In this document: positions 1 to 64,000 of the stretch, piece by piece | Layout of the letters: every line of letters starts with the position of its first letter | How positions within the stretch are numbered: position 1 is the stretch's first letter | Assembly (NCBI GenBank): GCA_016865505.2 | Contig: AP025252.1 | Coordinates: forward strand, 2,914,001-2,978,000 | Source of the DNA: Bryobacterales bacterium F-183 | Lineage (GTDB): Bacteria > Acidobacteriota > Terriglobia > Bryobacterales > Bryobacteraceae | Length of the DNA: 64,000 nucleotides | Direction: 5' to 3' | Notes under the pieces: generated by a model | What the model saw: the letters and a program-made list of their open reading frames with translations, nothing else | Told to the model about the DNA's origin: nothing | Database searches by the model: none | Made by a program: the position numbers and the translations under genes

Positions 1-418
1 GCGTACGCGCACCCGCCACCTTCGGAACCTCAGGCTCAGCCACACGTTGATACGCCCAGTGTCCTTCGTAATTCGCGCCTTCCGCGATCCACTGCCGGAT
101 CTTCTGCTTCTGCTCCGCACTCAACGTCTTATGCGCGCTCACCGGAGGCATCAGCAACCCTGGCTTATCCGCAAAGATGCGCTGAATGATCAGACTCTTA
201 TCGGGATCACCGGGGACAATCGGGATCGCCCCACGCCGGTTCGGCTTCGTCGCCTCCTCGCGCAAGTCCAGCCGCAGGTTCGCCATGCGCGAACTCCGGT
301 CGGGACCATGACACCGGAAGCAGGTGTCCGCCATGATGGGCTTGATGTCGCGATTAAAACTGACTGCGGCAAAGCAGGAAAGAGAAGAGACGAGGGTAGC
401 CAGCGCAAGACGATGCAT
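1..418 (-). CDS. N-terminal part of a PSCyt1/DUF1549-type cytochrome c protein (runs off window)
   Basis: The minus-strand frame starting with ATG at 418 stays open to the window edge (about 139 codons). Residues 1 to about 18 are a signal peptide. The text then reads as a planctomycete-type cytochrome c domain (PSCyt1): a haem motif CFRCH near residue 33, then PGDPDKSLIIQRI and LMPP, then a segment starting with an aromatic-rich HWAYQ, which is where DUF1549 normally begins. The family exports a large haem protein, often encoded beside a DUF1501 partner; its reaction is unknown. The DUF1549 and DUF1553 parts would lie left of the window. Shorter overlapping frames on both strands are shadows. 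The identification rests on the haem motif and the PDKS...MPP pattern. Confidence 0.8.
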   Translation of the reverse strand, partial: MHRLALATLVSSLSCFAAVSFNRDIKPIMADTCFRCHGPDRSSRMANLRLDLREEATKPNRRGAIPIVPGDPDKSLIIQRIFADKPGLLMPPVSAHKTLSAEQKQKIRQWIAEGANYEGHWAYQRVAEPEVPKVAGART

Positions 419-450
419 GGTCCTAACCCGGTTTTAACACAGCGCCGGAA

Positions 451-1284
451 TCAGGCACCCATCGAACTATAAAAGTGCAGTACGGTTTCCCCAAACACGG
501 CTACCGCCAGACAAGCCGCGCCTAGGAATGTGCCAAACGGCAGTTCGTACGTCGATGCATTCTTGCCGGTGGAGAAGATAAACAACAGCCCGATCAGACT
601 GCCCATCACAGAACTAATGATCAAGGTCAGCAGAGCACCTTGCAATCCCAGAAAAGCCCCGATCATGGCGATCATCTTCACATCGCCGAATCCAAGCCCC
701 TCCCGGTCGCGTACCTTCGAGTACAGGAACCCCACCAGCCACAAGGACCCCGCGCAGATCACGATCCCCAGCACGGCTTCCATCACCGAAAGCATCCGAG
801 GATCAGCCGCCGGATTTCGTACAAAGAAGTGCGAAATCCCTGCAGGCATTGGTACAAACCAGGCCAGGACCAGCCCGATTACCGTACCGCCCTTGGTGAA
901 CTCGTCGGGAAGAATGCGCTCTTCCAGATCCGAAAAGATCAGCGTGATGCAGATCGCCGACAGCAGGCAATACTTCAGCGCGATCAATTCGAGCCCGAAC
1001 GCGCCCACCGACACCCCAAACGCGATCCCGGTCAGCAACTCTACCAGCGGGTACCGCCAAGGAATCGCCGCCGAACAGTTCCTGCACTTGCCGCGCAGCA
1101 ACACAAAGCTCAACAACGGGATGTTGTCGTACCAACTGATGGTCTTTTCACATTGCGGACACAACGACCGCGGCGCCACGACAGACATATCGCGCGGCAG
1201 CCGAAAAATGCAGACGTTCAGAAAGCTGCCAATCAGCAGGCCAAACAGGAAGGCGAATACCGTGAATAGCTGTGTTTCTGTCAT
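451..1284 (-). CDS. pilD: Prepilin peptidase (type IV leader peptidase)
   Basis: This 277-residue membrane aspartyl protease cleaves, and usually N-methylates, type IV prepilins or type II pseudopilins at the inner membrane. Visible features are the N-terminal GSFLNVCIFRLP segment, a zinc-type cytoplasmic loop with CPQC (42-45) and CRNC (67-70), and the two catalytic aspartates D119 (SDLEERILPDE) and D201 (GLGFGDVK). About eight hydrophobic segments and the length fit the bifunctional PilD/GspO form. ATG at 1284 overlaps the stop of the upstream glycosyltransferase as ATGA, so the two are translationally coupled. No pilin or pilus assembly gene lies nearby, so its substrates are encoded elsewhere. 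Confidence 0.93.
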   Translation of the reverse strand: MTETQLFTVFAFLFGLLIGSFLNVCIFRLPRDMSVVAPRSLCPQCEKTISWYDNIPLLSFVLLRGKCRNCSAAIPWRYPLVELLTGIAFGVSVGAFGLELIALKYCLLSAICITLIFSDLEERILPDEFTKGGTVIGLVLAWFVPMPAGISHFFVRNPAADPRMLSVMEAVLGIVICAGSLWLVGFLYSKVRDREGLGFGDVKMIAMIGAFLGLQGALLTLIISSVMGSLIGLLFIFSTGKNASTYELPFGTFLGAACLAVAVFGETVLHFYSSMGA

Positions 1285-2159
1285 TGCGTAATTGCTTCGT
1301 AAACCTTCACGGTTCCGTCCACCATGGTACCCACGGAAAACATTCGCTCCACTCGCTCTCGTCCGGCCAACCCCATTGCCGCCGCCCGCTTTGCATCGCC
1401 CCGCAAGGCCCGCAACGCCGCCCCGGCGTCCGTACCCTCAATCAGCATTCCAGTGACGCCATCTTCCACAGCTTCCGGCAACCCGCCGACCCGCGTCGCG
1501 ATCACAGGCACACCGTGCGCCATCGCCAGCAACGCCGCCGACCCCAAGCCTTCCGCATCTGACAGGTACACCAATCCGCGAGCCTCTAGTACTTCATCGG
1601 CAAGAAGTACTGGAAACTGCAATCCCAGCGTCGGGTCGGGCGACGGCACGTCCTTCACCACACATAGAAATTTCCCGGCCGGCCGCTCCTCATAAGGAAT
1701 GACGCGTTCAGGAACCGGAACGCCGTCGTACACCACTGCAATTTTTTCCCGCGGCACTCCCGCCTTCTCCAACTCCGCCGCGACAGCTTTCGAAATCGCG
1801 ATGTACCTCGCGGCTTGCCCGTACTTCCAGTTCGATAGCCACCCGCGCTTCACCGGAAAGATCACTCTCCGGCTCACCACCAGCCGACCCCGTCCGAATG
1901 GCGACGCCCAGCTATGCGACTTCGCATCGTGCGCATGCACCACATCGAACCCTGCCGCGCCTGCCGCCGCTACCGACAACGGCGAGATCTCGCCCGCCGT
2001 GAACCCCTCATCCAATGCCCGCTCCAGCAGCGGACCCCGCGCGAGCAACCGCAACGCAAAACCGCCGCGATCCCGCAGGCCCCGCAGCAAATGCAGCACC
2101 TGCCACTGCCCCCCGCGCATCTCGCGACCCGCATCCAGATGTAGGATTCGCCGCGTCAC
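1281..2159 (-). CDS. Glycosyltransferase family 4 (GT-B fold), short form
   Basis: A 292-residue GT4-like enzyme that probably transfers a sugar from a nucleotide donor to a surface glycan. The N-terminus reads as the first Rossmann half (LHLDAGREMRGGQWQVLHLL, with the GG-W-Q signature for acceptor binding). VVHAHDAKSH is the usual HAHD segment. The C-terminal half holds SDAEGLGSAALLAMAHGVPVIA, where the usual E-x7-E donor motif appears as a degenerate form, then GGLPEAVEDG. The protein is shorter than the usual 350-400 residues because the region between residues 150 and 200 is compressed. The GTG start at 2159 directly abuts the TAA of the upstream GT2 gene, so the genes form an operon. Confidence 0.82.
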   Translation of the reverse strand: MTRRILHLDAGREMRGGQWQVLHLLRGLRDRGGFALRLLARGPLLERALDEGFTAGEISPLSVAAAGAAGFDVVHAHDAKSHSWASPFGRGRLVVSRRVIFPVKRGWLSNWKYGQAARYIAISKAVAAELEKAGVPREKIAVVYDGVPVPERVIPYEERPAGKFLCVVKDVPSPDPTLGLQFPVLLADEVLEARGLVYLSDAEGLGSAALLAMAHGVPVIATRVGGLPEAVEDGVTGMLIEGTDAGAALRALRGDAKRAAAMGLAGRERVERMFSVGTMVDGTVKVYEAITQ

Positions 2160-2903
2160 TTAATCCCGGCTCATAAAGCGCGCCTTGGCGTACTTCAAAA
2201 AGGTATAGAACGCGGCCATGTAGGCGATCACCAATCCCTCCAGCCCATCCTGGAAGCCGCGCTTCAAAAAGTAGGTGGAAATAAACGTCCACGGAGGGTC
2301 CACCAGCAACCGCCACAGCGTCACCTTCTCTTTGCGGAACACCAACTGCTCCGCCGCCAAGGTCGTATACCGGTCCAGTGTTCGCAGATGCTCGGACAGC
2401 GAATCGCACGTATGATGCAGGATCTGCCCTTCCAGATGACCGGTGCGCCCGTCGGTAAACACGGACTCGTGCACAAAGTCGCCCTTCCAACTCGCCTTGC
2501 CGCGATGGTACAGCCGGACCTTGCGATCGGGATACCAGCCGCTATGCAGAATCCAGCGCCCCAGGTATTTCGCCAGCCGCGGCATCGTGTACGCATCAAA
2601 CTGCGGACCCTGCTTCTTGATCCGCCAGATCTCCGCTTCTAAACCCTCGCTCAGCGCCTCATCCGCATCCAGAGACAGAATCCAATCGTTTTCCGCTCGT
2701 TCCGCTGCCAGATTCTTCTGCTTCGCGTACCCCGGCCATGGGCTCTCAATCACCTTCGCACCCAAGTTTGCCGCAAGCTCGCATGTACGATCTGTCGACC
2801 CCGAATCCACCACGATAATTTCATCGCAGCAACGCAGACTTTCGATCACACGAACGATGTTCCGTTCCTCGTTGCACGTGATGATGGTGGCGGAAATCTT
2901 CAT
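2160..2903 (-). CDS. Glycosyltransferase family 2, WaaE/KdtX-like
   Basis: A 247-residue GT-A glycosyltransferase, most like enzymes that add a hexose to the lipopolysaccharide inner core. It begins ISATIITCNEERNI, has VVDSGSTDRT for nucleotide binding, the metal-binding LDADE motif, and a WYPDRKVRLY stretch typical of WaaE relatives. The C-terminus carries one or two amphipathic or hydrophobic segments (FISTYFLKRGF, YMAAFYTFLKY) that may hold it at the membrane. I chose ATG at 2903 because the protein then starts MKISATII as in relatives and overlaps the upstream HxlR stop as ATGA; an upstream extension to 2939 adds only non-conserved residues. The acceptor is inferred from family resemblance. 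Confidence 0.87.
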   Translation of the reverse strand: MKISATIITCNEERNIVRVIESLRCCDEIIVVDSGSTDRTCELAANLGAKVIESPWPGYAKQKNLAAERAENDWILSLDADEALSEGLEAEIWRIKKQGPQFDAYTMPRLAKYLGRWILHSGWYPDRKVRLYHRGKASWKGDFVHESVFTDGRTGHLEGQILHHTCDSLSEHLRTLDRYTTLAAEQLVFRKEKVTLWRLLVDPPWTFISTYFLKRGFQDGLEGLVIAYMAAFYTFLKYAKARFMSRD

Positions 2904-3223
2904 GCTTGTTTGCGCAGCGCCGCGTGCGCGCGGCCCCATTGCGACAGCGCCTTCAGCACGGGCAGCAGCGTCTCGCCGTACGGCGTAAAGGAATACTCGG
3001 TATGCAACACTGCGCCCGGAACCGCACGCCGCTCCAGGATCCCCGTCTCAACCAACTGCCGCAACTGCTCCGTCAGCACCTTTTGCGACGGCTCGGGGAC
3101 CAGCTTACGCAACTGCCCAAAGCGCAGCGTACCCTGGCCCTTCAAGGCATGCAGAATGAGGGGTTTCCATTTCCCTCCAATGGCGTCCAGCGCGGCTTTT
3201 ACTGGACAGTCTTCGAGGCGCAT
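2900..3223 (-). CDS. HxlR/MarR-like winged-helix transcriptional regulator
   Basis: A 107-residue HxlR-family regulator. It begins MRLEDCPVKAALDAIGGKWK with the conserved cysteine followed by the GGKWK turn, then the winged helix (LRFGQLRKLV, LTEQLRQLVETGILER) and the beta-wing (VLHTEYSFTPYG). Members often respond to reactive electrophiles or oxidants through that cysteine. I chose ATG at 3223, where family members begin; a TTG ten codons upstream is also in frame. It is divergent from an NADP-dependent oxidoreductase, the usual HxlR partner arrangement, with an inverted repeat between them. Its 3' end overlaps the GT2 gene by 4 bases, so the glycosyltransferases may be co-transcribed with it. 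Confidence 0.9.
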   Translation of the reverse strand: MRLEDCPVKAALDAIGGKWKPLILHALKGQGTLRFGQLRKLVPEPSQKVLTEQLRQLVETGILERRAVPGAVLHTEYSFTPYGETLLPVLKALSQWGRAHAALRKQA

Positions 3224-3252
3224 ACGGTTACGTCTTTCCAGTGTAGATGACA

Positions 3253-3270
3253 AGGTACAAAAAAGTGCCT
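3253..3270. promoter_or_regulatory. Candidate HxlR operator (imperfect inverted repeat)
   Basis: The short divergent region holds AGGTAC, six A, then GTGCCT, an inverted repeat matching at five of six positions. Two half-sites around an A-tract between an HxlR gene and its divergent target is the expected place for autoregulation. The function is inferred from position and symmetry. Confidence 0.4.
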
Positions 3271-3316
3271 AATTGCCCAATCGCCTGACCCAATGGCAGA
3301 CTGCCTTCATATGAGC

Positions 3317-3874
3317 ATGAAGATCGCCATCGCCGGTTCCGGCAACATCGGCAAAACCCTCGCCCGCCACTGGCAGGCCGCCGGCCTCGACGTCCAGTTC
3401 ACCGGCCGCGACCGTATCCTCGAACTTGCATCCGCCTCCGATGTCCTTGTCCTCAGCGTGCCCTGGGAGGCGGCTGCCGATGTCCTTTCCAAGGCCGGCG
3501 ACCTCACCGGCAAGATCATTATCGACTGCACCAACCCGGTACTTCCCGCTCTCGAAGGACTCTCGGTCACCGGTCATGACTCGGCCGGCGAACAGATCCA
3601 GCGCCTCGCTCCCAATGCCCATGTCGTCAAGTGCTTCAATACCTTGGGATGGGCCATGATCGGACCCGGCGCCGACGGCTTCTACTGTGGCGACGATGCC
3701 GAGGCCAAGCAGAAGGTGGCCACCCTTGTCGCCGCCGCTGGCATGCGCCCGATCGATGCCGGACCCATCCGTAACGCGCGCTATCTCGAAGCGATGGCCA
3801 TGTTGTGGATCGATCTCGCTATCAAGCGCGGCCGTGGCGCGACGTTCACCTTCCGGCTGCAGGACGCTAGCTAG
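3317..3874 (+). CDS. NADP-dependent oxidoreductase, F420-reductase-like fold
   Basis: A 185-residue Rossmann protein starting MKIAIAGSGNIGKTLARHW, with the GxGNxG nucleotide motif, VLSVPWEAAADVL and IIDCTNPVLP. This is the coenzyme F420:NADP oxidoreductase-like family (Pfam F420_oxidored); most bacterial members are NADPH-dependent dehydrogenases or quinone-type reductases of unknown substrate and no F420 use is implied. ATG at 3317 was preferred because the motif begins at once; ATG at 3311 is equally possible. It is transcribed divergently from the HxlR regulator. The stop TAG interlocks with the TAG of the converging protease gene in the sequence CTAG. Confidence 0.85.
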   Translation: MKIAIAGSGNIGKTLARHWQAAGLDVQFTGRDRILELASASDVLVLSVPWEAAADVLSKAGDLTGKIIIDCTNPVLPALEGLSVTGHDSAGEQIQRLAPNAHVVKCFNTLGWAMIGPGADGFYCGDDAEAKQKVATLVAAAGMRPIDAGPIRNARYLEAMAMLWIDLAIKRGRGATFTFRLQDAS

Positions 3875-4851
3875 TGGAACCGGATCGGCTGCGCGGAAAA
3901 GCTCACCAGGAACATCACCAGCGCGAAAACCGCCAGCAGGATCCGCTTCAGTCCCAAAGGTTGAGAATCGTAAATCGCCGGATGCCACATGCCTAAAAAC
4001 AGCAGCAGAACGGCCCAAACCAGCCACGTACCCCAGGAATAAAACGCGGCGAGGTACAGTACGCCCAGCCAGCCGATCCGGTAAATCAGCTTGCTGAACT
4101 CGCCCGTAAACGCGTAAATGATATGCCCCCCATCGAGCTGGCCGATGGGGATCAGGTTCAACGCCGTAGCCAGCAATCCCACCCAAGCCGCGCGCGCCGC
4201 CGGATGCAGATAGATATCGTCCTGCGCGACCCCTGGAAACAGATACGAACACAGCACCCGGATCAACTCCGGATGTCCGAACATCAGGTCGGACTCGTTC
4301 GCCAGGTTCGTATGCACCTTGGACATCGAGATCCCCACCAGCAGCACCGGCAGCAGGACCAGAAACCCCGCAATCGGCCCTGCGACGGCAATATCGAATA
4401 GCGCCCGCCGCGTAAAGATCGGCGCCCGTATGCGGATGAACGCGCCCATCGTCCCAATCGGCGTGGGAAACGGGATGAAGTACGGGTAGGTGGCGTCCAC
4501 CTGGTAGTACTCGCAAGCCAGAAAGTGCCCCATCTCATGCGCAAACAGGATGAGCAGCAAGGGGATGGAAAAAATGAGTCCCTGCGCTAGCGCCTTCGGG
4601 CTTGCCAGCAGCATCGAATAACGGTCAGGATCGAGCGTGTACGCCAGATCCCGATCGAACAGATACATCATGTCCGCCCCGGCCAGCGTTGTCGAAAACA
4701 GGGTTAGCAGGAAAAGTACAACAGGCAGTGCCAGTTGGCGTCTGCTGCTGGAACGCCGAAAAGTCCGCTGCTCACCGGTGGACGGCGATTCTGCCGGTCC
4801 TGGCGATAGCGGACTTTCGTCTGAGTTGTTCCCTGTTGAAGGGACTGACAT
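3871..4851 (-). CDS. Site-2 protease family intramembrane metalloprotease (M50)
   Basis: A 326-residue multi-pass membrane zinc protease. The first 40 residues are polar and serine/proline-rich and probably cytoplasmic. HEMGH (105-109) gives two zinc ligands and the catalytic glutamate, and NLIPIGQLDGGH near residue 240 gives the third ligand. The sequence DATYPYFIPFPTPIGTMGAFIRI between them is typical of the FtsH-independent, EGY1-like group without a PDZ domain. About seven hydrophobic segments are seen. Such enzymes cut membrane-tethered regulators or small transmembrane proteins; the substrate here is unknown. ATG at 4851 directly abuts the stop of the HU gene, so the two are probably one transcript. 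Confidence 0.87.
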   Translation of the reverse strand: MSVPSTGNNSDESPLSPGPAESPSTGEQRTFRRSSSRRQLALPVVLFLLTLFSTTLAGADMMYLFDRDLAYTLDPDRYSMLLASPKALAQGLIFSIPLLLILFAHEMGHFLACEYYQVDATYPYFIPFPTPIGTMGAFIRIRAPIFTRRALFDIAVAGPIAGFLVLLPVLLVGISMSKVHTNLANESDLMFGHPELIRVLCSYLFPGVAQDDIYLHPAARAAWVGLLATALNLIPIGQLDGGHIIYAFTGEFSKLIYRIGWLGVLYLAAFYSWGTWLVWAVLLLFLGMWHPAIYDSQPLGLKRILLAVFALVMFLVSFSAQPIRFH

Positions 4852-5121
4852 TTATTGCAGGGCTTGCAGTTCTTTGCCCGGCTTAAAGCGTACTGCTTTT
4901 CCCGGCGGAATGGCGACTTCTGCGCCAGTACGAGGGTTGCGGCCAATGCCGGTTTTCCGGGGACGTACGTTAAAAATTCCAAACCCCCGAAGTTCAATGC
5001 GTTCGCCCTGGGCTAGCGCTTTTTTCATGCTTTCGAAAACGGTCTCCACCGCCATTTCCGCTTTGGTTTTGGTGATGCCCGTCCGGTTTACTACTTCGTT
5101 GATGATATCGAGTTTGATCAA
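4852..5121 (-). CDS. hup: HU/IHF-family DNA-binding protein
   Basis: An 89-residue nucleoid protein that bends DNA as a dimer. It shows the helical N-terminal half (DIINEVVNRTGITKTKAEMAV) and the DNA-embracing arm with the family signature GFGIFNVRPRKTGIGRNPRTG and IPPGKAVRFKPGK. The start is TTG at 5121: the protein begins MIKLDIINE as in relatives, and GGAGGA lies five bases upstream at 5127-5132. It is the first gene of a two-gene unit with the membrane protease and is divergent from a flavin reductase. HU and IHF subunits cannot be separated by sight here. Confidence 0.93.
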   Translation of the reverse strand: MIKLDIINEVVNRTGITKTKAEMAVETVFESMKKALAQGERIELRGFGIFNVRPRKTGIGRNPRTGAEVAIPPGKAVRFKPGKELQALQ

Positions 5122-5126
5122 AACCG

Positions 5127-5132
5127 TCCTCC
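5127..5132 (-). promoter_or_regulatory. Strong ribosome binding site that fixes the TTG start of HU
   Basis: GGAGGA on the minus strand lies five bases before TTG at 5121. No in-frame ATG or GTG gives a family-like N-terminus, so this site decides the start. Confidence 0.75.
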
Positions 5133-5204
5133 GCGGTGCGCCGGGCGATTACCCCCGCAGTTTCGCTGCGCCCCAAACCCAATGATAAGATTGGAGTTAA
5201 AGCC

Positions 5205-5693
5205 TTGTCAAGAACGCCAATTTCGCGCGACCTGTTCCGCCGGGCCTGTTCCCGCTTTGCCACCGGCGTCGCCGTCGCCACGGTTTTAGACCCCGATGGC
5301 CGCCCTCATGGCCTCACCATCAACTCCTTCACCTCTGTATCCGCCGATCCGCCACTTGTTTTAATTTGTTTGGACCGGTCTTGCTCCCTTCTCACGCATT
5401 TCTCCAGTAGTGGCTTTTACGCACTTAGTTTTTTGAGCGAGGACCAACAGGATTTATCGAATCGCTTCGCCGCCCTCCCGGAAGGGCGCTTTCAAGGCGT
5501 AGCCTGGAAGCCCGGACCCCAAAGCGGCATGCCGATCCTCGACGGATCTATCGGATACATGGAATGCAGCACACACCAGACCATCGTGGCCGGCGACCAC
5601 ACCCTCTTCATCGGGCAGGTAGAGGCCGCCAATGCCGAACCGGAAGCCCGGCCCTTGCTCTATTACGCAAGTTCGTACCAAAAAATCCGATAG
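5205..5693 (+). CDS. Flavin reductase family protein (FMN-binding split barrel)
   Basis: About 162 residues resembling the flavin reductase component of two-component monooxygenases (FMN/FAD:NADH reductase). RFATGVAVATVLDPDGRPHGLTI, TSVSADPPLVLICLDR, FYALSFL and the C-terminal DHTLFIGQVEAA...PLLYYASSY are the successive family blocks. The best start is TTG at 5205, preceded by GGAG eight bases upstream; an in-frame GTG at 5136 would add 23 residues that look like leader sequence. No monooxygenase partner lies nearby. It is divergent from HU across about 80 bases. Confidence 0.85.
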   Translation: MSRTPISRDLFRRACSRFATGVAVATVLDPDGRPHGLTINSFTSVSADPPLVLICLDRSCSLLTHFSSSGFYALSFLSEDQQDLSNRFAALPEGRFQGVAWKPGPQSGMPILDGSIGYMECSTHQTIVAGDHTLFIGQVEAANAEPEARPLLYYASSYQKIR

Positions 5694-5720
5694 TACGCGT
5701 ATCCTACTTGAGATAGTCTC

Positions 5721-7532
<1,812 letters not shown>

Positions 7533-7677
7533 AGACAGAAGTTCGCTGCTCGATGGCCGATATGCCTACCAAAAGGCACCGGCATGACCCAAAAGCAGTT
7601 CACAGTCCAGTCTTCACTTGTCGAATTGGGTCTTCGCCTCTACGCCGATGCGGTCGGGGACTATTCTTCTGCCACCA

Positions 7678-8796
7678 TCACAGGCCAAGCTCCGCCAGAA
7701 TCCGCGACGTATGCTCCCCAAGAAGCGGCGCCGGAGCCATCGGCTCCACCTCAGGTAACCCCTTGATCGGATTCGGCGACACCTTTACTGTCCCGGCCTT
7801 CGGATGCTCATACGATCCCACCGCCGCGCGAGGCGATGAGTACGCTTCCGCCACCGTATGAATCGGTCCGCACGGCACCTCGTGCCGGTCTAGCAGTTCC
7901 AGAATCTCCGCCCGCGTCATCCCGGAGATAGCCGCCTGGATCTCCCCCAGCACAAATTCCTTGTTCACCACCCGAATCTTGTTCGTCGCAAATCGCGCAT
8001 CCTCGAGCCACCCCTCGCGACCCACAGCCTTCGCAAATCTCTGCCAGATCCGCTCGTTCGGCGCCCCGATCACCACCCGTCCATCCGCACACAAAAACGT
8101 GTGATACGGCACAATTGCCGACCCAATCGGAGGCTCCTCGCCGGAACCCAGGTACATCGGTCCCAGCGAACACATCGAAGCCTGCAGGCAGTCCAGTAGC
8201 CCGACCTCGATATGCCGCCCCGGCCTATCTTTCTGCAATAACGCCAGCAAAATCGCCTGATTCGCAAACAGACCGGTCACAACATCGGTCACCGGAAACG
8301 CCACCCGGTGCGGCGTACCATCCTCGTGCCGGTTCGCGTACATCAGCCCGCTCATCGCCTGCACAATCAGGTCGTACCCCGGCCGGTTCTCTTCCGGACC
8401 GTTCAACCCAAACCCCGAAATCGACGCATGGATAATCCGCGGATTCACTGCCGATGTCTGCGCGTACGACAGCCCCAACCGCTCCGCCGCATCCGGACGG
8501 AAGTTCTCGATCACCACATCCGCCCGGGCAAGCAGCGCTTCCACCACCGCACGCGATCCCGGAGCCTTCAAGTCCAACCCCAGCGATTCCTTGTTCCGGT
8601 TGAGCCCCAGATAGTACGTGCTCTCGCCTTCCAAATACACCGGACCCCACCCGCGCGACTCGTCCCCGCCCTTTGGATCTTCCACTTTGATCACCCGCGC
8701 CCCGCGATCGCCCAGCAGCATCGCGCAGAACGGACCAGCCACGGCGCGGCTGAAATCCAGGACAAGTAGTCCTTCAAGGGCTAAGGGTTCTAGCAT
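7678..8796 (-). CDS. CaiB/BaiF (class III) CoA transferase
   Basis: A 372-residue family III CoA transferase, moving CoA between carboxylic acids through an enzyme-bound aspartyl ester. The N-terminus LVLDFSRAVAGPFCAMLLGDRGARVIKVE and later LNRNKESLGLDL, ADVVIENFRPDAAERLGL are hallmark blocks; Asp171 in FPVTDVVTGL sits where the catalytic aspartate of formyl-CoA transferase (169) lies. I chose ATG at 8796; a TTG three codons upstream is also open. The acid substrate cannot be told. It is a single gene between the kinase-FGE gene and a divergent TPR gene. The 145 bases between 7533 and 7677 contain no gene I can support. Confidence 0.92.
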   Translation of the reverse strand: MLEPLALEGLLVLDFSRAVAGPFCAMLLGDRGARVIKVEDPKGGDESRGWGPVYLEGESTYYLGLNRNKESLGLDLKAPGSRAVVEALLARADVVIENFRPDAAERLGLSYAQTSAVNPRIIHASISGFGLNGPEENRPGYDLIVQAMSGLMYANRHEDGTPHRVAFPVTDVVTGLFANQAILLALLQKDRPGRHIEVGLLDCLQASMCSLGPMYLGSGEEPPIGSAIVPYHTFLCADGRVVIGAPNERIWQRFAKAVGREGWLEDARFATNKIRVVNKEFVLGEIQAAISGMTRAEILELLDRHEVPCGPIHTVAEAYSSPRAAVGSYEHPKAGTVKVSPNPIKGLPEVEPMAPAPLLGEHTSRILAELGL

Positions 8797-8884
8797 ATGC
8801 GTCAACGGAGTCCCAGCTTATCGCTTTTTTCGCGCAAAACCGTGTACTCGATACGGTCAAGAGCCGATGACAGGAGAGGGGATC

Positions 8885-10183
8885 ATGTTCAAGCGCTGCC
8901 TGTTCATTGCTGCGTACGCCACAGCTACTTTGGCTCTAGCCCAAAACGCCGTCATCAACGACTCTGACGAGAGAACGTTGAAAGAAGCGGTAGAGCGCGA
9001 AAAGGGCGCGCCGGATTCGCCCAAGTTCGCCAAAGCCTATCGTGACCTCGCAGATTTTTACTGTGCACAGAGCAGATACACCGAAGCAGAGCCCGTCGTC
9101 GCCAAGCTTCTCGAAGAGCGCGAACACGCCTTTGGCCTCAACGCCGCCGAAATCATCCCGGACCTTCACCTTCTCGCTCAGCTCAACTTCGCGCAGATGA
9201 AGTTCGGCGCCGCGGAAACGCAGTGGCGCCGCGCGCTCCAGATCGCCGAGCAAACCCAGGGCAAGCAGCATCGTGACGTCGCCTGGCTCCTCGAAAATCT
9301 CTCCCGCGCCTACATGGCGCAGGAAAAGGCGGAAGACGCCTCCAAGGTGCTCCGTCGCGCGCTCCCCATCCGCGAAAAGTACGCGATCGCCCCCACCAAC
9401 GACCTTTTGCCCCTCGCGACGACGCTCAATCTGCTCGGCCGCGCCAACCAGGCAGAAGGTAAAGACGCGGAAGCGGAAACAGCCTTTGTTCGCGCGCTAC
9501 GCACGGTCGAGAAAGCCGGCAACAACCCTGTCGAGCTCTCGCAGACCCTCGACAACTTAGGCAGCTACTACATCACCCGTCAGAAGTACGAGCAGGCGGA
9601 ACCAGCCCTGCGCCGCGCCCTTGCCGTACGCGAAGGCAGCCTCGGCCCCATCGACCCCGGCATCGCCCCGGTGCTGGACCTCCTAGGTGCCGCCTACAGC
9701 GCGCAAAAGAAGTATCCGGAAGCCGCCAAAGCCTATGAACGCGCCCTGTTCATCCGCATGAAGTCCTCGAGTACAGACCATCCGTTGACCCGCATGAACG
9801 TCGAAAAGGTCGCGGAGGTCTACGCCGCCCAGGGCAAGGATACAGAAGCGGAACCGCTCTACCGCCAACTCCTCTCGGCCCAGGAAACGGAAACAGTCAC
9901 CAGCCTCGTCGGCCTCGCTCGTCTGCTCGCTTCCAAGGAACGCGTCACCGAGGCGGAAAGCCTCTTCAAGACCTCGATCTCGATCCTCGACAAAGGCGGC
10001 TGGACCACCACCAAGAAGCCGGTCATCAACCCGGCCGCCCCGCCCCCGCCGATTCTCATCGAGGTCCTCGACGACTACGCCAGCGTCCTTCGCAAGATGA
10101 AGAAAAAGGGCGACGCAGCCAAGATGGAAGCCAAAGCCCGCATCCTGTCCGGTCGCCCTGAGGACTCGAAGAAAGTCCGCTAG
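8885..10183 (+). CDS. Exported tetratricopeptide-repeat protein
   Basis: A 432-residue protein with a signal peptide (MFKRCLFIAAYATATLALAQ) and at least seven TPR units of the long kinesin-light-chain type (about 42 residues each, for example YTEAEPVVAKLLEEREHAFG, YEQAEPALRRALAVREGSLG, YPEAAKAYERALFIR). Such periplasmic TPR proteins act as docking scaffolds. ATG at 8885 is preceded by AGGAGAGGGG and gives the signal peptide; the open frame extends 89 codons further upstream without coding character. The stop lies 9 bases from the stop of the converging ilvD gene, with no terminator between. Confidence 0.88.
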   Translation: MFKRCLFIAAYATATLALAQNAVINDSDERTLKEAVEREKGAPDSPKFAKAYRDLADFYCAQSRYTEAEPVVAKLLEEREHAFGLNAAEIIPDLHLLAQLNFAQMKFGAAETQWRRALQIAEQTQGKQHRDVAWLLENLSRAYMAQEKAEDASKVLRRALPIREKYAIAPTNDLLPLATTLNLLGRANQAEGKDAEAETAFVRALRTVEKAGNNPVELSQTLDNLGSYYITRQKYEQAEPALRRALAVREGSLGPIDPGIAPVLDLLGAAYSAQKKYPEAAKAYERALFIRMKSSSTDHPLTRMNVEKVAEVYAAQGKDTEAEPLYRQLLSAQETETVTSLVGLARLLASKERVTEAESLFKTSISILDKGGWTTTKKPVINPAAPPPPILIEVLDDYASVLRKMKKKGDAAKMEAKARILSGRPEDSKKVR

Positions 10184-10192
10184 AAAAGCGAT

Positions 10193-11875
10193 TTACTCTT
10201 CATCGGTCACACATCCCTCGCTGGCGTTCTTCACCAGCCGGATGTACTTCGCCAGCGTACCCCGCGTCGCCTTGTACGGCGGCATCGTCCAAGCCGCACG
10301 CCGCGCCGCCATCTCGTCATCGCTGACGTCCACCGTAATCGTATTCTGCTCGGCGTCAATCGTCACGATCTCGCCATTCCGTACCAGCGCGATTGGACCG
10401 CCCTCCTGCGCTTCCGGCGTCACGTGACCAACAATGAACCCGTGCGAACCGCCCGAAAACCGACCATCGGTCATCAGCGCGACATCCTTCCCCAACCCGG
10501 CGCCCATAATCGCCGACGTCGGCGTCAGCATCTCCGGCATTCCAGGACCACCCTTCGGTCCCTCATACCGGATGATGATCACGTCACCCTTGCCGATCTG
10601 CCCGTCTTCCAGACCCTTCAGCATGTCTTCTTCGGAATCGTACACCCGCGCCGGACCCGAGAAGCGCAGGCCCTCTTTACCCGTAATCTTCGCCACCGCG
10701 CCCGCGGGAGCCAGATTCCCGCGCAGAATGCGGATGTGTCCGGTTGCCTTAATCGGGTTCGACAGCGGCTGCACAATCTGTTGACCTTCAGACAGCCCCG
10801 GCAGATCCTTCAGATTCTCCGCCAGAGTCTTGCCGGTCACCGTCATGCAGGACCCGTCAATCAGCCCCTCAGCCAACAGATACTTCAGCACCGCCGGAAT
10901 GCCGCCCACCTTCTGCAGGTCTTCCATCACGTACTTGCCGCTCGGCTTAAAGTCGGCCAGCAGCGGGATCCGGTCGCTGACTTTCTGGAAGTCATCAATC
11001 GTCAGCGGTACACCCACTGCGCGCGCAATTGCGATCAGATGCAGCACCGCGTTGGTCGACCCGCCGGTCGCACTGATCACTACCATCGCGTTCTCAAACG
11101 CCGCCCGCGTCATGATGTCGCGAGGCTTCAGGTCCAACTCCAAAAGCTTCAAAATCGCCTTGCCGGCTTCCACGCATTCCTGATGCTTCAGCGGATCCTC
11201 GGCCGGCGTCGACGAGCTATACGGCAGCGACATACCCATCGCCTCAATCGCCGTCGCCATCGTATTCGCCGTGTACATGCCGCCGCACGCACCCTGACCC
11301 GGGCACGCATGCCGCACAATCGACTGCCGCTCCGGTTCCGTAATGTTGCCCGTAATGAACTCACCGTAGCTCTGGAACGCGTTCACGATGTCCAGCTTGT
11401 TGCTCTTTTCGTTGCAACCCGCGCGAATCGTACCGCCGTACACCATAATCGACGGCCGGTTCAGCCGCCCCATCGCCATCAGGCATCCGGGCATATTCTT
11501 ATCGCAGCCCGGAATCGTCACCAGCGCGTCGTACCACTGCGCGCCCATGATGGTTTCGATGGAATCGGCAATCAGATCGCGCGACTGCAACGAAAAGCTC
11601 ATGCCGTCCGTACCCATCGAAATACCGTCGCTCACGCCGATCGTGTTGAACCGCATCGGCACCATGCCCGCGGCCACTACGCCCTCTTTAACGCGCGCGG
11701 CAAAGTCCATCAGATGCATGTTGCACGGGTTGCCCTCGTACCAAATGCTCCCGATGCCCACCTGCGGCTTGTTCATATCGGCTTCGGTCAAGCCGGTGGC
11801 GTAAAGCATCGCCTGCGATGCGCCTTGCGACTTCGGTTGTGTAATGCGGGAACTTATCTTGTTCAGTTGCGCCAT
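10193..11875 (-). CDS. ilvD: Dihydroxy-acid dehydratase
   Basis: A 560-residue IlvD/Edd-family enzyme that dehydrates 2,3-dihydroxy-isovalerate or -methylvalerate in valine/isoleucine synthesis (cytoplasm). The cysteines expected for the [2Fe-2S] cluster are present: C51 (NPCNMH), C124 ([10 protein letters not shown], also carrying the carbamylated-lysine region) and C197 ([12 protein letters not shown]). The C-terminus has [19 protein letters not shown]. Length and motifs fit IlvD of the short clade (about 560 residues) better than Edd. ATG at 11875 is only 24 bases downstream of the lytic transglycosylase gene and has no clear Shine-Dalgarno sequence. No other branched-chain gene lies in this window apart from a LeuB-like gene at 34.6 kb. 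Confidence 0.96.
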
Positions 11876-11899
11876 GGGGAAAAGGAAAGAGCCATTATC

Positions 11900-12556
11900 T
11901 CACTGGCCCCCGCCTTCTGCCTTCAGCTTGCTGTAATTGCGCAACACCCGGTCCACGTACGTGATCGTCTCGCGGTACGGAGGCACGCCCTTATACCGGT
12001 CCACCGCCCCCGGACCTGCATTGTAAGCAGCCAGCGCCTTCACCGAATCGCCGTCGTACTTGATCAGCAAATCGCGCAGGTACCGTGTCCCGGCCTCGAT
12101 GTTCTGCTCCGGGTCATTCGGATCCGCCTTCAGCGCCGCCGCCGTACCCGGCATCAGTTGCATCACCCCAATGGCGCCCTTGTTCGACACGGCATTGGTT
12201 TGGTACGCGGACTCGGCCTTGGCCACCGAATGCACAATCTCCGGAGGAAGCCCATGCTGGATGGCCGCCCGGGTCACCATCTCCTGCACACTCAGCTTCG
12301 GCTTCTGCGCCGAAACCACAGTGGCAACCACACCCGCGGCACTCGGAGGAGGCGCGACATAATCGTCCTTCTCAATCTCCTCCACCTGATCCTCGCGGAC
12401 CTCGGTGATGCCTCCAACCGTATGCAAAAGCAGTACGCCGTTCTGCCGCTCAATCTTGCTCGCCGTAATCCGAAAGCCCGTCTTCAATACAACATGCTCC
12501 GCCGCGCCCAAAGTCGCGACAGAGGCCAAAGCTAAGATTCCGGCAAAACCAACCAT
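11900..12556 (-). CDS. Lytic transglycosylase (SLT domain), exported
   Basis: A 218-residue murein-cleaving enzyme. Residues 1-18 are a signal peptide (MVGFAGILALASVATLG). A small N-terminal domain (VVLKTGFRITASKIERQNGVLLLHT) may be an SH3-like or DUF-type wall-binding part. The SLT domain follows: HGLPPEIVHSVAKAES with catalytic glutamate in KAES, then GAIGVMQLMPGTA, IEAGTRYLRDLL and ALAAYNAGPGAV. I chose ATG at 12556 because the signal peptide starts there; a GTG 17 codons upstream is open. It reads toward ilvD and is divergent from the Rrf2 gene across about 90 bases. Confidence 0.9.
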   Translation of the reverse strand: MVGFAGILALASVATLGAAEHVVLKTGFRITASKIERQNGVLLLHTVGGITEVREDQVEEIEKDDYVAPPPSAAGVVATVVSAQKPKLSVQEMVTRAAIQHGLPPEIVHSVAKAESAYQTNAVSNKGAIGVMQLMPGTAAALKADPNDPEQNIEAGTRYLRDLLIKYDGDSVKALAAYNAGPGAVDRYKGVPPYRETITYVDRVLRNYSKLKAEGGGQ

Positions 12557-12615
12557 GCGTCCGCTACTTGAGTATGACGCGCCCCAACCACGAAACGTGC
12601 ACAACACATAAAACT

Positions 12616-12635
12616 GGATATTCAGATCCAGATAT
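12616..12635. promoter_or_regulatory. Candidate Rrf2 operator
   Basis: Two overlapping imperfect dyads precede the Rrf2 gene: GGAT-N6-ATCC (12616-12629) and ATATTCAGATCCAGATAT (12618-12635). The AT-rich dyad resembles the general form of Rrf2/NsrR operators and ends 13 bases before the start codon, so autorepression is likely. The assignment is by position and symmetry only. Confidence 0.35.
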
Positions 12636-12648
12636 GCAATTATGAGGC

Positions 12649-13107
12649 ATGCTGTCCCAGACAGTCGAGTACGCCCTCCGCGCCGTCGTCGCCCTCGCCG
12701 AGCCAGACACCGCCTGGACCGCCCACGCCCTCGCCGCCAAAACCCAGGTCCCCGCCAGCTATCTTTCCAAGGTCCTGCAATCCCTCGCCAAAGCCGACCT
12801 CGTACTCGCCCAGCGCGGACGCAACGGGGGCTTCATCCTCGCCAAACCGACCTCCGCCATCACCGTACTCGAAGTCGTCAACGCCGTCGAACCCATCGAG
12901 CGCATCCAGACCTGCCCCCTCGGGCTCGCCGCCCACGGCGTCCGCCTCTGCTCGCTCCACCGCAAACTCGACGACGCCTACGCCATGGTCGAACGCGCCT
13001 TCGCCACCACCACCATCGCCAGCATCCTCGCCGAACCCAACCCCGCGCGACCCCTCTGCGCCCAGCAGGAAAAAGGAGGCTCCCTCAATGTCCTTCACGC
13101 GCACTAG
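12649..13107 (+). CDS. Rrf2-family transcriptional regulator, probable Fe-S sensor
   Basis: A 152-residue Rrf2 regulator: EYALRAVVALAE, then the winged helix (ALAAKTQVPASYLSKVLQSLAKADLVLAQRGRNGGF). The cysteines that hold the iron-sulphur cluster in IscR/NsrR are represented by C89 and C101 (QTCPLG and LCSLHRKLDD), with a third, C137, much further on, so the ligand pattern is not that of NsrR. The last 20 bases overlap the following cytochrome gene, which has its own AAAGGAGG site inside the Rrf2 frame; the two are coupled and the cytochrome is the likely target. Sensing of NO or redox state is inferred from the family. Confidence 0.9.
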   Translation: MLSQTVEYALRAVVALAEPDTAWTAHALAAKTQVPASYLSKVLQSLAKADLVLAQRGRNGGFILAKPTSAITVLEVVNAVEPIERIQTCPLGLAAHGVRLCSLHRKLDDAYAMVERAFATTTIASILAEPNPARPLCAQQEKGGSLNVLHAH

Positions 13108-14407
13108 CCTCTTCATCCTCACCGTCACCGCGCTCTTTGCCGGACTCAGCGGCTCCTACATCGTGCCCCTGGACCACACCGCCATCGAGTACACCAAGCG
13201 CCCCGTCGACGACCCTATCTCCCGCCTCCAAAAGCGCATCAACTCCGGCGACGTCAAGCTCACCTACGACCAGGACTTCGGCTATCTCCCCTCCGTCCTC
13301 AAGGCCCTCGGACTTAAGAAGGAATCGCAAATCCTCGTCTTTTCGAAGACCAGCTTCCAGGCCCCCCGCATCGCCCCACGACTCCCTCGCGCGCTCTACT
13401 TTGGCGACGACGTCTCCACCGGCTACGTCCGCGGAGGCGACGTCCTCGAGTTCGCCGCCGTCGACCCCAAGCAGGGCGTCATCTTCTACACCCTCGACCA
13501 GGAACCCACGGCCAAACCCAAGTTCGACCGTCAGGACACCTGCCTCCAATGCCACGCCACCGGAGGCACCCTCGGCGTACCCGGCCTCGTCGTCCGTTCG
13601 GTCTTCCCGGACACCTCGGGCATGCCGCAGTTCCAAGGCGGCAGCTTCATCTCGGACCATCGCAGCCCCCTCAAAGAGCGTTGGGGAGGCTGGTACGTCT
13701 CCGGCACCCACGGCACCACGCAAAAGCACATGGGCAACGCGCTCATCCGCGACAAGGAAAAGCCCACCGACCTCGACACCGAGAACACTCAAAATCAGCA
13801 GTCCTTGCAAGGTAAGTTCGACACGGGCGCCTACCTGAGCCCCCACAGCGACATCGTCGCCCTCATGACCTTCGAACACCAGACCCGCATGACCAACCTC
13901 ATCACGCGAGTCGGCTACGAGGCCCGCATGGCCCTCTCGGACAACGCCGCAATGAACCACGCCTTCGGCCGCCCAAAAGGCGAATGGAGTGACTCGACCC
14001 GCAGCCGCATCCACTCCCCCGTAGAAGAGCTGCTCGATTATCTGCTGTTCGTAGAAGAAGCCCCGCTCGCGGAACCCATAAAGGGAGTCTCCGGCTTCAC
14101 CGAGTCATTCAGCAAGGAAGGCCCCCGCGACCCCAAAGGCCGCTCCCTCCGCGACCTCGACCTGCAGACCCGCCTCCTCCGCTACCGCTGCAGTTTCTTG
14201 ATCTATTCAGAAGCGTTCGACGGCATGCCCCAAGAGGTAAAGGACCGCCTCTACCAACGCCTCTGGCAAGTGCTCACAGGAGAGGATCAAGACAAGCGCT
14301 TCGCCGCCATCCCACAATCCGAACGCGATGCCATCCGCGAGATTCTGATTGCGACCAATCACAACCTGCCAAGCTATTGGCGGGTAGCGAGCCACCGCAA
14401 TCGTTGA
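13088..14407 (+). CDS. Exported mono-haem cytochrome c protein of unknown function
   Basis: A 439-residue protein with an N-terminal signal or anchor (LFILTVTALFAGLSGSY) and one haem motif CLQCH (C152, C155, H156) in the middle. Around it are long conserved-looking blocks (HTAIEYTKRPVDDPISRL, LPRALYFGDDVSTGYV, GGTLGVPGLVVRSVFPD, GGWYVSGTHG). It is far larger than a simple electron carrier, so it may be an enzyme or a large redox partner. I do not recognise a named family with certainty; similar proteins are annotated as cytochrome c domain proteins in Acidobacteria and Planctomycetes. The 20-base overlap with the Rrf2 gene places it under that regulator. Confidence 0.82.
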   Translation: MSFTRTSLFILTVTALFAGLSGSYIVPLDHTAIEYTKRPVDDPISRLQKRINSGDVKLTYDQDFGYLPSVLKALGLKKESQILVFSKTSFQAPRIAPRLPRALYFGDDVSTGYVRGGDVLEFAAVDPKQGVIFYTLDQEPTAKPKFDRQDTCLQCHATGGTLGVPGLVVRSVFPDTSGMPQFQGGSFISDHRSPLKERWGGWYVSGTHGTTQKHMGNALIRDKEKPTDLDTENTQNQQSLQGKFDTGAYLSPHSDIVALMTFEHQTRMTNLITRVGYEARMALSDNAAMNHAFGRPKGEWSDSTRSRIHSPVEELLDYLLFVEEAPLAEPIKGVSGFTESFSKEGPRDPKGRSLRDLDLQTRLLRYRCSFLIYSEAFDGMPQEVKDRLYQRLWQVLTGEDQDKRFAAIPQSERDAIREILIATNHNLPSYWRVASHRNR

Positions 14408-14473
14408 CGTGTCAGAAGAGACCAGTTGCCTAAGCCCCTGTTGCGTGCAGCATTCATTAGGCTAGGCCTTACA

Positions 14474-14487
14474 ATGACTTAAGTCAT
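14474..14487. promoter_or_regulatory. Perfect 14-base palindrome overlapping a start codon
   Basis: ATGACTTAAGTCAT is a perfect palindrome whose last two bases are the first two of the ATG at 14486. A bound protein would cover the ribosome binding region and the start of the accessory two-gene module, so it is a natural autoregulatory operator. No Shine-Dalgarno sequence is visible besides it. Confidence 0.5.
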
Positions 14488-15301
14488 GTACCGCTCTGAT
14501 CTTGAAACGGAACTTCAGGGGCTTTCCGCAGGGATTACGATCCCGGAGTCGCTTCCACCTGAGTTGCCCCTAGCTCATCTCACCTCGGCAAGATGGCTTG
14601 CCAGCATCGTTTCGGCGGGACGCTTGATTCCCAGGGCCTGTGGAGTATTCCATCAGGATTTGTTGTACTTTTCTTACGGTGGTGTGTTTTACCGAACCTC
14701 AAAGCAGCAAACGGAAGAAGCATCAGCACTGCCGGTCGCAATGGTATTCAAACCGCAGATTGTGGATAAGTGCTCACGACTGTTCCCATTTGACTCCGGT
14801 GCAATGAAAAAGGAGCTCTTCGGTGCCGCATGGCATTCGACTATGAACCCCTTCGAAAGACGATTCGTGGTCGACGCTAGTCATAGTAGTCTCAGTGAGG
14901 CAGCAAGACTTATCGTTCATTGCTGCTATGAAAAGAATGAAAAATACCTTATGGGAGATCCGACTGCCACCTTGGTGTTCCCGTCACCTGCACTGACGGC
15001 GCTTCATAGCTTTTTGTCGGCGGATCTTTCATTGCTCAGAACGCGCCCCAATGGTGTTGATCATCGACAACGCTCAATCGAGCTTATTTCTGCAGCTGCA
15101 ATTGACCTTGCTGAAAATCTCATCTGGATAGGATTGCCAAATGTACACGTAGATCGAACTATGGCCGATATCAGACGCCTAACGCGAACAGTTCCCCAGT
15201 ACTATCCGTATAACTTTAGACGGAACTTTCATCCGGATGAGTACGCAACAGAACTCGAGACGGCTGCGCGTTCGGAAGTCATCGAAAGGTATGCCAAGTG
15301 A
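14486..15301 (+). CDS. Unrecognised 271-residue accessory protein, possible ADP-ribosyltransferase-like fold
   Basis: The protein is not one I can name. Near the N-terminus PLAHLTSARWLASIVSAGRL has the H-x-T...I-x3-G layout that opens DarT-like and other bacterial ADP-ribosyltransferase folds. It is followed by a C-x-VF-x-x-x-LLYFSYGG-x-FYR block and a VAMVFKP strand. Further on come FPFDSGA, WHSTMNPFERRFV and a C-terminal acidic helix region. There is no signal peptide or membrane segment. Sampled lines are about 40-50% GC, clearly below the neighbours. ATG at 14486 lies in a perfect palindrome. The stop overlaps the next gene by 4 bases, so the two form one module. A toxin or defence effector role is inference. 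Confidence 0.7.
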   Translation: MYRSDLETELQGLSAGITIPESLPPELPLAHLTSARWLASIVSAGRLIPRACGVFHQDLLYFSYGGVFYRTSKQQTEEASALPVAMVFKPQIVDKCSRLFPFDSGAMKKELFGAAWHSTMNPFERRFVVDASHSSLSEAARLIVHCCYEKNEKYLMGDPTATLVFPSPALTALHSFLSADLSLLRTRPNGVDHRQRSIELISAAAIDLAENLIWIGLPNVHVDRTMADIRRLTRTVPQYYPYNFRRNFHPDEYATELETAARSEVIERYAK

Positions 15302-16311
15302 ATACAGAGATCGCTCTCGATGAGTTTCGGCTTATTGGGCATGACTGTCCACTTGGCATATATCCTTCCATGGTTGTTCCCGTCGGTGTTATGAAGAATA
15401 AAGTCGCCGTTGCCTACGCAGGAAAGGAGGGTGTTGTATTCGAAGCAGTGGCCTCCAATTCGTTTTTCACGCGCTACGATCAGTCGACCATTATGGAGCT
15501 TGGTGAGTTTGATGTGCGGACGCACGGACTTTTCGCCATAAGTGAGACTGAGATCTTGATCTACCGGCTTGGGGAGGAGCCTAAGTTCTTTCAACGAATT
15601 CTGACGTCCTCAATCGCATTTAGAATGGATCCTTTCTATCGGTTCTCCTTAGCGATTGAAACGAATCGAATTTCGCTTATGCGCCCAATTTACCAAAGTT
15701 GTATAAGGCGGTTCGATCGAAACGCGCCCGAATGTCGTGAACAGTGGATCATCGCAATGGCACAAGCTAGCCCAGTCTGCGAAGCTCTCGTGCGCCATGA
15801 GTCGAGAGTCGAACGGGAGACAACCCCTCGGGCGAGATCTGTCGCTTTTCTTCAGCGATTCGAGAATGAATTGTTTGTGAATCAGCGCGAGGTTGTGGTC
15901 GACGGCAAAAAGATTAATGATGCCGCCAACAACCTTGTGCGCCAGTCTGACGACTCGCTCCTTCCGAAAGAGAATCGTTATTCGAAAGCATTGCAGCTCT
16001 CGCTTGGATCTTGGGCGCTGGGTTCGGAGGGGTCTAGCCATGTTCCAAGCCCGGTCGATGTCGCGCGCATTTCTGGATTGTCGCTACCTCACCTGGAAGT
16101 GCTAAACATCGTCCTGAGTAAGCGTACGGCCGAGGAATTTCTTGAAATGGCCACCGGTGTCAACGCTGCAGCGATGGTGAAGAAGTACGTCAGGTACACC
16201 AACTATCGAGAGCGCTTCCTGCGTCCCGTTGCCAAAGTCAATCGTCGCTTGCTATTCACGTTTGCAGAGATTCTGTCGCTTATCGGGTATTCTGGGCCGG
16301 CGACGAGTTAA
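15298..16311 (+). CDS. Unrecognised 337-residue partner protein of the accessory module
   Basis: The GTG start at 15298 overlaps the TGA of the preceding gene (GTGA), so translation is coupled. The first 150 residues look beta-rich (VVPVGVMKNKVAVAYAG, VVFEAVASN, LFAISETEILIYRL), the rest helical with many charged residues (AFLQRFENELFVNQ, FLEMATGVNAAAMVKKYVRYT, ERFLRPVAKVNRRLLFTF). No signal peptide, membrane helix, nuclease, ATPase or helix-turn-helix motif is evident. The fixed overlap suggests it is the antitoxin, immunity protein or target-sensing partner of the upstream protein, but nothing in the sequence decides between these. GC content is low as in its partner. Confidence 0.68.
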   Translation: MNTEIALDEFRLIGHDCPLGIYPSMVVPVGVMKNKVAVAYAGKEGVVFEAVASNSFFTRYDQSTIMELGEFDVRTHGLFAISETEILIYRLGEEPKFFQRILTSSIAFRMDPFYRFSLAIETNRISLMRPIYQSCIRRFDRNAPECREQWIIAMAQASPVCEALVRHESRVERETTPRARSVAFLQRFENELFVNQREVVVDGKKINDAANNLVRQSDDSLLPKENRYSKALQLSLGSWALGSEGSSHVPSPVDVARISGLSLPHLEVLNIVLSKRTAEEFLEMATGVNAAAMVKKYVRYTNYRERFLRPVAKVNRRLLFTFAEILSLIGYSGPATS

Positions 16312-16346
16312 GTTGTGTCTAAGCGTAGAGAGCACAAAAGCAATAA

Positions 16347-16362
16347 TTGTAAATCCTTACAA
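16347..16362. repeat. Inverted repeat 3' of the accessory module
   Basis: TTGTAA-ATCC-TTACAA is a perfect 6-base inverted repeat with a 4-base spacer, 35 bases after the stop of the second accessory gene. No T-run follows, so it is a weak hairpin or a protein site rather than a normal terminator. Confidence 0.4.
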
Positions 16363-16488
16363 CTGGTAGGAGCAGCCCGTCAGTTGCGACCTGCAACGCG
16401 AGTTCGTGGCGAGTTGAGGCGTTTCGCGCGTGAGGCTGCCGATAACTCCCAAGTGCCGCGTTCCGAAAGCTACTGGAACAGCCCCGCC

Positions 16489-16650
16489 TCAGCAGGCAAT
16501 CCCTAGCGCGAACGCTTCATCCCCAGCATCCACGGCATTCACCAACCTCGACGTGGAGGCGAATGCTGCAGCCGTATAGATCGCTAACGCTAGGTAAGTG
16601 AAGTCCGTGTCCTCACCCGGCGTAACGCCCACCAACCCAAAACGCTCTAC
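16489..16650 (-). pseudogene. Possible gene remnant or small protein
   Basis: Reading the minus strand between a TAG at 16663-16665 and the TGA at 16489-16491 gives about 50 residues with protein-like composition (GVTPGEDTDFTYLALAIYT, STSRLVNAVDAGDEAFALG). There is no ATG and no ribosome site; only a TTG could start it. It is either a decayed C-terminus or chance. Confidence 0.2.
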
Positions 16651-16655
16651 CCGGC

Positions 16656-17135
16656 ATGCAGCCTAGACTCGAAGACCGCCCCGAACAGTTCTACCTGGCA
16701 ATCCCCGCCACGACCAGCATGGAACAACTCGGCCAAGTCGTAACCACGCACATCCAAGAACTACAAGCTTGGTTCGCGGCCCACAACATCCAGCCCCAAG
16801 GACCACCCTTCGTACGCTACCGCGCCATCGACATGCCCGCCAGACTCGACATCGAAGTCGGCATTCCAGTCGCCGTCAATGCCAGCGCACCGCCCCACAA
16901 CCGCATCAAACAAGACACACTGCCCCAAGGACTGTACGGCGTCCTCCTGCATACAGGACCCCTCGATAAGCTTGTCGAAGCGAACGCAACGCTGCAAAAG
17001 TGGGCGGAAACCGAAGGAATGGACTGGCAATTGGACGGCACCACTTGGGCGGCGCGAACCGAAACGATGCTCACCCCGCCGGACGTCAACCCACCACAAG
17101 TAGAAATCGCGTACCTCGTGCGTGACACCCGCTAG
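16656..17135 (+). CDS. GyrI-like small-molecule-binding (SOUL/AraC effector) domain protein
   Basis: A 159-residue stand-alone effector-binding domain of the GyrI/Rob C-terminal type. The typical pattern is visible: DRPEQFYLAIPATTSM at the start, LQAWFAAHNIQPQGPPFVRYR, then MPARLDIEVGIPVA, LPQGLYGVLLHTGPLDKL and a final WAARTETMLTPPDVNPPQVEIAYLV. Such proteins bind hydrophobic cations or other small ligands, and some hydrolyse cyclopropanoids; there is no DNA-binding part here. It starts the conserved region right of the low-GC island and precedes a SnoaL-like gene by about 60 bases. Confidence 0.83.
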   Translation: MQPRLEDRPEQFYLAIPATTSMEQLGQVVTTHIQELQAWFAAHNIQPQGPPFVRYRAIDMPARLDIEVGIPVAVNASAPPHNRIKQDTLPQGLYGVLLHTGPLDKLVEANATLQKWAETEGMDWQLDGTTWAARTETMLTPPDVNPPQVEIAYLVRDTR

Positions 17136-17168
17136 AACCCAGCACTTGCCGACAAACTGTGCCACCGC

Positions 17169-17185
17169 GTATCGTATTTTGATAC
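17169..17185. promoter_or_regulatory. Candidate operator before the SnoaL-like gene
   Basis: GTATC-N7-GATAC is a perfect 5-base inverted repeat in an AT-rich patch 12 bases before the ATG at 17197. The position suits a repressor site; no cognate regulator lies next to it. Confidence 0.3.
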
Positions 17186-17196
17186 ATCAACCAACA

Positions 17197-17595
17197 ATGC
17201 TGCCAGCTGATACCGACCCCAACTCCCCCGAAGCCCGCAAAGGCATCTTCCGCACCCTCGTCGACATCTACGCCACCGGCGACCTCGACCGTCTCGACCA
17301 GGTCATCCCGCCTAACTACATCGGGCATGCCTCGGCAGGCGACCGCGACCGCGAAGGCTTCATCCAAAGCATCCGCTACTTTCACAAGCTCTTCCTCTAC
17401 ACCAAGGACTCGTTCCGTGTAGAAGACCAAATCGTAGAAGGCGAAAAAGTCGTCACCCGCATGATCGCAAACGTTCAAGTCCGCGAAACCGGCGAACCCA
17501 TCACCTTAATCGGCATCAACATCGCCCGCATCATCGACGGCATGATCGTCGAAGAGTGGAACACCTGGGAACAACTCAAGCCCGCACAAAGTTAA
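17197..17595 (+). CDS. SnoaL-like ester-cyclase family protein
   Basis: A 132-residue NTF2-fold protein. After an N-terminal helix (SPEARKGIFRTLVDIYATGDL) come IPPNYIGHASAGDRDREGFIQSIRYFHKLF, RVEDQIVEGEKVVTRMI and the terminal INIARIIDGMIVEEWNTWEQL, the pattern of the SnoaL/ester cyclase group, often annotated as predicted ester cyclase. Its reaction in non-polyketide bacteria is unknown. I chose ATG at 17197; the frame is open back to a GTG at 17122 inside the GyrI-like gene. Its TAA interlocks with the stop of the converging symporter in TTAA. Confidence 0.85.
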   Translation: MLPADTDPNSPEARKGIFRTLVDIYATGDLDRLDQVIPPNYIGHASAGDRDREGFIQSIRYFHKLFLYTKDSFRVEDQIVEGEKVVTRMIANVQVRETGEPITLIGINIARIIDGMIVEEWNTWEQLKPAQS

Positions 17596-18809
17596 GAAGC
17601 TGTCGTCGTACGAATCCGCTTCGATGACCGAAAGAACACTGCCAACAGCAGCAAAATCACAGTCGACAACGCCGCGGACGACAGCCAGAACGCCTTCCAA
17701 TTCCGGACCTCGCCCACCGTGAACGAATCAATCGTCCACCCGGAAAATAGCGACCCCAAAAACATCCCCACGCCGTACGTCAGAAACATCACCAGCCCCT
17801 GTGCCGTACCTCGCAAATGCGCTGGCGCCTCCTGATCTGTATAGATCTGCCCCGTCATAAAGAAGAAGTCGTAACAGATCCCATGCAGCAGAATCGCGCC
17901 ATAAAGCAGCCACATCAAATCGCCCGCATTGCCGTACGCCAACATCGCATACCGCAAAGACCAGGACGCCAAGCCCAGTAACAAAATCCACTTGAGTGAC
18001 AGCGCCCGGAAGATAAACGGCATCGCCAACATCATCAACACTTCGGACACCTGCCCCAATGTCATCTTGCCGGCCGCATTCACGACACCCACTTCATTCA
18101 AATATGCATTCGTGAAAGAGAAGTAAAACGCCAGCGGAATACAAGCCAATACGGACGCGATGACAAACACCGCAAACGTACGGTCCTTCATCATCACCAG
18201 CGCGTCAAACCCGATGGCCGATCTCCAGTTGAACGCCTCATCTTTGGCCTTGGGTGGCGTATGCGGCAGCGAGAACGAGTACAGTCCCATCACCACCGAC
18301 GCCCCGGCAGAAATCAAAAAAGCCATCGACGATCGCTCTAACCCGAACCCGCCGATCACCTGATTCACCGCAATATGACCCAACGTCGCAAACAGCCGTA
18401 TCCGCGGAAAATCTGTAGACGCATTCGCGACATTTCGCAACGTCAGCGTGTTCGTCAGCGCCAGGGTAGGGAAGAAGCACAGGCAGTACGCCAGCATCAG
18501 CAGGTACACGCTGGTAAACGTCGTCGCCGTCGACACCAGGTACAGCAGCACCGCCCCGATCAGGTGCAGCGACCCCAACACGCGCTCGGACGCAAAGTAT
18601 CGGTCCGCAATCAGCCCCACCAGAAAGGGCGAAATCATGCACGCCAGCGCCGAAGTACCAAACACCGCCCCCGCTTCCGTACCCGAAAACTTCAACGTCT
18701 GCGTGAGGTACGTATTGATCGTCACGTACCACGCCCCCCACACGACGTAGTTCAGAAACATCATCAAACTGAGGCGGGCACCGACACCACTGGCTGCTTG
18801 CTGCGGCAT
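17592..18809 (-). CDS. MFS nucleoside:H+ symporter (NupG-like)
   Basis: A 405-residue permease with about 12 hydrophobic helices. ARLSLMMFLNYVVWGAWYVTINTYL and later GLIADRYFASERVLG are signature segments of the nucleoside:H+ symporter (NupG/XapB) family, and ending DFFFMTGQIYTDQEAPAHLRGTAQGL fits its second half. It imports nucleosides across the inner membrane. ATG at 18809 gives the family N-terminus; a further 12 codons upstream are open. A purine nucleoside permease (28.5 kb) and a nucleoside-hydrolase-like gene (51.5 kb) are in the same window but not in the same operon. Confidence 0.9.
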   Translation of the reverse strand: MPQQAASGVGARLSLMMFLNYVVWGAWYVTINTYLTQTLKFSGTEAGAVFGTSALACMISPFLVGLIADRYFASERVLGSLHLIGAVLLYLVSTATTFTSVYLLMLAYCLCFFPTLALTNTLTLRNVANASTDFPRIRLFATLGHIAVNQVIGGFGLERSSMAFLISAGASVVMGLYSFSLPHTPPKAKDEAFNWRSAIGFDALVMMKDRTFAVFVIASVLACIPLAFYFSFTNAYLNEVGVVNAAGKMTLGQVSEVLMMLAMPFIFRALSLKWILLLGLASWSLRYAMLAYGNAGDLMWLLYGAILLHGICYDFFFMTGQIYTDQEAPAHLRGTAQGLVMFLTYGVGMFLGSLFSGWTIDSFTVGEVRNWKAFWLSSAALSTVILLLLAVFFRSSKRIRTTTAS

Positions 18810-18862
18810 AAGAGTTGAGTGTACCCGGTTCCCAATCCGGAACAAGATGTCATCATGCAGAG

Positions 18863-19789
18863 ATGACTCCCGCCGCCTTCCTCCACCTCGTCGCCTCTGG
18901 AACCATCGAGGAAGTGCGTCAAGCCCTCGCCGACTATCCGGACCTCGTCAACGCCAACGCGCCCCATCCGTTCTGGGGTGGACAGCCGCAGCCCTTGCAC
19001 ATCGCGATCGAAAACCGTCGCGACGACATCTTCACCCTGCTCCTGGACCTCGGCGCGGACCCCGCAGGCCGCAACGATGAATACGACCACTGGTCCCCGC
19101 GGATGCTCGCTCTCCAACGCAACCGTCCGGACTACGCTGCAGAACTCCAGCGGCGCGGCGCGCCAATGCACCTCGCTGAAGCACTACTTGCCGGTAACGA
19201 CAACCTCACCTTCGACCCCAACGCTCCCGTCCCCAACAACGGCTCCTGGCTGAACTTCGCGCGCACCACCCAAGCCATCGACCTCCTGCTCGCCGCCGGC
19301 GCCCCCGCGGACCTCAAAGACAAGTGGGAACAAACCCCCGCCGACGCCTTCATCGCCCTAGGACCCGCCGGCGTTCCACTCCTCAGCCATCTCAAAGCCA
19401 AGGTCCCCGAACTCCAACTCACCCCGGCTCAACACGCCCGCCTCGGCGATCTCGAATTGCTCAAGGCCTTCCCGCAAGCCCAGTTGCAGGACCCGGCTGT
19501 CCTCCACGCCGCCACCGAAGGCCGCCACCGCGACCTCATCCGCTGGTTGATCACCGATCAAGACGTCGACCCCAACATCCGCCGTCCCGACAAATCCCAG
19601 CAAACGCCCCTGCACGAAGCGGCGTGGCTCGGCGACCTAGAAACCGTGGAACTCCTCCTCTCCCTCGGCGCCGACCCCACTCTCCGTGACCTCGAACATG
19701 ACGCGACGCCTCTTGAATGGGCGCAGACCGCCATTCAATTTACGGGCAACCAGGCCTGCCACGCCGTGGTCACCCGCCTCAAGAACTAA
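18863..19789 (+). CDS. Ankyrin-repeat protein
   Basis: A 308-residue protein without signal peptide, built from degenerate N-terminal and clearer C-terminal ankyrin repeats: QPLHIAIENRRDDIFTLLLDLGADP near residue 45 and TPLHEAAWLGDLETVELLLSLGADP near residue 255, with AIDLLLAAGAPADLKDKW between. It is likely to be a cytoplasmic protein-protein interaction module; the partner is unknown. ATG at 18863 gives the repeat-containing frame; 16 upstream codons are open but not conserved-looking. Its TAA interlocks with the TAG of the cupin gene. Confidence 0.87.
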   Translation: MTPAAFLHLVASGTIEEVRQALADYPDLVNANAPHPFWGGQPQPLHIAIENRRDDIFTLLLDLGADPAGRNDEYDHWSPRMLALQRNRPDYAAELQRRGAPMHLAEALLAGNDNLTFDPNAPVPNNGSWLNFARTTQAIDLLLAAGAPADLKDKWEQTPADAFIALGPAGVPLLSHLKAKVPELQLTPAQHARLGDLELLKAFPQAQLQDPAVLHAATEGRHRDLIRWLITDQDVDPNIRRPDKSQQTPLHEAAWLGDLETVELLLSLGADPTLRDLEHDATPLEWAQTAIQFTGNQACHAVVTRLKN

Positions 19790-20253
19790 CCAACAAACTC
19801 CACGCGGTACTTCGGAGCCAACTCGCGAGACTTGCCCGGCCGCTCCGCTGGCGCGACAGCCATTACTTCCCGAAAGAACTCGTCCTGTCCGGCCGGCGAG
19901 CATATGCAAATCAACTTCGCCGTACCACCGGACACATTCTGAAACCGATGCGGCGCGTTCGCCGGGATGTTCACCGTCTCCCCCGCTCGTATCACCGCGG
20001 TCGCCCCGCGGAACGTCGCCTCAATCTCGCCCTCCACGATGACAAAGGTCTCTTCAAAGTCGTGCCGATGCATCGGTGGACCCCCGCCTGGCGGCACCAC
20101 CATCTCTACAATGCAGAACTTCCCGTTCGTCTGCGCCCCGCTCACCGTGATCGTGTATGTACCACCGGCAATCCCCATCGGCTCCACGTCACCGGGTCGA
20201 AAGTGCGCCAGCGTGCGATTCAAATCATCATCCGGCAATGTCACAATGCTCAT
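19786..20253 (-). CDS. Cupin-domain protein
   Basis: A 155-residue single-domain cupin. The first metal-binding motif is seen in PPGGGPPMHRHDFEETFVIVEGE (two histidines and a glutamate) and the second in GETVNIPANAPHRFQNVSG (one histidine). Small cupins of this kind may be dioxygenases, isomerases or sugar-binding proteins; no substrate can be inferred. It is divergent from the ATP synthase operon across 225 bases. Confidence 0.9.
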   Translation of the reverse strand: MSIVTLPDDDLNRTLAHFRPGDVEPMGIAGGTYTITVSGAQTNGKFCIVEMVVPPGGGPPMHRHDFEETFVIVEGEIEATFRGATAVIRAGETVNIPANAPHRFQNVSGGTAKLICICSPAGQDEFFREVMAVAPAERPGKSRELAPKYRVEFVG

Positions 20254-20364
20254 ACACAGAGCTTAGGACACTCGGAAAATTCGAAGTGAACCGGACATAC
20301 AGCTCACTGTCAATCGAAGGATTAAAACGGTTTAACCATCCCGAAACTCTGCAACCTGCCCCTC

Positions 20365-20421
20365 TTCAGGTGCGTTGCTGACTTCGATTCAGCCGTGGTA
20401 TCCTACGCTTTCAGGTGCGTT
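20365..20421 (+). promoter_or_regulatory. Probable atp operon promoter with 12-base direct repeats
   Basis: TTCAGGTGCGTT occurs twice, at 20365-20376 and 20410-20421, flanking a possible sigma-70 promoter: TTGCTG (20375-20380) and TATCCT (20399-20404) with 18 bases between. The ATP synthase b' start follows at 20479. The direct repeats could bind a regulator. The rest of the 225-base gap (20254-20478) shows no gene; an AT-rich near-palindrome lies near 20321-20335. Confidence 0.4.
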
Positions 20422-20478
20422 AGCTGGGATTTCTCTGCGCGGGTTCCTCCGCCAACCGGCCCCTACTCCGCAACATCA

Positions 20479-20922
20479 ATGTCCATCGACCAAATTCTTG
20501 CCAAAGTTGGCGCGCTCATTTTGGAGTCGCTGCCCACTTTGTTCCTTGTCGTAATTCTGCATTTCTACCTCAAGGCGATGCTCTTCAAGCCGCTGGCCAA
20601 AGTTCTGGCCGAGCGCGACACCCTCACCAAGGGCGCTCGCGAAACCGCTGAAGCCAGCATCCGCCGCGCGGAAGAGAAGGCGGCCGAGTTCGAAAAATCC
20701 ATCCGCGACGCCCGAAACGACCTCTATAAGGAGCAGGAAACCACGCGCAAGCAGTGGCTCTCCGAACAGACCGCTTCCATCGAACAGGCTCGTGCCAGTG
20801 CGGAAGCCAACGTGACTGCCGCTCGCGAAGAGATTCAGAAGTCGGTCGCGCAAGCCCGGCAGGACCTCTCGGCCCAAGTGGACCAGCTCGCCAATGTCAT
20901 CGCCGGACGGATTTTGGGGTAA
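20479..20922 (+). CDS. atpF: F-ATP synthase subunit b' (peripheral stalk)
   Basis: A 147-residue b-type stator subunit. An N-terminal membrane helix (ILESLPTLFLVVILHFYL) is followed by AMLFKPLAKVLAERD and a long charged coiled coil (ETAEASIRRAEEKAAEFEK and onwards). ATG at 20479 gives the family start MSIDQIL; 28 upstream codons are open but not coding-like. It is the first gene of the atp cluster, 7 bases before the second b-type gene. Two different b-type subunits imply a heterodimeric stalk. The a and c genes that normally precede it are absent. Confidence 0.9.
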   Translation: MSIDQILAKVGALILESLPTLFLVVILHFYLKAMLFKPLAKVLAERDTLTKGARETAEASIRRAEEKAAEFEKSIRDARNDLYKEQETTRKQWLSEQTASIEQARASAEANVTAAREEIQKSVAQARQDLSAQVDQLANVIAGRILG

Positions 20923-20929
20923 CGCCAAC

Positions 20930-21601
20930 ATGACCAAGAACTGGGCCATCGTTTTCCTCATCTCCTCCCTGCTCGCCGCCCTCGGCCTCGCGCAGGAACA
21001 GCACACCACTCCCGCTGCCCCCGGTCATGACCAGCCCGCCACACATGCTGGCGCAGAAGGCCACGCCCCCGGTGCCCCTGCGGAAGGTCACGCCGCTGGT
21101 GCAGAACATCACGACGCGGGCGACCCCATGATCCTCTGGAAGTGGATCAACTTCGGTATCCTCTTCATCGGCCTCGGCTACCTCGCCGCCAAGAACTTGC
21201 CTCCCTTCTTCGCCTCGCGTACCGCAGAAATCCAGCATGGCATCGCCGAAGCAGCCAAGCTCAAGGCTGAGGCAGAAGCCAAAGCTGCCGACATGGATAA
21301 GCGTATGGCGCAGCTCGGTGCGGAAATCGAATCCCTCCGCGCCAACGGCCGCAAGGAACTCGCTGCGGAAGGCGACCGTATCCGTAAGGAAACCGCCGAC
21401 GCCATCGCCAAAGTGCAGTCCCAGGCCGCTGCGGAAATCGAATCGGTCACCAAGGCTGCCCGGCAGGAACTCAAGATCTACTCCGCTCAACTCGCCATGG
21501 ACCTCGCCGAGCAGCGTATCCGCGGCAAAGTGGCCGGCGGAGAAGCCGCCCTGGTGGACAAATTCATTCGCAATCTGGAAATCAAGGGGGCCAATAACTA
21601 A
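20930..21601 (+). CDS. atpF: F-ATP synthase subunit b with signal-peptide-like N-terminus and His-rich segment
   Basis: A 223-residue b subunit. Residues 1-21 look like a cleavable signal or extra membrane helix (WAIVFLISSLLAALGLAQ). Residues 22-65 are rich in His, Ala, Gly and Pro (about nine histidines) and would face the periplasm. Then comes the usual membrane helix (ILWKWINFGILFIGLGYLAAKNL) and the coiled coil through residue 215. Normal b subunits are about 155-180 residues and lack the first 65. ATG at 20930 is 8 bases after the b' stop. The gene sits tightly before atpH. Confidence 0.88.
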   Translation: MTKNWAIVFLISSLLAALGLAQEQHTTPAAPGHDQPATHAGAEGHAPGAPAEGHAAGAEHHDAGDPMILWKWINFGILFIGLGYLAAKNLPPFFASRTAEIQHGIAEAAKLKAEAEAKAADMDKRMAQLGAEIESLRANGRKELAAEGDRIRKETADAIAKVQSQAAAEIESVTKAARQELKIYSAQLAMDLAEQRIRGKVAGGEAALVDKFIRNLEIKGANN

Positions 21602-21604
21602 GTC

Positions 21605-22150
21605 ATGGCCTCGCTCATCGCCACCCGTTACGCTGCTGCTCTCGCTGACTCGGTCACCGCTGCCGGCACTCAGGTTGTAGGTCATGCCGCTGCCGAACAG
21701 CTTCGCTCCGTCGAAGCTGCCGTACGCGAAAATGGCAGCCTTCGCGCGATCTTCCAGAACCCGGCCGTCTCAAAGCCCCGTAAGCGCGCCGTGATCGGAC
21801 GCCTTTCGGACGGCCTCGGCCTGTCGCGCCAGATCAAGAACTTCCTGTTTGTCACCGCGGACCGCGGCCGCATCGGCCAGCTCAGCGAAATCCGCGAAGC
21901 GTTTGAAGAAATCCTGGACGAACGCCTCGGCTTCGTCCGCGCCGACATCTCCTCGGCAACCGCTCTTGATGACGGTCAAAGACAGCGCCTCGAAGCTCAG
22001 TTGGCGCGTCTTGCGGCCAAGCAAATCCGCCCGCGGTATTCGGTGGATCCGTCGCTGGTTGGCGGCGTGATCGCGCGGGTCGGCTCAACGGTATATGACG
22101 GGTCCGTGCGCGGGCAGCTCGAAGTGCTGCGCCGCCGCCTCACCCGCTAA
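21605..22150 (+). CDS. atpH: F-ATP synthase subunit delta
   Basis: A 181-residue delta subunit that joins the stalk to the alpha3-beta3 head. The start ASLIATRYAAALADSV, the core IKNFLFVTADRGRIGQLSEI and the C-terminal DPSLVGGVIARVGSTVYDGSVRGQLEVLRRRL are the family blocks. It begins 4 bases after the b stop and ends 21 bases before atpA. Confidence 0.95.
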   Translation: MASLIATRYAAALADSVTAAGTQVVGHAAAEQLRSVEAAVRENGSLRAIFQNPAVSKPRKRAVIGRLSDGLGLSRQIKNFLFVTADRGRIGQLSEIREAFEEILDERLGFVRADISSATALDDGQRQRLEAQLARLAAKQIRPRYSVDPSLVGGVIARVGSTVYDGSVRGQLEVLRRRLTR

Positions 22151-22170
22151 AAGAAGGTTTTTGAAATCAC

Positions 22171-23694
<1,524 letters not shown>

Positions 23695-23703
23695 CCGACC
23701 AAG

Positions 23704-24558
<855 letters not shown>

Positions 24559-24590
24559 CACCGGCAACACTCAGTCACCTGCAGTACAAC

Positions 24591-24628
24591 AAAGGACGGA
24601 GATGCCCTCTCCGTCCTTTTCTGCTTTT
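24591..24628 (+). terminator. Intrinsic terminator of the atp operon
   Basis: AAAGGACGGAGA and TCTCCGTCCTTT form a perfect 12-base stem around TGCCC, followed by a T-rich tail (TTCTGCTTTTT). It ends the operon between atpG and serC and, because of the A-run on the other side, could also act on the minus strand. Confidence 0.93.
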
Positions 24629-24645
24629 TAGGACATCGAAAAAAT

Positions 24646-25725
24646 ATGCAAAAGCCCCAGCAAAAGCCGAAAAATCCCTGCTTCTCTTCCGGACCCTGCG
24701 CCAAGCGTCCCGGCTGGAGTTTCGCGGCTCTCGAAGACGCTGCCCTGGGGCGCTCGCACCGTGCCAAAGTCGGCAAAGCCAAGCTCAAAGAGGTCATCGA
24801 CCGCAGCAAGGCGATCCTCGGCATGCCCGCCGATTATGTCCTCGGCATCGTACCCGCCTCCGACACCGGCGCCATTGAACTGGCCCTGTGGAACCTGCTC
24901 GGCCCATCCCGCGGAGTCGATGTCTTCACGTGGGAAAGCTTCGGTTCCCTCTGGGCCGCAGACTGCAAGAAGCAACTCCAACTCCCGGACCTCCGCGTCT
25001 TCAGCGCCGACTACGGCCAACTGCCGGACCTCACGCAAGCCGACTGGGATCGCGACACCGTCTTCACCTTCAACGGCACAACCTCAGGCGTCCGCGTCCC
25101 CAACCTGGATTGGGTCGCCGCAGACCGCCGCGGCCTCTCCATCTGCGACGCGACCTCCGCCGTCTTCGCCATGGATGTCGAATGGTCCAAGGTGGACGTC
25201 GTCACCTGGTCCTGGCAAAAGGTCCTGGGAGGCGAAGGCGCCCACGGCATGATCGCATTGAGTCCCAAAGCGCTCGCCCGCCTCGAAGAACAGAAGCCCC
25301 GCGCGCTCCCTCGAATCTTCCAGCTCAACAAGGGAGTCTACGAAGGCGACACCATCAACACGCCCTCGATGCTCTGCGTGGAGGACGCCCTGGACGGCCT
25401 GAAGTGGGCGGAATCGATCGGCGGGCTCCCAGGTCTGATTGCCCGCTCCCAAGCGAACCTCAAAGCTATTGAATCCTGGGTCGCGACCTCCACCTGGGCG
25501 TCATTTCTGGCCAAGGACCCCGCCACCCGCTCCAGCACGTCCATCTGCCTCAGCACCAATGCAGACGCCAAAGCGATCGCCGCCAAGCTGGAATCGGAAG
25601 GTGTAGCCTACGACATCGGCTCCTATCGCGACGCCCCGGCCGGCCTCCGCATCTGGGGCGGAGCAACCGTCGAAACCAGCGACATAGAAGCGCTCCTCCC
25701 CTGGCTCGACTGGGCGAGTCAATAA
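24646..25725 (+). CDS. serC: Phosphoserine aminotransferase
   Basis: A 359-residue class V aminotransferase making 3-phosphoserine from 3-phosphohydroxypyruvate and glutamate. It is the alpha-proteobacterial/archaeal type rather than the E. coli type: N-terminal [34 protein letters not shown], and the PLP lysine in [15 protein letters not shown]. The C-terminus ([23 protein letters not shown]) is also that of this subgroup. ATG at 24646 lies just after the atp terminator. The next serine gene is not in the window. Confidence 0.93.
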
Positions 25726-25756
25726 GCTTCACTGAATTGCCAGCATCAAGTACAAG

Positions 25757-25978
25757 ATGACGATCGCGATTGATCCAAAAGTCGGAGCTCGGCTGAATGA
25801 GAAGGCCATCGCCGAAGGACTCACTGTGGCGGCATATATCGAACGCCTTGTCCGCATCGAGGACGCTGCCGAAGCCGAACTCGAGTCGTTAGCGCTCGCG
25901 GGCATCGCATCTGGGAATTCACTCCCTGCCGAAGAAGCCTTCTGGCAAGAGCGCTACAATCGCGTCGCCAACCATTAG
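25757..25978 (+). CDS. Small ribbon-helix-helix/antitoxin-like protein, orphan
   Basis: A 73-residue protein. MTIAIDPKVGARLNEKAIAEGLTVAAYIERLV matches the beta-helix-helix layout of RHH antitoxins, followed by an acidic helix (EDAAEAELESLALAG) and a tail ending WQERYNRVANH. Tails of this kind occupy a toxin in VapB- or CopG-like pairs, but no toxin gene is adjacent on either side. It may regulate itself or have lost its partner. Confidence 0.72.
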   Translation: MTIAIDPKVGARLNEKAIAEGLTVAAYIERLVRIEDAAEAELESLALAGIASGNSLPAEEAFWQERYNRVANH

Positions 25979-26053
25979 TCGCAGCGGGATTGTGTGCATA
26001 TCCAGACCCTTTTGGCGCGATCGATTTTGGCGATCCCGTCCTAAAATAAACTC

Positions 26054-26818
26054 ATGACCAGCAAACTGGCCGGAAAACACGCCCTCGTCACGGGCGCCAG
26101 CAAGGGCGTAGGCAAAGGCATCGCACTCGAACTCGCAAAGGCAGGCGCCGAACACCTCTACATCAACTACAACTCCGACCAGGCCGGCGCCGAACAAACC
26201 AAGACCGAAATCGAAGCCCTCGGCTCCCAAGCCACGATCCTCCAGGCCAACGTCGGCAACTCCCAGGACGTCGACCGCATGTTTGCCGCCGTCCCCCGCA
26301 TCGACATCCTCGTCAACAACGCCGGCGTCCAAACCTGGAAGCCCCTCCTCGACCTCACAGAAGCTGAGTGGGACCGCGTCATCGACACCAATCTCAAAGG
26401 CGCCTTCCTCTGCACCCAGCGCGCCGCCCGCAAGATGAAGGACGCCGCTACCGGAGGCCGTATCATCAACATCGGCTCCGGCTGCAACAAGGTCGCTTTC
26501 CCCAGCCTCGTCGACTACACCGCCAGCAAAGGCGGAATTGAGATGTTCACCAAGGTTTCTGCCTGCGAACTCGGCAAGTACCGGATCGCCGTCAACTGCG
26601 TCGCCCCCGGAGCGATCGAGATCGAACGCACCAAGCATGAAGCGGGAGACTACGCCGGCACCTGGTCTAAAGTCGCCCCCCTAGGCCGCGTCGGGACCCC
26701 CGAAGACATTGGCAAAGCCGTCGTCTTCTTCGCCGGCAGCGACTCCGACTTTGTCACCGGCCAAACCCTTTGGGTGGACGGTGGCGTCTTCAGCAAGCCC
26801 TACTGGCCTTACGAATAG
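26054..26818 (+). CDS. Short-chain dehydrogenase/reductase
   Basis: A 254-residue classical SDR. The cofactor motif is TGASKGVGKGIA, followed by NNAG (residues about 90), the catalytic serine region INIGSGCNKVAF and YTASKGG with the catalytic tyrosine and lysine, and the C-terminal TGQTLWVDGG. The reaction is NAD(P)-linked oxidation or reduction of an alcohol, sugar or acyl carrier substrate; the substrate is unknown. An internal part of this gene (about 26383-26459) is copied as a relic at 27489-27566. Confidence 0.92.
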   Translation: MTSKLAGKHALVTGASKGVGKGIALELAKAGAEHLYINYNSDQAGAEQTKTEIEALGSQATILQANVGNSQDVDRMFAAVPRIDILVNNAGVQTWKPLLDLTEAEWDRVIDTNLKGAFLCTQRAARKMKDAATGGRIINIGSGCNKVAFPSLVDYTASKGGIEMFTKVSACELGKYRIAVNCVAPGAIEIERTKHEAGDYAGTWSKVAPLGRVGTPEDIGKAVVFFAGSDSDFVTGQTLWVDGGVFSKPYWPYE

Positions 26819-26879
26819 AACTTTTTCTTCGAGCGGTTTGATCATCCTCGAGCCGGGAACTCGCCTATTACGATAGCCA

Positions 26880-27479
26880 ATGAACACGTTTTCCCATTAC
26901 ATCCTCACAGCCCTCATCCTCTCGGCTGGCACCGCTTTAGCCGACCCGATCATCGGCGTAACCGCAACCTCCGCGACTACAGTGTGCTGCAGCACGTCCT
27001 ACAGCGACATCGTCAACGGCCGCGGGCTAACTTCCTACACAACCGCGGGCATTCACGACTCTAGAACTGATGCGATCCTCAACTCCAGGACAGGCAATAT
27101 CGACTTCGACCTCCATGGCACATACTGGGTCGGTTCTATAGCCGTGTGGAACGGTTCTTTCGGCGTGAAGGAGTTCTCCCTTCTGTACTCAACCGATGGT
27201 GCAACGTTTACACCGGTTTCCACAGGTCCTCACCTGTTGTCCCTTATCTCCCTCCCAACCAACACGACGGCCGAAGTATTCAACTTTGCCCCGGTTCAGG
27301 CCACGCATATGCGGATGGCTATCTTGAGCGGATACTCAATCACCAACAATACAACCCTCAAAGAGGTGATGTTCGTCAGCACCGCCGCCCCGCCTCCGTC
27401 TACACTGCCTGAGGGTGGTGGCTCGGTGGCACTTCTCAGCACCGCCGTCCTGCTCGCTTGGCGCCGTGTAAAGCGATAA
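26880..27479 (+). CDS. Exported F5/8-type-C-like protein with CTERM-like sorting tail (copy 1)
   Basis: A 199-residue secreted protein. Residues 1-21 are a signal peptide (ending GTALA). The body is a beta-rich galactose-binding (discoidin-like) domain: YWVGSIAVWNGSFGVKEFSLLYSTDG and ATHMRMAILSGY...LKEVMF. The C-terminus has a short signature PEGGGS, a hydrophobic stretch (VALLSTAVLLAW) and RRVKR, the three-part layout of PEP-CTERM/VPDSG-type exosortase substrates. It shares about 90% of residues with the second copy. No exosortase gene is in this window. A glycan-binding surface role is inferred. Confidence 0.85.
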   Translation: MNTFSHYILTALILSAGTALADPIIGVTATSATTVCCSTSYSDIVNGRGLTSYTTAGIHDSRTDAILNSRTGNIDFDLHGTYWVGSIAVWNGSFGVKEFSLLYSTDGATFTPVSTGPHLLSLISLPTNTTAEVFNFAPVQATHMRMAILSGYSITNNTTLKEVMFVSTAAPPPSTLPEGGGSVALLSTAVLLAWRRVKR

Positions 27480-27488
27480 GCGTCCAAC

Positions 27489-27566
27489 CGACACCAATCC
27501 CAAAGGCGGCCATCCTCTGCACCCAGAGCGCCGCCCGCAAGATGAAGGACGCCGCCACCGGAGGCC
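27489..27566 (+). pseudogene. Relic of the upstream SDR gene between the two CTERM-like genes
   Basis: These 78 bases align with 26383-26459 inside the SDR gene with only a few differences and one inserted base, which breaks the frame. It then joins the sequence that follows the SDR stop in the first copy (AAGAATAAAAC). It is what remains of the SDR gene in the second duplication unit. Confidence 0.88.
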
Positions 27567-27629
27567 AAGAATAAAACTTCGAGTGGTTTGATCATCCTTG
27601 AGCCAGGAACTCGCCTATTACGATAGCCA

Positions 27630-28229
27630 ATGAACACGTTTTCCCATTACATCCTCACAGCCCTCATCCTCTCGGCCGGCACCGCTTTAGCCGACCCGAT
27701 CATCGGCGTAACCGCAACCTCCGCGACTACAGTGTGCTGCGGTACGTCCCTCAGCGACATCGTCAACGGCCGCGGGCTCACTTCCTACACAACCGCCGGC
27801 ATTCACGACGATAGAGCGGATGCGATCCTCACCTCCAGGACAGGCAATATCGACTTCGACCTCCATGGCACATACTGGGTCAATTCTATAGCCGCGTGGA
27901 ACGCTGCTTTCGGCGTGAAGGAGTTCTCCCTTCTGTATTCAACCGATGGCGCAACGTTCACGCCGGTTTCCACAGGTCCTTACCTGTTGTCCCTTATCTC
28001 CCTCCCAACCAACTCGACGGCCGAAGTATTCAACTTTGCCCCGGTTCAGGCCACGCATATGCGGATGGCTATGTTGAGTGGATACTCAAGCGGTGACAGT
28101 ACATCCCTCAAAGAGGTGATGTTCGTCAGCACCGCCGCCCCGCCTCCGTCCACACTGCCTGAGGGTGGTGGCTCGGTGGCACTTCTCAGCACCGCTGTCC
28201 TGCTCGCTTGGCGCCGCGTACAGCGATAA
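27630..28229 (+). CDS. Exported F5/8-type-C-like protein with CTERM-like sorting tail (copy 2)
   Basis: The second tandem paralogue, again 199 residues with identical signal peptide and tail (PEGGGS, hydrophobic helix, RRVQR). Most differences are in exposed-looking positions (ST-YS to GT-LS near residue 38, NSR to TSR, SITNNTT to SSGDSTS near the C-terminus of the domain), with no gaps and no stops. The upstream 60 bases including the leader GAACTCGCCTATTACGATAG are nearly the same, so both copies have the same expression signals. A terminator follows, which the first copy lacks, so the first transcript probably reads through. Confidence 0.85.
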   Translation: MNTFSHYILTALILSAGTALADPIIGVTATSATTVCCGTSLSDIVNGRGLTSYTTAGIHDDRADAILTSRTGNIDFDLHGTYWVNSIAAWNAAFGVKEFSLLYSTDGATFTPVSTGPYLLSLISLPTNSTAEVFNFAPVQATHMRMAMLSGYSSGDSTSLKEVMFVSTAAPPPSTLPEGGGSVALLSTAVLLAWRRVQR

Positions 28230-28247
28230 GCGTCCAATTTCGGAAAC

Positions 28248-28291
28248 AAAGGCCTCCTCCCGTCGCTCCTAGTGAACGAGGAGGCCTTTTT
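28248..28291 (+). terminator. Intrinsic terminator after the duplicated genes
   Basis: AAAGGCCTCCTC and GAGGAGGCCTTT form a perfect 12-base stem with an 18-base loop, followed by further T residues (GGCCTTTTTCT). It serves the CTERM-like gene pair. Confidence 0.9.
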
Positions 28292-28293
28292 CT

Positions 28294-28494
28294 ATGCAAA
28301 GCAGGCAGGAGTTCGCCAACGAAGAGTCCAACCGTAAGGACCCGAAGGATCCATCGCAGCAAACCGTTCCACTCCCGGTCGACGAAGGAGAACCCAACGA
28401 AGGTCCAGAGGACAAGATCCACAAGAAGGACAGGACCAGGACCGTATTCGCGAACAGCAACGCAAGTAACAAAGCCGCCGGCGGCGTATCCTAA
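28294..28494 (+). CDS. Doubtful small hydrophilic protein
   Basis: A 66-codon frame beginning at the foot of the terminator, rich in E, K, D, P, N and Q (RKDPKDPSQQTVPLPVDEGE) and with G/C at most third positions. There is no Shine-Dalgarno sequence and the ATG lies directly after the T-run, so translation is doubtful. The opposite strand has equally open frames. It fills the 217 bases before the nucleoside permease gene. Confidence 0.25.
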   Translation: MQSRQEFANEESNRKDPKDPSQQTVPLPVDEGEPNEGPEDKIHKKDRTRTVFANSNASNKAAGGVS

Positions 28495-28505
28495 ATGGAT
28501 ACACG

Positions 28506-29540
28506 ATGCGCCTGCTGGTCCTGTCTCTCTTCCTTCTCTCATCCGTACTCACCGCCAAACCCCTCGAGGTCAAAGTCGTGGTCGTTGCCCTTTTTGAACA
28601 AGGCAACGACACCGGCGACAACCCCGGCGAGTTTCAGTATTGGGTGGAGCGCGAAAAGCTCGACCAGATCATTCCGTTCCCCGCCGGCAATCGCGACCTC
28701 CGCTTCAACCCCAAAACCGGCGTACTCGGCATCTGCGCTGGCGTCGGCACCGCGCGCGCGGCAGCCTCCATCATGGCCCTCGGCCTCGACCCTCGCTTCG
28801 ATCTCCGCAAGGCCTACTGGCTCGTCGCGGGCATCGCAGGTGGCGACCCCGCCGACATCACCATCGGCTCGGTAGCCTGGGCCGACTGGGTAGTCGACGG
28901 CGACCTCGGACACGAAATCGACGCTCGCGAAATCCCCGCCGATTGGCCCACCGGCTACATCCCGCTCCGCCGCCACAAGCCCTACGAGGCTCCCCGTCGC
29001 GAAAAGACCGAAGGTGAGATCTACCGCCTCAACGCAAAGCTCGTCGATTGGGCCTTCAACCTCACCAAGGACCTCAAACTCGCCGACGCCGACCGCCTCA
29101 ACGACCGTCGCGCCCGCTTCACCGAAACCCCTGCCGCCCGCACCGGAACCAAGGTCATGCGAGGCGACACTCTATCGGCCTCCACCTACTGGCATGGCAA
29201 GCTGATGAACCGCTGGGCCAACGACTGGGTGCATTATTACAGCGAGGGCAAAGGCAACTACATGACCACGGCCATGGAGGACACGGGCGTGATGCAGTCT
29301 CTCACTTGGCTCGAAAAGGCAGGAAAGGCGCAGACCAACCGTACGCTGGTGCTGCGCGGTGTGAGCAACTTCGATTCGCAGCCCCCAGGCGTCACCGCGC
29401 CCGAAAGCCTTGCCGGAGAAAAACTCGGCGCTTACGCCGCGTACATCGAATCGCTCGAAAATGTACACCGGGCCGGAAGCGCCGTAGTTCGTCGGATTGT
29501 CGCGGACTGGAAGACTTTTAGTTCTTCAACTCCGCAGTGA
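28506..29540 (+). CDS. Purine nucleoside permease (NUP family), exported
   Basis: A 344-residue protein with a signal peptide (MRLLVLSLFLLSSVLTAK). The body matches the NUP family (Pfam PF06516, fungal and bacterial purine nucleoside permease): EVKVVVVALFEQGNDTGDNPGEFQYWVERE, GVGTARAAASIMALGLDPRFDL, YWLVAGIAGGDPADITIGSVAWADWVVDGDL, and AMEDTGVMQSLTWL. The fold is like nucleoside phosphorylases; despite the name there are no transmembrane helices. It may bind or cleave purine nucleosides in the periplasm. Its 3' end overlaps the converging S9 peptidase by 23 bases. Confidence 0.88.
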   Translation: MRLLVLSLFLLSSVLTAKPLEVKVVVVALFEQGNDTGDNPGEFQYWVEREKLDQIIPFPAGNRDLRFNPKTGVLGICAGVGTARAAASIMALGLDPRFDLRKAYWLVAGIAGGDPADITIGSVAWADWVVDGDLGHEIDAREIPADWPTGYIPLRRHKPYEAPRREKTEGEIYRLNAKLVDWAFNLTKDLKLADADRLNDRRARFTETPAARTGTKVMRGDTLSASTYWHGKLMNRWANDWVHYYSEGKGNYMTTAMEDTGVMQSLTWLEKAGKAQTNRTLVLRGVSNFDSQPPGVTAPESLAGEKLGAYAAYIESLENVHRAGSAVVRRIVADWKTFSSSTPQ

Positions 29541-32178
29541 GCTTCGCGCCACCCATAGAAGGCAACGTCGAAGTCATCTTCACAGGCTTGTTGGACTTCT
29601 TGTCGATGTAAATCAGTGTCTCGCCGCCGTCCTCCGGCTTGGCCGACACCTTCCACGCATCGAACGTACCCGCAGGCACTGTCACCGATTCGCTGCCTTC
29701 TACCTTCAGGGCAATCACCTTCGGCTTGCCCTTCTGCAGGTCGAAGTTGTTGTACACCGTTTCGTAGCCCTCAGCCAGCGGCAAGGTCGCGATCATCAAG
29801 TGGCTGGCCGACTCCGCAAACAGCGGACCCGCCAACTCCGCCGCCATGGGACGTTCGTTGCCGTTCATCGCCATCTTGCCGGAAAGCTTCTTGCCGTCCA
29901 CCGTGTAATCAATCGTCACCGGACCCTGCTTCACGCTACGCGTCTTCACATACAGCGTGTCGGCTTCCACGGTCGTGACATCCGTCGCCGCGCCCATCGG
30001 CGTGCTCATGGACTCCGTCACCGTATACCCGCCATCGGCCTTCTTCACCGAGGACGTGATGCCGATCTCCACCTTCTGCGGACCCGCTTCGATCGTCGCC
30101 TTGTACTCGAACGATCCTTCCGCCAGCGGACGCGCCGGCTTCAGCGATGCGCTCTTCGACGTATCGGCCTTCTTCGCCAACTGTACCTTCTTCGGGTCAA
30201 CCGTCAGCTCATCCAGCTTCTTGGCGATCTCTTCCGGAACCTCAGCCTGGCTGCGTCCCTTCAGATGCTGTTCCAGGAACCGCTCGGTCGCCACCAGCAT
30301 CGCGATGTTGTTCACCGGCTTCGCAAACCCGTGACCTTCATCCGGCGCCACCAGGTACTTTACCGGGTAATTGCGATCGCGCAGTGCAATCACAATCTGA
30401 TCCGATTCCGCCTTGTTCACACGAGGATCATTCGCGCCCTGCACCACCATCAACGGCGACTTGATCTTGTCCGCCGCATACAGTGGCGACATCCGCTTCA
30501 ACTCTGCCTTGCCGGCAGGCGTCGACGGATCGGCCATGCGCGTGTACATACTCTTGCGTCCAGCTTCCCAGTACGCAGGAATCGATTCCAGCAGCGTTTC
30601 CAGATTCGACGGCGCCACAATCGCGACACCCGCCGCATACACATCCGGCGTAAACGCGACACCCGCCAGCGTGGCATAGCCGCCGTACGAGCCGCCCATG
30701 ATGCCCACGCGCTTCGGATCCACAATGCCTTCCGCCACCAGGTACTTCACGCCCCAGGTGAGATCGTCCTGCATCTTGCGGCCCCACTCGCCGTTGCCCG
30801 CATTCAGGAACTTCTTTCCGTACCCGGTAGAAGCGCGGAAGTTCGGCGACAACACCGCGTACCCGCGATTCGCCAGGAACTGATGATACGGGTTGTACCC
30901 CCACATGTCGCGAGCCCAAGGACCACCATGCGGAAACACCACCAGCGGCAGATTCTTCGCATCCAAACCCTTCGGCAGCGTGAGGTACGCCGGAATCGTC
31001 AACCCGTCCGAAGACTTATAGGTAATCGGCTTCATTGGCGACAGGCTGTTGCGATCCACCTTCTCGCGCACCTTGTACTGCAACTCCGTCTTCTTCGTCT
31101 TCCGGTCGAACAGGTATACTTCGCCGGGCTCTACATCGGAGTTCACCGCGATCAGCCACAGGCTCTCGTCCCGCGTACGCGACGCAATGCCGATCTCACG
31201 GCCGGGAAAGCGGCTCTTCAGCAGGTTGTAATCCGCTTCGAGCGTTTTTTCCTTAAACGACATCCGGATTTTCTCATCGTTGTACAACACAGCCTGCAAC
31301 TCGCCGGCATCGTTGAATACCGCAGTCTGGACATCCACGCGGCGCATCGGGTCGGACTCGACGCGCTCGGTCTGCCCCGTCATCGGATCGATCAAGTACA
31401 GCCCGATCAGATCGACGTCCGCGCCCGCGTTCGAGATGTAGTACAGCCGCTTGCCGTCCTTGTGGAACTGCAACGTGCCGCAGCTCTCAAACACCGTGCA
31501 GGACGCAAACTTGACGAGCTTATCGCCCTCTACGCGGTACATCTCGGTGTCGCCCGCATCGTTCACCTTCGCGGCGATGCGCAGTTGATCCTTCTCATCA
31601 AAGTCCCAACCCGCAATCTTCTCGGTGTTCTTCCGAATCAGCGTCCGCTCGCCCGTCGAGATCTTGATCTTGTACACGTCGTGCCAAGCCGGATCGCGAT
31701 CGTTCAACCCCACATAGAGAACATCGGGGTCAATCTTCGAAACATGCAAAATCTGCGCGGTAATCTTCTTGGCTTCTGTGATGTTGCGCGCCGGCGGAGC
31801 CTTCTCCCCAGCCTTCGGCGAATCCGCCGGATTCACAGCCCAAACGTTGAAGTTTTCATCGCCACCGTCGTCCTGCACAAACAGGATGAACTTGCCATCG
31901 CGGCTCCACGAATAGCCGCCAATCGGCCGCTTGGTCACCGCAGTCACCGGTTTTGCGGACGCAAATGGCTCGGTCGCCTTCTTGACCCAAACATTGCGAG
32001 TCTTGTCGAGAGGCCGGATAAAGGCCAGATACTTGCCGTCCGGCGACAGTTGCGCGCCCGCGATCTCCGGGTCGCCAAACAACACATCGCGGTCGATAAT
32101 CGGCGGTAACGCAGCAAATGCTACAGCGCTCGAAGCCGCCAGCATCATCGCAGCGGTTCCGACAGAAAAGAATGACAT
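29518..32178 (-). CDS. S9 family peptidase with a C-terminal DUF3108-like extension
   Basis: An 886-residue exported serine peptidase of the dipeptidyl/acylaminoacyl-peptidase group. A signal peptide (about 22 residues) is followed by a beta-propeller (residues 30-370, repeats such as LSPDGKYLAFI and WSRDGKFILFV) and the alpha/beta hydrolase domain with Ser497 (GGSYGGYA), Asp584 (GANDPRV) and His616 (DEGHGF). Residues after about 680 do not belong to S9: the stretch ends VPAGTFDAWKVSAKPEDGGET-like and LIYIDKKSNKPVKMTSTL, typical of DUF3108-type beta-sheet domains of envelope proteins. ATG at 32178 has GGAGG five bases upstream and gives the signal peptide. Confidence 0.93.
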   Translation of the reverse strand: MSFFSVGTAAMMLAASSAVAFAALPPIIDRDVLFGDPEIAGAQLSPDGKYLAFIRPLDKTRNVWVKKATEPFASAKPVTAVTKRPIGGYSWSRDGKFILFVQDDGGDENFNVWAVNPADSPKAGEKAPPARNITEAKKITAQILHVSKIDPDVLYVGLNDRDPAWHDVYKIKISTGERTLIRKNTEKIAGWDFDEKDQLRIAAKVNDAGDTEMYRVEGDKLVKFASCTVFESCGTLQFHKDGKRLYYISNAGADVDLIGLYLIDPMTGQTERVESDPMRRVDVQTAVFNDAGELQAVLYNDEKIRMSFKEKTLEADYNLLKSRFPGREIGIASRTRDESLWLIAVNSDVEPGEVYLFDRKTKKTELQYKVREKVDRNSLSPMKPITYKSSDGLTIPAYLTLPKGLDAKNLPLVVFPHGGPWARDMWGYNPYHQFLANRGYAVLSPNFRASTGYGKKFLNAGNGEWGRKMQDDLTWGVKYLVAEGIVDPKRVGIMGGSYGGYATLAGVAFTPDVYAAGVAIVAPSNLETLLESIPAYWEAGRKSMYTRMADPSTPAGKAELKRMSPLYAADKIKSPLMVVQGANDPRVNKAESDQIVIALRDRNYPVKYLVAPDEGHGFAKPVNNIAMLVATERFLEQHLKGRSQAEVPEEIAKKLDELTVDPKKVQLAKKADTSKSASLKPARPLAEGSFEYKATIEAGPQKVEIGITSSVKKADGGYTVTESMSTPMGAATDVTTVEADTLYVKTRSVKQGPVTIDYTVDGKKLSGKMAMNGNERPMAAELAGPLFAESASHLMIATLPLAEGYETVYNNFDLQKGKPKVIALKVEGSESVTVPAGTFDAWKVSAKPEDGGETLIYIDKKSNKPVKMTSTLPSMGGAKLTAELKN

Positions 32179-32241
32179 ACTGCCTCCAAACGGATAGGTA
32201 CGTACCCCGTACCCAAAAGGTTCACACAACATTAGCGGGAT

Positions 32242-33246
32242 TCAACTTACTTTGGACCCAAACTTACGAAACAGCATCGTAAAGTATCCCGTCGTCAGCA
32301 CGATTCCCGGTATCCACCACCACAGCGCAATGCTCTGGCTATACGCGCCAGACGCCGTGTTGTAAATCGTCAGGTGCAGCGCAGGGTCTGTGGACGACGG
32401 TAACACCACCGGAAACAGGCTGAACGCCGCCGATAGCATCATCCCCACCAGGTACGTCGCCGACCCCGCAAACGGCCGCTTCCCGGCCATCACCGTCCCT
32501 AAGCCAGCGACTGCCGCCACCGGAAACACCAGCCCCCACGGCGCATCAGCAAAACGTTGCCACATCTCCGGCCGTACTACGAACGTCGCAGCCGTAACCA
32601 CTACCGTCAACACCGCGACACCCAACGCCACCCGGCGCGCCATTGCGGACGCCCGTTCGCTCAATGTACCGCTGGTCTTTCGTTCCACCCACAACAACCC
32701 ATGCATCCACAGCGCGCAAAACGCCGTCGCACCCACGGTCACCGTATACCAGTCCAGGATCCCCGGCTCGCGCCCCGGCTGAAAGTCGGTCCATAGCGGC
32801 AAAAAGAACTCCTGCTGCGCATCCAGCGGAACCCCACGTACGACATTGCCCAGCGCGGCTCCCAGAAACACAGCAAGCAACGCGCTGGACCCCGCAAAGC
32901 AAACATCCCACAATGGCAGCCACATGGGCGACGGTGCATGATTCCGCAATTCAATCGACAAGCCGCGGAACATCAGCAGCCACAACACGATGATTAAGGG
33001 CAGATAGAACCCCATGAAGCTCGCCGCATACAAGGTCGGAAACGCCAGAAATAGCGTACCTCCAGCCGCAATCAGCCAGACCTCATTGCCATCCCAGAAC
33101 GGACCAATCGACTCGAGCACAGCCTTCCGCTCGTCCTCGGTCTTCGCAATCAGCAAGTGCGCGATGCCCGCACCCAGGTCGAACCCATCGAGCACAACGT
33201 AGGTCGTCAGCATCAGCGCCAGCAACCAGAACCACAGTGCTTCCAT
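32242..33246 (-). CDS. cydB: Cytochrome bd ubiquinol oxidase subunit II
   Basis: A 334-residue, about nine-helix membrane subunit. The start LWFWLLALMLTTYVVLDGFDLGAGI carries the family GFDLG motif, followed by IGPFWDGNEVWLIAAGG and FPTLYAASFMGFYLPL. It pairs with CydA in a high-affinity quinol oxidase of the inner membrane. ATG at 33246 is 2 bases after the cydA stop. No CydX-like small gene was found in the 63 bases beyond it. Confidence 0.96.
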   Translation of the reverse strand: MEALWFWLLALMLTTYVVLDGFDLGAGIAHLLIAKTEDERKAVLESIGPFWDGNEVWLIAAGGTLFLAFPTLYAASFMGFYLPLIIVLWLLMFRGLSIELRNHAPSPMWLPLWDVCFAGSSALLAVFLGAALGNVVRGVPLDAQQEFFLPLWTDFQPGREPGILDWYTVTVGATAFCALWMHGLLWVERKTSGTLSERASAMARRVALGVAVLTVVVTAATFVVRPEMWQRFADAPWGLVFPVAAVAGLGTVMAGKRPFAGSATYLVGMMLSAAFSLFPVVLPSSTDPALHLTIYNTASGAYSQSIALWWWIPGIVLTTGYFTMLFRKFGSKVS

Positions 33247-33248
33247 CG

Positions 33249-34583
33249 CTAGTGCGCCGCCTCTTCACTCGAAGGACCATGCTCCAACTCACGCTGCATC
33301 AGGAACAGGTACAGGATGCTCAGCAATCCGTACATGCCCAAAAATCCCAGCGTAGTGAACAGCGTGTTGCCGGCCGACACACGAACCGAGTACCCCTCGC
33401 TCGTCTTCATCAGCCCGTAAATCAACCATGGCTGCCGCCCCAGCTCAGCGGCAAACCACCCAGCTGTATTCGCAATGAACGGGAAGGGAACGGCCAGCAT
33501 TAGAACCCATAGCAGCCAGCGCGATCTAAACAATGTACCGCGCCACAGGTAGAAGCTGGTGAGCACGGTTAGCCCGATAAAGATCGTACCTAATCCCACC
33601 ATGATGTGGAAGCTGTAGTAAAGCAGCTCAATCTGATCGGGCCACTGGTCTTTCGGAAAGTGATTCAACCCTTTCACTTCCGCATCCCACCGCTGATACG
33701 TAATCATGCTCAGCATCCGCGGAATCAACAAAGGATTGTCCAGCTTGCCGCGATTCGCATCCGGCTGACCCAGCACTGCAATCGGCGCCCCTGCTTCGGT
33801 ATCGAACAGCCCCTCCGCCGCAGCGAGCGTAATCGGCTGGTACTTCGCCAGATTCTTGCCCTGTCCATCGCCCGTGGGAAACAACATCGCGATCGCAGCC
33901 ACCGTCGCCACCGGAACTGCGATGCGCAAAAACAGCTTGCCCTGTTCGACGTGCTTGCCGGCAATCAGATAGTACGCGCCGGACGCCATCATCGCGAACG
34001 CCCCCGTCACCACAGACCCCGTCATGTTGTGCAGGTACATCCAAAACGTCCACGGATTCAGCAACAGCGCGGAAAGACTCTCCAGTTGGATCCGCCCATC
34101 GGGCAACGTCGTGTACCCCACCGGATGCTGCATCCACGCGTCCGTCGCGATGATAAAGAACCCCGACAGCCAGGAGCCTAGAAACACCAGGAACGCCGTC
34201 ACCCAGTGTCCAATCCGCCCGAGCTGTTTCTCGCCAAACAGAAACAGGCCCAAAAACGTCGACTCCAGGAAGAACGAGTACATCCCCTCGAGCGCCAGCG
34301 TCTGTCCGATCACCCCACCGGCAGCCTTCGAAAAGCGCGACCAGTTGGTGCCGAACTGAAACTCCATGGGAATCCCCGTCACCACGCCAAATGCAAAGTT
34401 GATGCCGAAAATCTTGGCCCAGAACCGGGCAGCCTGCGCATAGCGAACATCATCGGTTCGCAAGTGCAGGGTCTTCAGTACAACGATGAGCAACGCTAGC
34501 CCCATCGTCAACTGCGGAAACAAGTAGTGATACGTGATTGTGAATGCGAACTGAAAGCGATGTAGCGCTAAGGCATAGTCCAC
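33249..34583 (-). CDS. cydA: Cytochrome bd ubiquinol oxidase subunit I
   Basis: A 444-residue haem-bearing subunit. His19 (TYHYLFPQLTMG) is the haem b595 ligand position; the quinol-site region (Q-loop) is short, giving a length below the E. coli 522 residues; the GWFAAELGRQPW motif is intact. The enzyme oxidises quinol and reduces oxygen at low tension without pumping protons. The start is GTG at 34583. A LeuB-like gene ends 5 bases upstream, so cydAB are probably in the same transcript. Confidence 0.96.
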   Translation of the reverse strand: MDYALALHRFQFAFTITYHYLFPQLTMGLALLIVVLKTLHLRTDDVRYAQAARFWAKIFGINFAFGVVTGIPMEFQFGTNWSRFSKAAGGVIGQTLALEGMYSFFLESTFLGLFLFGEKQLGRIGHWVTAFLVFLGSWLSGFFIIATDAWMQHPVGYTTLPDGRIQLESLSALLLNPWTFWMYLHNMTGSVVTGAFAMMASGAYYLIAGKHVEQGKLFLRIAVPVATVAAIAMLFPTGDGQGKNLAKYQPITLAAAEGLFDTEAGAPIAVLGQPDANRGKLDNPLLIPRMLSMITYQRWDAEVKGLNHFPKDQWPDQIELLYYSFHIMVGLGTIFIGLTVLTSFYLWRGTLFRSRWLLWVLMLAVPFPFIANTAGWFAAELGRQPWLIYGLMKTSEGYSVRVSAGNTLFTTLGFLGMYGLLSILYLFLMQRELEHGPSSEEAAH

Positions 34584-34587
34584 ATCT

Positions 34588-35610
34588 TTAGGCTACCGCC
34601 GCAGCCACCAGATCGCCCATCGACTGCGTGTTCAACGAACCGCCCATGTCGCGAGTGCGATTGGCAGGATCCGCAAACACCTTCGCCACCGCAGCCTCAA
34701 TTCGCCGCGCCGATGCCGAATCGCCCAGCCAGTCGAGCATCATCGCCGCCGACAAGATGGTCGCCACCGGATTCGCGATCCCTTTGCCCGCAATATCCGG
34801 CGCCGACCCATGCGACGGCTGAAACACCGCGTATTTCGGCCCAATATCGCCGCTCGGCGCCATCCCCATGCCGCCAATCAAGCCCGCTGCAAGATCGGAG
34901 ATGATGTCGCCAAACATGTTCTCCGTCACCACCACGTCAAACGTCTGCGGCCTCTGCACCAGGAACAACGACATCGCATCGACGTACACGCGCTCAGTCT
35001 CGACATCCGGGTACTCCTGCGCGATCTCGTCAAAAATCCCCCGGAAATACGCCATCGACGGCAGCACGTTGGCCTTGTCCACCAACGTCACCTTCTTCCG
35101 CCGCTTCCGTGCAAGATCGAATGAGGACCGGAACAACCGTTCGCTCCCGGCGCGCGAAATCCGCATCGTATCCAGAGCCTCAGGCAAGTCCGTCGTGTAC
35201 TGATGCCCGCGCTTCCAGAACAATCCTTCGGTGCTCTCCCGCACGATGACGAAATCAATCGCCCCAGGATTCTTGAGCGGCCCATCGGAAGGATGCTGCA
35301 ATTTGATGGGCCGCAGCCCGCAGTACAAATCGAGCTTCTCGCGGATGTCGATCTGCGGCGTCATCTCCTTGCCGCTCGGCCATCGCACCGAAGGCATGCC
35401 CATCGCCCCCAGCAAGATTGCCTGATGCTTCTGAATCCCCAGCATCGTCGGCTCGGGCAAAGGATCGCCGCTACGCAAAAACTCCGCAGCCCCCGCAGGA
35501 TACTCGGTGAACGCAAAGGACACTCCAGGCAGCGCCCGCAGTACCTTCACCGTCTCCGCAACAACGTCCACTCCAATGCCGTCACCCGGCAACAACGCGA
35601 TATCGAACAC
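34588..35610 (-). CDS. Isocitrate/isopropylmalate dehydrogenase family enzyme
   Basis: A 340-residue NAD-linked beta-decarboxylating dehydrogenase. It starts FDIALLPGDGIGVDVVAE, has the substrate-binding ENFDIREKLDLYCGLRP-type region (here QIDIREKLDLYCGLRP), VIVRESTEGLFW, and NMFGDIISDLAAGLIGGMGMAPSGDIG with GSAPDIAGKGIANPVA. The REST/NMFGDI pattern fits LeuB or tartrate dehydrogenase-like members; LeuB normally has REL rather than REST, so the substrate is uncertain and homoisocitrate or tartrate dehydrogenase is possible. The GTG start is 5 bases after the glycosyltransferase gene stop, so it lies in the galU-glycosyltransferase-cyd run of genes. Confidence 0.86.
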   Translation of the reverse strand: MFDIALLPGDGIGVDVVAETVKVLRALPGVSFAFTEYPAGAAEFLRSGDPLPEPTMLGIQKHQAILLGAMGMPSVRWPSGKEMTPQIDIREKLDLYCGLRPIKLQHPSDGPLKNPGAIDFVIVRESTEGLFWKRGHQYTTDLPEALDTMRISRAGSERLFRSSFDLARKRRKKVTLVDKANVLPSMAYFRGIFDEIAQEYPDVETERVYVDAMSLFLVQRPQTFDVVVTENMFGDIISDLAAGLIGGMGMAPSGDIGPKYAVFQPSHGSAPDIAGKGIANPVATILSAAMMLDWLGDSASARRIEAAVAKVFADPANRTRDMGGSLNTQSMGDLVAAAVA

Positions 35611-35614
35611 CTCA

Positions 35615-36895
35615 TCATTTTACGCGTCGATACAGGACGGTGAATTTGGTACGTGCAAACTCCTCATAGCCGTCCTGCCGGAACGCCAACGCCGGATTCA
35701 ACAACCCCAACCCATCCGCGACATAATCGGCCGCAATTACCGACCGACGCCCCTCTGTCGACGGCTTGCTCGACACCAGATGCCGGTCCGCCAGCACACC
35801 ATTTACGGGCTGCGAATCCAGATACGGCGCGCCCAGCTTCATCCGCGTCAGTATCAATAAGTCCGGCCTGTACCCCCACACAAACAAGGTCGCCTGGCGA
35901 TCTGTCAGTTTCGCCGCCGCGGCCACGCTGTCTTCATACAACGCCAACTGATTCGCAGGCGGCGACACCCGTCCAAACCGCACCACTGGAATCAACAGCA
36001 GCGCGACGATCACGTACCGCACCCAACTCTTTGACAGCGACACGCCGCGCGCTGCCACCACAGCCACCAGCGGCAACAGTTGAAAGTAGTATCGGGGAAA
36101 GAAGCGCAACCCAAGCACGACCGCGACAGCGTTGATCGCAATCGGCACCAACCAGCGAGGCTCGCGCGCCACAATCGCCCCCACCACCAACGCCGCATGA
36201 AACCAGACCCACGCCGCCGTCTGCTTCCAGCCGTTGATGCCCTCCGGCGGATCTGCCGAGTACATGCGTCCCCACACGATCACCTGCTCATAAAACCCCT
36301 GTGACCAGTACGGCGCCACCATTGCCAAAGCCGCTACCGCTGCCGACACAGCCAGCACCCAGGACCTTGACCACACCACCAACGCCAACGCCGCAAACAC
36401 AGCTTTGGGATTGATCCAGAACGCCACCCCACACGCGACGCCAGCCCACACATAGCGTCGCGACGCCGCCAGATACAGGGCCAGTAACTGCACCGGAACC
36501 ATCAACAAGTCCGGCGCAATCGCCATCACCGCCGCAGGATGATCGAAGGCAAGAAACAGCGCGACAAACGCCGCTGCCCAAAGCGCCGCGACTTCGTCGT
36601 CCCAAATCCGCCGCGCCGCCAAAAAGGCCAGCAATGCGGATAGGCAGACAAACAACGCCCCCATCAACCGCAGAGGGACCCCGGTTTGCGCCCCAAACAG
36701 CCTGTAAAAGTACACCGCACCCGGCGGTTTATCGAACCAGAAGTCCTGGTAAATCGCCAGCCCGTAGTCGGACATCTGGATTGCGGCGGCAGCAGGATAC
36801 GCCTCCTCAATCCACACCACATCCTTATGGCTCAGCCGCGAGGCCAACGCCAGAATCAGGATCGCGGCCGCGACAGCGAGCCTCAGCGACAGCAT
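35615..36895 (-). CDS. Glycosyltransferase family 39-like membrane protein (ArnT/PMT_2 fold)
   Basis: A 426-residue integral membrane protein with about ten hydrophobic helices. A first-loop acidic pair (VVWIEEAYPAAAAIQMSDYG) and the motif YQDFWFDKPPGAVYFYRLFG are those of lipid-linked sugar transferases (PMT_2 fold). It probably moves a sugar from a polyprenyl carrier to a surface acceptor such as lipid A or a protein. ATG at 36895 abuts the galU stop (TAGATG), so it forms an operon with galU and the two-component genes further upstream. That makes a LPS-modification role plausible, but this is inference. Confidence 0.82.
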   Translation of the reverse strand: MLSLRLAVAAAILILALASRLSHKDVVWIEEAYPAAAAIQMSDYGLAIYQDFWFDKPPGAVYFYRLFGAQTGVPLRLMGALFVCLSALLAFLAARRIWDDEVAALWAAAFVALFLAFDHPAAVMAIAPDLLMVPVQLLALYLAASRRYVWAGVACGVAFWINPKAVFAALALVVWSRSWVLAVSAAVAALAMVAPYWSQGFYEQVIVWGRMYSADPPEGINGWKQTAAWVWFHAALVVGAIVAREPRWLVPIAINAVAVVLGLRFFPRYYFQLLPLVAVVAARGVSLSKSWVRYVIVALLLIPVVRFGRVSPPANQLALYEDSVAAAAKLTDRQATLFVWGYRPDLLILTRMKLGAPYLDSQPVNGVLADRHLVSSKPSTEGRRSVIAADYVADGLGLLNPALAFRQDGYEEFARTKFTVLYRRVK

Positions 36896-37774
36896 CTATT
36901 TCAGCATCTGCTTCAACCGCTCGCGGAACTCCGCGCCGTATTGCGGGTCCGCCAACGCGAACTCCACAAACGTCTCGAAGTAGCTCGGAAAATTGCCGAT
37001 GTCGTACCGCTTCTCGCCCGCTGGAATCTTCACCGCCAGTACGCGCTTGCCCTCTTCGCAAAGCCGCTGAATGGCGTCCGTCAACTGGATCTCGCCCTTC
37101 TTATCCGGCTTCACGCCCTTGATCATGTCGAAGATAATCGGCGAAAACACATACCGCGCCGCGATCGCATAATTGCTCGGCGCCTCTTCTGGCTTCGGCT
37201 TCTCCACCATCCGGACCACCCGCATGATGTCGCCGTCCATATCGGTCGGGTCGATCACGCCGTAATGCATCGTCTCTTCGCGAGGCACCTCTTCGACGGC
37301 CACCACAGCGCTCGCGCCGCGCTCTTCAAACAGCGCCACCATCTTTGCCAGCGTCTTCGAGTTCGCGTTCAAGCCCAGGATGGAATCGCCCAACGCGACC
37401 GCAAACGGCTGCTCTCCGGCAAAGTTCTCACCGCACAGAATGGCATCGCCAAGACCCTTCTGTTCGCGCTGGCGCGTGTAGTAATACTGTGCGCCCATCT
37501 GCTCAAAGTCCAACTCCGCCAGCAGATCTTCCTTGCGCGTACGCTCCAGCATCCGGTTCAACTCCGGATCCAGATCGAAATGATTCTCAATCGAGTTCTT
37601 GCCGCGACCCGTCACAAACAGGATTTGGCTCAAGCCATTGGCGCTCAACTCCTCGGCCACATACTGGACGATCGGTTTACGCGCTACCGGCAACATCTCT
37701 TTGGGTTGACTCTTCGTAGCGGGAAGAAGCCTCGTGCCGAAGCCGGCCACGGGTACGATTGCAGAACGAATCAC
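36896..37774 (-). CDS. galU: UTP-glucose-1-phosphate uridylyltransferase
   Basis: A 292-residue nucleotidyltransferase making UDP-glucose from UTP and glucose-1-phosphate in the cytoplasm. The start VPVAGFGTRLLPATKSQPKEMLPV is the nucleotide-binding signature, followed by TGRGKNSIENHFD, REQKGLGDAILC and VEKPKPEEAPSNYAIAARY. Length and motifs are typical. The start is GTG at 37774, 5 bases downstream of the histidine kinase gene stop. It precedes the GT39-like gene directly. Confidence 0.96.
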   Translation of the reverse strand: MIRSAIVPVAGFGTRLLPATKSQPKEMLPVARKPIVQYVAEELSANGLSQILFVTGRGKNSIENHFDLDPELNRMLERTRKEDLLAELDFEQMGAQYYYTRQREQKGLGDAILCGENFAGEQPFAVALGDSILGLNANSKTLAKMVALFEERGASAVVAVEEVPREETMHYGVIDPTDMDGDIMRVVRMVEKPKPEEAPSNYAIAARYVFSPIIFDMIKGVKPDKKGEIQLTDAIQRLCEEGKRVLAVKIPAGEKRYDIGNFPSYFETFVEFALADPQYGAEFRERLKQMLK

Positions 37775-37779
37775 AGGTT

Positions 37780-38754
37780 CTAGGATAACCGTCCGTCAAT
37801 AGGCAACCGCAACAACGCGCGAACCCCGCCAGTACTACTGCTCCGCAACTCGACGCTCCCGCCGTACACCTCGGCCAAGTCCCGTACGATCGCCAAACCC
37901 AGCCCGGACCCCGGTGCCGTCTCATCCGCCCGTACGCCACGCGCGAGCACCGCTTCCCGCATCGCATCCGCGATCCCCGGCCCATCATCGTCCACCACAA
38001 CCGCCCCATCCACAAAGCCAACCGTCACCTCTGCGCGACCCCACTTGCACGCGTTCTCCATCAGGTTGCCTAGCATCTCTTCCAGGTCTTCCCGCTGCAC
38101 CCGTACCTGCAGGTCCTCCGGCACGTCCACGGTCACTCGTACCGCCCGCTCGGCATACAGCTTGGTCAAGGTACGAGCCAACCCCTGCGCACACTCGGCG
38201 ACCGGGCATCGAGCATTGCCCGACGCCCCCGATGCCGAAGCCCGCGCCCGCGCCAGATGATAGTCAATCTGCCGCGTCATCCGATCCACCTGCTGCTGGA
38301 TGCTCGCCGCGATCTCCATCTGCCCCGCGGCCTCCGCGCGCTCCGCTTCCTGACGCAACAACGCCAGCGGCGTCTTCAGCCCATGCGCCAAGTCCCCCGC
38401 CGTAGCGATCGCCCGCTGTACAGCCTTTTCGCGATCCCGCAGCAGCGTATTCAAATCATCGATCAGCGGCTGCACCTCATCCGGATACCGCCCGTCCACT
38501 TGATGCACTTCGCCATCGCGAACCGCCGACAACAGCGCACGCAGCTTACGAAACGGCTGCAGGCTCAACCAGGCCACCGCCACCCCGGCCAGCATCACAA
38601 GCCCTGCGATCAACCAGACGCCCGCCGTCTCACCGCGCCGGAACCGGGGCATGACATGCATTAGCATCATCACGCCAAGATGCATGGCCAGCAGCATCCC
38701 GCCGGTCCACAGCACCGACGCGACAATCAGTCGCGACCTCAACGATCGCAACAC
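37780..38754 (-). CDS. Sensor histidine kinase (PhoQ/QseC-like)
   Basis: A 324-residue membrane kinase. It has two transmembrane helices (residues 10-33 and 45-64) with almost no periplasmic loop between them, a HAMP-like linker, the phosphoacceptor His124 in DLAHGLKTPL, and the ATP-binding N, G1 and G2 boxes (NLMENACKWG, DDDGPGIAD, GSGLGLAIV). The short extracytoplasmic loop suggests that it senses membrane state or a membrane partner. The start is GTG at 38754 and overlaps the response regulator by 16 bases. Kinase and regulator share one promoter beyond 39407. Confidence 0.93.
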   Translation of the reverse strand: MLRSLRSRLIVASVLWTGGMLLAMHLGVMMLMHVMPRFRRGETAGVWLIAGLVMLAGVAVAWLSLQPFRKLRALLSAVRDGEVHQVDGRYPDEVQPLIDDLNTLLRDREKAVQRAIATAGDLAHGLKTPLALLRQEAERAEAAGQMEIAASIQQQVDRMTRQIDYHLARARASASGASGNARCPVAECAQGLARTLTKLYAERAVRVTVDVPEDLQVRVQREDLEEMLGNLMENACKWGRAEVTVGFVDGAVVVDDDGPGIADAMREAVLARGVRADETAPGSGLGLAIVRDLAEVYGGSVELRSSSTGGVRALLRLPIDGRLS

Positions 38755-39407
38755 AGCCTATACCCCAACCCGCGCAACGTCTCAATCACCGGTACACCCA
38801 GCTTGCGCCGCAGCCTTCCGATAAACACCTCCACCGTATTTGAATCGCGATCCGCGTCCTGCGCATAGATATGTTCGGAAAGCTCAGTGCGCGACACCAC
38901 CTTGCCCTGCCGGTGCATCAGGTACAGCAGCACGCGGAACTCATGGCTCGTCAGCCGTACCGGTTCGCCCCGCACCAGTACACGCGCCGTTGCCGGATCC
39001 ATCACCACCTCACCGCAACGCAGTTCCGGCTGCGCGAACCCGCTCGCCCTCCGCAGCAGCGCCCGTACCCGCGCCAGCAGTTCCTCCATGCGGAACGGCT
39101 TCGCGACATAGTCATCGGCCCCACCGTCGATGCCTTGCACTTTTTCGTGCCAACTGCCGCGCGCCGTCAGAATCAGCACCGGAACCGCAATCCCGGACCC
39201 TCGCCAGTTGCGCAACAAGGTCAGCCCGTCGACCTTCGGCAACCCCAAATCCAACACAATCAGGTCGTACCGCTCCGTGTGGACCAAAAAGTCCGCCTGC
39301 TCGCCGTCCGCCGCACAATCCACCGCGTACCCGCCGTCTTCCAGGGCCTTGGCCAACTGGGCCGCTAACCGAGCCTCATCCTCCGCAACCAGTATTCGCA
39401 ATGCCAC
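38739..39407 (-). CDS. OmpR/PhoP-family response regulator
   Basis: A 222-residue regulator. Receiver: acidic pair (AEDEAR), phospho-acceptor Asp53 (VLDLGLPKVDG), Thr in LTARGS and Lys in VAKPF. The C-terminal winged helix reads VRLTSHEFRVLLYLMHRQGKVVSRTELSEHIY and ends RLRRKLGVPVIETLRGLGYRL. The start is GTG at 39407. Immediately upstream lie four half-sites at 11-base spacing (39426-39464), so autoregulation is very likely. It heads an apparent operon with the sensor kinase, galU and a GT39-like gene. Confidence 0.95.
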   Translation of the reverse strand: MALRILVAEDEARLAAQLAKALEDGGYAVDCAADGEQADFLVHTERYDLIVLDLGLPKVDGLTLLRNWRGSGIAVPVLILTARGSWHEKVQGIDGGADDYVAKPFRMEELLARVRALLRRASGFAQPELRCGEVVMDPATARVLVRGEPVRLTSHEFRVLLYLMHRQGKVVSRTELSEHIYAQDADRDSNTVEVFIGRLRRKLGVPVIETLRGLGYRLCCDR

Positions 39408-39425
39408 ATTGTATAGCTCACCTGC

Positions 39426-39464
39426 CTGAACCCCACATGAACAACCCGTTCAGCCTCCGTTCAG
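39426..39464. promoter_or_regulatory. Four-half-site operator for the two-component regulator
   Basis: CTGAAC (39426), ATGAAC (39437), GTTCAG (39448) and GTTCAG (39459) begin exactly 11 bases apart, the last two being inverted relative to the first two. The whole is a 39-base imperfect palindrome between the response regulator (start 39407) and the methyltransferase gene (start 39490). Two direct repeats at 11-base spacing is the classical OmpR-family site; here two face each other. Confidence 0.7.
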
Positions 39465-39489
39465 GCCCACCGTGTCAAACTGCCATCCG

Positions 39490-40242
39490 ATGCAAAGCTC
39501 CATCGACTACGGCTACCCCTGGTGGCTCTCTTACGGACACCTTGTCGTCTTCTTTCCGGCCCTCGGCGCCGCCGCGCTGACCTACGGCAAACGACGCTGG
39601 CTCTTCATCCTTGCCCTCACCTTTACGATCTGGTCCGCCGCCGCCTTCTGCGTGATGCGCTTCGTCATCAACGTCAATGGCGAACCCGAACTCCCGACAC
39701 AGGCCTTCCTCCGCAGCGGCACCGGTCGCGTACTCGACCTTGGAGCAGGCACCGGTCGCTCCGCCATCATGGTGCTCAAGGCCCGACCCCAAGCCACCCT
39801 CGTTGCCTCAGACCAGTTCGGCGATTCCTTTGATCACCACTTTGGACACACGGACACGCCTCAGTTGCCCATCGCAAACAACCTCAAGGCCGCCGGCGTC
39901 GACACCCGAGCCACCATCGCCACCGCCGACATGCGTAAGCTACCCTTCGAACCCGCTTCGTTCGACGCCGTCGTCAGTGCGTATGCCATCGACCATCTCA
40001 ATCGCCAAGGCAGCATCCAAGCCCTCGCGGAGGCCCATCGTGTACTCAAGCCCAACGGCGACCTCCTCCTCATGCTGGTGGAAAATGACGGCTGGGCCCG
40101 CTTCGCCTTTGGACCCGCGCTCTCACACGGCGGCACCCGAGGCGCGACCTGGTGGCGGGACCGCATCCGCGACTCCGGCTTCAACCTAGTCGAAGAAGGC
40201 TACAAGCCGCTCACTCTTTACCTGCTCGCCCATAAGAAATGA
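39490..40242 (+). CDS. Membrane-anchored class I SAM-dependent methyltransferase
   Basis: A 250-residue protein. Two hydrophobic helices (about residues 10-30 and 36-58) are followed by a Rossmann methyltransferase: VLDLGAGTGRSAIMVL (SAM motif I), VASDQFG, ATADMRKLPF and DAVVSAYAIDHL. The acceptor is unknown; a membrane lipid, quinone or peptide is likely. I chose ATG at 39490; a GTG six codons upstream is in frame. The gene is divergent from the two-component system, with the four-half-site operator between, so it is a probable target of that regulator. Confidence 0.86.
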   Translation: MQSSIDYGYPWWLSYGHLVVFFPALGAAALTYGKRRWLFILALTFTIWSAAAFCVMRFVINVNGEPELPTQAFLRSGTGRVLDLGAGTGRSAIMVLKARPQATLVASDQFGDSFDHHFGHTDTPQLPIANNLKAAGVDTRATIATADMRKLPFEPASFDAVVSAYAIDHLNRQGSIQALAEAHRVLKPNGDLLLMLVENDGWARFAFGPALSHGGTRGATWWRDRIRDSGFNLVEEGYKPLTLYLLAHKK

Positions 40243-40273
40243 GGACTTTTGAAACTGCTATGATGACGCATTC

Positions 40274-42313
40274 ATGAGCAGCAGCGAACAGAAACCCTCC
40301 TCATACAAGCCGTTCGTACCCGAATCGATGCAGATGACGGAGTTCACGATGCGGGCCGTCGTCCTAGGACTCGTCCTCACCGTCGTGCTCGGCGCCGCCA
40401 ATGCGTACCTGGGTCTTCGCGCCGGCATCACCATTGCCGCCACCTACCCGGCAGCCGTCATCGGCATGGCCGTACTTCGCATCTGGCGCGGGTCCATCCT
40501 CGAAGAAAACATCTGCCGTACCGCCGGTTCCATTGGCGAATCCGTCGCCGCAGGCGCGATCTTCACGCTTCCAGCCTTCGTCCTTACCAAGGCGTGGCCA
40601 TCCTTCGGGTTCGGCGACGCCTACCTCAAAGCCACCTCGCTCATGATGGTCGGCTCCATCGTCGGTGTACTCTTCGTCTCGCTCATTCGCCGCGGCATGG
40701 TCGAGGACCCCGAACTGCCATTCCCCGAATCCGTTGCCGCATCGGAAGTCCACAAGGCCGGCGCCCGCGGTGCACAGGCCGTAAAATTCCTCTTCTACAA
40801 CATCATCATCGGCGGCGTCGTCTACCTTCTGGGCAAGTTCCGCCTCTTCGCCCTCGAACACACCTTTGTCGACATCCCCATCGGCGCTGCAGACAGCAAG
40901 GTTCGCCTCAGCGGTAGCGACCCCAACGTCGCCGCCAGCGTCGGAGGCTTCACCGCGATCCCCGCGCCCGACGTCAGCCCCGCCTACATGGGCGTCGGCT
41001 ATATCATCGGACCCCGCCTCGCCGCCCTCCAGTTCTCTGGCGGCGTCCTCGCCTGGTGCGTCCTCGTACCTTTGTTCGTTTACTTCCTCGGCAAGGACAT
41101 CAGCCGCTTCTTCCCCGCCGGCACCAACACCACGGACTGGACCTCGCTCGCCTCCGCCGTCTGGCGCTACATCATCCGCCCGGTCGCAGTAGGCGGCATG
41201 CTCGTCGGCGCCGCCACGACCCTTTTCCGCATGCGCAAGAGCCTCGTCGCCGGACTCAAGCGCGCCATCGACGAAGTCCGCAGCCAAGGCCCCGATCCCG
41301 CCACCTTGGGACGTACCGAAAAGTACATGAGCTCCAAGACCGTACTCGCGCTGATCGGTGTGATGTTCCTCGCCATGATCGCGCTGTATGTCTATCTGTC
41401 CGGCAACCTGGTAGCGGGCGTCGTCGCCGCCCTGGTGATGCTCATCGTGGGCTTTATCTTCGCCGCGATCTCCGGCAGCCTGGTCGGCTTCATTGGCTCT
41501 TCCAACAACCCCATCTCCGGTCTCACGATCTCAACCCTAATCATCGCCGGACTCCTCATGGTCGCTCTCGGCGCCACCGGACCCTCCGGCGTCGCTGTCG
41601 TACTCGGCGTCGCTGCTGTCGTCTGCGTCTCCTCGGCCGTCGCCGGCGAACTCCTGCAGGACTTCAAAGTCGGCTACATCCTCGGCGGCACGCCGCGCAC
41701 CATTCAAATCGTGGAATTGATCGCTGTCGTCCTCGCCAGCCTCGTCATGTACTTCCCGCTGTTGCTCCTGCATGAAGGCAACATCCGCGCCGGCGGCATC
41801 GGCTTTGGCGACCGGGAACTCTCCGCTCCCCAGGCCGGCCTCATGGCGATGCTCGCCCAAGGCATCGTCGGTGGCGAGATGGCGTGGCCGCTAGTGATCT
41901 GCGGGATGTTCTTCGGCCTCACTCTGGTGATGGCCAACGTCAAGAGCCCGATGCTCGTTTCGGTCGGCATGTACCTGCCATTCGCCACCACCGCAGCGAT
42001 CATGATCGGCGGCATCATCCGCTGGTTCGCCGATGGCGTGGCGGAACGAAAGGGCTTCAACGATGCCCAAAAGGCTCGTGTCGAAAACGCCGGGGTGCTT
42101 ACAGCGTCCGGACTGATCGCTGGCGAGGCCATGGTAGGGTTGGTTTGGGCAGGACTGCAATTTGCCCCCAAATCCTGGATTCCTGATTTCGGGATGGAAA
42201 GCTACGTTGTCGGTTCGCTGTTCATCGGAGCGCTGGCTTTGGTGATGATCATCATGCCGCTTTCCAATGCAGGAAGTCCCGACGAACCTGCTCCACCAGC
42301 CGCGATGATGTGA
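40274..42313 (+). CDS. OPT family oligopeptide transporter
   Basis: A 679-residue permease with about 14-16 hydrophobic helices. The start PFVPESMQMTEFTMRAVVLGLVLTVVLGAANAYLGLRAG and the segments AAGAIFTLPAF, PFPESVAASEVHKAG, and GVGYIIGPRLAALQFSGG match bacterial OPT proteins of the oligopeptide subgroup. It is a proton-coupled importer of small peptides or, less likely, metal chelates. ATG at 40274 follows the methyltransferase by 31 bases. tRNA-Gln begins 28 bases after its stop. Confidence 0.95.
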   Translation: MSSSEQKPSSYKPFVPESMQMTEFTMRAVVLGLVLTVVLGAANAYLGLRAGITIAATYPAAVIGMAVLRIWRGSILEENICRTAGSIGESVAAGAIFTLPAFVLTKAWPSFGFGDAYLKATSLMMVGSIVGVLFVSLIRRGMVEDPELPFPESVAASEVHKAGARGAQAVKFLFYNIIIGGVVYLLGKFRLFALEHTFVDIPIGAADSKVRLSGSDPNVAASVGGFTAIPAPDVSPAYMGVGYIIGPRLAALQFSGGVLAWCVLVPLFVYFLGKDISRFFPAGTNTTDWTSLASAVWRYIIRPVAVGGMLVGAATTLFRMRKSLVAGLKRAIDEVRSQGPDPATLGRTEKYMSSKTVLALIGVMFLAMIALYVYLSGNLVAGVVAALVMLIVGFIFAAISGSLVGFIGSSNNPISGLTISTLIIAGLLMVALGATGPSGVAVVLGVAAVVCVSSAVAGELLQDFKVGYILGGTPRTIQIVELIAVVLASLVMYFPLLLLHEGNIRAGGIGFGDRELSAPQAGLMAMLAQGIVGGEMAWPLVICGMFFGLTLVMANVKSPMLVSVGMYLPFATTAAIMIGGIIRWFADGVAERKGFNDAQKARVENAGVLTASGLIAGEAMVGLVWAGLQFAPKSWIPDFGMESYVVGSLFIGALALVMIIMPLSNAGSPDEPAPPAAMM

Positions 42314-42341
42314 TATTCTGAAATCGTCCGGCAAACACTGC

Positions 42342-42415
42342 TGGGAGATCGTCTAACGGTAAGACTGCGGTCTCTGGATCCGCCTATCGGGGTTCGAATC
42401 CCTGTCTCCCAGCCA
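42342..42415 (+). tRNA. tRNA-Gln (anticodon CTG), CCA encoded
   Basis: Acceptor stem TGGGAGA/TCTCCCA, D-arm GTCT-AACGGTA-AGAC, anticodon loop CTCTGGA giving CTG (decodes CAG), T-arm with GGTTCGAATCC, discriminator G and encoded CCA at 42413-42415. The U1-A72 pair and the U-U at 31/39 are as in E. coli tRNA-Gln. It is a single tRNA between the OPT gene and the palindromes. Confidence 0.95.
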
Positions 42416-42459
42416 TCTAAGTTCCTTTCTTTCCAACAAAACCTGAAAATTAGGCCTCG

Positions 42460-42496
42460 TACCCTCAGAGGGTATTTACGTACCCATTTTGGGTAC
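42460..42496. promoter_or_regulatory. Two tandem TACCC/GGGTA palindromes
   Basis: TACCCT-CAG-AGGGTA (42460-42474) and GTACCC-ATTTT-GGGTAC (42480-42496) are both perfect dyads with a shared TACCC/GGGTA core. Their centres are 21 bases apart, two turns of DNA, placing them on the same face. They lie between tRNA-Gln and an exported hypothetical gene and look like tandem operator sites. The second could form a hairpin but no T-run follows. Confidence 0.5.
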
Positions 42497-42560
42497 GATC
42501 CGGCTTTACAAACTTTTACACGCCATCCGTGAACGGCGGCTCGGCATTCTCGCACCGAGT

Positions 42561-42578
42561 GTTGGAGGTTTTTCCAAC
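42561..42578 (+). promoter_or_regulatory. Hairpin that masks a ribosome binding site
   Basis: GTTGGA (42561-42566) pairs perfectly with TCCAAC (42573-42578) around a 6-base loop. The Shine-Dalgarno core GGAGG (42564-42568) lies half in the stem, and the start ATG follows at 42580. The structure would lower initiation unless melted or bound. Confidence 0.45.
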
Positions 42579-42579
42579 C

Positions 42580-43734
42580 ATGCGCAAAGCCGCACTTCGG
42601 AACACACTATTTGTAGTCTGTTCCACCTCATTGTTTGCCCAGTATCCGCCTGCTCAAGGACCATCGGCTCCCCTCGCCACGGATAACGTTCGAACCCAGC
42701 CGATCCAGTTCATGGTCATAAAGCAGCTTGAGAGCGACATTCAGGCCAAACTAGTCGAAGCCAACAAGCGAACCAACCCGACAACGGCCGAAGATTTACG
42801 CATCGCCTGCCAGATGCAACTTCCTTCGTGTTCCGGAACTCGGGCGCAAACGTTCCTTACTGGAATTGTGCCCCTAAATCCCACAATGACTCAAACCGAG
42901 TACAAAGACAGGCCGAACAGCAAATACCTAAAAATGTCCCATCGTGTCGGGCTCGAAATCCGCGTTCCCAACTCGCCGAACGTGGCTGCGGCCATGGATA
43001 TCGACATCAACATATTCTGCGACGGCTGGGAAACCGGCAATGGCAACATTGAAGCCACCGGTCGCGGGGGCCGCCCGTACATCACGGATCTTAGCCCGGG
43101 CAATCCGCTTCGCAGCTTCTTCTTCGATTTCGTGATGCCAACCGTAGAAGGCAGCCTCGTTCCGGGCGTACAGGGCTTTGCCATCCCGCCGGAGCAGGTT
43201 GCCGGTGGATGCACCCACATGGATTACCTTGCCGTAACGCCCGCCACCTTGCTCGAAGGCAAGCTGCGCTTTATTCGCAAGGCGTCCACCAGTCTTGCGA
43301 CAGTTCCCAACGCCACCGTACGGCTGGTGCAGATCAAGCGCCTGCGGATTCTTTCGCCTACTCCGGTGTACTATCCGACCGAATCTCCCGTGCTCGACTT
43401 CTATGCTGGTTTCACACCACGCCAGCATCAGTTGCCGCCTCTGGCAGAGGGTCAAACCACCTCGCTCGCCTCCGTACCAGCTGTATCGTTCCCGCTCACC
43501 GGACAGTCCTTGATCCTGATCGCCACCCTGTCGCATAACCTCGGCAATCCCACCGACAGCATGTACGCGGTGTACTCGGCGTCCACCAACTACGGCTCTG
43601 GACGGCGCACTATCATTGTGAACAAGGTCTACCGAGACCCCTACAACACCACAACCACCCCGAGGTACGTCACCGCGCCCGCCTACGAGATCACCGTGGA
43701 CATCACCTTGCCGTCCACTCCGATCTCGCGGTAA
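42580..43734 (+). CDS. Exported hypothetical protein
   Basis: A 384-residue protein of no family I recognise. It begins with a short signal-like segment (MRKAALRNTLFVVCSTSLFAQ). The remainder is beta-rich, with two cysteines near CQMQLPSC (about residues 86-92), a NIFCDGWETGNGNIEATGRGG block and a proline-rich end (LPSTPISR). No repeats, haem motif or enzyme motif is seen. ATG at 42580 follows GGAGG by 11 bases. The gene is preceded by tandem palindromes and a hairpin, suggesting tight control. A GC-rich hairpin (43750-43776) follows it. Confidence 0.75.
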   Translation: MRKAALRNTLFVVCSTSLFAQYPPAQGPSAPLATDNVRTQPIQFMVIKQLESDIQAKLVEANKRTNPTTAEDLRIACQMQLPSCSGTRAQTFLTGIVPLNPTMTQTEYKDRPNSKYLKMSHRVGLEIRVPNSPNVAAAMDIDINIFCDGWETGNGNIEATGRGGRPYITDLSPGNPLRSFFFDFVMPTVEGSLVPGVQGFAIPPEQVAGGCTHMDYLAVTPATLLEGKLRFIRKASTSLATVPNATVRLVQIKRLRILSPTPVYYPTESPVLDFYAGFTPRQHQLPPLAEGQTTSLASVPAVSFPLTGQSLILIATLSHNLGNPTDSMYAVYSASTNYGSGRRTIIVNKVYRDPYNTTTTPRYVTAPAYEITVDITLPSTPISR

Positions 43735-43749
43735 CGGCTCCGCCACAAA

Positions 43750-43776
43750 CGGGCGGCAGTAGCCGGATGCCGCCCG
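43750..43776. terminator. Stable GC-rich hairpin, possible terminator
   Basis: CGGGCGGCA and TGCCGCCCG form a perfect 9-base stem around GTAGCCGGA. It follows the stop of the exported hypothetical gene by 16 bases. There is no T-run, so it is not a classical intrinsic terminator; it may end transcription with Rho or protect the 3' end. Confidence 0.45.
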
Positions 43777-43829
43777 TCCGCTACAATAATTGATAATATG
43801 TTGCGAGTTCCTCGCCGGTAACGTATTCG

Positions 43830-44741
43830 ATGGACCTCGATCAGCTACATACCTTTCTGGAAATCGTCCGCCTAAAGAGCTTCTCCAAGGCGGCGCAAAC
43901 CTGCTTCCGGACGCAGCCGGCCATTAGCGCCCAGGTGCGCCAGTTGGAGCAGGAGCTCAACGCGCCCTTGTTCGACCGTTTGGGCACCAAAATTTCGCTC
44001 ACCGTCGCGGGCAAAATCTTTGCCGAGTACGCCGCACAAATCCTCGACCTGCGCCGTCAGGCCCAGGACTCCATCAACGAACTGGAACGTACGCCGCGCG
44101 GCGAATTGATCATTGCCGCCAACGAAGCAACCTGTATCTACGTGTTGCCAAAGGTATTTCCTGAATTCAAGAAGCAATACCCAAACGTACAGTTGCTAGT
44201 AGATAGGTCGTATGGCGCGGGCATTGTACAGGCTGTCTCCAACAATCTTGCGGACTTCGGCATCACCCAATTGCCGGTGGCCGAAAAGAAGTTGCAGGTG
44301 GTCAAAATTCACTCCGACGAAATCATGCTTTTGGCTCCTCCCGAGCATCCATTAGCACAGAAGAAATCGGTCACTCCTGCCGATCTGGTAAATAGTCCGT
44401 TATTGCTGCCAAAATCTGGGACCACCCGCCAGCGCCTCAACGCCTGGCTGGAGCCGGTGGAGGACAATTATCAGGTTTCGATGGAACTGGATTCCACCGA
44501 AATGATCAAACGTTTTGTAATGGCGGGCTTGGGTTTGAGTTTTCTGGCAGAATCGCACTGCGAAGAGGAAGTGGCGGCCAACAAACTGGTGGCCATTTCG
44601 CTGGCGCCGGAACCGATGATCCGGCGGATCGGTCTAATCTACCGGAAGGACAAAGCGCTGTCCAAAGCGGCGCTGGGTTTCATCCAGGTAACGCTGGACC
44701 ATTCCGCCCGTTCGGCGATCCGGCAGGCGAGTTCGGTGTAG
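43830..44741 (+). CDS. LysR-family transcriptional regulator
   Basis: A 303-residue LTTR. The N-terminal helix-turn-helix reads LDQLHTFLEIVRLKSFSKAAQTCFRTQPAISAQVRQLEQEL, followed by a linker helix and a periplasmic-binding-like effector domain (GELIIAANEATCIYVLPKVFPEFKKQYPNVQLLV, VMAGLGLSFLAES). The TCFRTQPAISAQVR recognition helix resembles CysB/Cbl-type regulators that respond to sulphur or nitrogen compounds, but the inducer is unknown. The next gene starts 26 bases downstream. An AT-rich patch (43785-43799) upstream would be its promoter region. Confidence 0.93.
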   Translation: MDLDQLHTFLEIVRLKSFSKAAQTCFRTQPAISAQVRQLEQELNAPLFDRLGTKISLTVAGKIFAEYAAQILDLRRQAQDSINELERTPRGELIIAANEATCIYVLPKVFPEFKKQYPNVQLLVDRSYGAGIVQAVSNNLADFGITQLPVAEKKLQVVKIHSDEIMLLAPPEHPLAQKKSVTPADLVNSPLLLPKSGTTRQRLNAWLEPVEDNYQVSMELDSTEMIKRFVMAGLGLSFLAESHCEEEVAANKLVAISLAPEPMIRRIGLIYRKDKALSKAALGFIQVTLDHSARSAIRQASSV

Positions 44742-44767
44742 TAGAGGCGGTTTCGGATAGGGTAAGC

Positions 44768-45205
44768 ATGGCGACGGAGCGCATCACAGTTAAGAGTTCG
44801 ACGGTCTTCGTATCGGTGGGCCATGAAACGCGAGTTTTCCGTTCGGTGGACGAAGTGCCGCCGGAATGGCGCAAGCGTTTTGAACGCCCCCGCGGCGGTC
44901 TGAAGCCCCAGACCATTCTCATTGCAGATCGCAATGGGCGGGAAGAAATCCGCCGGTCCATGCAAGGTCAGCCGTCCGCCGTACAAACCCGTTGGAACTC
45001 CGCCAGCGGTTCTCCGGGTGTCATCACCGGCAGCGTACCTACCGCTGCCTCGCTTGCCGCAGGCGCATCAGGCGCTCACCGCCTGCTGGGTCCTGGCCAC
45101 GCAGACTCTCCCTCCGAACTGCAATGGAACGCCGGTCGCATTGCCTTCGAGAGCGTGCTGGTGTTAACCGGCGCAGCCGCCATCGTATACGCCTTTTTCC
45201 TCTAA
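44768..45205 (+). CDS. Small membrane-anchored hypothetical protein
   Basis: A 145-residue protein that I do not recognise. The first 60 residues are soluble and charged (GHETRVFRSVDEVPPEWRKRFERPRGG). A low-complexity Ser/Ala/Gly stretch (TGSVPTAASLAAGASGAH) is followed by a C-terminal transmembrane helix (VLVLTGAAAIVYAFFL). This tail-anchored layout places the soluble part in the cytoplasm. It is 26 bases after LysR and 47 bases before a PilZ gene. Confidence 0.7.
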   Translation: MATERITVKSSTVFVSVGHETRVFRSVDEVPPEWRKRFERPRGGLKPQTILIADRNGREEIRRSMQGQPSAVQTRWNSASGSPGVITGSVPTAASLAAGASGAHRLLGPGHADSPSELQWNAGRIAFESVLVLTGAAAIVYAFFL

Positions 45206-45252
45206 GGTAAGAAAATTCTCTTACAGTCGCCCGCAGAACCGAAAAGCCTTGC

Positions 45253-45636
45253 ATGGCTGGTTCTGCCGCTCCCGAACGCCGCAAGTATCCCCGGTTCGCT
45301 TGCAACGAACCTGTCCGACTTTCCCTGCTGTCAGACCAGTTCAAAGGCAAAACCCTGGATGCCACCATCGTCGGCATGTCCCAGGGCGGCCTGCGCATCG
45401 AAACCAGCCTGAACGTCCCAGTGGGCACCCTCATCAAAATGGAAGGCAAAGATACGCTTTTCCTGGGCGAGGTCGTGTACTGCCAAGGCGACGAACCTGT
45501 GCTGCACTTGGGAATTATCCTCACCCGCGCGCTCTACGGCCTCACCGAACTCCGCCGCATCCACAAACCACTGCAGGAAGCGCTACGCCCCACCGCAGAA
45601 ACTGCGGACGACCTCGTGGAAGCGGGCCGTTCGTAA
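45253..45636 (+). CDS. PilZ-domain protein (c-di-GMP binding)
   Basis: A 127-residue PilZ protein. RRKYPRF (residues 9-15) contains the arginines of the RxxxR motif and GMSQGGLRIET matches the (D/N)xSxxG motif, here with M-S in place of D/N-x-S. The rest is the beta-barrel, ending with a helix. It would bind cyclic di-GMP and act on motility, pili or exopolysaccharide. No GGDEF or EAL gene is nearby. It starts 47 bases after the membrane protein gene. Confidence 0.85.
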   Translation: MAGSAAPERRKYPRFACNEPVRLSLLSDQFKGKTLDATIVGMSQGGLRIETSLNVPVGTLIKMEGKDTLFLGEVVYCQGDEPVLHLGIILTRALYGLTELRRIHKPLQEALRPTAETADDLVEAGRS

Positions 45637-45669
45637 ACCTCCTCTTGTTATCCTTGTGATTTCATACCT

Positions 45670-46548
45670 ATGAAATCCAAAAAGGCGTTGCTGTTCGGCG
45701 CAGGCGGACAGCTTGGCGCAGATCTCAAACGCGAATTCACCAGCCGCGGCTATGAAGTGACGGGGCTCGAGCGTTCGAAGCTCGACATCACCGATGCTGC
45801 CCAGGTCGAACAGTGCATCACCAGCCTCGACCCGGAAGTCGTGCTCAATTCCGCGGCGTACAACAAAGTCGATTTGGCGGAAAACGAACCGCTCGAAGCC
45901 TTCAAGGCCAATGCACTCGCCGTGTCGAACATCGCGCGGGCCTGCCGCCAGATGGATGCCAAGCTCGTGCATTTTTCCACCGATTACGTGTTCGACGGCA
46001 TGGCTGGACGGCCCTACGTCGAAACCGATACGCCGCACCCGCTCGGTGCGTACGCAGTTTCGAAGTACGGTGGCGAACTGTACGCCAATGCGTACCTGGA
46101 TAATCCGTTGCTCGTGCGTGTTTGCGGCGTGTTTGGCCCCGGCGGCGTCCGTACGGCACACGGCAACTTCATCGAGACGATGCTGCGCCTCGCGAAGACC
46201 GGCAACCCGATTCGAGTAGTGGAAGACTTTGTCGCCTCGCCGACCTTCACCGTCGCCATCGCGTCGAAGGTTGCGGACCTGGTGGAAAAGAAAGCGTCCG
46301 GCGTGTACCACGTGGGTGGTGGCCGTGCGATCTCCTGGTACGCGTTTGCAGACATGATCTTCACGGCTGCCGGCCTGAAGCCCGAACTGATCGCGACCAA
46401 TGAGCGCTCGTATCGCACGCCGGCGCGCCGTCCTAAGTTTTCGGCGCTAGCCAATGCGCGACTGGAAGCGGAAGGCTACGAGCCAATGCCCGCGCTCGAA
46501 AAGGCCGTCGAAGAGTACTTGCGTCTGGCGGCGCCGCTGCGTCCGTAA
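45670..46548 (+). CDS. rfbD: dTDP-4-dehydrorhamnose reductase
   Basis: A 292-residue SDR-type enzyme of the RmlD/RfbD family, the last step of dTDP-L-rhamnose synthesis. The cofactor motif is GAGGQLGADL; VVLNSAAYNKVDLAE, STDYVFDG and YAVSKYGGEL (catalytic tyrosine and lysine) are in order, and the C-terminal RPKFSALANARLEAEGYEPMP is typical of the family. RmlA, B and C are not in the window. It stands 33 bases after the PilZ gene and 28 bases before hom. Confidence 0.93.
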   Translation: MKSKKALLFGAGGQLGADLKREFTSRGYEVTGLERSKLDITDAAQVEQCITSLDPEVVLNSAAYNKVDLAENEPLEAFKANALAVSNIARACRQMDAKLVHFSTDYVFDGMAGRPYVETDTPHPLGAYAVSKYGGELYANAYLDNPLLVRVCGVFGPGGVRTAHGNFIETMLRLAKTGNPIRVVEDFVASPTFTVAIASKVADLVEKKASGVYHVGGGRAISWYAFADMIFTAAGLKPELIATNERSYRTPARRPKFSALANARLEAEGYEPMPALEKAVEEYLRLAAPLRP

Positions 46549-46576
46549 AGAAGCCCGTTGTTACCATAAGCCAAAC

Positions 46577-47890
46577 ATGAGCAAGAGCAGTGTGAATGCC
46601 GCAGTCATTGGACTCGGCAACGTGGGGTCCGGCACGCTGGACATCCTGGCCAAGAATCGTGCGGAAATTGAACGCAAGCTGGGGTTCCCGCTGCGTGTTA
46701 CCGCGGTGGCGAGCCGTGCAATCGCGTCGAAGCCTTTGCCCGAAGGGCTCGGCAGCGATGTCTTCACTACCGCTGATTGGCGCGAGGCTGTGGCGCGTCC
46801 CGATGTCGACATTGTGGTCGAGTTGATCGGTGGTACCACCGTCGCTCGTGAAGTGATCGAGACGGCGATTGCCGCAGGCAAGAGCGTGATCACGGCGAAC
46901 AAGGAACTGATGGCCGCCGCCGGTGTGGACCTGTGGAAAGCCGCTTCCGACAAAGGCGTGGCCGTCGCTATGGAAGCGTCCGTGGCCGGTGGCATTCCGG
47001 TACACGACGTACTGCGGGAAGGCATCGCCAGTGACCGTATTCAGACGCTCTACGGCATCCTCAACGGCACCAGCAACTACATCCTCACCGAGATTGAAAA
47101 GAACGGTTCGGAGTTCGGCGCTGTACTGGCGGAAGCGCAACGTCTTGGGTACGCGGAAGCGGATCCCACTGCCGACGTCGATGGCTTCGACGCGAGGTCC
47201 AAGCTGGCGTTGCTGAGTGCCCTGGCGTTCGGCGAACGAGTTCCCGTCGACCACATCTTCACCGAAGGCATCCGCCGAATCACGCCGCTCGACTTTGACT
47301 ACGCGCATCGCCTGGACAACACGATCCGCCTGATCTGTTCGGCGCGCCGTAGCGAACATGGCTTGTTGCTGAGCGTACGGCCGTCGCTGATTCCTCGCTC
47401 GACGATCCTGGCCAGTGTGCAGGGCGCGTACAATGCCGTGTGGATTCGCGGCGAGTTCGGGCAGGACACGTTTTATTACGGTCGCGGCGCGGGTCCGCAC
47501 CCGACGGGCGTTGCCGTGGTGAGTGATCTGATGCGTGTGGCGCGCGATCTGCGCGGCGGCAATACGGGTCGCGTATCGCCGTTTTCATTCCGTGAGCTCA
47601 CCGACCATGTGAAGACGCCGATTGAGATCCACAAGGCGCCGTACTATCTGCGGTTCAAGGTGCAGGATCAGCCGGGCATCATCGCCAAGCTGGCCGCGGC
47701 TTTGGCGGAACAGAAGATCAGCATCGAGGCGGTGTTGCAGTTGCCGAGCGACACGCCGCACAACCTGCCGTTCGTCATCACGGTGGAACCCACCACCGAA
47801 CAATCGATTCGCCAGGCCATCGCCAGCATGAGCGATGTGCCGTTCTTTACCGAAGCCCCGCTGGCTTTGCCCATGGAGAAAGGACTCTAA
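46577..47890 (+). CDS. hom: Homoserine dehydrogenase with ACT domain
   Basis: A 437-residue enzyme reducing aspartate semialdehyde to homoserine in the threonine/methionine branch. The NAD(P) motif AAVIGLGNVGSG opens it; then VIELIGGTT-like (VVELIGGTTVAREVI), TANKELMAAAG, the catalytic-site GTSNYIL and FAEAQRLGYAEADPTADVDGFDARSK-like block (here AEAQRLGYAEADPTADVDG). The C-terminal 90 residues (YYLRFKVQDQPGIIAKLAAALAEQKISI) are an ACT domain, indicating threonine feedback. ATG at 46577 gives the nucleotide motif at once. The following methyltransferase starts 2 bases after its stop. Confidence 0.96.
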   Translation: MSKSSVNAAVIGLGNVGSGTLDILAKNRAEIERKLGFPLRVTAVASRAIASKPLPEGLGSDVFTTADWREAVARPDVDIVVELIGGTTVAREVIETAIAAGKSVITANKELMAAAGVDLWKAASDKGVAVAMEASVAGGIPVHDVLREGIASDRIQTLYGILNGTSNYILTEIEKNGSEFGAVLAEAQRLGYAEADPTADVDGFDARSKLALLSALAFGERVPVDHIFTEGIRRITPLDFDYAHRLDNTIRLICSARRSEHGLLLSVRPSLIPRSTILASVQGAYNAVWIRGEFGQDTFYYGRGAGPHPTGVAVVSDLMRVARDLRGGNTGRVSPFSFRELTDHVKTPIEIHKAPYYLRFKVQDQPGIIAKLAAALAEQKISIEAVLQLPSDTPHNLPFVITVEPTTEQSIRQAIASMSDVPFFTEAPLALPMEKGL

Positions 47891-47892
47891 GT

Positions 47893-48558
47893 ATGCGTCC
47901 GTTTTTACTCTTTGCTGCCGTGCTGCTTCCATTGACCGCGCAAGTGGCCGTGGATGCGAACAAACGTTATCAGACCAAGGAAGGGCGTGAGGACATCGCC
48001 AAGACCTTGGCGGATCCGCATCGCGACGGGCGCCAGAAGCCCAAAGAACTGGTGGACGCGCTGGAGATCAAGCCGGGGCAGACCGTAGCCGATGTCGGCA
48101 CGGGTGTTGGCTACCTGCTGCCGTGGCTATCCGAAGCGGTAGGCGCAAAGGGCACGGTGTACGGCGAGGACATCCAGTTCGACTTCATGGAGAAGGCTCG
48201 CGCGCTGGTGGCCGAAAAGAAGCTGTCGAATGTGAAGTTCCAGGTGGGGTCCGAACGCGATGCGAAGCTGCCGGCCAAGGCCTTTGACATGATTCTGACC
48301 TTGGACGTTTATCATCACTTCGACTATCCGGACATGATGCTGGCGAGCATCAAGAGTGCGTTGAAGCCAGGCGGAAGATTCGCGATCATCGACTTTTACA
48401 AGCGCCCCGAAGCGATGCCGAACGGCAATGCCGTACAGCACATTCGCCTCGATCAGGCCGATGTCATCAAAGAAGTGGAAGCCAATGGCTTTCAGCTGGT
48501 GAAGACGCAGGAGCATCTGCCGAAGAGCCAGTACATCGCGATCTTCCGCGTGAAGTAA
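47893..48558 (+). CDS. Exported class I SAM-dependent methyltransferase
   Basis: A 221-residue Rossmann methyltransferase with a hydrophobic N-terminus (MRPFLLFAAVLLPLTAQ) that looks like a signal peptide. The core is clear: VADVGTGVGYLLPWLSEAVG (motif I), FDMILTLDVYHHF (motif post-II/III) and LKPGGRFAIIDF. SAM is not normally available in the periplasm, so either the helix is an uncleaved anchor or the fold has another use; the sequence is like COG4798-type predicted methyltransferases, which also have such leaders. It is translated 2 bases after hom. Confidence 0.82.
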   Translation: MRPFLLFAAVLLPLTAQVAVDANKRYQTKEGREDIAKTLADPHRDGRQKPKELVDALEIKPGQTVADVGTGVGYLLPWLSEAVGAKGTVYGEDIQFDFMEKARALVAEKKLSNVKFQVGSERDAKLPAKAFDMILTLDVYHHFDYPDMMLASIKSALKPGGRFAIIDFYKRPEAMPNGNAVQHIRLDQADVIKEVEANGFQLVKTQEHLPKSQYIAIFRVK

Positions 48559-48568
48559 ATCTGCCGGC

Positions 48569-49537
48569 TTACGACGGTGTCCAGCAGGGCACGGGTAGCG
48601 TGAGCGTGACACCGCGTGGGGTGGAGATTCTGCCGCTCCAGCGCCTGCCAGCCACGCGATTGGCGGGGGCCCAGCCCTCGCCTTCGAGGTCGCACGGGTA
48701 CTGCGAGATGCAGGTCCAGCGGGCACCGTTGCGTTCGAGGATTACCAGCGCCATGGTCTGCCAAATGGCTTCCACGCCGAGATAGTCGAGCAAGTCTGCC
48801 AGGCTGTCGAAATCGGGGAACTTGGTGTCGCCCTTGCCGCCGATCTTGATGTCGCCTTTGTCGCCCTTGCTGGAGTTGAGATCCACCGGCTTTACCGGAG
48901 CTTTGCCGTGGTTCTTGCTGCTCTCTTGCAGGTTTTCGATGAGTTGCAGGACCTCTTTGCGAGTGCGCGGGACGAATGCCGCTGTCTTGCGGAACGTCAC
49001 ACCGAATCCTTCGTTCGAACCGGAACGGACTGCCACCATGTAGCGCTGAAAATCCTTCCAGGGGTCGCGCAGGCCGGGGTACTCGGCTTTGGTGTACATC
49101 TGGTAGGTGGTGGCGACGCCGAGGGCTCGCTTGTAGGCGAGGGTTTGTTTTTCTTCCGAAACAAAGCCGTCGTGCATGGGGCCTTTTTTGCCGCCATTGC
49201 CGCCGAGGTCGGGACCTTTGCCTTGGTCCTTTTGTGAGTTGCCGTTGGTGTCGTACTGGTCGACGACTTTGCCGTAATCTCCGGCTTCGTTGTCGCCCCA
49301 CTTGTCTTTTCGATCGCGAATCACAGCTTCGGCTGTTTTTCCGGGGCCTTTGGCCTCTTTGCCCGTGACCACGTCGAGAAGTTCCGCAACCCAGCCCTGT
49401 TTCTCGATGTCGAGTTTGGAAAGCGCCTTCTGATCTTTGGTCAGCTCTTTTTCGAAGTCAACGTTTTTCTGCGATTTGACTTTGTTTGTAATGTTGTTGA
49501 GTACGCCGCCGTACTTGTTGTGGTCGATGGGTTTCAT
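48569..49537 (-). CDS. Unrecognised 322-residue soluble protein
   Basis: A hydrophilic protein with no signal peptide or membrane helix and no family I recognise. Residues 1-150 are rich in K, D, G and Q ([39 protein letters not shown]). A middle part has [22 protein letters not shown], and the C-terminus contains [16 protein letters not shown] and ends CWTPS, with three cysteines. ATG at 49537 follows AGGAG. The N-terminal lysine- and asparagine-rich segment could be a secretion-effector-like or scaffold part. Plus-strand neighbours face it on both sides, so it is a lone gene. Confidence 0.72.
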
Positions 49538-49606
49538 GGTGGCTCCTGCCTTTCTACACGGGTACGCGACAGAGTTGGCTCGATACAATCAGGGTTTGCG
49601 CGAAAA

Positions 49607-50038
49607 ATGAAAATAAAAATCAAACGTCTGCACGCGGATGCTCAGATCCCGCAGTATGCACACGGTCCACTCGAAGACGCCGGCATGGACCTGCATGCGG
49701 TGGAGGATGTCACGTTGGAGCCACAGGTGGCAAAGCTGGTGCCCACGGGCTTGTCGATCGAGGTCCCGCCGGGGTATGAGGCGCAGTTGCGTCCCCGCAG
49801 TGGACTGGCGTTGAAGCATGCGATCACGTTGCCGAACTCGCCCGCGACCATCGACCCCGGTTATCGCGGCGAAGTGAAGGTGATTCTGCTGAACCTGGGC
49901 AAGCAGCCGTATCAGGTGACCAAGGGCGACCGCATCGCGCAGATGGTGATCGCCAAGTATGAGGCTGTGGAGTTTGAAGAGACAGACCTGAGCGATTCGA
50001 ATCGCGGCGAAGGGGGCTTTGGGTCATCGGGCCGGTAG
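49607..50038 (+). CDS. dut: dUTP diphosphatase
   Basis: A 143-residue trimeric dUTPase hydrolysing dUTP to dUMP and PPi. All five motifs are present: [40 protein letters not shown] and [14 protein letters not shown] at 49607 gives the usual N-terminus; 29 upstream codons are open but not conserved. Its TAG shares a G with the GTG start of the next gene. Confidence 0.97.
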
Positions 50039-50703
50039 TGGCATTGACGGGCGCGGGGATCTCCGCCGAAAGCGGCATCCCCACGTTTCGCGGTGCGGGC
50101 GGCTTGTGGCGCAACTTTCGTGCGGAGGATCTGGCCACGCCGCAGGCCTTTGCGCGCGATCCCAAGCTGGTATGGGAATGGTATGACTGGCGGCGCGTGA
50201 AGATTGCGGAGGCCGTCCCAAATGCCGCGCATCGCGCACTGGCGGCGCACGAAGGGCTGACGTTAATCACGCAGAATGTGGATGGGCTGCATGATCTGGC
50301 GGGGTCGCGCGATGTGCTGAAGATACATGGGGACATCTGGACGCGGCGTTGTACCCAGTGCGGGCATGAGACGCACGACCGTGTCGCGCCGCTGCCTGCG
50401 TATCCGCCGTTGTGTCCGAAGTGCGGCGGCATCCAGCGTCCCGGCGTGGTGTGGTTCGGCGAAGGACTGCCCGGCGATGTTTGGGACGCTGCGGAAGATG
50501 CGGCGCGCCGTGCGCGGGTGTTGCTGGTGATCGGTACGTCGGCGCAGGTGTACCCGGCGGCGGGGCTGATCCCACTGGCCAAGCGCGCGGGTGCGAAGAT
50601 TGTGGAGGTGAACATCGAGCGTTCTGCCGCATCGGAAATGGCCGATGAGTTCCACCAGGGGCCGGCGAGCGAGATCGTGCCGGGGTTATTGGCGTCTTTA
50701 TGA
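50038..50703 (+). CDS. cobB: NAD-dependent sirtuin deacylase (CobB-like)
   Basis: A 221-residue sirtuin. NAD site GAGISAESGIPTFRG, TQNVDGLHDLAGS, catalytic His in IHGDIW, and the zinc finger CTQC...CPKCGG, then VVWFGEGLP. The sequence WYDWRRVK supplies the Tyr-x-x-Arg pair of SIRT5/CobB-type enzymes, so desuccinylase or demalonylase activity is likely besides deacetylation. The GTG start at 50038 shares its G with the dut stop, and its TGA overlaps the next ATG by 4 bases (ATGA), so dut, cobB and the larC-like gene form an operon. Confidence 0.94.
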   Translation: MALTGAGISAESGIPTFRGAGGLWRNFRAEDLATPQAFARDPKLVWEWYDWRRVKIAEAVPNAAHRALAAHEGLTLITQNVDGLHDLAGSRDVLKIHGDIWTRRCTQCGHETHDRVAPLPAYPPLCPKCGGIQRPGVVWFGEGLPGDVWDAAEDAARRARVLLVIGTSAQVYPAAGLIPLAKRAGAKIVEVNIERSAASEMADEFHQGPASEIVPGLLASL

Positions 50704-51455
50704 TTCGCATTTGCCATATCGAGCCGTTTGGCGGCGTGACTGTAGATACGCTCACCGCTGCGTTGCGCGACGCGGGCGTGGACTTGGCAGAGGCTGGTAC
50801 CGTGACCTGCGGGTCCGTCAACATCGGGAATACGCCGACGGCGCGGACGTTGGAGTTGCTACAGGGCAAGCGCGTACATGCGACAGGGGACGGGCATACG
50901 AGCGAGGCTGGCGTTGAGAGGTTGGTGTCGCTGGTGACAGCCTATCGCGAGATGCCGCCGATGCGATTGCTGGCCGCGGGGTTTGCGCCGGGCATTCGCG
51001 TTATTGTCGGCGAGGCGGTGCAGGCGGCCGAATCGACCGTGGTTACCGTCATCGAGACGAACATCGACGACACGACGCCGGAGGTGCTGGGGTATGCGAT
51101 GGAGCGCCTGATGGCGGCGGGGGCACTCGATGTATCGTTCACGCCGATGCAGATGAAGAAGCATCGCCCGGCGGTGCTTCTGCGCGTGATCGCCAAGCCT
51201 GAGGATCAGGAACGGCTGGCGGAGATCGTGTTTGCGGAGACTTCCACAGCGGGCTTGCGTCTGTATCAGGCGGAGCGCCGCGTGCAGCCACGCCAGATTG
51301 TGGAAGTGGACACGGGGTACGGCAAGGTTCGCGTGAAGGTACTGCCGACGGGCGCCGCGCCGGAGTTTGAGGATTGCCGCAAGCTGGCGATTGAAACGGG
51401 AAAGCCCGTACGCACGGTGTTTGCCGATGCGCTACGGGCTTATCAGAACTCTTAA
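50700..51455 (+). CDS. Short LarC-like nickel-insertion family protein
   Basis: A 251-residue protein. The C-terminal two thirds match LarC (formerly DUF111): VVTVIETNIDDTTPEVLGYAMERLMAAGALDVSFTPMQMKKHRPA and DTGYGKVRVKV. LarC is normally about 400 residues with a central His-rich region. Here the N-terminal part is reduced to about 90 residues (HIEPFGGVTVDTLTAALRDAGVDL), which resembles the LarC start loosely. No larA, larB or larE is in the window. It could act in another nickel-cofactor route or be a remnant fused in frame. The stop TAA interlocks with the converging nucleoside-hydrolase-like gene. Confidence 0.8.
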   Translation: MIRICHIEPFGGVTVDTLTAALRDAGVDLAEAGTVTCGSVNIGNTPTARTLELLQGKRVHATGDGHTSEAGVERLVSLVTAYREMPPMRLLAAGFAPGIRVIVGEAVQAAESTVVTVIETNIDDTTPEVLGYAMERLMAAGALDVSFTPMQMKKHRPAVLLRVIAKPEDQERLAEIVFAETSTAGLRLYQAERRVQPRQIVEVDTGYGKVRVKVLPTGAAPEFEDCRKLAIETGKPVRTVFADALRAYQNS

Positions 51456-52486
51456 GACTTCTTCTGTTCCGGTTTGGGAGGTTCGGCCGCGGCGGGCGGT
51501 GGCGGACGGCGGGTGCGGACCACGGGCTTGACGCTGGCAAGCGCGGCCATGTCCGCCTGCAGTGCTTCTTTTTTAGCAGGGTCGACAATCATGTGCCGAT
51601 GGCGTCCACCGGCCTTGGCGGTGAACGTCGCGACGCCATTGTCGGAGACCGTGACTACGCCGGGTTCCGACAGCTTGAAGTACTGTTCTTTGGGACGCAC
51701 GGCTTGCAGGATGGCGGCGACGTCCCAGGTAGGGGCGTCGTACGGCATTTTGCCCGCGGCGCTGTACGCCTCGATGAGGGGATGCGTCTTTGTCCAGGCG
51801 AAGTCTTTTTCCAGGTTCGCCGCAGGGAAGGGCGCGACGTTGGCCAGTTCGGCACCGGCAAAGATGATGTCGGTGGGCCAGTTTTCAAGGACATTGCGGG
51901 CCGAGGCGATGTCGGCGGCGAGCTTGGGGCAGGGCTTGCCGGAGTTGACGAAGTCCCCCGCGGCCACCACCAGGTAACGCGCTTTCTTTTCCACCCACGG
52001 CTTAGCCTGGTAGAGGTTCAAGGTCGCGGAGAGGTTGGTGAACGGGCCCGTACAGACCACGGCGGAGTTCTGGTCATGATGCGCGGTGAGCGCATTGCGG
52101 ATGACCGGAGCGGGTTCCGCCGTGTCGTTGAGCGACGCGATGGCGTGGATGTACTTGGGCTTGCCTTCCACCTGCGTGTCGAGCAGCGCCTTGATGATGG
52201 GCGTGTCGGCCTCGTCCTTGCTGCGATCGTTGAGGCCGATGGCGAGTACGCGCCCCGTAGGGCCGTTGAGGTTCTGCTGGGAAAGCGCGTAAAAGCGCCC
52301 GACTACTTCCGCCGCTGCTGCTGCGCGCAGGTTCGATTTGTTGACCGTGATGGCGTACACGCGGCAGTCGTTCTTTTGATCGAGGCCGTAGAGCACGCAC
52401 AAAGCGAGCACAGTGTCGATCCGATTGCCGAAGTCGCAATCGAAGATCACACCCATCGGGGGCTTGAAGCCCGGTCCGAATTGCAT
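51452..52486 (-). CDS. Nucleoside-hydrolase-like (IUNH family) protein, altered metal site
   Basis: A 344-residue protein of the inosine-uridine nucleoside hydrolase fold: VIFDCDFGNRIDTVLALCVL, ALTAHHDQNSAVVCTGPFTNLSATL and APTWDVAAILQAVRP. The first metal motif is normally DTDxGxDDA; here it reads DCDFGNRIDT, so the second metal-binding aspartate pair is broken and an active calcium site is doubtful. There is no signal peptide. The C-terminal 25 residues are low-complexity (RRPPPPAAAEPPKPEQKKS). It follows the DUF1552 gene by 12 bases, so it belongs to that operon. Confidence 0.85.
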   Translation of the reverse strand: MQFGPGFKPPMGVIFDCDFGNRIDTVLALCVLYGLDQKNDCRVYAITVNKSNLRAAAAAEVVGRFYALSQQNLNGPTGRVLAIGLNDRSKDEADTPIIKALLDTQVEGKPKYIHAIASLNDTAEPAPVIRNALTAHHDQNSAVVCTGPFTNLSATLNLYQAKPWVEKKARYLVVAAGDFVNSGKPCPKLAADIASARNVLENWPTDIIFAGAELANVAPFPAANLEKDFAWTKTHPLIEAYSAAGKMPYDAPTWDVAAILQAVRPKEQYFKLSEPGVVTVSDNGVATFTAKAGGRHRHMIVDPAKKEALQADMAALASVKPVVRTRRPPPPAAAEPPKPEQKKS

Positions 52487-52498
52487 GATGTCCCGTCC

Positions 52499-53845
52499 CT
52501 AGGCCAGATCGAGTCCGCTGACGCGGCCGGAGGAGTCGCCGAAGTTTTCGACGTGTACGCCCATGCGGTCCATCATGGTGAGGAACAAGTTGGACATCGG
52601 GGTTTCGCGGCGGTAGACGCGGCGATAGCCCGGACGGATCAAGCCGCCGCCCTTGCCCGCGATCAATGTCGGCAGATCTTCATGGTTGTGGCGGTTGCCG
52701 TCGGTGAGGCCGGCGCCGTAGACGATCATGCAGTTGTCGAGCAGTGTACCGTCGCCTTCCTTGATGGACTTCAGCTTTTCCACCCAGCCGGCAAATTGGC
52801 GCACGTGATAGGTGTTGATTTGCGACACCTTTTCCATCAGCGCGGGGTCGTTGCGGTGGTGGGTCAACGGGTGGTGGCCGTCCGGGATGCCGAGTTCGCG
52901 GTAGGCGCGCGAGGTGCCTTCACCCGTGCACAGGAACGTGAACACACGGCTCATGTCGCTTTGCAGAGCGACGGTGAGCATGTCGGTCATCAGCTTGAAG
53001 TGCTCGGCAAAGTCCGCCGGGACGCCGTACGGTTGCGGCATGCCGGGATCGATCTGCGCGTTGTCCTTTTCGGCGTGCTCGATCATGCGTTCGATTTCGC
53101 GGATCGAGGACAGGTACTCATCGAGCTTGCGGCGATCGGTGGGGCCGAGGTCCTTCTGCAGCTTGCGGGTGTCGTCGGAGACGAAGTCCAGGATGGACTT
53201 GCGGAACTTGTTGCGGCGGGCGCGCTCTTCAGGGCTCAAGCCAGCGTCGGCACCGAACAGACGGTCAAACAGTGCGCGGGGGTTGAGAACGGGCGGAAGC
53301 GGTGTCTTTTCGCCGCGCCAGGCGAGATTGTTGGTGTAGGCGCAGGAGTAACCCGAGTCGCAGTCGCCGGCCTGACGGGAATCGTCCATGCCGAGTTCGA
53401 GCGACGGAAAGCGGGTTTCTTTGCCGATGGCATTGGCGACGATCTGATCGCAGCTGATGCCGACGTGGATGTCGGTCATCGTCTTTTTGGGCTGGATGCC
53501 GGTGAGGTACGAACCGCAGCAACGGCCATGGTCACCCGGGCCGTCGAGCAGCGCGCGGCCGTTGTTGTGAGTGAGATTGCCGAGAAGCGTGATGTCTTCC
53601 TTGTGCGGTTCGAGAGGCTTCAGAATACGCGACAGGGAGCCGAGCTTGCCTTCGTAATCGATGTTCCAGTTGCGGATGTCCATGCCGTTGGGCACGTAGA
53701 CAAAACCCATGCGAACGGGGGGCTTGGCGGCGGCGGGACCCGCGAAGGCTGGGGTCATCGAGTCGAGCGCGGGCAGCGCGACGGCGGCGCCCAATCCGCG
53801 CAGGAACATTCTTCTCGGAAGTGCTTTGCGGCTGCTGATCATCAT
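52499..53845 (-). CDS. DUF1552 protein, Tat-type exported
   Basis: A 448-residue protein. The N-terminus RRMFLRGLGAAVALPALDSM is a twin-arginine-type signal. The body (MGFVYVPNGMDIRNWNI, GDHGRCCGSYLTGIQPK, ELGMDDSRQAGDCDSGYSCAYTNNLAW, HHRNDPALMEKVSQIN and GLTDGNRHNHEDLP) is the DUF1552 family typical of Planctomycetes and Acidobacteria. It is nearly always next to a DUF1592-type cytochrome and probably its partner in an extracytoplasmic redox or hydrolase complex of unknown substrate. ATG at 53845; the DUF1592 stop is 10 bases upstream. Confidence 0.92.
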   Translation of the reverse strand: MMISSRKALPRRMFLRGLGAAVALPALDSMTPAFAGPAAAKPPVRMGFVYVPNGMDIRNWNIDYEGKLGSLSRILKPLEPHKEDITLLGNLTHNNGRALLDGPGDHGRCCGSYLTGIQPKKTMTDIHVGISCDQIVANAIGKETRFPSLELGMDDSRQAGDCDSGYSCAYTNNLAWRGEKTPLPPVLNPRALFDRLFGADAGLSPEERARRNKFRKSILDFVSDDTRKLQKDLGPTDRRKLDEYLSSIREIERMIEHAEKDNAQIDPGMPQPYGVPADFAEHFKLMTDMLTVALQSDMSRVFTFLCTGEGTSRAYRELGIPDGHHPLTHHRNDPALMEKVSQINTYHVRQFAGWVEKLKSIKEGDGTLLDNCMIVYGAGLTDGNRHNHEDLPTLIAGKGGGLIRPGYRRVYRRETPMSNLFLTMMDRMGVHVENFGDSSGRVSGLDLA

Positions 53846-53855
53846 ATGTTTCTAG

Positions 53856-56186
53856 TTATTCTGCCTTTGCTGCGCCGGGCGATTTCGACTTCTCGTTATT
53901 TTGACTCACTTCGCGACGGCGGGCCTGGAAGGGCAGGCTGCGCGCGATTTCGAAGACCATCGTCTGGAACGGATAGTTTTCCGCCGCCAGCTTCTTATTG
54001 ATGCCTTCCACAGTTTTCTTATCGTACTTCTCAAGCCCGCGTCCGAGAGCGTACGTCAACATTTTCTCGGTGAGGCAGCGGGCGAAGTCCGGCAGATCGT
54101 CGCGCAGGAGGCTGCGCATCTGGGCAGGCGTATCGAAACTCTTGCCGTTGGGGAAGGTGCCAGCGACATCGATGGGGAACTTGCCGTCCAAGGTGCGCCA
54201 GCGGCCGATGGCATCGTAATTTTCCAGTCCGAAACCGAGCGCGTCCATGCGGTTGTGGCAGGTGGAGCAGGCGGGGTTCGAACGGTGCTGTTCCATCTGC
54301 TTGCGCAAGGACAGCGTGGTGCCGACGGCTTCTTCATTCAACGTCGGAACGTCTGGCGGCGGCGCGGGTGGCGGTGCGCCGAGGACGTTCTGCAGGATGT
54401 ACTTGCCGCGGATGACCGGCGAGGTGCGAGTCGGATAGCTGGAAACCGTGAGCACGCTGGCGTGGCTCAGGATGCCGCCGCGCTGCGGGTTGTTCGAGAG
54501 GTCGACACGGCGGAAGTCCCCGCCGGTGACACCTTCGATGCCGTAGTGCTTGGCGAGCCGTTCGTTGAGGAACGTGTAAGGCGCGTCGATGAACTCGGCG
54601 AGCGGACGGTTTTCGCGCAGCAGGTGCTCGAAGAAGAGGTTGGTTTCCATCTTCATGGCGTCGCGCAGTTCGGGTCCCCAATCGGGGAACTTGCCGGGGT
54701 CCGGCTTGACGCTATCGAGGTTGCGGGTTTCGAGCCACTGTCCGGCAAAGTTGGCGGCGAAGGCGGCGGCGCGCTTGTCGAGCAGCATGCGCTTGATCTG
54801 CGCATCGAGATTGGCGCGAAGCTTGCCGGACTCGGCGAGGCCGAGCAACTCATCGTCTGGCATCGAGGTCCAGAGGAAGTAGCTGAGGCGCGAAGCGAGT
54901 TCGACCTCGGTAACGGGGTGTATGTCGGTGCCGGGTGCGTCGCGTTCGATGCGGAAGAGGAAGTGCGGGGAAACCAGGATCGCCTGGATGGCGAGTTGCA
55001 GACCCTGTTCGGTGGATTGACCGTCAGCCTTGGCCATGTCCACAAATGTCATGAGGCCGGCCACTTCTTTCTTGGTCACCGGACGGCGGAAGGCGCGATG
55101 CGCAACGTTGCCGATGATCTTTTCGAGGCAGGCATTGCCGCCGGTGTTGGGGTCGCAAATGAGGATGCGCTTTCGGCTGGCCTTTTCCACCTTCGCCGGG
55201 AAGGGCCCGACGAACTTGATCATGTTCAGATACTTGTTCTTGCGCGAATTGTAGGCGTCTTTGTCGTTGGTGAAGGTCTTAATGACTTCGTCGTCGATGA
55301 AGGCAGCGCGGAAGACGTGGTCACCTTCGGGGAGCACAATGCGGAACTCTTCTTCGGAGTACGGATTGAAGTATTCCAGGCCGCTAGGCTTGGTCTCCAC
55401 CATCTTGGTGAAGATCATCTTGCCATCCATGAAGAAGCCGAACTTGACCGGAGCAGCATCCTTGGCGCGTTCACCCGGCAGACCAATGCGGACAATGTAT
55501 TCCGCGTCCCACTCGATGCGGTGCGAGGCTTCGACCGTGCTGCGATCGATGCGGCGCAGGTTCATGTCCTTGGTGTGATACTGCGCTTCCACCGGCTTTT
55601 CGGGGAGCGGATCGGCACCGATGGCGCGGGCGGCGATGCGTTCGGCAGCGCGGAGGTACTTGTCCATCAGCATCGGCGAGATGGTGAGTACGTCGGCGAT
55701 GTTGTCAAAGCCGTGGCCCGAGTCGTCCGTGGGGAAGTCGCGTTCGGCGCGGAAGTCTACGGACAGAAGGTCCCGAATGGTGTTGGTGTATTCGTTGCGG
55801 TTGAGGCGGCGGGCGGTGACTCGGCCGGAATCCGGCTTGACCTTAGCATCCGCTTTTTCAAACTCACGATTGACAAAGCTGAGGATTTCTTCGATGGCGG
55901 CGAGGGACGGCTTGGGCATGCCCTTGGGGGGCATTTCGCCGGACCGGATCTTTCTCAGAATGTGTTCCCAGGTTTCGCGACCTTCGGTGAGCGACGAGTA
56001 GTTCGCGTACGGTACAAGGTTCAGGCTGCCGGACGCCATACGGTCGTTGTGACAGGCGTTGCAGCTTTTGGCAAAGAGGGGTTTGATCAGGCGATCAAAT
56101 TCGGCTTGCGGGGCGGAGTTCTGCGCGAGCGCCGCTACGGGCGCACTAAGGGCGAGGGCGACGAGGACGGAGCGGCGTGGGAGCAT
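53856..56186 (-). CDS. DUF1592/DUF1588/DUF1585-type multi-domain cytochrome c
   Basis: A 776-residue exported haem protein. A signal peptide (ending ALA) is followed by the haem motif CNACH (42-46) with MPPKGMPKP downstream, the DUF1587 block (RRLNRNEYTNTIRDLLSVD), DUF1595/1592 sections (RAFRRPVTKKEVAGLM, ASRLSYFLWTSMPDDELL, LNERLAKHYGIEGV), the DUF1588 second haem motif CSTCH and the DUF1585 end (ALGRGLEKYDKKTVEGIN). The layout is complete for the planctomycete-type cytochrome. It forms an operon with the DUF1552 gene and the nucleoside-hydrolase-like gene. Confidence 0.94.
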   Translation of the reverse strand: MLPRRSVLVALALSAPVAALAQNSAPQAEFDRLIKPLFAKSCNACHNDRMASGSLNLVPYANYSSLTEGRETWEHILRKIRSGEMPPKGMPKPSLAAIEEILSFVNREFEKADAKVKPDSGRVTARRLNRNEYTNTIRDLLSVDFRAERDFPTDDSGHGFDNIADVLTISPMLMDKYLRAAERIAARAIGADPLPEKPVEAQYHTKDMNLRRIDRSTVEASHRIEWDAEYIVRIGLPGERAKDAAPVKFGFFMDGKMIFTKMVETKPSGLEYFNPYSEEEFRIVLPEGDHVFRAAFIDDEVIKTFTNDKDAYNSRKNKYLNMIKFVGPFPAKVEKASRKRILICDPNTGGNACLEKIIGNVAHRAFRRPVTKKEVAGLMTFVDMAKADGQSTEQGLQLAIQAILVSPHFLFRIERDAPGTDIHPVTEVELASRLSYFLWTSMPDDELLGLAESGKLRANLDAQIKRMLLDKRAAAFAANFAGQWLETRNLDSVKPDPGKFPDWGPELRDAMKMETNLFFEHLLRENRPLAEFIDAPYTFLNERLAKHYGIEGVTGGDFRRVDLSNNPQRGGILSHASVLTVSSYPTRTSPVIRGKYILQNVLGAPPPAPPPDVPTLNEEAVGTTLSLRKQMEQHRSNPACSTCHNRMDALGFGLENYDAIGRWRTLDGKFPIDVAGTFPNGKSFDTPAQMRSLLRDDLPDFARCLTEKMLTYALGRGLEKYDKKTVEGINKKLAAENYPFQTMVFEIARSLPFQARRREVSQNNEKSKSPGAAKAE

Positions 56187-56210
56187 CCTGCTTACTTTCT
56201 CTGACGCGTA

Positions 56211-57038
56211 CTATTTCTTAGATGTTACGCTACTTTCATCTTTCACGCCGGGTGTCCCTTTCGGGGCGGCGAGCCACTCCGAAAACCGATCGAGCCAGCC
56301 TCTGACAGGGCCTTTGAGTGTCGGCCGCAATCCAAATCCATGGCCGACGCCGGCGTACACGTGCAACTCCGCTGACACTTCGGCTTTTCGCATGGAAACA
56401 TAGAGTTCGGCTAAGCCTTGGGCGATGCTGGGGCGGTCCTGTTCGCCGCAGATCAGGAAGGCTGGCGGCGTGTCCCTGGTGAGGCTGAGTTGCTTGGGAA
56501 TCGCGGGGTAGACCAGCGCCTGGAAGGACGGGCGCTGTTCCGGTTTGGTGTAGCGCATGGAGGCGAGGGCCGCGAGTTCGCCACCGGCCGAAAATCCCAT
56601 AACACCGATGTTGGCCGGATCGATCTTCCATTCGGCGGCTTTGGCGCGCACGAGTTCGATGGCCTTGAAGGTGTCGGTGAGGCTTTCGCCTTCCACGGTG
56701 TACTTCGAATCCTTCTGGCGGGCGAGGCGGTAATAGAGGACGAAGGAGGCGATGCCGCGATCGCTGAGCCATTTGGCGATGGCGTGTCCTTCATGGGTGG
56801 TCCAGAGGTCCTGGTGGCCGCCGCCGGGGATGAGGATGACTGCGGGTCCTGTGGGCTTGGCCGGAAGGTACGGGATGAGACGCGGGTTGTGGACGTTGGA
56901 GACGATCTGGTCGCCGGCGGGAGTGGTGCGCAGGGTTTCTGCCGTGACGTCGGTACGGGCGGGCGCCAGCGGGATGGGCGTGCCGGGTTCGACGGCGAGT
57001 GTCGTGGCGGCAAGCAACAAGGGAAGCAGCGGCAGCAT
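56211..57038 (-). CDS. Exported alpha/beta hydrolase (esterase, BD-FAE-like)
   Basis: A 275-residue enzyme with a signal peptide (LPLLPLLLAATTLA). VILIPGGGHQDLWTTHEG is the oxyanion-hole segment, the nucleophile serine is in GFSAGGELAALA, the acid in GEQDRPS and the histidine in GVGHGF. It resembles acetylxylan esterase/feruloyl esterase-like (BD-FAE) proteins that remove acyl groups from glycans. ATG at 57038 is only 20 bases from the divergent start of the ASPIC/UnbV gene, so the two promoters must lie inside the neighbouring coding sequences or the messages are nearly leaderless. Confidence 0.86.
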   Translation of the reverse strand: MLPLLPLLLAATTLAVEPGTPIPLAPARTDVTAETLRTTPAGDQIVSNVHNPRLIPYLPAKPTGPAVILIPGGGHQDLWTTHEGHAIAKWLSDRGIASFVLYYRLARQKDSKYTVEGESLTDTFKAIELVRAKAAEWKIDPANIGVMGFSAGGELAALASMRYTKPEQRPSFQALVYPAIPKQLSLTRDTPPAFLICGEQDRPSIAQGLAELYVSMRKAEVSAELHVYAGVGHGFGLRPTLKGPVRGWLDRFSEWLAAPKGTPGVKDESSVTSKK

Positions 57039-57058
57039 ATAAAATACGAATCAATCAT

Positions 57059-58753
57059 ATGACACGCCGGTCGCTTTGCCGTACTGCTGCGGTGTTTACC
57101 TTCGATCAGTTGATCCGGGGGCAGAACCTGGGCGTGCGCTTTACGGATGTCGCACGGGAGTCCGGGCTGAAGGCCAAGACGGTGTACGGCAGCGAGAATC
57201 GCAACAAGTACCTGATTGAGACCACCGGTTGCGGCGCGGCGTTCTTTGATTACGACAACGACGGCTGGCTGGACATCTTTCTGGTGAACGGTACGCGCTT
57301 TGAGGCCAAATGGACGGCTGGCGCTGCGCCGGTGAGCCGGATGTACAAGAACAATCGCGACGGTACGTTCACCGATGTTACGGCAGCGAGCGGGATGGCT
57401 CGTACGGGGTGGGGTAGCGGGTGCTGCGTTGGGGATTTCGATAACGACGGGCTGGATGACCTGTTCGTGTCGTACTGGGGCGATTGCTCGCTTTGGAAGA
57501 ATCTGGGCAACGGCAAGTTTGTGGATGTCGCGGCGAAGGCCGGGGTGACCACGCGGACCAAGTCCGGCTTGCAGCGGCACAACACAGGCTGCGCGTTTGT
57601 CGACTACAACAAAGACGGGCATCTGGATCTGTTTGTCGCGAACTACATCGACTTTGATCCGAAGACCGCGCCACTGCCGGAGTCCGGGCCCTGCAAGTAC
57701 AAAGGCATTCTTGTCGCGTGCGGACCTCCTGGGTTGCAGGGCGGCAAGAACATCCTGTTTCGGAACAACGGCGACGGTACGTTCACCGATGTTTCCGAAG
57801 CGGCGGGGATTCTGAAGACGCAGGGTACGTACGGGCTTGGGGTGATCGTGTCGGACTTTGATAACGACGGCTGGCCCGACATCTATGTCGCGAATGATTC
57901 GACGTCGTCCGCGCTGTACCGCAACAAGCACGACGGGACGTTTGAGGAGATCGCGATTGAGAGCGGTGTGGCGTTTTCTGCCGATGGGAAGCCGCAAGCG
58001 GGCATGGGCGTGAGTGTCGCGGACTATGACCTCGACGGGTACTTCGACATCGTCAAGACGAACTTTGCCGGGGATACGTCGAGCTTGTACAAAGGCGCTG
58101 CGGGCGGGCTGTTTGAAGATCAGACGTTTCAGGCGGGGCTGGGCAAGATCACGCGGTTTTTAGGCTGGGGCGCTTCGTTTGTAGATCTGGATAACGACGG
58201 CTGGCCGGACATCCTGCTGTGCAACGGGCATGTGTATCCGGAGGTGGGCGAGAGCGATGTCGAGTCCGGATACAGGCAGCGGAAGGTGGTGTACCGGAAC
58301 TTGCAGAATGGCCATTTTGCTGAGGTTTCGGAGCAACTGGGGCCGGGGATTGCGGCAAAGGTCTCGGGTCGCGGGATGGCGGTGGGCGACTTTGACAACA
58401 ACGGGACGATCGATGTCCTGGTGAACACGGTGAACGATGTCCCGCAGTTGTTGCGGTGCGAATCGACCAACGGCAATCGCTGGATCAAGGTGAAGCTGAA
58501 GGGCGTGAAGTCCAACCGCACCGGGATCGGCGCGCGGGTGGTTTGCGTGGCTGGCGGACGGCGGCAGATGGACGAGGTACGTAGCGGCGGGAGCTATCTT
58601 TCGCAGAGTGACCTGCGCTTGCACTTCGGTTTGGGTACGGCGGAGACGGCGGACATCGAGGTACGGTGGCCGAGCGGCGTGGTTGACGTCGTGAAGGGTG
58701 CGAAGGCGGGGCAGATCCTTACCGTTTCGGAAGGGCAGACGCCGGCATCATAG
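57059..58753 (+). CDS. ASPIC/UnbV and FG-GAP (VCBS) repeat protein, CRTAC1-like
   Basis: A 564-residue protein with about seven FG-GAP-type repeats, each with the calcium-binding form FDNDGxxD (FFDYDNDGWLDIFL, DFDNDGLDDLFV, DYNKDGHLDLFV, DFDNDGWPDIYV, DLDNDGWPDILL, DFDNNGTIDVLV), and a C-terminal ASPIC/UnbV domain (GARVVCVAGGRRQMDEVRSGGSYLSQSDLRLHFGLG). The beta-propeller would be extracytoplasmic; a signal sequence is weak (RRSLCRTAAVFTF). ATG at 57059 is chosen; the frame is open a further 20 codons upstream. In Acidobacteria such genes occur beside TPR and TonB-receptor genes, as here. Confidence 0.92.
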   Translation: MTRRSLCRTAAVFTFDQLIRGQNLGVRFTDVARESGLKAKTVYGSENRNKYLIETTGCGAAFFDYDNDGWLDIFLVNGTRFEAKWTAGAAPVSRMYKNNRDGTFTDVTAASGMARTGWGSGCCVGDFDNDGLDDLFVSYWGDCSLWKNLGNGKFVDVAAKAGVTTRTKSGLQRHNTGCAFVDYNKDGHLDLFVANYIDFDPKTAPLPESGPCKYKGILVACGPPGLQGGKNILFRNNGDGTFTDVSEAAGILKTQGTYGLGVIVSDFDNDGWPDIYVANDSTSSALYRNKHDGTFEEIAIESGVAFSADGKPQAGMGVSVADYDLDGYFDIVKTNFAGDTSSLYKGAAGGLFEDQTFQAGLGKITRFLGWGASFVDLDNDGWPDILLCNGHVYPEVGESDVESGYRQRKVVYRNLQNGHFAEVSEQLGPGIAAKVSGRGMAVGDFDNNGTIDVLVNTVNDVPQLLRCESTNGNRWIKVKLKGVKSNRTGIGARVVCVAGGRRQMDEVRSGGSYLSQSDLRLHFGLGTAETADIEVRWPSGVVDVVKGAKAGQILTVSEGQTPAS

Positions 58754-59861
58754 TGCCGAGGCGTTGGGCCTGCGACTCGTCCAGCTTCTTTTTGACTTCC
58801 GCCGCTTTGGCGAACAACTGTTTGGCCGCTTCGCGATTGCCTTGGCGCTGGCGGATCTGCGCGAGCATGTTGTACGGCCCGGGAGTGTCCGGCTTGTACT
58901 GGATGGCGGATTCCAAGGCCTTTGCGGCACCGTCGAGGTCATTGAGTTGCTTGAGCGCGGTGCCCAGCATGTAGTGCGCGTCCGCATAGTCCGGACGTAG
59001 CGCGATGGCGGATCGCATCGCTGCGGCGGTTTGTTCCGCTTCGTTGTTCTGCCAGAAGGTGATGCCGAGCGTGTAGTGTGTTTCGGGGACTTTGGGGTTG
59101 AGCTCGATCGACTTCTGGAAGGCTGCTTTGGCGGCTTCCAACTGATCCTTCTGCTTGAGGGCGAGGCCAAGGTCGTAGTGGATGACGGCGTCATCCGGAT
59201 AGGCGGCCACGAGCTTGCGGAAGGCTTGTAGTGCGGCGTCGTAGTTCTCCGTCTGCAAATGCGCGTAGCCGGAATTGACCTGCGCGGCTTTGTTCTGCGG
59301 GTCTGCTTTCAAGACGGCACCAAACTGCGCGAGGCCCTCTTTGGCTTGTCCAAGATCCACGAGTGTGAGCCCGTAGCTGTTGCGGTAGTCCTTGTTGGCG
59401 GGGTCGAGTTGGACTGCTTCCTGGTAAAGCTTTTTGGCGTCCTCGATCTTGGGTTGCACGAGGCCGGAATCATGCAGCATGGCCGCGAGGCGGACGCGGT
59501 AGTCCTGCTGCTTGGGCGCGACGGCAACGGCTTTGCGAAGGTCGGCGATGGCGCGATCGAGGTCGCCGGCGATGCGGAGGGCTACGCCGCGGTGGAAGAG
59601 CGCGGGCGCGTAGTTGGGATTGAGTTGGAGGGCACGGTCAAAGTACGGGAGGGCATCTGCGCGGCGGCCGAGGACCATCAGCAGGAAGCCGATTTCGTCC
59701 TGCAGGTCTGCGGCTTTGGGTTCGGCTTGGGCGGCGCGTTCAAAGGCTTGTAGCGCAGCTTGTGCGTCGCCCTTGGCTTTGAGGGCTTGGGCTTCGATGC
59801 GGGCTGGCTGTGCGGTGGCCGCGAGGGTTGAGGTCGCGGCCACAAGCACAAGACGTCTCAT
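58719..59861 (-). CDS. Exported TPR protein of the TonB-receptor cluster
   Basis: A 380-residue protein with a short signal peptide (RRLVLVAATSTLAATA) and eight or more tetratricopeptide repeats of 34 residues (for example ADALPYFDRALQLNPNYAPALF, LDRAIADLRKAVAVAPKQ, YDAALQAFRKLVAAYPDDAVIHYDLG). The role is a protein scaffold in the periplasm. The start ATG abuts the TonB receptor stop (TAAATG), so the two are translated together. The 3' end overlaps the converging ASPIC gene by 35 bases. Confidence 0.92.
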   Translation of the reverse strand: MRRLVLVAATSTLAATAQPARIEAQALKAKGDAQAALQAFERAAQAEPKAADLQDEIGFLLMVLGRRADALPYFDRALQLNPNYAPALFHRGVALRIAGDLDRAIADLRKAVAVAPKQQDYRVRLAAMLHDSGLVQPKIEDAKKLYQEAVQLDPANKDYRNSYGLTLVDLGQAKEGLAQFGAVLKADPQNKAAQVNSGYAHLQTENYDAALQAFRKLVAAYPDDAVIHYDLGLALKQKDQLEAAKAAFQKSIELNPKVPETHYTLGITFWQNNEAEQTAAAMRSAIALRPDYADAHYMLGTALKQLNDLDGAAKALESAIQYKPDTPGPYNMLAQIRQRQGNREAAKQLFAKAAEVKKKLDESQAQRLGTMMPASALPKR

Positions 59862-62800
59862 TTAAAAAGCATACTTAAGAGCCATCTGCCATTGCCGTGG
59901 TACATAGCTGGCGAAGGCTCCGAAGATGCGTCCCGCCTGTCCCGGACAGTCTACGCAACCGTTGGGATTGGCGAGATTGGTGTGGTTGGTGAAGTTGAAC
60001 GATTCGGCCCGGAACTGCAGGCTGTGGCGTTCGTTGATGGCGAAGGTCTTGAAGAACGACATGTCGAGCTGGCCGAAGTTGGGGCCGACGATGGCGTTGC
60101 GTCCGATGGTGCCGAACTGGGCGCGGTTGGGACGCTGCCAGGGGCCGTCGGTCTGACCGTTGGTGACGAGAGGCGTGCTGGCCGTCTTGAACCAGCCGAA
60201 CTGGCTGGGGTTGTCAACGGTGAAGTCTCCGATGAGGTTGGGGCGGCACCAGCCAGTGTCGCGATCGGCGTTGCAATCGCGATAGCTGGGCGTGAACGGT
60301 TGGCCTGCCATGTAGCTCCAGCTACCGTTCATCTGCCAGCCGCCAAGGATAAGGTCCATGGCGCGCGAGGGGCTCGACATGAAGCGGCGGCCCTTGCCGA
60401 AGGGGATTTCGTACAGCGAGGCCAGGAAGAACACATGACGGCGGTTGTTGTTCGATACCGCGCGTCCCAGACGGGCATCACGCGGATAGTAGGTTCCGTC
60501 ATAGTCGATGTTCTTGGACCAGGTGTAGTGCGACATGACGTTCATACCGCTCGAAAAACGTTTGTCGAACTTGAGCTGTAGCGAGTGGTAATTGTTGCTG
60601 GCGTCGCTGCCGTAGTAGCGCAGGTTCTGGGTCCAACCGAATTGGTTGAAGAAAGGCTTGCGCTGGTTGAGGGTGAGGGTACCAAAGCCGTTGATGTCGG
60701 CCTGGTTGGGGTCGTAATCGCCGCCGGTGCCCGCGAAGACGTGGGTGCCTTTGGTGCCAACGTATGCTGCTTCAAACGACGATGTCGCATTCAACTGGCG
60801 TTGGATGGTGAAGTTCCAGGCATCGACAGTGGGGAAGCGGATGGGGTTGGTGATGACGAACGCGGTGACACCATTGGGCAACATGTTCTTGCCGTTGGGA
60901 CCTTTGCGCTGGGCGGCGAGGATTGACGCAGGGTCGAGGGCCGTGGGTCCCTGATTGAGGGTGAAGACCGTTTCGTAGTTGTTGGCCGGCTGCAGGGACT
61001 GGATGCCCAGTACAGGCAGGTTCTGCGTGACGTTGTGGCCGAAGATGGAGCCGAAGACGCCAAGGTTAAAGCCGCGGCCGTAACCGGTTCGGATGACGGT
61101 CTTCTGGTCCAGTTGGTAGGCGATGCCGATGCGCGGTGCGAAGAGCTTGTTGTTGGTTCTGACGTTGAGGTCAAGTCCAACGCCGTCCTGTCCCGCGACG
61201 TAGACTTCGCCGGTTTCGAGGCTGACGAAGCCGCCGTTGCCGGCGCCGTTGACTTTCTGCGGGCGGTAGTTTTCCCAGCGGAGGCCGTAGTTGATGGTGA
61301 GCTTGCGGGTGACGCGCCACTGGTCCTGCGCGAAGAAGAAGAGGCGGTTCTGGGATTCGCGTGCGTTGAGCGAGTTGGAAACGTAGCGCTCAAAGCGGGA
61401 GACGTCGCCCATCAGGAACGAGGCAAGGCCGGAGCCACCGCCGCCGGGACCCTGCGTACGAGCTGCGTCGAAGTTGAGTTCGCCGGAGCGGTGACGGTCG
61501 CTGGGGACGCGGAGGTTGTGGGCGCGGCGAATGTCGGCGCCGAACTTGAAGGTGTGGTTGCCCTGGATCTTGGTCCAGTTGTTGACGAACTGGTACTGGT
61601 TTTCGTCCTGGATGAGCGGGCAGTTGCAACCGTTGACGCCGAGCGCGTAGCCGAAGCGGAAGAGGTTGTTGCCGTAGCCGTTGATGAAGAAGGCCGGCAT
61701 ACCGGAGTTGAAGTTGTCGTCTACGTTGAGGCCGGGGATGCCTGCTTCCTTGGCGGGCGCGGTGCCGATGCCGTTGGGCTGTCCGAAGACGTTGTAACGG
61801 ACGTAGCCGAAGCGGAAGTCCGTGAGCAGGTTGGGACGTACGTTGTAGTCGATGCCTGCCGCGATGGAGTGATTGCGAGAATCCGATGCGCCGGCGTAGG
61901 CATTGGTGGAGCCCGAAGCGTCGAGGCCGGGTCCACCGGCGACGAGACCGAACGAGCCGGGCGCGACCATGCCGAAGTCCTGCATGGAGTAGCGGCCGAA
62001 GGTGTGGATCTTGTCGTTGACGTAGTAATCGCCACGCACGTTGAAAGCGTCGTCATTGAAGCGGACGCCACCGGAGGAGGCGAAGTTCGGCTGGTCGAGG
62101 ACGGCCGTCGTGTTGGCGTCGGGAATCAGCTTCAGCAGATTCAGGGCCTGCGAGGAGAGGCGCGAGACCGGGATACGGTTGCCGGCGAACTGAGTACGCG
62201 TGGCGGGAGGTCCGGTGAGGGGGTCGAAGATGTTGATCCCGGTAGCGCTGAAGTCGCCCTGGCGTTCCGCGGCGCTGGGTACGCGGAGAAGCGCGCCACC
62301 ACCGGTGTTGCGGCGAGTGCCCTGGTAGTCGCCGAAGTAGAAAAGCTTGTTTTTGAGGATCGGGCCGCCGATAGAGGCGCCGAACTGGTTCCACTGGGTG
62401 AGCGGGATGAGGCGTCCGTTGGAATTGGGGATGGGGCGCGACTGGGTGAACGGGTTGCGCGCGATCATCTTGTCGTTGCGGAGGAACTCGAAGACCGATC
62501 CGTGAATCGCGTTGGTGCCGGACTTGGTTTGAGCGCTGACGACGCCTGCGCTGGCCACGCCGAACTCTGCGTCGTAATTGGCGGTGGTGATCTTGGCTTC
62601 CGTGACGGATTCGAGGGTCGGGTTGATGACGATCCAGCCGAGGACGGCGTCGTGATTGTCGGTACCGTCCAGCAGGTGGGAGGTGCCGGCAAAGCTCTGG
62701 CCGTTGACCAGCATGCGGTAGGAACCCTGGGGATTCTCGGCAGAGGCTGCGGTCATCGAGGTTGGGAAGGCGACGACGCCGGGGGTCATCAACTGGAAGT

Positions 62801-63263
62801 TGGTGAAGCGGCGATTGAGGACGGGAAGCTCGGTGACGGTCTTTTCGGTGTAGGTAGAGGCAACGTCGCTGCGTTCGGTTTTGAGGATACCGGCCTCTGA
62901 GGTGACTTCTACGGTTTGGTTGACGTCGCCGACTTCGAGCCTCGCGTCGACGCGGATTTCGGTGTCGACGGAGACGGGGACGTTGTCCTGTACGAAGGCT
63001 TTGAAACCTCCGGCTTCGACTCGGACGCGATAGCGGCCGACGATCAAGAATCGCTGGGTGAAGTTGCCCGAGTCGTTGGTGGTGGTGTTTTGGGAGACAT
63101 CGCGACCGATGTCGGTGATGGTTACTTTGGCCCCGGCTACGGCGGCGCCGGAAGAGTCGGTAACGTTACCGACGATGGTGCCGTAGACGGCTTGGCTCCA
63201 GGAGGGAGTGGCAAGCAGGAAAGCAGCGGCGAACAATCCTGCTGCGGCGAACGGTGCACGCAT
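59862..63263 (-). CDS. TonB-dependent receptor with carboxypeptidase-regulatory N-terminus (Oar-like)
   Basis: A 1133-residue outer-membrane protein. A signal peptide (about 24 residues) is followed by a carboxypeptidase-D-regulatory-like domain (GTIVGNVTDSSGAAVAGAKVTIT, residues 28-110), a plug (SYRMLVNGQSFAGTSHLLDGTDN) and a long beta-barrel ending KYAF, with a terminal aromatic residue. This is the acidobacterial Oar-like family, thought to import or secrete large glycans or proteins. ATG at 63263 gives the signal peptide; AGGTGAT precedes it. It has a clear sigma-70 promoter and heads a unit with the TPR gene. Confidence 0.94.
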   Translation of the reverse strand: MRAPFAAAGLFAAAFLLATPSWSQAVYGTIVGNVTDSSGAAVAGAKVTITDIGRDVSQNTTTNDSGNFTQRFLIVGRYRVRVEAGGFKAFVQDNVPVSVDTEIRVDARLEVGDVNQTVEVTSEAGILKTERSDVASTYTEKTVTELPVLNRRFTNFQLMTPGVVAFPTSMTAASAENPQGSYRMLVNGQSFAGTSHLLDGTDNHDAVLGWIVINPTLESVTEAKITTANYDAEFGVASAGVVSAQTKSGTNAIHGSVFEFLRNDKMIARNPFTQSRPIPNSNGRLIPLTQWNQFGASIGGPILKNKLFYFGDYQGTRRNTGGGALLRVPSAAERQGDFSATGINIFDPLTGPPATRTQFAGNRIPVSRLSSQALNLLKLIPDANTTAVLDQPNFASSGGVRFNDDAFNVRGDYYVNDKIHTFGRYSMQDFGMVAPGSFGLVAGGPGLDASGSTNAYAGASDSRNHSIAAGIDYNVRPNLLTDFRFGYVRYNVFGQPNGIGTAPAKEAGIPGLNVDDNFNSGMPAFFINGYGNNLFRFGYALGVNGCNCPLIQDENQYQFVNNWTKIQGNHTFKFGADIRRAHNLRVPSDRHRSGELNFDAARTQGPGGGGSGLASFLMGDVSRFERYVSNSLNARESQNRLFFFAQDQWRVTRKLTINYGLRWENYRPQKVNGAGNGGFVSLETGEVYVAGQDGVGLDLNVRTNNKLFAPRIGIAYQLDQKTVIRTGYGRGFNLGVFGSIFGHNVTQNLPVLGIQSLQPANNYETVFTLNQGPTALDPASILAAQRKGPNGKNMLPNGVTAFVITNPIRFPTVDAWNFTIQRQLNATSSFEAAYVGTKGTHVFAGTGGDYDPNQADINGFGTLTLNQRKPFFNQFGWTQNLRYYGSDASNNYHSLQLKFDKRFSSGMNVMSHYTWSKNIDYDGTYYPRDARLGRAVSNNNRRHVFFLASLYEIPFGKGRRFMSSPSRAMDLILGGWQMNGSWSYMAGQPFTPSYRDCNADRDTGWCRPNLIGDFTVDNPSQFGWFKTASTPLVTNGQTDGPWQRPNRAQFGTIGRNAIVGPNFGQLDMSFFKTFAINERHSLQFRAESFNFTNHTNLANPNGCVDCPGQAGRIFGAFASYVPRQWQMALKYAF

Positions 63264-63319
63264 TGAGATCACCTCAAACCTGAATAGGCCCCGAAAAAAC
63301 AAGTTACGGGATGAGGTGT

Positions 63320-63348
63320 ATTATTTGACGCCGGATTTCTGATGTCAA
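63320..63348 (-). promoter_or_regulatory. Strong sigma-70 promoter of the TonB receptor gene
   Basis: On the minus strand TTGACA (63343-63348) is a perfect -35 box, spaced 17 bases from AATAAT (63320-63325), a near-consensus -10 box. The receptor ATG at 63263 follows about 57 bases further, leaving room for a leader. Confidence 0.8.
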
Positions 63349-63369
63349 CCGGGGGGTAATTACTTTCGA

Positions 63370-64000
63370 TTAGCCGAGGCCCATGCGCTCTAATTTTCGA
63401 TAGAGCGTTTTGCGTTCGATGCCGAGTACTTTGGCCGCGCGGGACTTGTTGTTGTTGCAGGCGGCGAGTACGCGGCGGATCTGTTCGGACTCGGTGTCGG
63501 CCAGCGTCTCACTGGCTTCCTGACGGGAATCCATGGTTTCGATGGCTTCTTTGACGGCCTCGGAATCGATGCGCTGTTGGGGCGCGAGGATCGCGAGGCG
63601 CTCCATCATGTGCTGCAACTGGCGGACGTTGCCGGGCCAGCTATACACCTGCATTGCTTTCACGCCGCTTTCGAGCAGTTTGGTTTTTTGGTTGTAGCGG
63701 GCGTTGTACTTCTTGACGAAGTAGTCGGCGAGTAGCGGGATGTCCTGCGAGCGTTCGCAGAGTGGCGGCACCTGGATGCGGACGACGTTGAGGCGAAACC
63801 AGAGGTCCTCACGGAACTTGCCTTCTTCAACGAGCTTGGGTACGTCTTTGTTGGTGGCAGCGACGACGCGGACATCGACTTTGCGGGACCGCGCAGAGCC
63901 GAGCGGGCGGATTTCGCGTTCCTGCAAAAAGCGCAGGAGTTTCAACTGAAAGCCGTGTTCAATGTCGCCGATTTCGTCCAAAAATACGGTGCCTTTGTCG
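63370..64000 (-). CDS. Sigma-54-dependent NtrC-family regulator, C-terminal part (runs off window)
   Basis: About 210 C-terminal residues of an AAA+ activator. The window starts at the Walker B region (GTVFLDEIGD), followed by FLQEREIRPLGSARSRKVDVRVVAATNKDV, the sensor II region (YSWPGNVRQLQHMMERL) and a C-terminal Fis-type helix-turn-helix (AACNNNKSRAAKVLGIERKTLYRKLERMGLG). Walker A and the GAFTGA loop lie beyond the right edge. It opens the promoter of sigma-54 RNA polymerase; the target is unknown. The stop is 22 bases upstream of the -35 box of the TonB receptor promoter. Confidence 0.94.
   Translation of the reverse strand, partial: DKGTVFLDEIGDIEHGFQLKLLRFLQEREIRPLGSARSRKVDVRVVAATNKDVPKLVEEGKFREDLWFRLNVVRIQVPPLCERSQDIPLLADYFVKKYNARYNQKTKLLESGVKAMQVYSWPGNVRQLQHMMERLAILAPQQRIDSEAVKEAIETMDSRQEASETLADTESEQIRRVLAACNNNKSRAAKVLGIERKTLYRKLERMGLG

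Follow-up and report, generated by a model that had tools for sequence, protein, structure and literature searches.

We describe a 39-base array in Bryobacterales bacterium F-183 that is very probably the operator of the PhoP/FeuP-like OmpR-family response regulator encoded beside it, built as two fused class II activator promoters through which one signal would act on both sides. The array lies in a window of 64,000 nucleotides (the whole stretch of DNA that was analysed), between the regulator gene on the minus strand and a methyltransferase gene on the plus strand. The same letters and geometry stand upstream of related regulators in Acidobacteriota and Proteobacteria, while the gene on the far side changes.

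Four half-sites between two divergent genes

The features of the region, in window coordinates, are the following:

37780–38754, minus strand: histidine kinase (Pfam HisKA and HATPase_c; a relative in 78 of 80 related loci)
38739–39401, minus strand: response regulator, receiver plus winged helix (Pfam Response_reg and Trans_reg_C)
39408–39415, minus strand: -10-like element of the regulator operon, read from the sequence as TATACA (39415–39410) or TACAAT (39413–39408)
39426–39464, no strand: predicted four-half-site operator of two outward direct repeats, all gaps 5 bases (from its letters, shuffles and conservation at 62 of 81 regulator loci)
39426–39431, minus strand: half-site GTTCAG, promoter-proximal, regulator side (sequence)
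39437–39442, minus strand: half-site GTTCAT, inner, regulator side (sequence)
39448–39453, plus strand: half-site GTTCAG, inner, divergent side (sequence)
39459–39464, plus strand: half-site GTTCAG, promoter-proximal, divergent side (sequence)
39476–39481, plus strand: -10-like element CAAACT of the divergent gene (A/T at this offset in 48 of 49 arrays)
39490–40242, plus strand: methyltransferase with a hydrophobic N-terminal part, the putative divergent target (Pfam Methyltransf_25/11)
40274–42313, plus strand: OPT-family transporter (Pfam OPT), 31 bases after the methyltransferase

The initial annotation had listed half-sites CTGAAC, ATGAAC, GTTCAG and GTTCAG at these four places with an 11-base spacing, and the letters read exactly so: all three start-to-start steps are 11 bases, and 5 bases separate every two neighbouring half-sites, those at the centre included. 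Its description of the pairs as facing does not hold. With GTTCAG drawn as an arrow the order is left-left-right-right, so that the pairs stand back to back, each pointing toward its own promoter.

The 39-base pattern occurs at one place in the 6.28-Mb genome and, with up to 3 mismatches, matches only its own site in the window (mean 0.00 in 100 dinucleotide shuffles). A chance repeat is ruled out by this single genome place, the shuffles, backward-pattern controls and the conservation described below. From its position we also reject a transcribed hairpin or terminator, as the predicted transcription starts would flank the array on the outside.

Alignment and promoter position put the probable start of the regulator at TTG (39401–39399) rather than at the GTG at 39407 of the open-reading-frame list, and the methyltransferase probably starts at ATG 39490, not at the GTG at 39472. 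Judging by the spacing, the OPT transporter is possibly co-transcribed with the methyltransferase from the divergent promoter. On the minus strand (34588–39401), the regulator and kinase genes run nearly gapless into GalU-like, PMT_2-like glycosyltransferase and dehydrogenase-like genes, the glycosyltransferase scoring below its Pfam cut-off. Neither these three genes nor the OPT transporter have a relative in the 80 related loci, which reach up to about 3 kb on each side of the regulator, and our case does not build on them; it is as if envelope-sugar genes had joined the regulator–kinase operon in the window.

Conservation of the array and its link to the regulator

Both the receiver and the Trans_reg_C models score above their cut-offs in the regulator, which places it in the OmpR/PhoB family. 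None of the 25 NCBIfam models listed of 97, named equivalogs included, reaches its cut-off (PmrA 225 of 330, TctD 210 of 337, PhoP 195 of 336, QseB 190 of 345), and identity is 63.5–75.9% to ten sampled relatives and 40.2–42.5% to E. coli QseB, BasR and PhoP. A script found the recognition helix R-[DE]-S-N-T-[VIL]-E-V-F in all 80 readable proteins of 81. It looks closer to that of PhoP (RESHTIDVL) than to those of QseB or BasR, in line with the array word GTTCA against the PhoP word GTTTA. In the regulator tree, 53 acidobacterial-type rows form one group (SH-aLRT 98), and 37 of 80 inner branches fall below 80%.

From a protein search with the regulator we kept the best 80 of 525 related stretches (62–77% identity), giving 81 loci with the window, and searched 650 bases upstream of each. 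The initial annotation had named a lack of conservation in related genomes as one thing that would refute it, and the comparison did not refute it: TGAAC-N6-TGAAC-N5/6-GTTCA-N6-GTTCA precedes 62 of the 81 regulators, in Acidobacteriota and in Proteobacteria. Many of these loci come from metagenome-assembled genomes, and related genomes do not count as independent events. The centre gap is 5 bases in 59 loci and 6 in 3; the regulator-facing pair stands alone in two acidobacterial loci (L007, L010), and 17 loci have no array, comprising 15 from Stappiaceae/Paracoccaceae that keep the regulator-facing pair and two (L018, L031) without even that, so that this pair is kept in 79 of 81. At L031 the upstream neighbour is co-directional with the regulator. 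Four metagenome-assembled genomes labelled Cyanobacteria, Eisenbacteria or Acidimicrobiia (L027, L032, L043, L044) carry an acidobacterial-type regulator and array, their phylum labels being at odds with their place in the tree; they may be mislabelled bins or cases of transfer.

Within 300 bases upstream, the core array with a 5-base centre occurs with at most 3 mismatches in 45 of 80 loci, and 2 of 1,404 other windows of the same loci reach 3 mismatches, none doing better. L071 and L078 each have one further array with 3 mismatches elsewhere, and these may be the two control windows. A whole-locus scan places the array of many proteobacterial loci roughly 350–500 bases upstream, with a small gene, PepSY-like by our reading, between it and the regulator. 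PepSY genes beside two-component systems are reported to be widespread, and the Vibrio DbfQRS system to show signs of positive autoregulation (PMC12714742; here and below, published systems are quoted from the available portions of the reports).

Searches that used the pattern in place of a protein query led back to the regulator in Acidobacteriota. Of 396 sampled genomes of this phylum, 16 have the array with up to 2 mismatches (backward pattern, 1 of 396); among 47 sampled genomes of the window's class it occurs in one, the window's own. Fourteen of the 16 arrays adjoin the regulator, one further genome has it beside a second array, and the remaining one (L171) has an ABC operon near its array and no regulator in 5.5 kb. 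The array is present in 23 of the 24 proteobacterial genomes behind the regulator loci (backward control, 0 of 24). In a sample of 299 genomes from the phylum to which an Azospirillum belongs, 17 have it at 1 mismatch, that genome counted (control, 0 of 299); most of these arrays lie away from the regulator, which adjoins the array in 2 of the 16 loci newly retrieved.

Some of these distant arrays have recurring neighbours. At seven proteobacterial loci (L159–L165) the array lies near a gene for a small secreted-looking protein (no Pfam match in the two examples scanned), with no relative of the window's regulator within 1.5 kb, and may be a target of a FeuP-like paralog. Roseibium-type arrays (L136, L137, L138, L144) stand between genes for a small basic secreted-looking protein and a small heat-shock-like protein, both named by reading.

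Since so many proteobacterial arrays are away from the regulator, and binding by the regulator is a prediction, another DNA-binding protein might use the array. We regard this as highly improbable: array and regulator are found side by side in both phyla amid changing neighbours, all but one of the acidobacterial genomes found without a protein query have an array next to the regulator, and 11-base direct repeats are the usual OmpR-family site. The comparison thus sides with the initial annotation in assigning the sites, each pair a direct repeat with an 11-base step, to the adjacent OmpR-family regulator.

Geometry, -10-like elements and related operators

Anchoring on the regulator-facing pair and allowing 2 mismatches, we found the opposed pair in 61 loci. 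The centre gap is 5 bases in 58 of them and 6 in the other 3, the range from 0 to 60 being otherwise empty; with a control word it is empty throughout. This histogram rules out free placement of two boxes. Because the linker letters between half-sites are little conserved and the spacing to the regulator-side -10 varies, the fixed centre looks like constraint, not inertia.

The divergent promoter is as regular as the centre. Among 49 acidobacterial-type arrays, 48 have xAnnnT at 13–18 bases past the last half-site, with A at +14 and T at +18 after the last GTTCA, and every other offset scores at most 8 of 49. The same A/T test gives no peak on the regulator side (largest, 6 of 49), where 43 of 49 arrays have their best -10 match 12–14 bases beyond the GTTCA core (12 in 10, 13 in 14, 14 in 19), a figure for which the best match was chosen within a range with ties going toward 13. 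On the regulator side most elements read TATAA followed by one variable base. Their better match to consensus than on the divergent side suggests that the sensor system has basal expression and that its target is more strictly dependent. At E. coli phoP, CATAAT, which we take to be the working -10, stands at +13 to +18 past the GTTTA pair, the same offset as the array's divergent element.

In its sequence the array thus has the class II PhoP-type layout: an 11-base direct repeat at a fixed distance from a -10, in activating orientation. A PhoP box of Salmonella turned round no longer activates phoP or rstA (PMC3335776), and for this reason each pair would work toward its own side only. Because 61 opposed pairs share a centre gap of 5 or 6 and the divergent -10 has the offset seen at phoP, we read the array as a back-to-back pair of class II activator promoters. 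Bound regulator might instead block RNA polymerase on one or both sides, given that the half-sites overlap the -35 regions and that repression is the anticipated effect of Salmonella PhoP boxes placed on the -10 or downstream of it (PMC3335776). Here, however, the pairs lie upstream of the -10 at the E. coli phoP spacing, and the divergent -10 is weak at an invariant offset, as expected of activator-dependent promoters, so that repression seems distinctly improbable.

The -10 lies 5–10 bases from the regulator start in 29 of 49 arrays and, in the window, 8 bases from the methyltransferase start; this puts the predicted transcription starts on the start codons or a few bases away, so that the mRNAs of both sides look leaderless. 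A published prediction of leaderless genes exists for Acidobacteria (PMC3160421). The regulator start codons of the 49 loci (TTG 22, GTG 15, ATG 12) are odd for leaderless mRNAs, and, since a leaderless start other than AUG is described as inefficient in E. coli (PMC3616915), they weaken this reading.

FeuP and PhoP are among the closest described systems. For FeuP of Sinorhizobium meliloti, also an OmpR-type two-component regulator, a motif search gave the candidate TTCA-N7-TTCA upstream of 12 genes (PMC3616915), which is the word and step of the array's GTTCA-N6-GTTCA pair and is present in the window array. That report, in the portion available, describes a single candidate pair and no fused opposed one. 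A FeuN-like or PepSY-like gene precedes the regulator in our Proteobacteria loci but not in those of Acidobacteriota, and in the window the small periplasmic modulator gene of the FeuP operon has no counterpart, the regulator following the array directly. The PhoP boxes of E. coli and Salmonella share with the array the 11-base direct repeat, orientation-dependent class II activation, positive autoregulation and a similar recognition helix; they differ in the word (GTTTA against GTTCA) and in the single box at phoP. Salmonella architecture V has opposed PhoP boxes 30–58 bases from the -10, which do not form a fused divergent unit (PMC3335776).

E. coli qseB resembles the window in that the regulator gene is divergent from its neighbour and has an 11-base-step pair before a -10-like element, but there is one pair, CTTAAC-N5-CTTAAG, and no opposed pair above shuffles. 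As a second four-site case it was rejected, with one pair at 3727–3743 of its locus and a best self-similar four-site score of 22, within the 16 to 25 of 200 shuffles. That one pair of direct repeats is usual for the family, as the initial annotation supposed, fits both E. coli operators inspected (phoP and qseB). BqsR/CarR of Pseudomonas aeruginosa binds pentamer-N6-pentamer sites with the proximal pentamer over the -35 and with clusters of half-sites, but its word is TTAAG, not the array's GTTCA at equal spacing, and the overlapping clusters are described as runs of repeats rather than opposed pairs at a fixed centre (PMC4682146). The SARPs of Streptomyces, OtcR among them, have an OmpR-like DNA-binding domain and, in divergent regions, 11-base direct repeats upstream of the -10, with a BTAD domain and, in the text available, no fixed fused array (PMC4393881); the window's regulator has a receiver and winged helix only, with no BTAD domain after an OmpR-like one. 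AgrR of Cupriavidus metallidurans, an OmpR-family regulator with mixed inverted and direct half-sites and probable class II activation with autoregulation, has as its core a 6-4-6 inverted repeat of ATTACA (PMC7380067); its site, ATKACA-N4-TGTMAT in the available portion, differs from the array in word and gap.

Single pairs, changing targets and the proposed switch

AgrR, which binds extra direct half-sites beside its inverted repeat (PMC7380067), offers a model in which the inner TGAAC-N5-GTTCA would be the core, under a symmetrical dimer, with accessory outer half-sites. The 18 Stappiaceae-type loci (in L055–L080) bear on this, being apparently three-half-site operators in which the inner opposed half-site is often kept and the outer lost: with at most 1 mismatch, all 18 have the regulator-facing pair, 10 have the inner opposed half-site and 2 have the outer one, and 29 of 1,152 control positions match. 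A core that is the inverted repeat would explain why the inner site outlasts the outer, but the direct pair is kept in 79 of 81 loci, also where the inner opposed site has 2 mismatches (5 of 18) or at least 4 (3 of 18), and both pairs have a -10-like element at class II distance; we find this model improbable. Opposed-pair decay is not simply due to the lack of a divergent gene, because 7 of the 18 loci have a divergent DUF1194-type gene (one scanned) and their pair is mostly decayed; 5 have a co-directional gene, and the other 6 were left unassigned. That a third half-site survives is a hint of contact between the two halves, though in species that are closely related.

The initial annotation's genome search for a regulon came back all but empty: in the window's genome, an exact pair with TAnnnT at the right distance was found at the array's regulator side and nowhere else, and no large regulon was found there. 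Allowing one mismatch raises the count to 72 pair places, the backward control giving 34. Thirty of these loci were inspected, 28 of them outside the array, and two (L093, L109) lie in no open reading frame of at least 80 amino acids and have A/T at the -10-like offset, an unproven lead. A cluster of four similar GTTCGGCAG/GTTCAG-type pair matches with similar flanks within 1.4 kb (G000:C1, 1790570–1791979; L082, L098–L100) is a local repeat that has nothing to do with promoters. Across 15 array-bearing acidobacterial genomes, a pair with a loose -10 occurs at 12 places against 6 in the control, giving no clear sign of a wider regulon. The 24 proteobacterial genomes have 46 such places against 5. 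In Azospirillum griseum (L172–L174), exact single pairs with -10-like elements precede a cytochrome b561-like gene, a ccmC-like cluster and a cation-efflux-like gene (names by reading), which suggests a metal, heme or redox regulon. As these single pairs precede other genes, one pair is probably enough for a one-way promoter.

It is possible, if somewhat doubtful, that the array is just two such independent one-way boxes packed together by chance, with no dimer contact and no joint unit, as the stand-alone Azospirillum pairs and the lone regulator-facing pairs of L007 and L010 would allow. Against this, the centre gap is 5 or 6 in 61 of 61 opposed pairs despite little-conserved linkers and a varying regulator-side -10 spacing, and the inner opposed half-site survives in the Stappiaceae-type loci far above its control positions.

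On the genes across the array, the initial annotation was right in part. Each side has a -10-like element where one would be expected, which makes both the two-component operon and the methyltransferase likely targets, but the methyltransferase is one of several unrelated divergent genes. Gene neighbours were called by a script from open reading frames and codon composition, and one representative per cluster of divergent genes was scanned. A divergent methyltransferase is present in 16 of 80 loci besides the window, with the array in 16 of 16; a divergent ABC ATPase cluster has it in 12 of 12, a MacB/FtsX-type permease cluster in 7 of 8, and a family with no Pfam match, secreted by reading, in 5 of 5. 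In Proteobacteria the divergent genes include another small protein with no Pfam match (four Azospirillum loci), PepSY_TM reductases (two Zavarzinia loci) and others. From these sequences, the divergent genes are unrelated between clades, and the operator appears to outlive its target.

In the reading we favour, a fusion of two class II activator promoters about a constant centre, the phosphorylated regulator would dimerise and place its DNA-binding domains head to tail on one pair, as reported for PmrA (PMC4660055); head-to-tail sites are described as typical of OmpR-family factors (PMC8041468). Each outward direct repeat would hold one such dimer about one DNA turn from its own side's -10, where a regulator subunit would meet sigma at the -35, giving two such complexes back to back. 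One signal would then turn on both the divergent target gene and, by positive autoregulation, the regulator–kinase operon. With its constant 5-base centre the array would act as one unit of four sites, probably with dimer–dimer contact.

Within a limited search of open-access literature, as far as its texts were available, no two-component promoter came to light in which two outward pairs are joined at a set distance, and among the matches listed, no operator matched GTTCAG/CTGAAC with a response regulator by title or abstract. The array word offers a search word for targets of PhoP/FeuP-like systems in soil bacteria, on which we met no experimental work. Bacterial operators are generally thought to turn over quickly; this 39-base one keeps its word, orientation, step, centre gap and -10 distance across two phyla while its target changes between unrelated families. 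More tentatively, and on balance we think it unlikely, the array may be an ancient self-contained two-way switch in which a regulator tetramer, formed by two head-to-tail dimers that meet over the 5-base centre, loads two RNA polymerases back to back, a portable socket of Acidobacteriota and Proteobacteria whose divergent gene has been replaced repeatedly. If this were true, the socket would put a newly placed gene under the same signal. If the proposal works, the array would be a clean system for head-to-head cooperation of OmpR-family dimers, for back-to-back recruitment of polymerase and for the entry of genes into a regulon.
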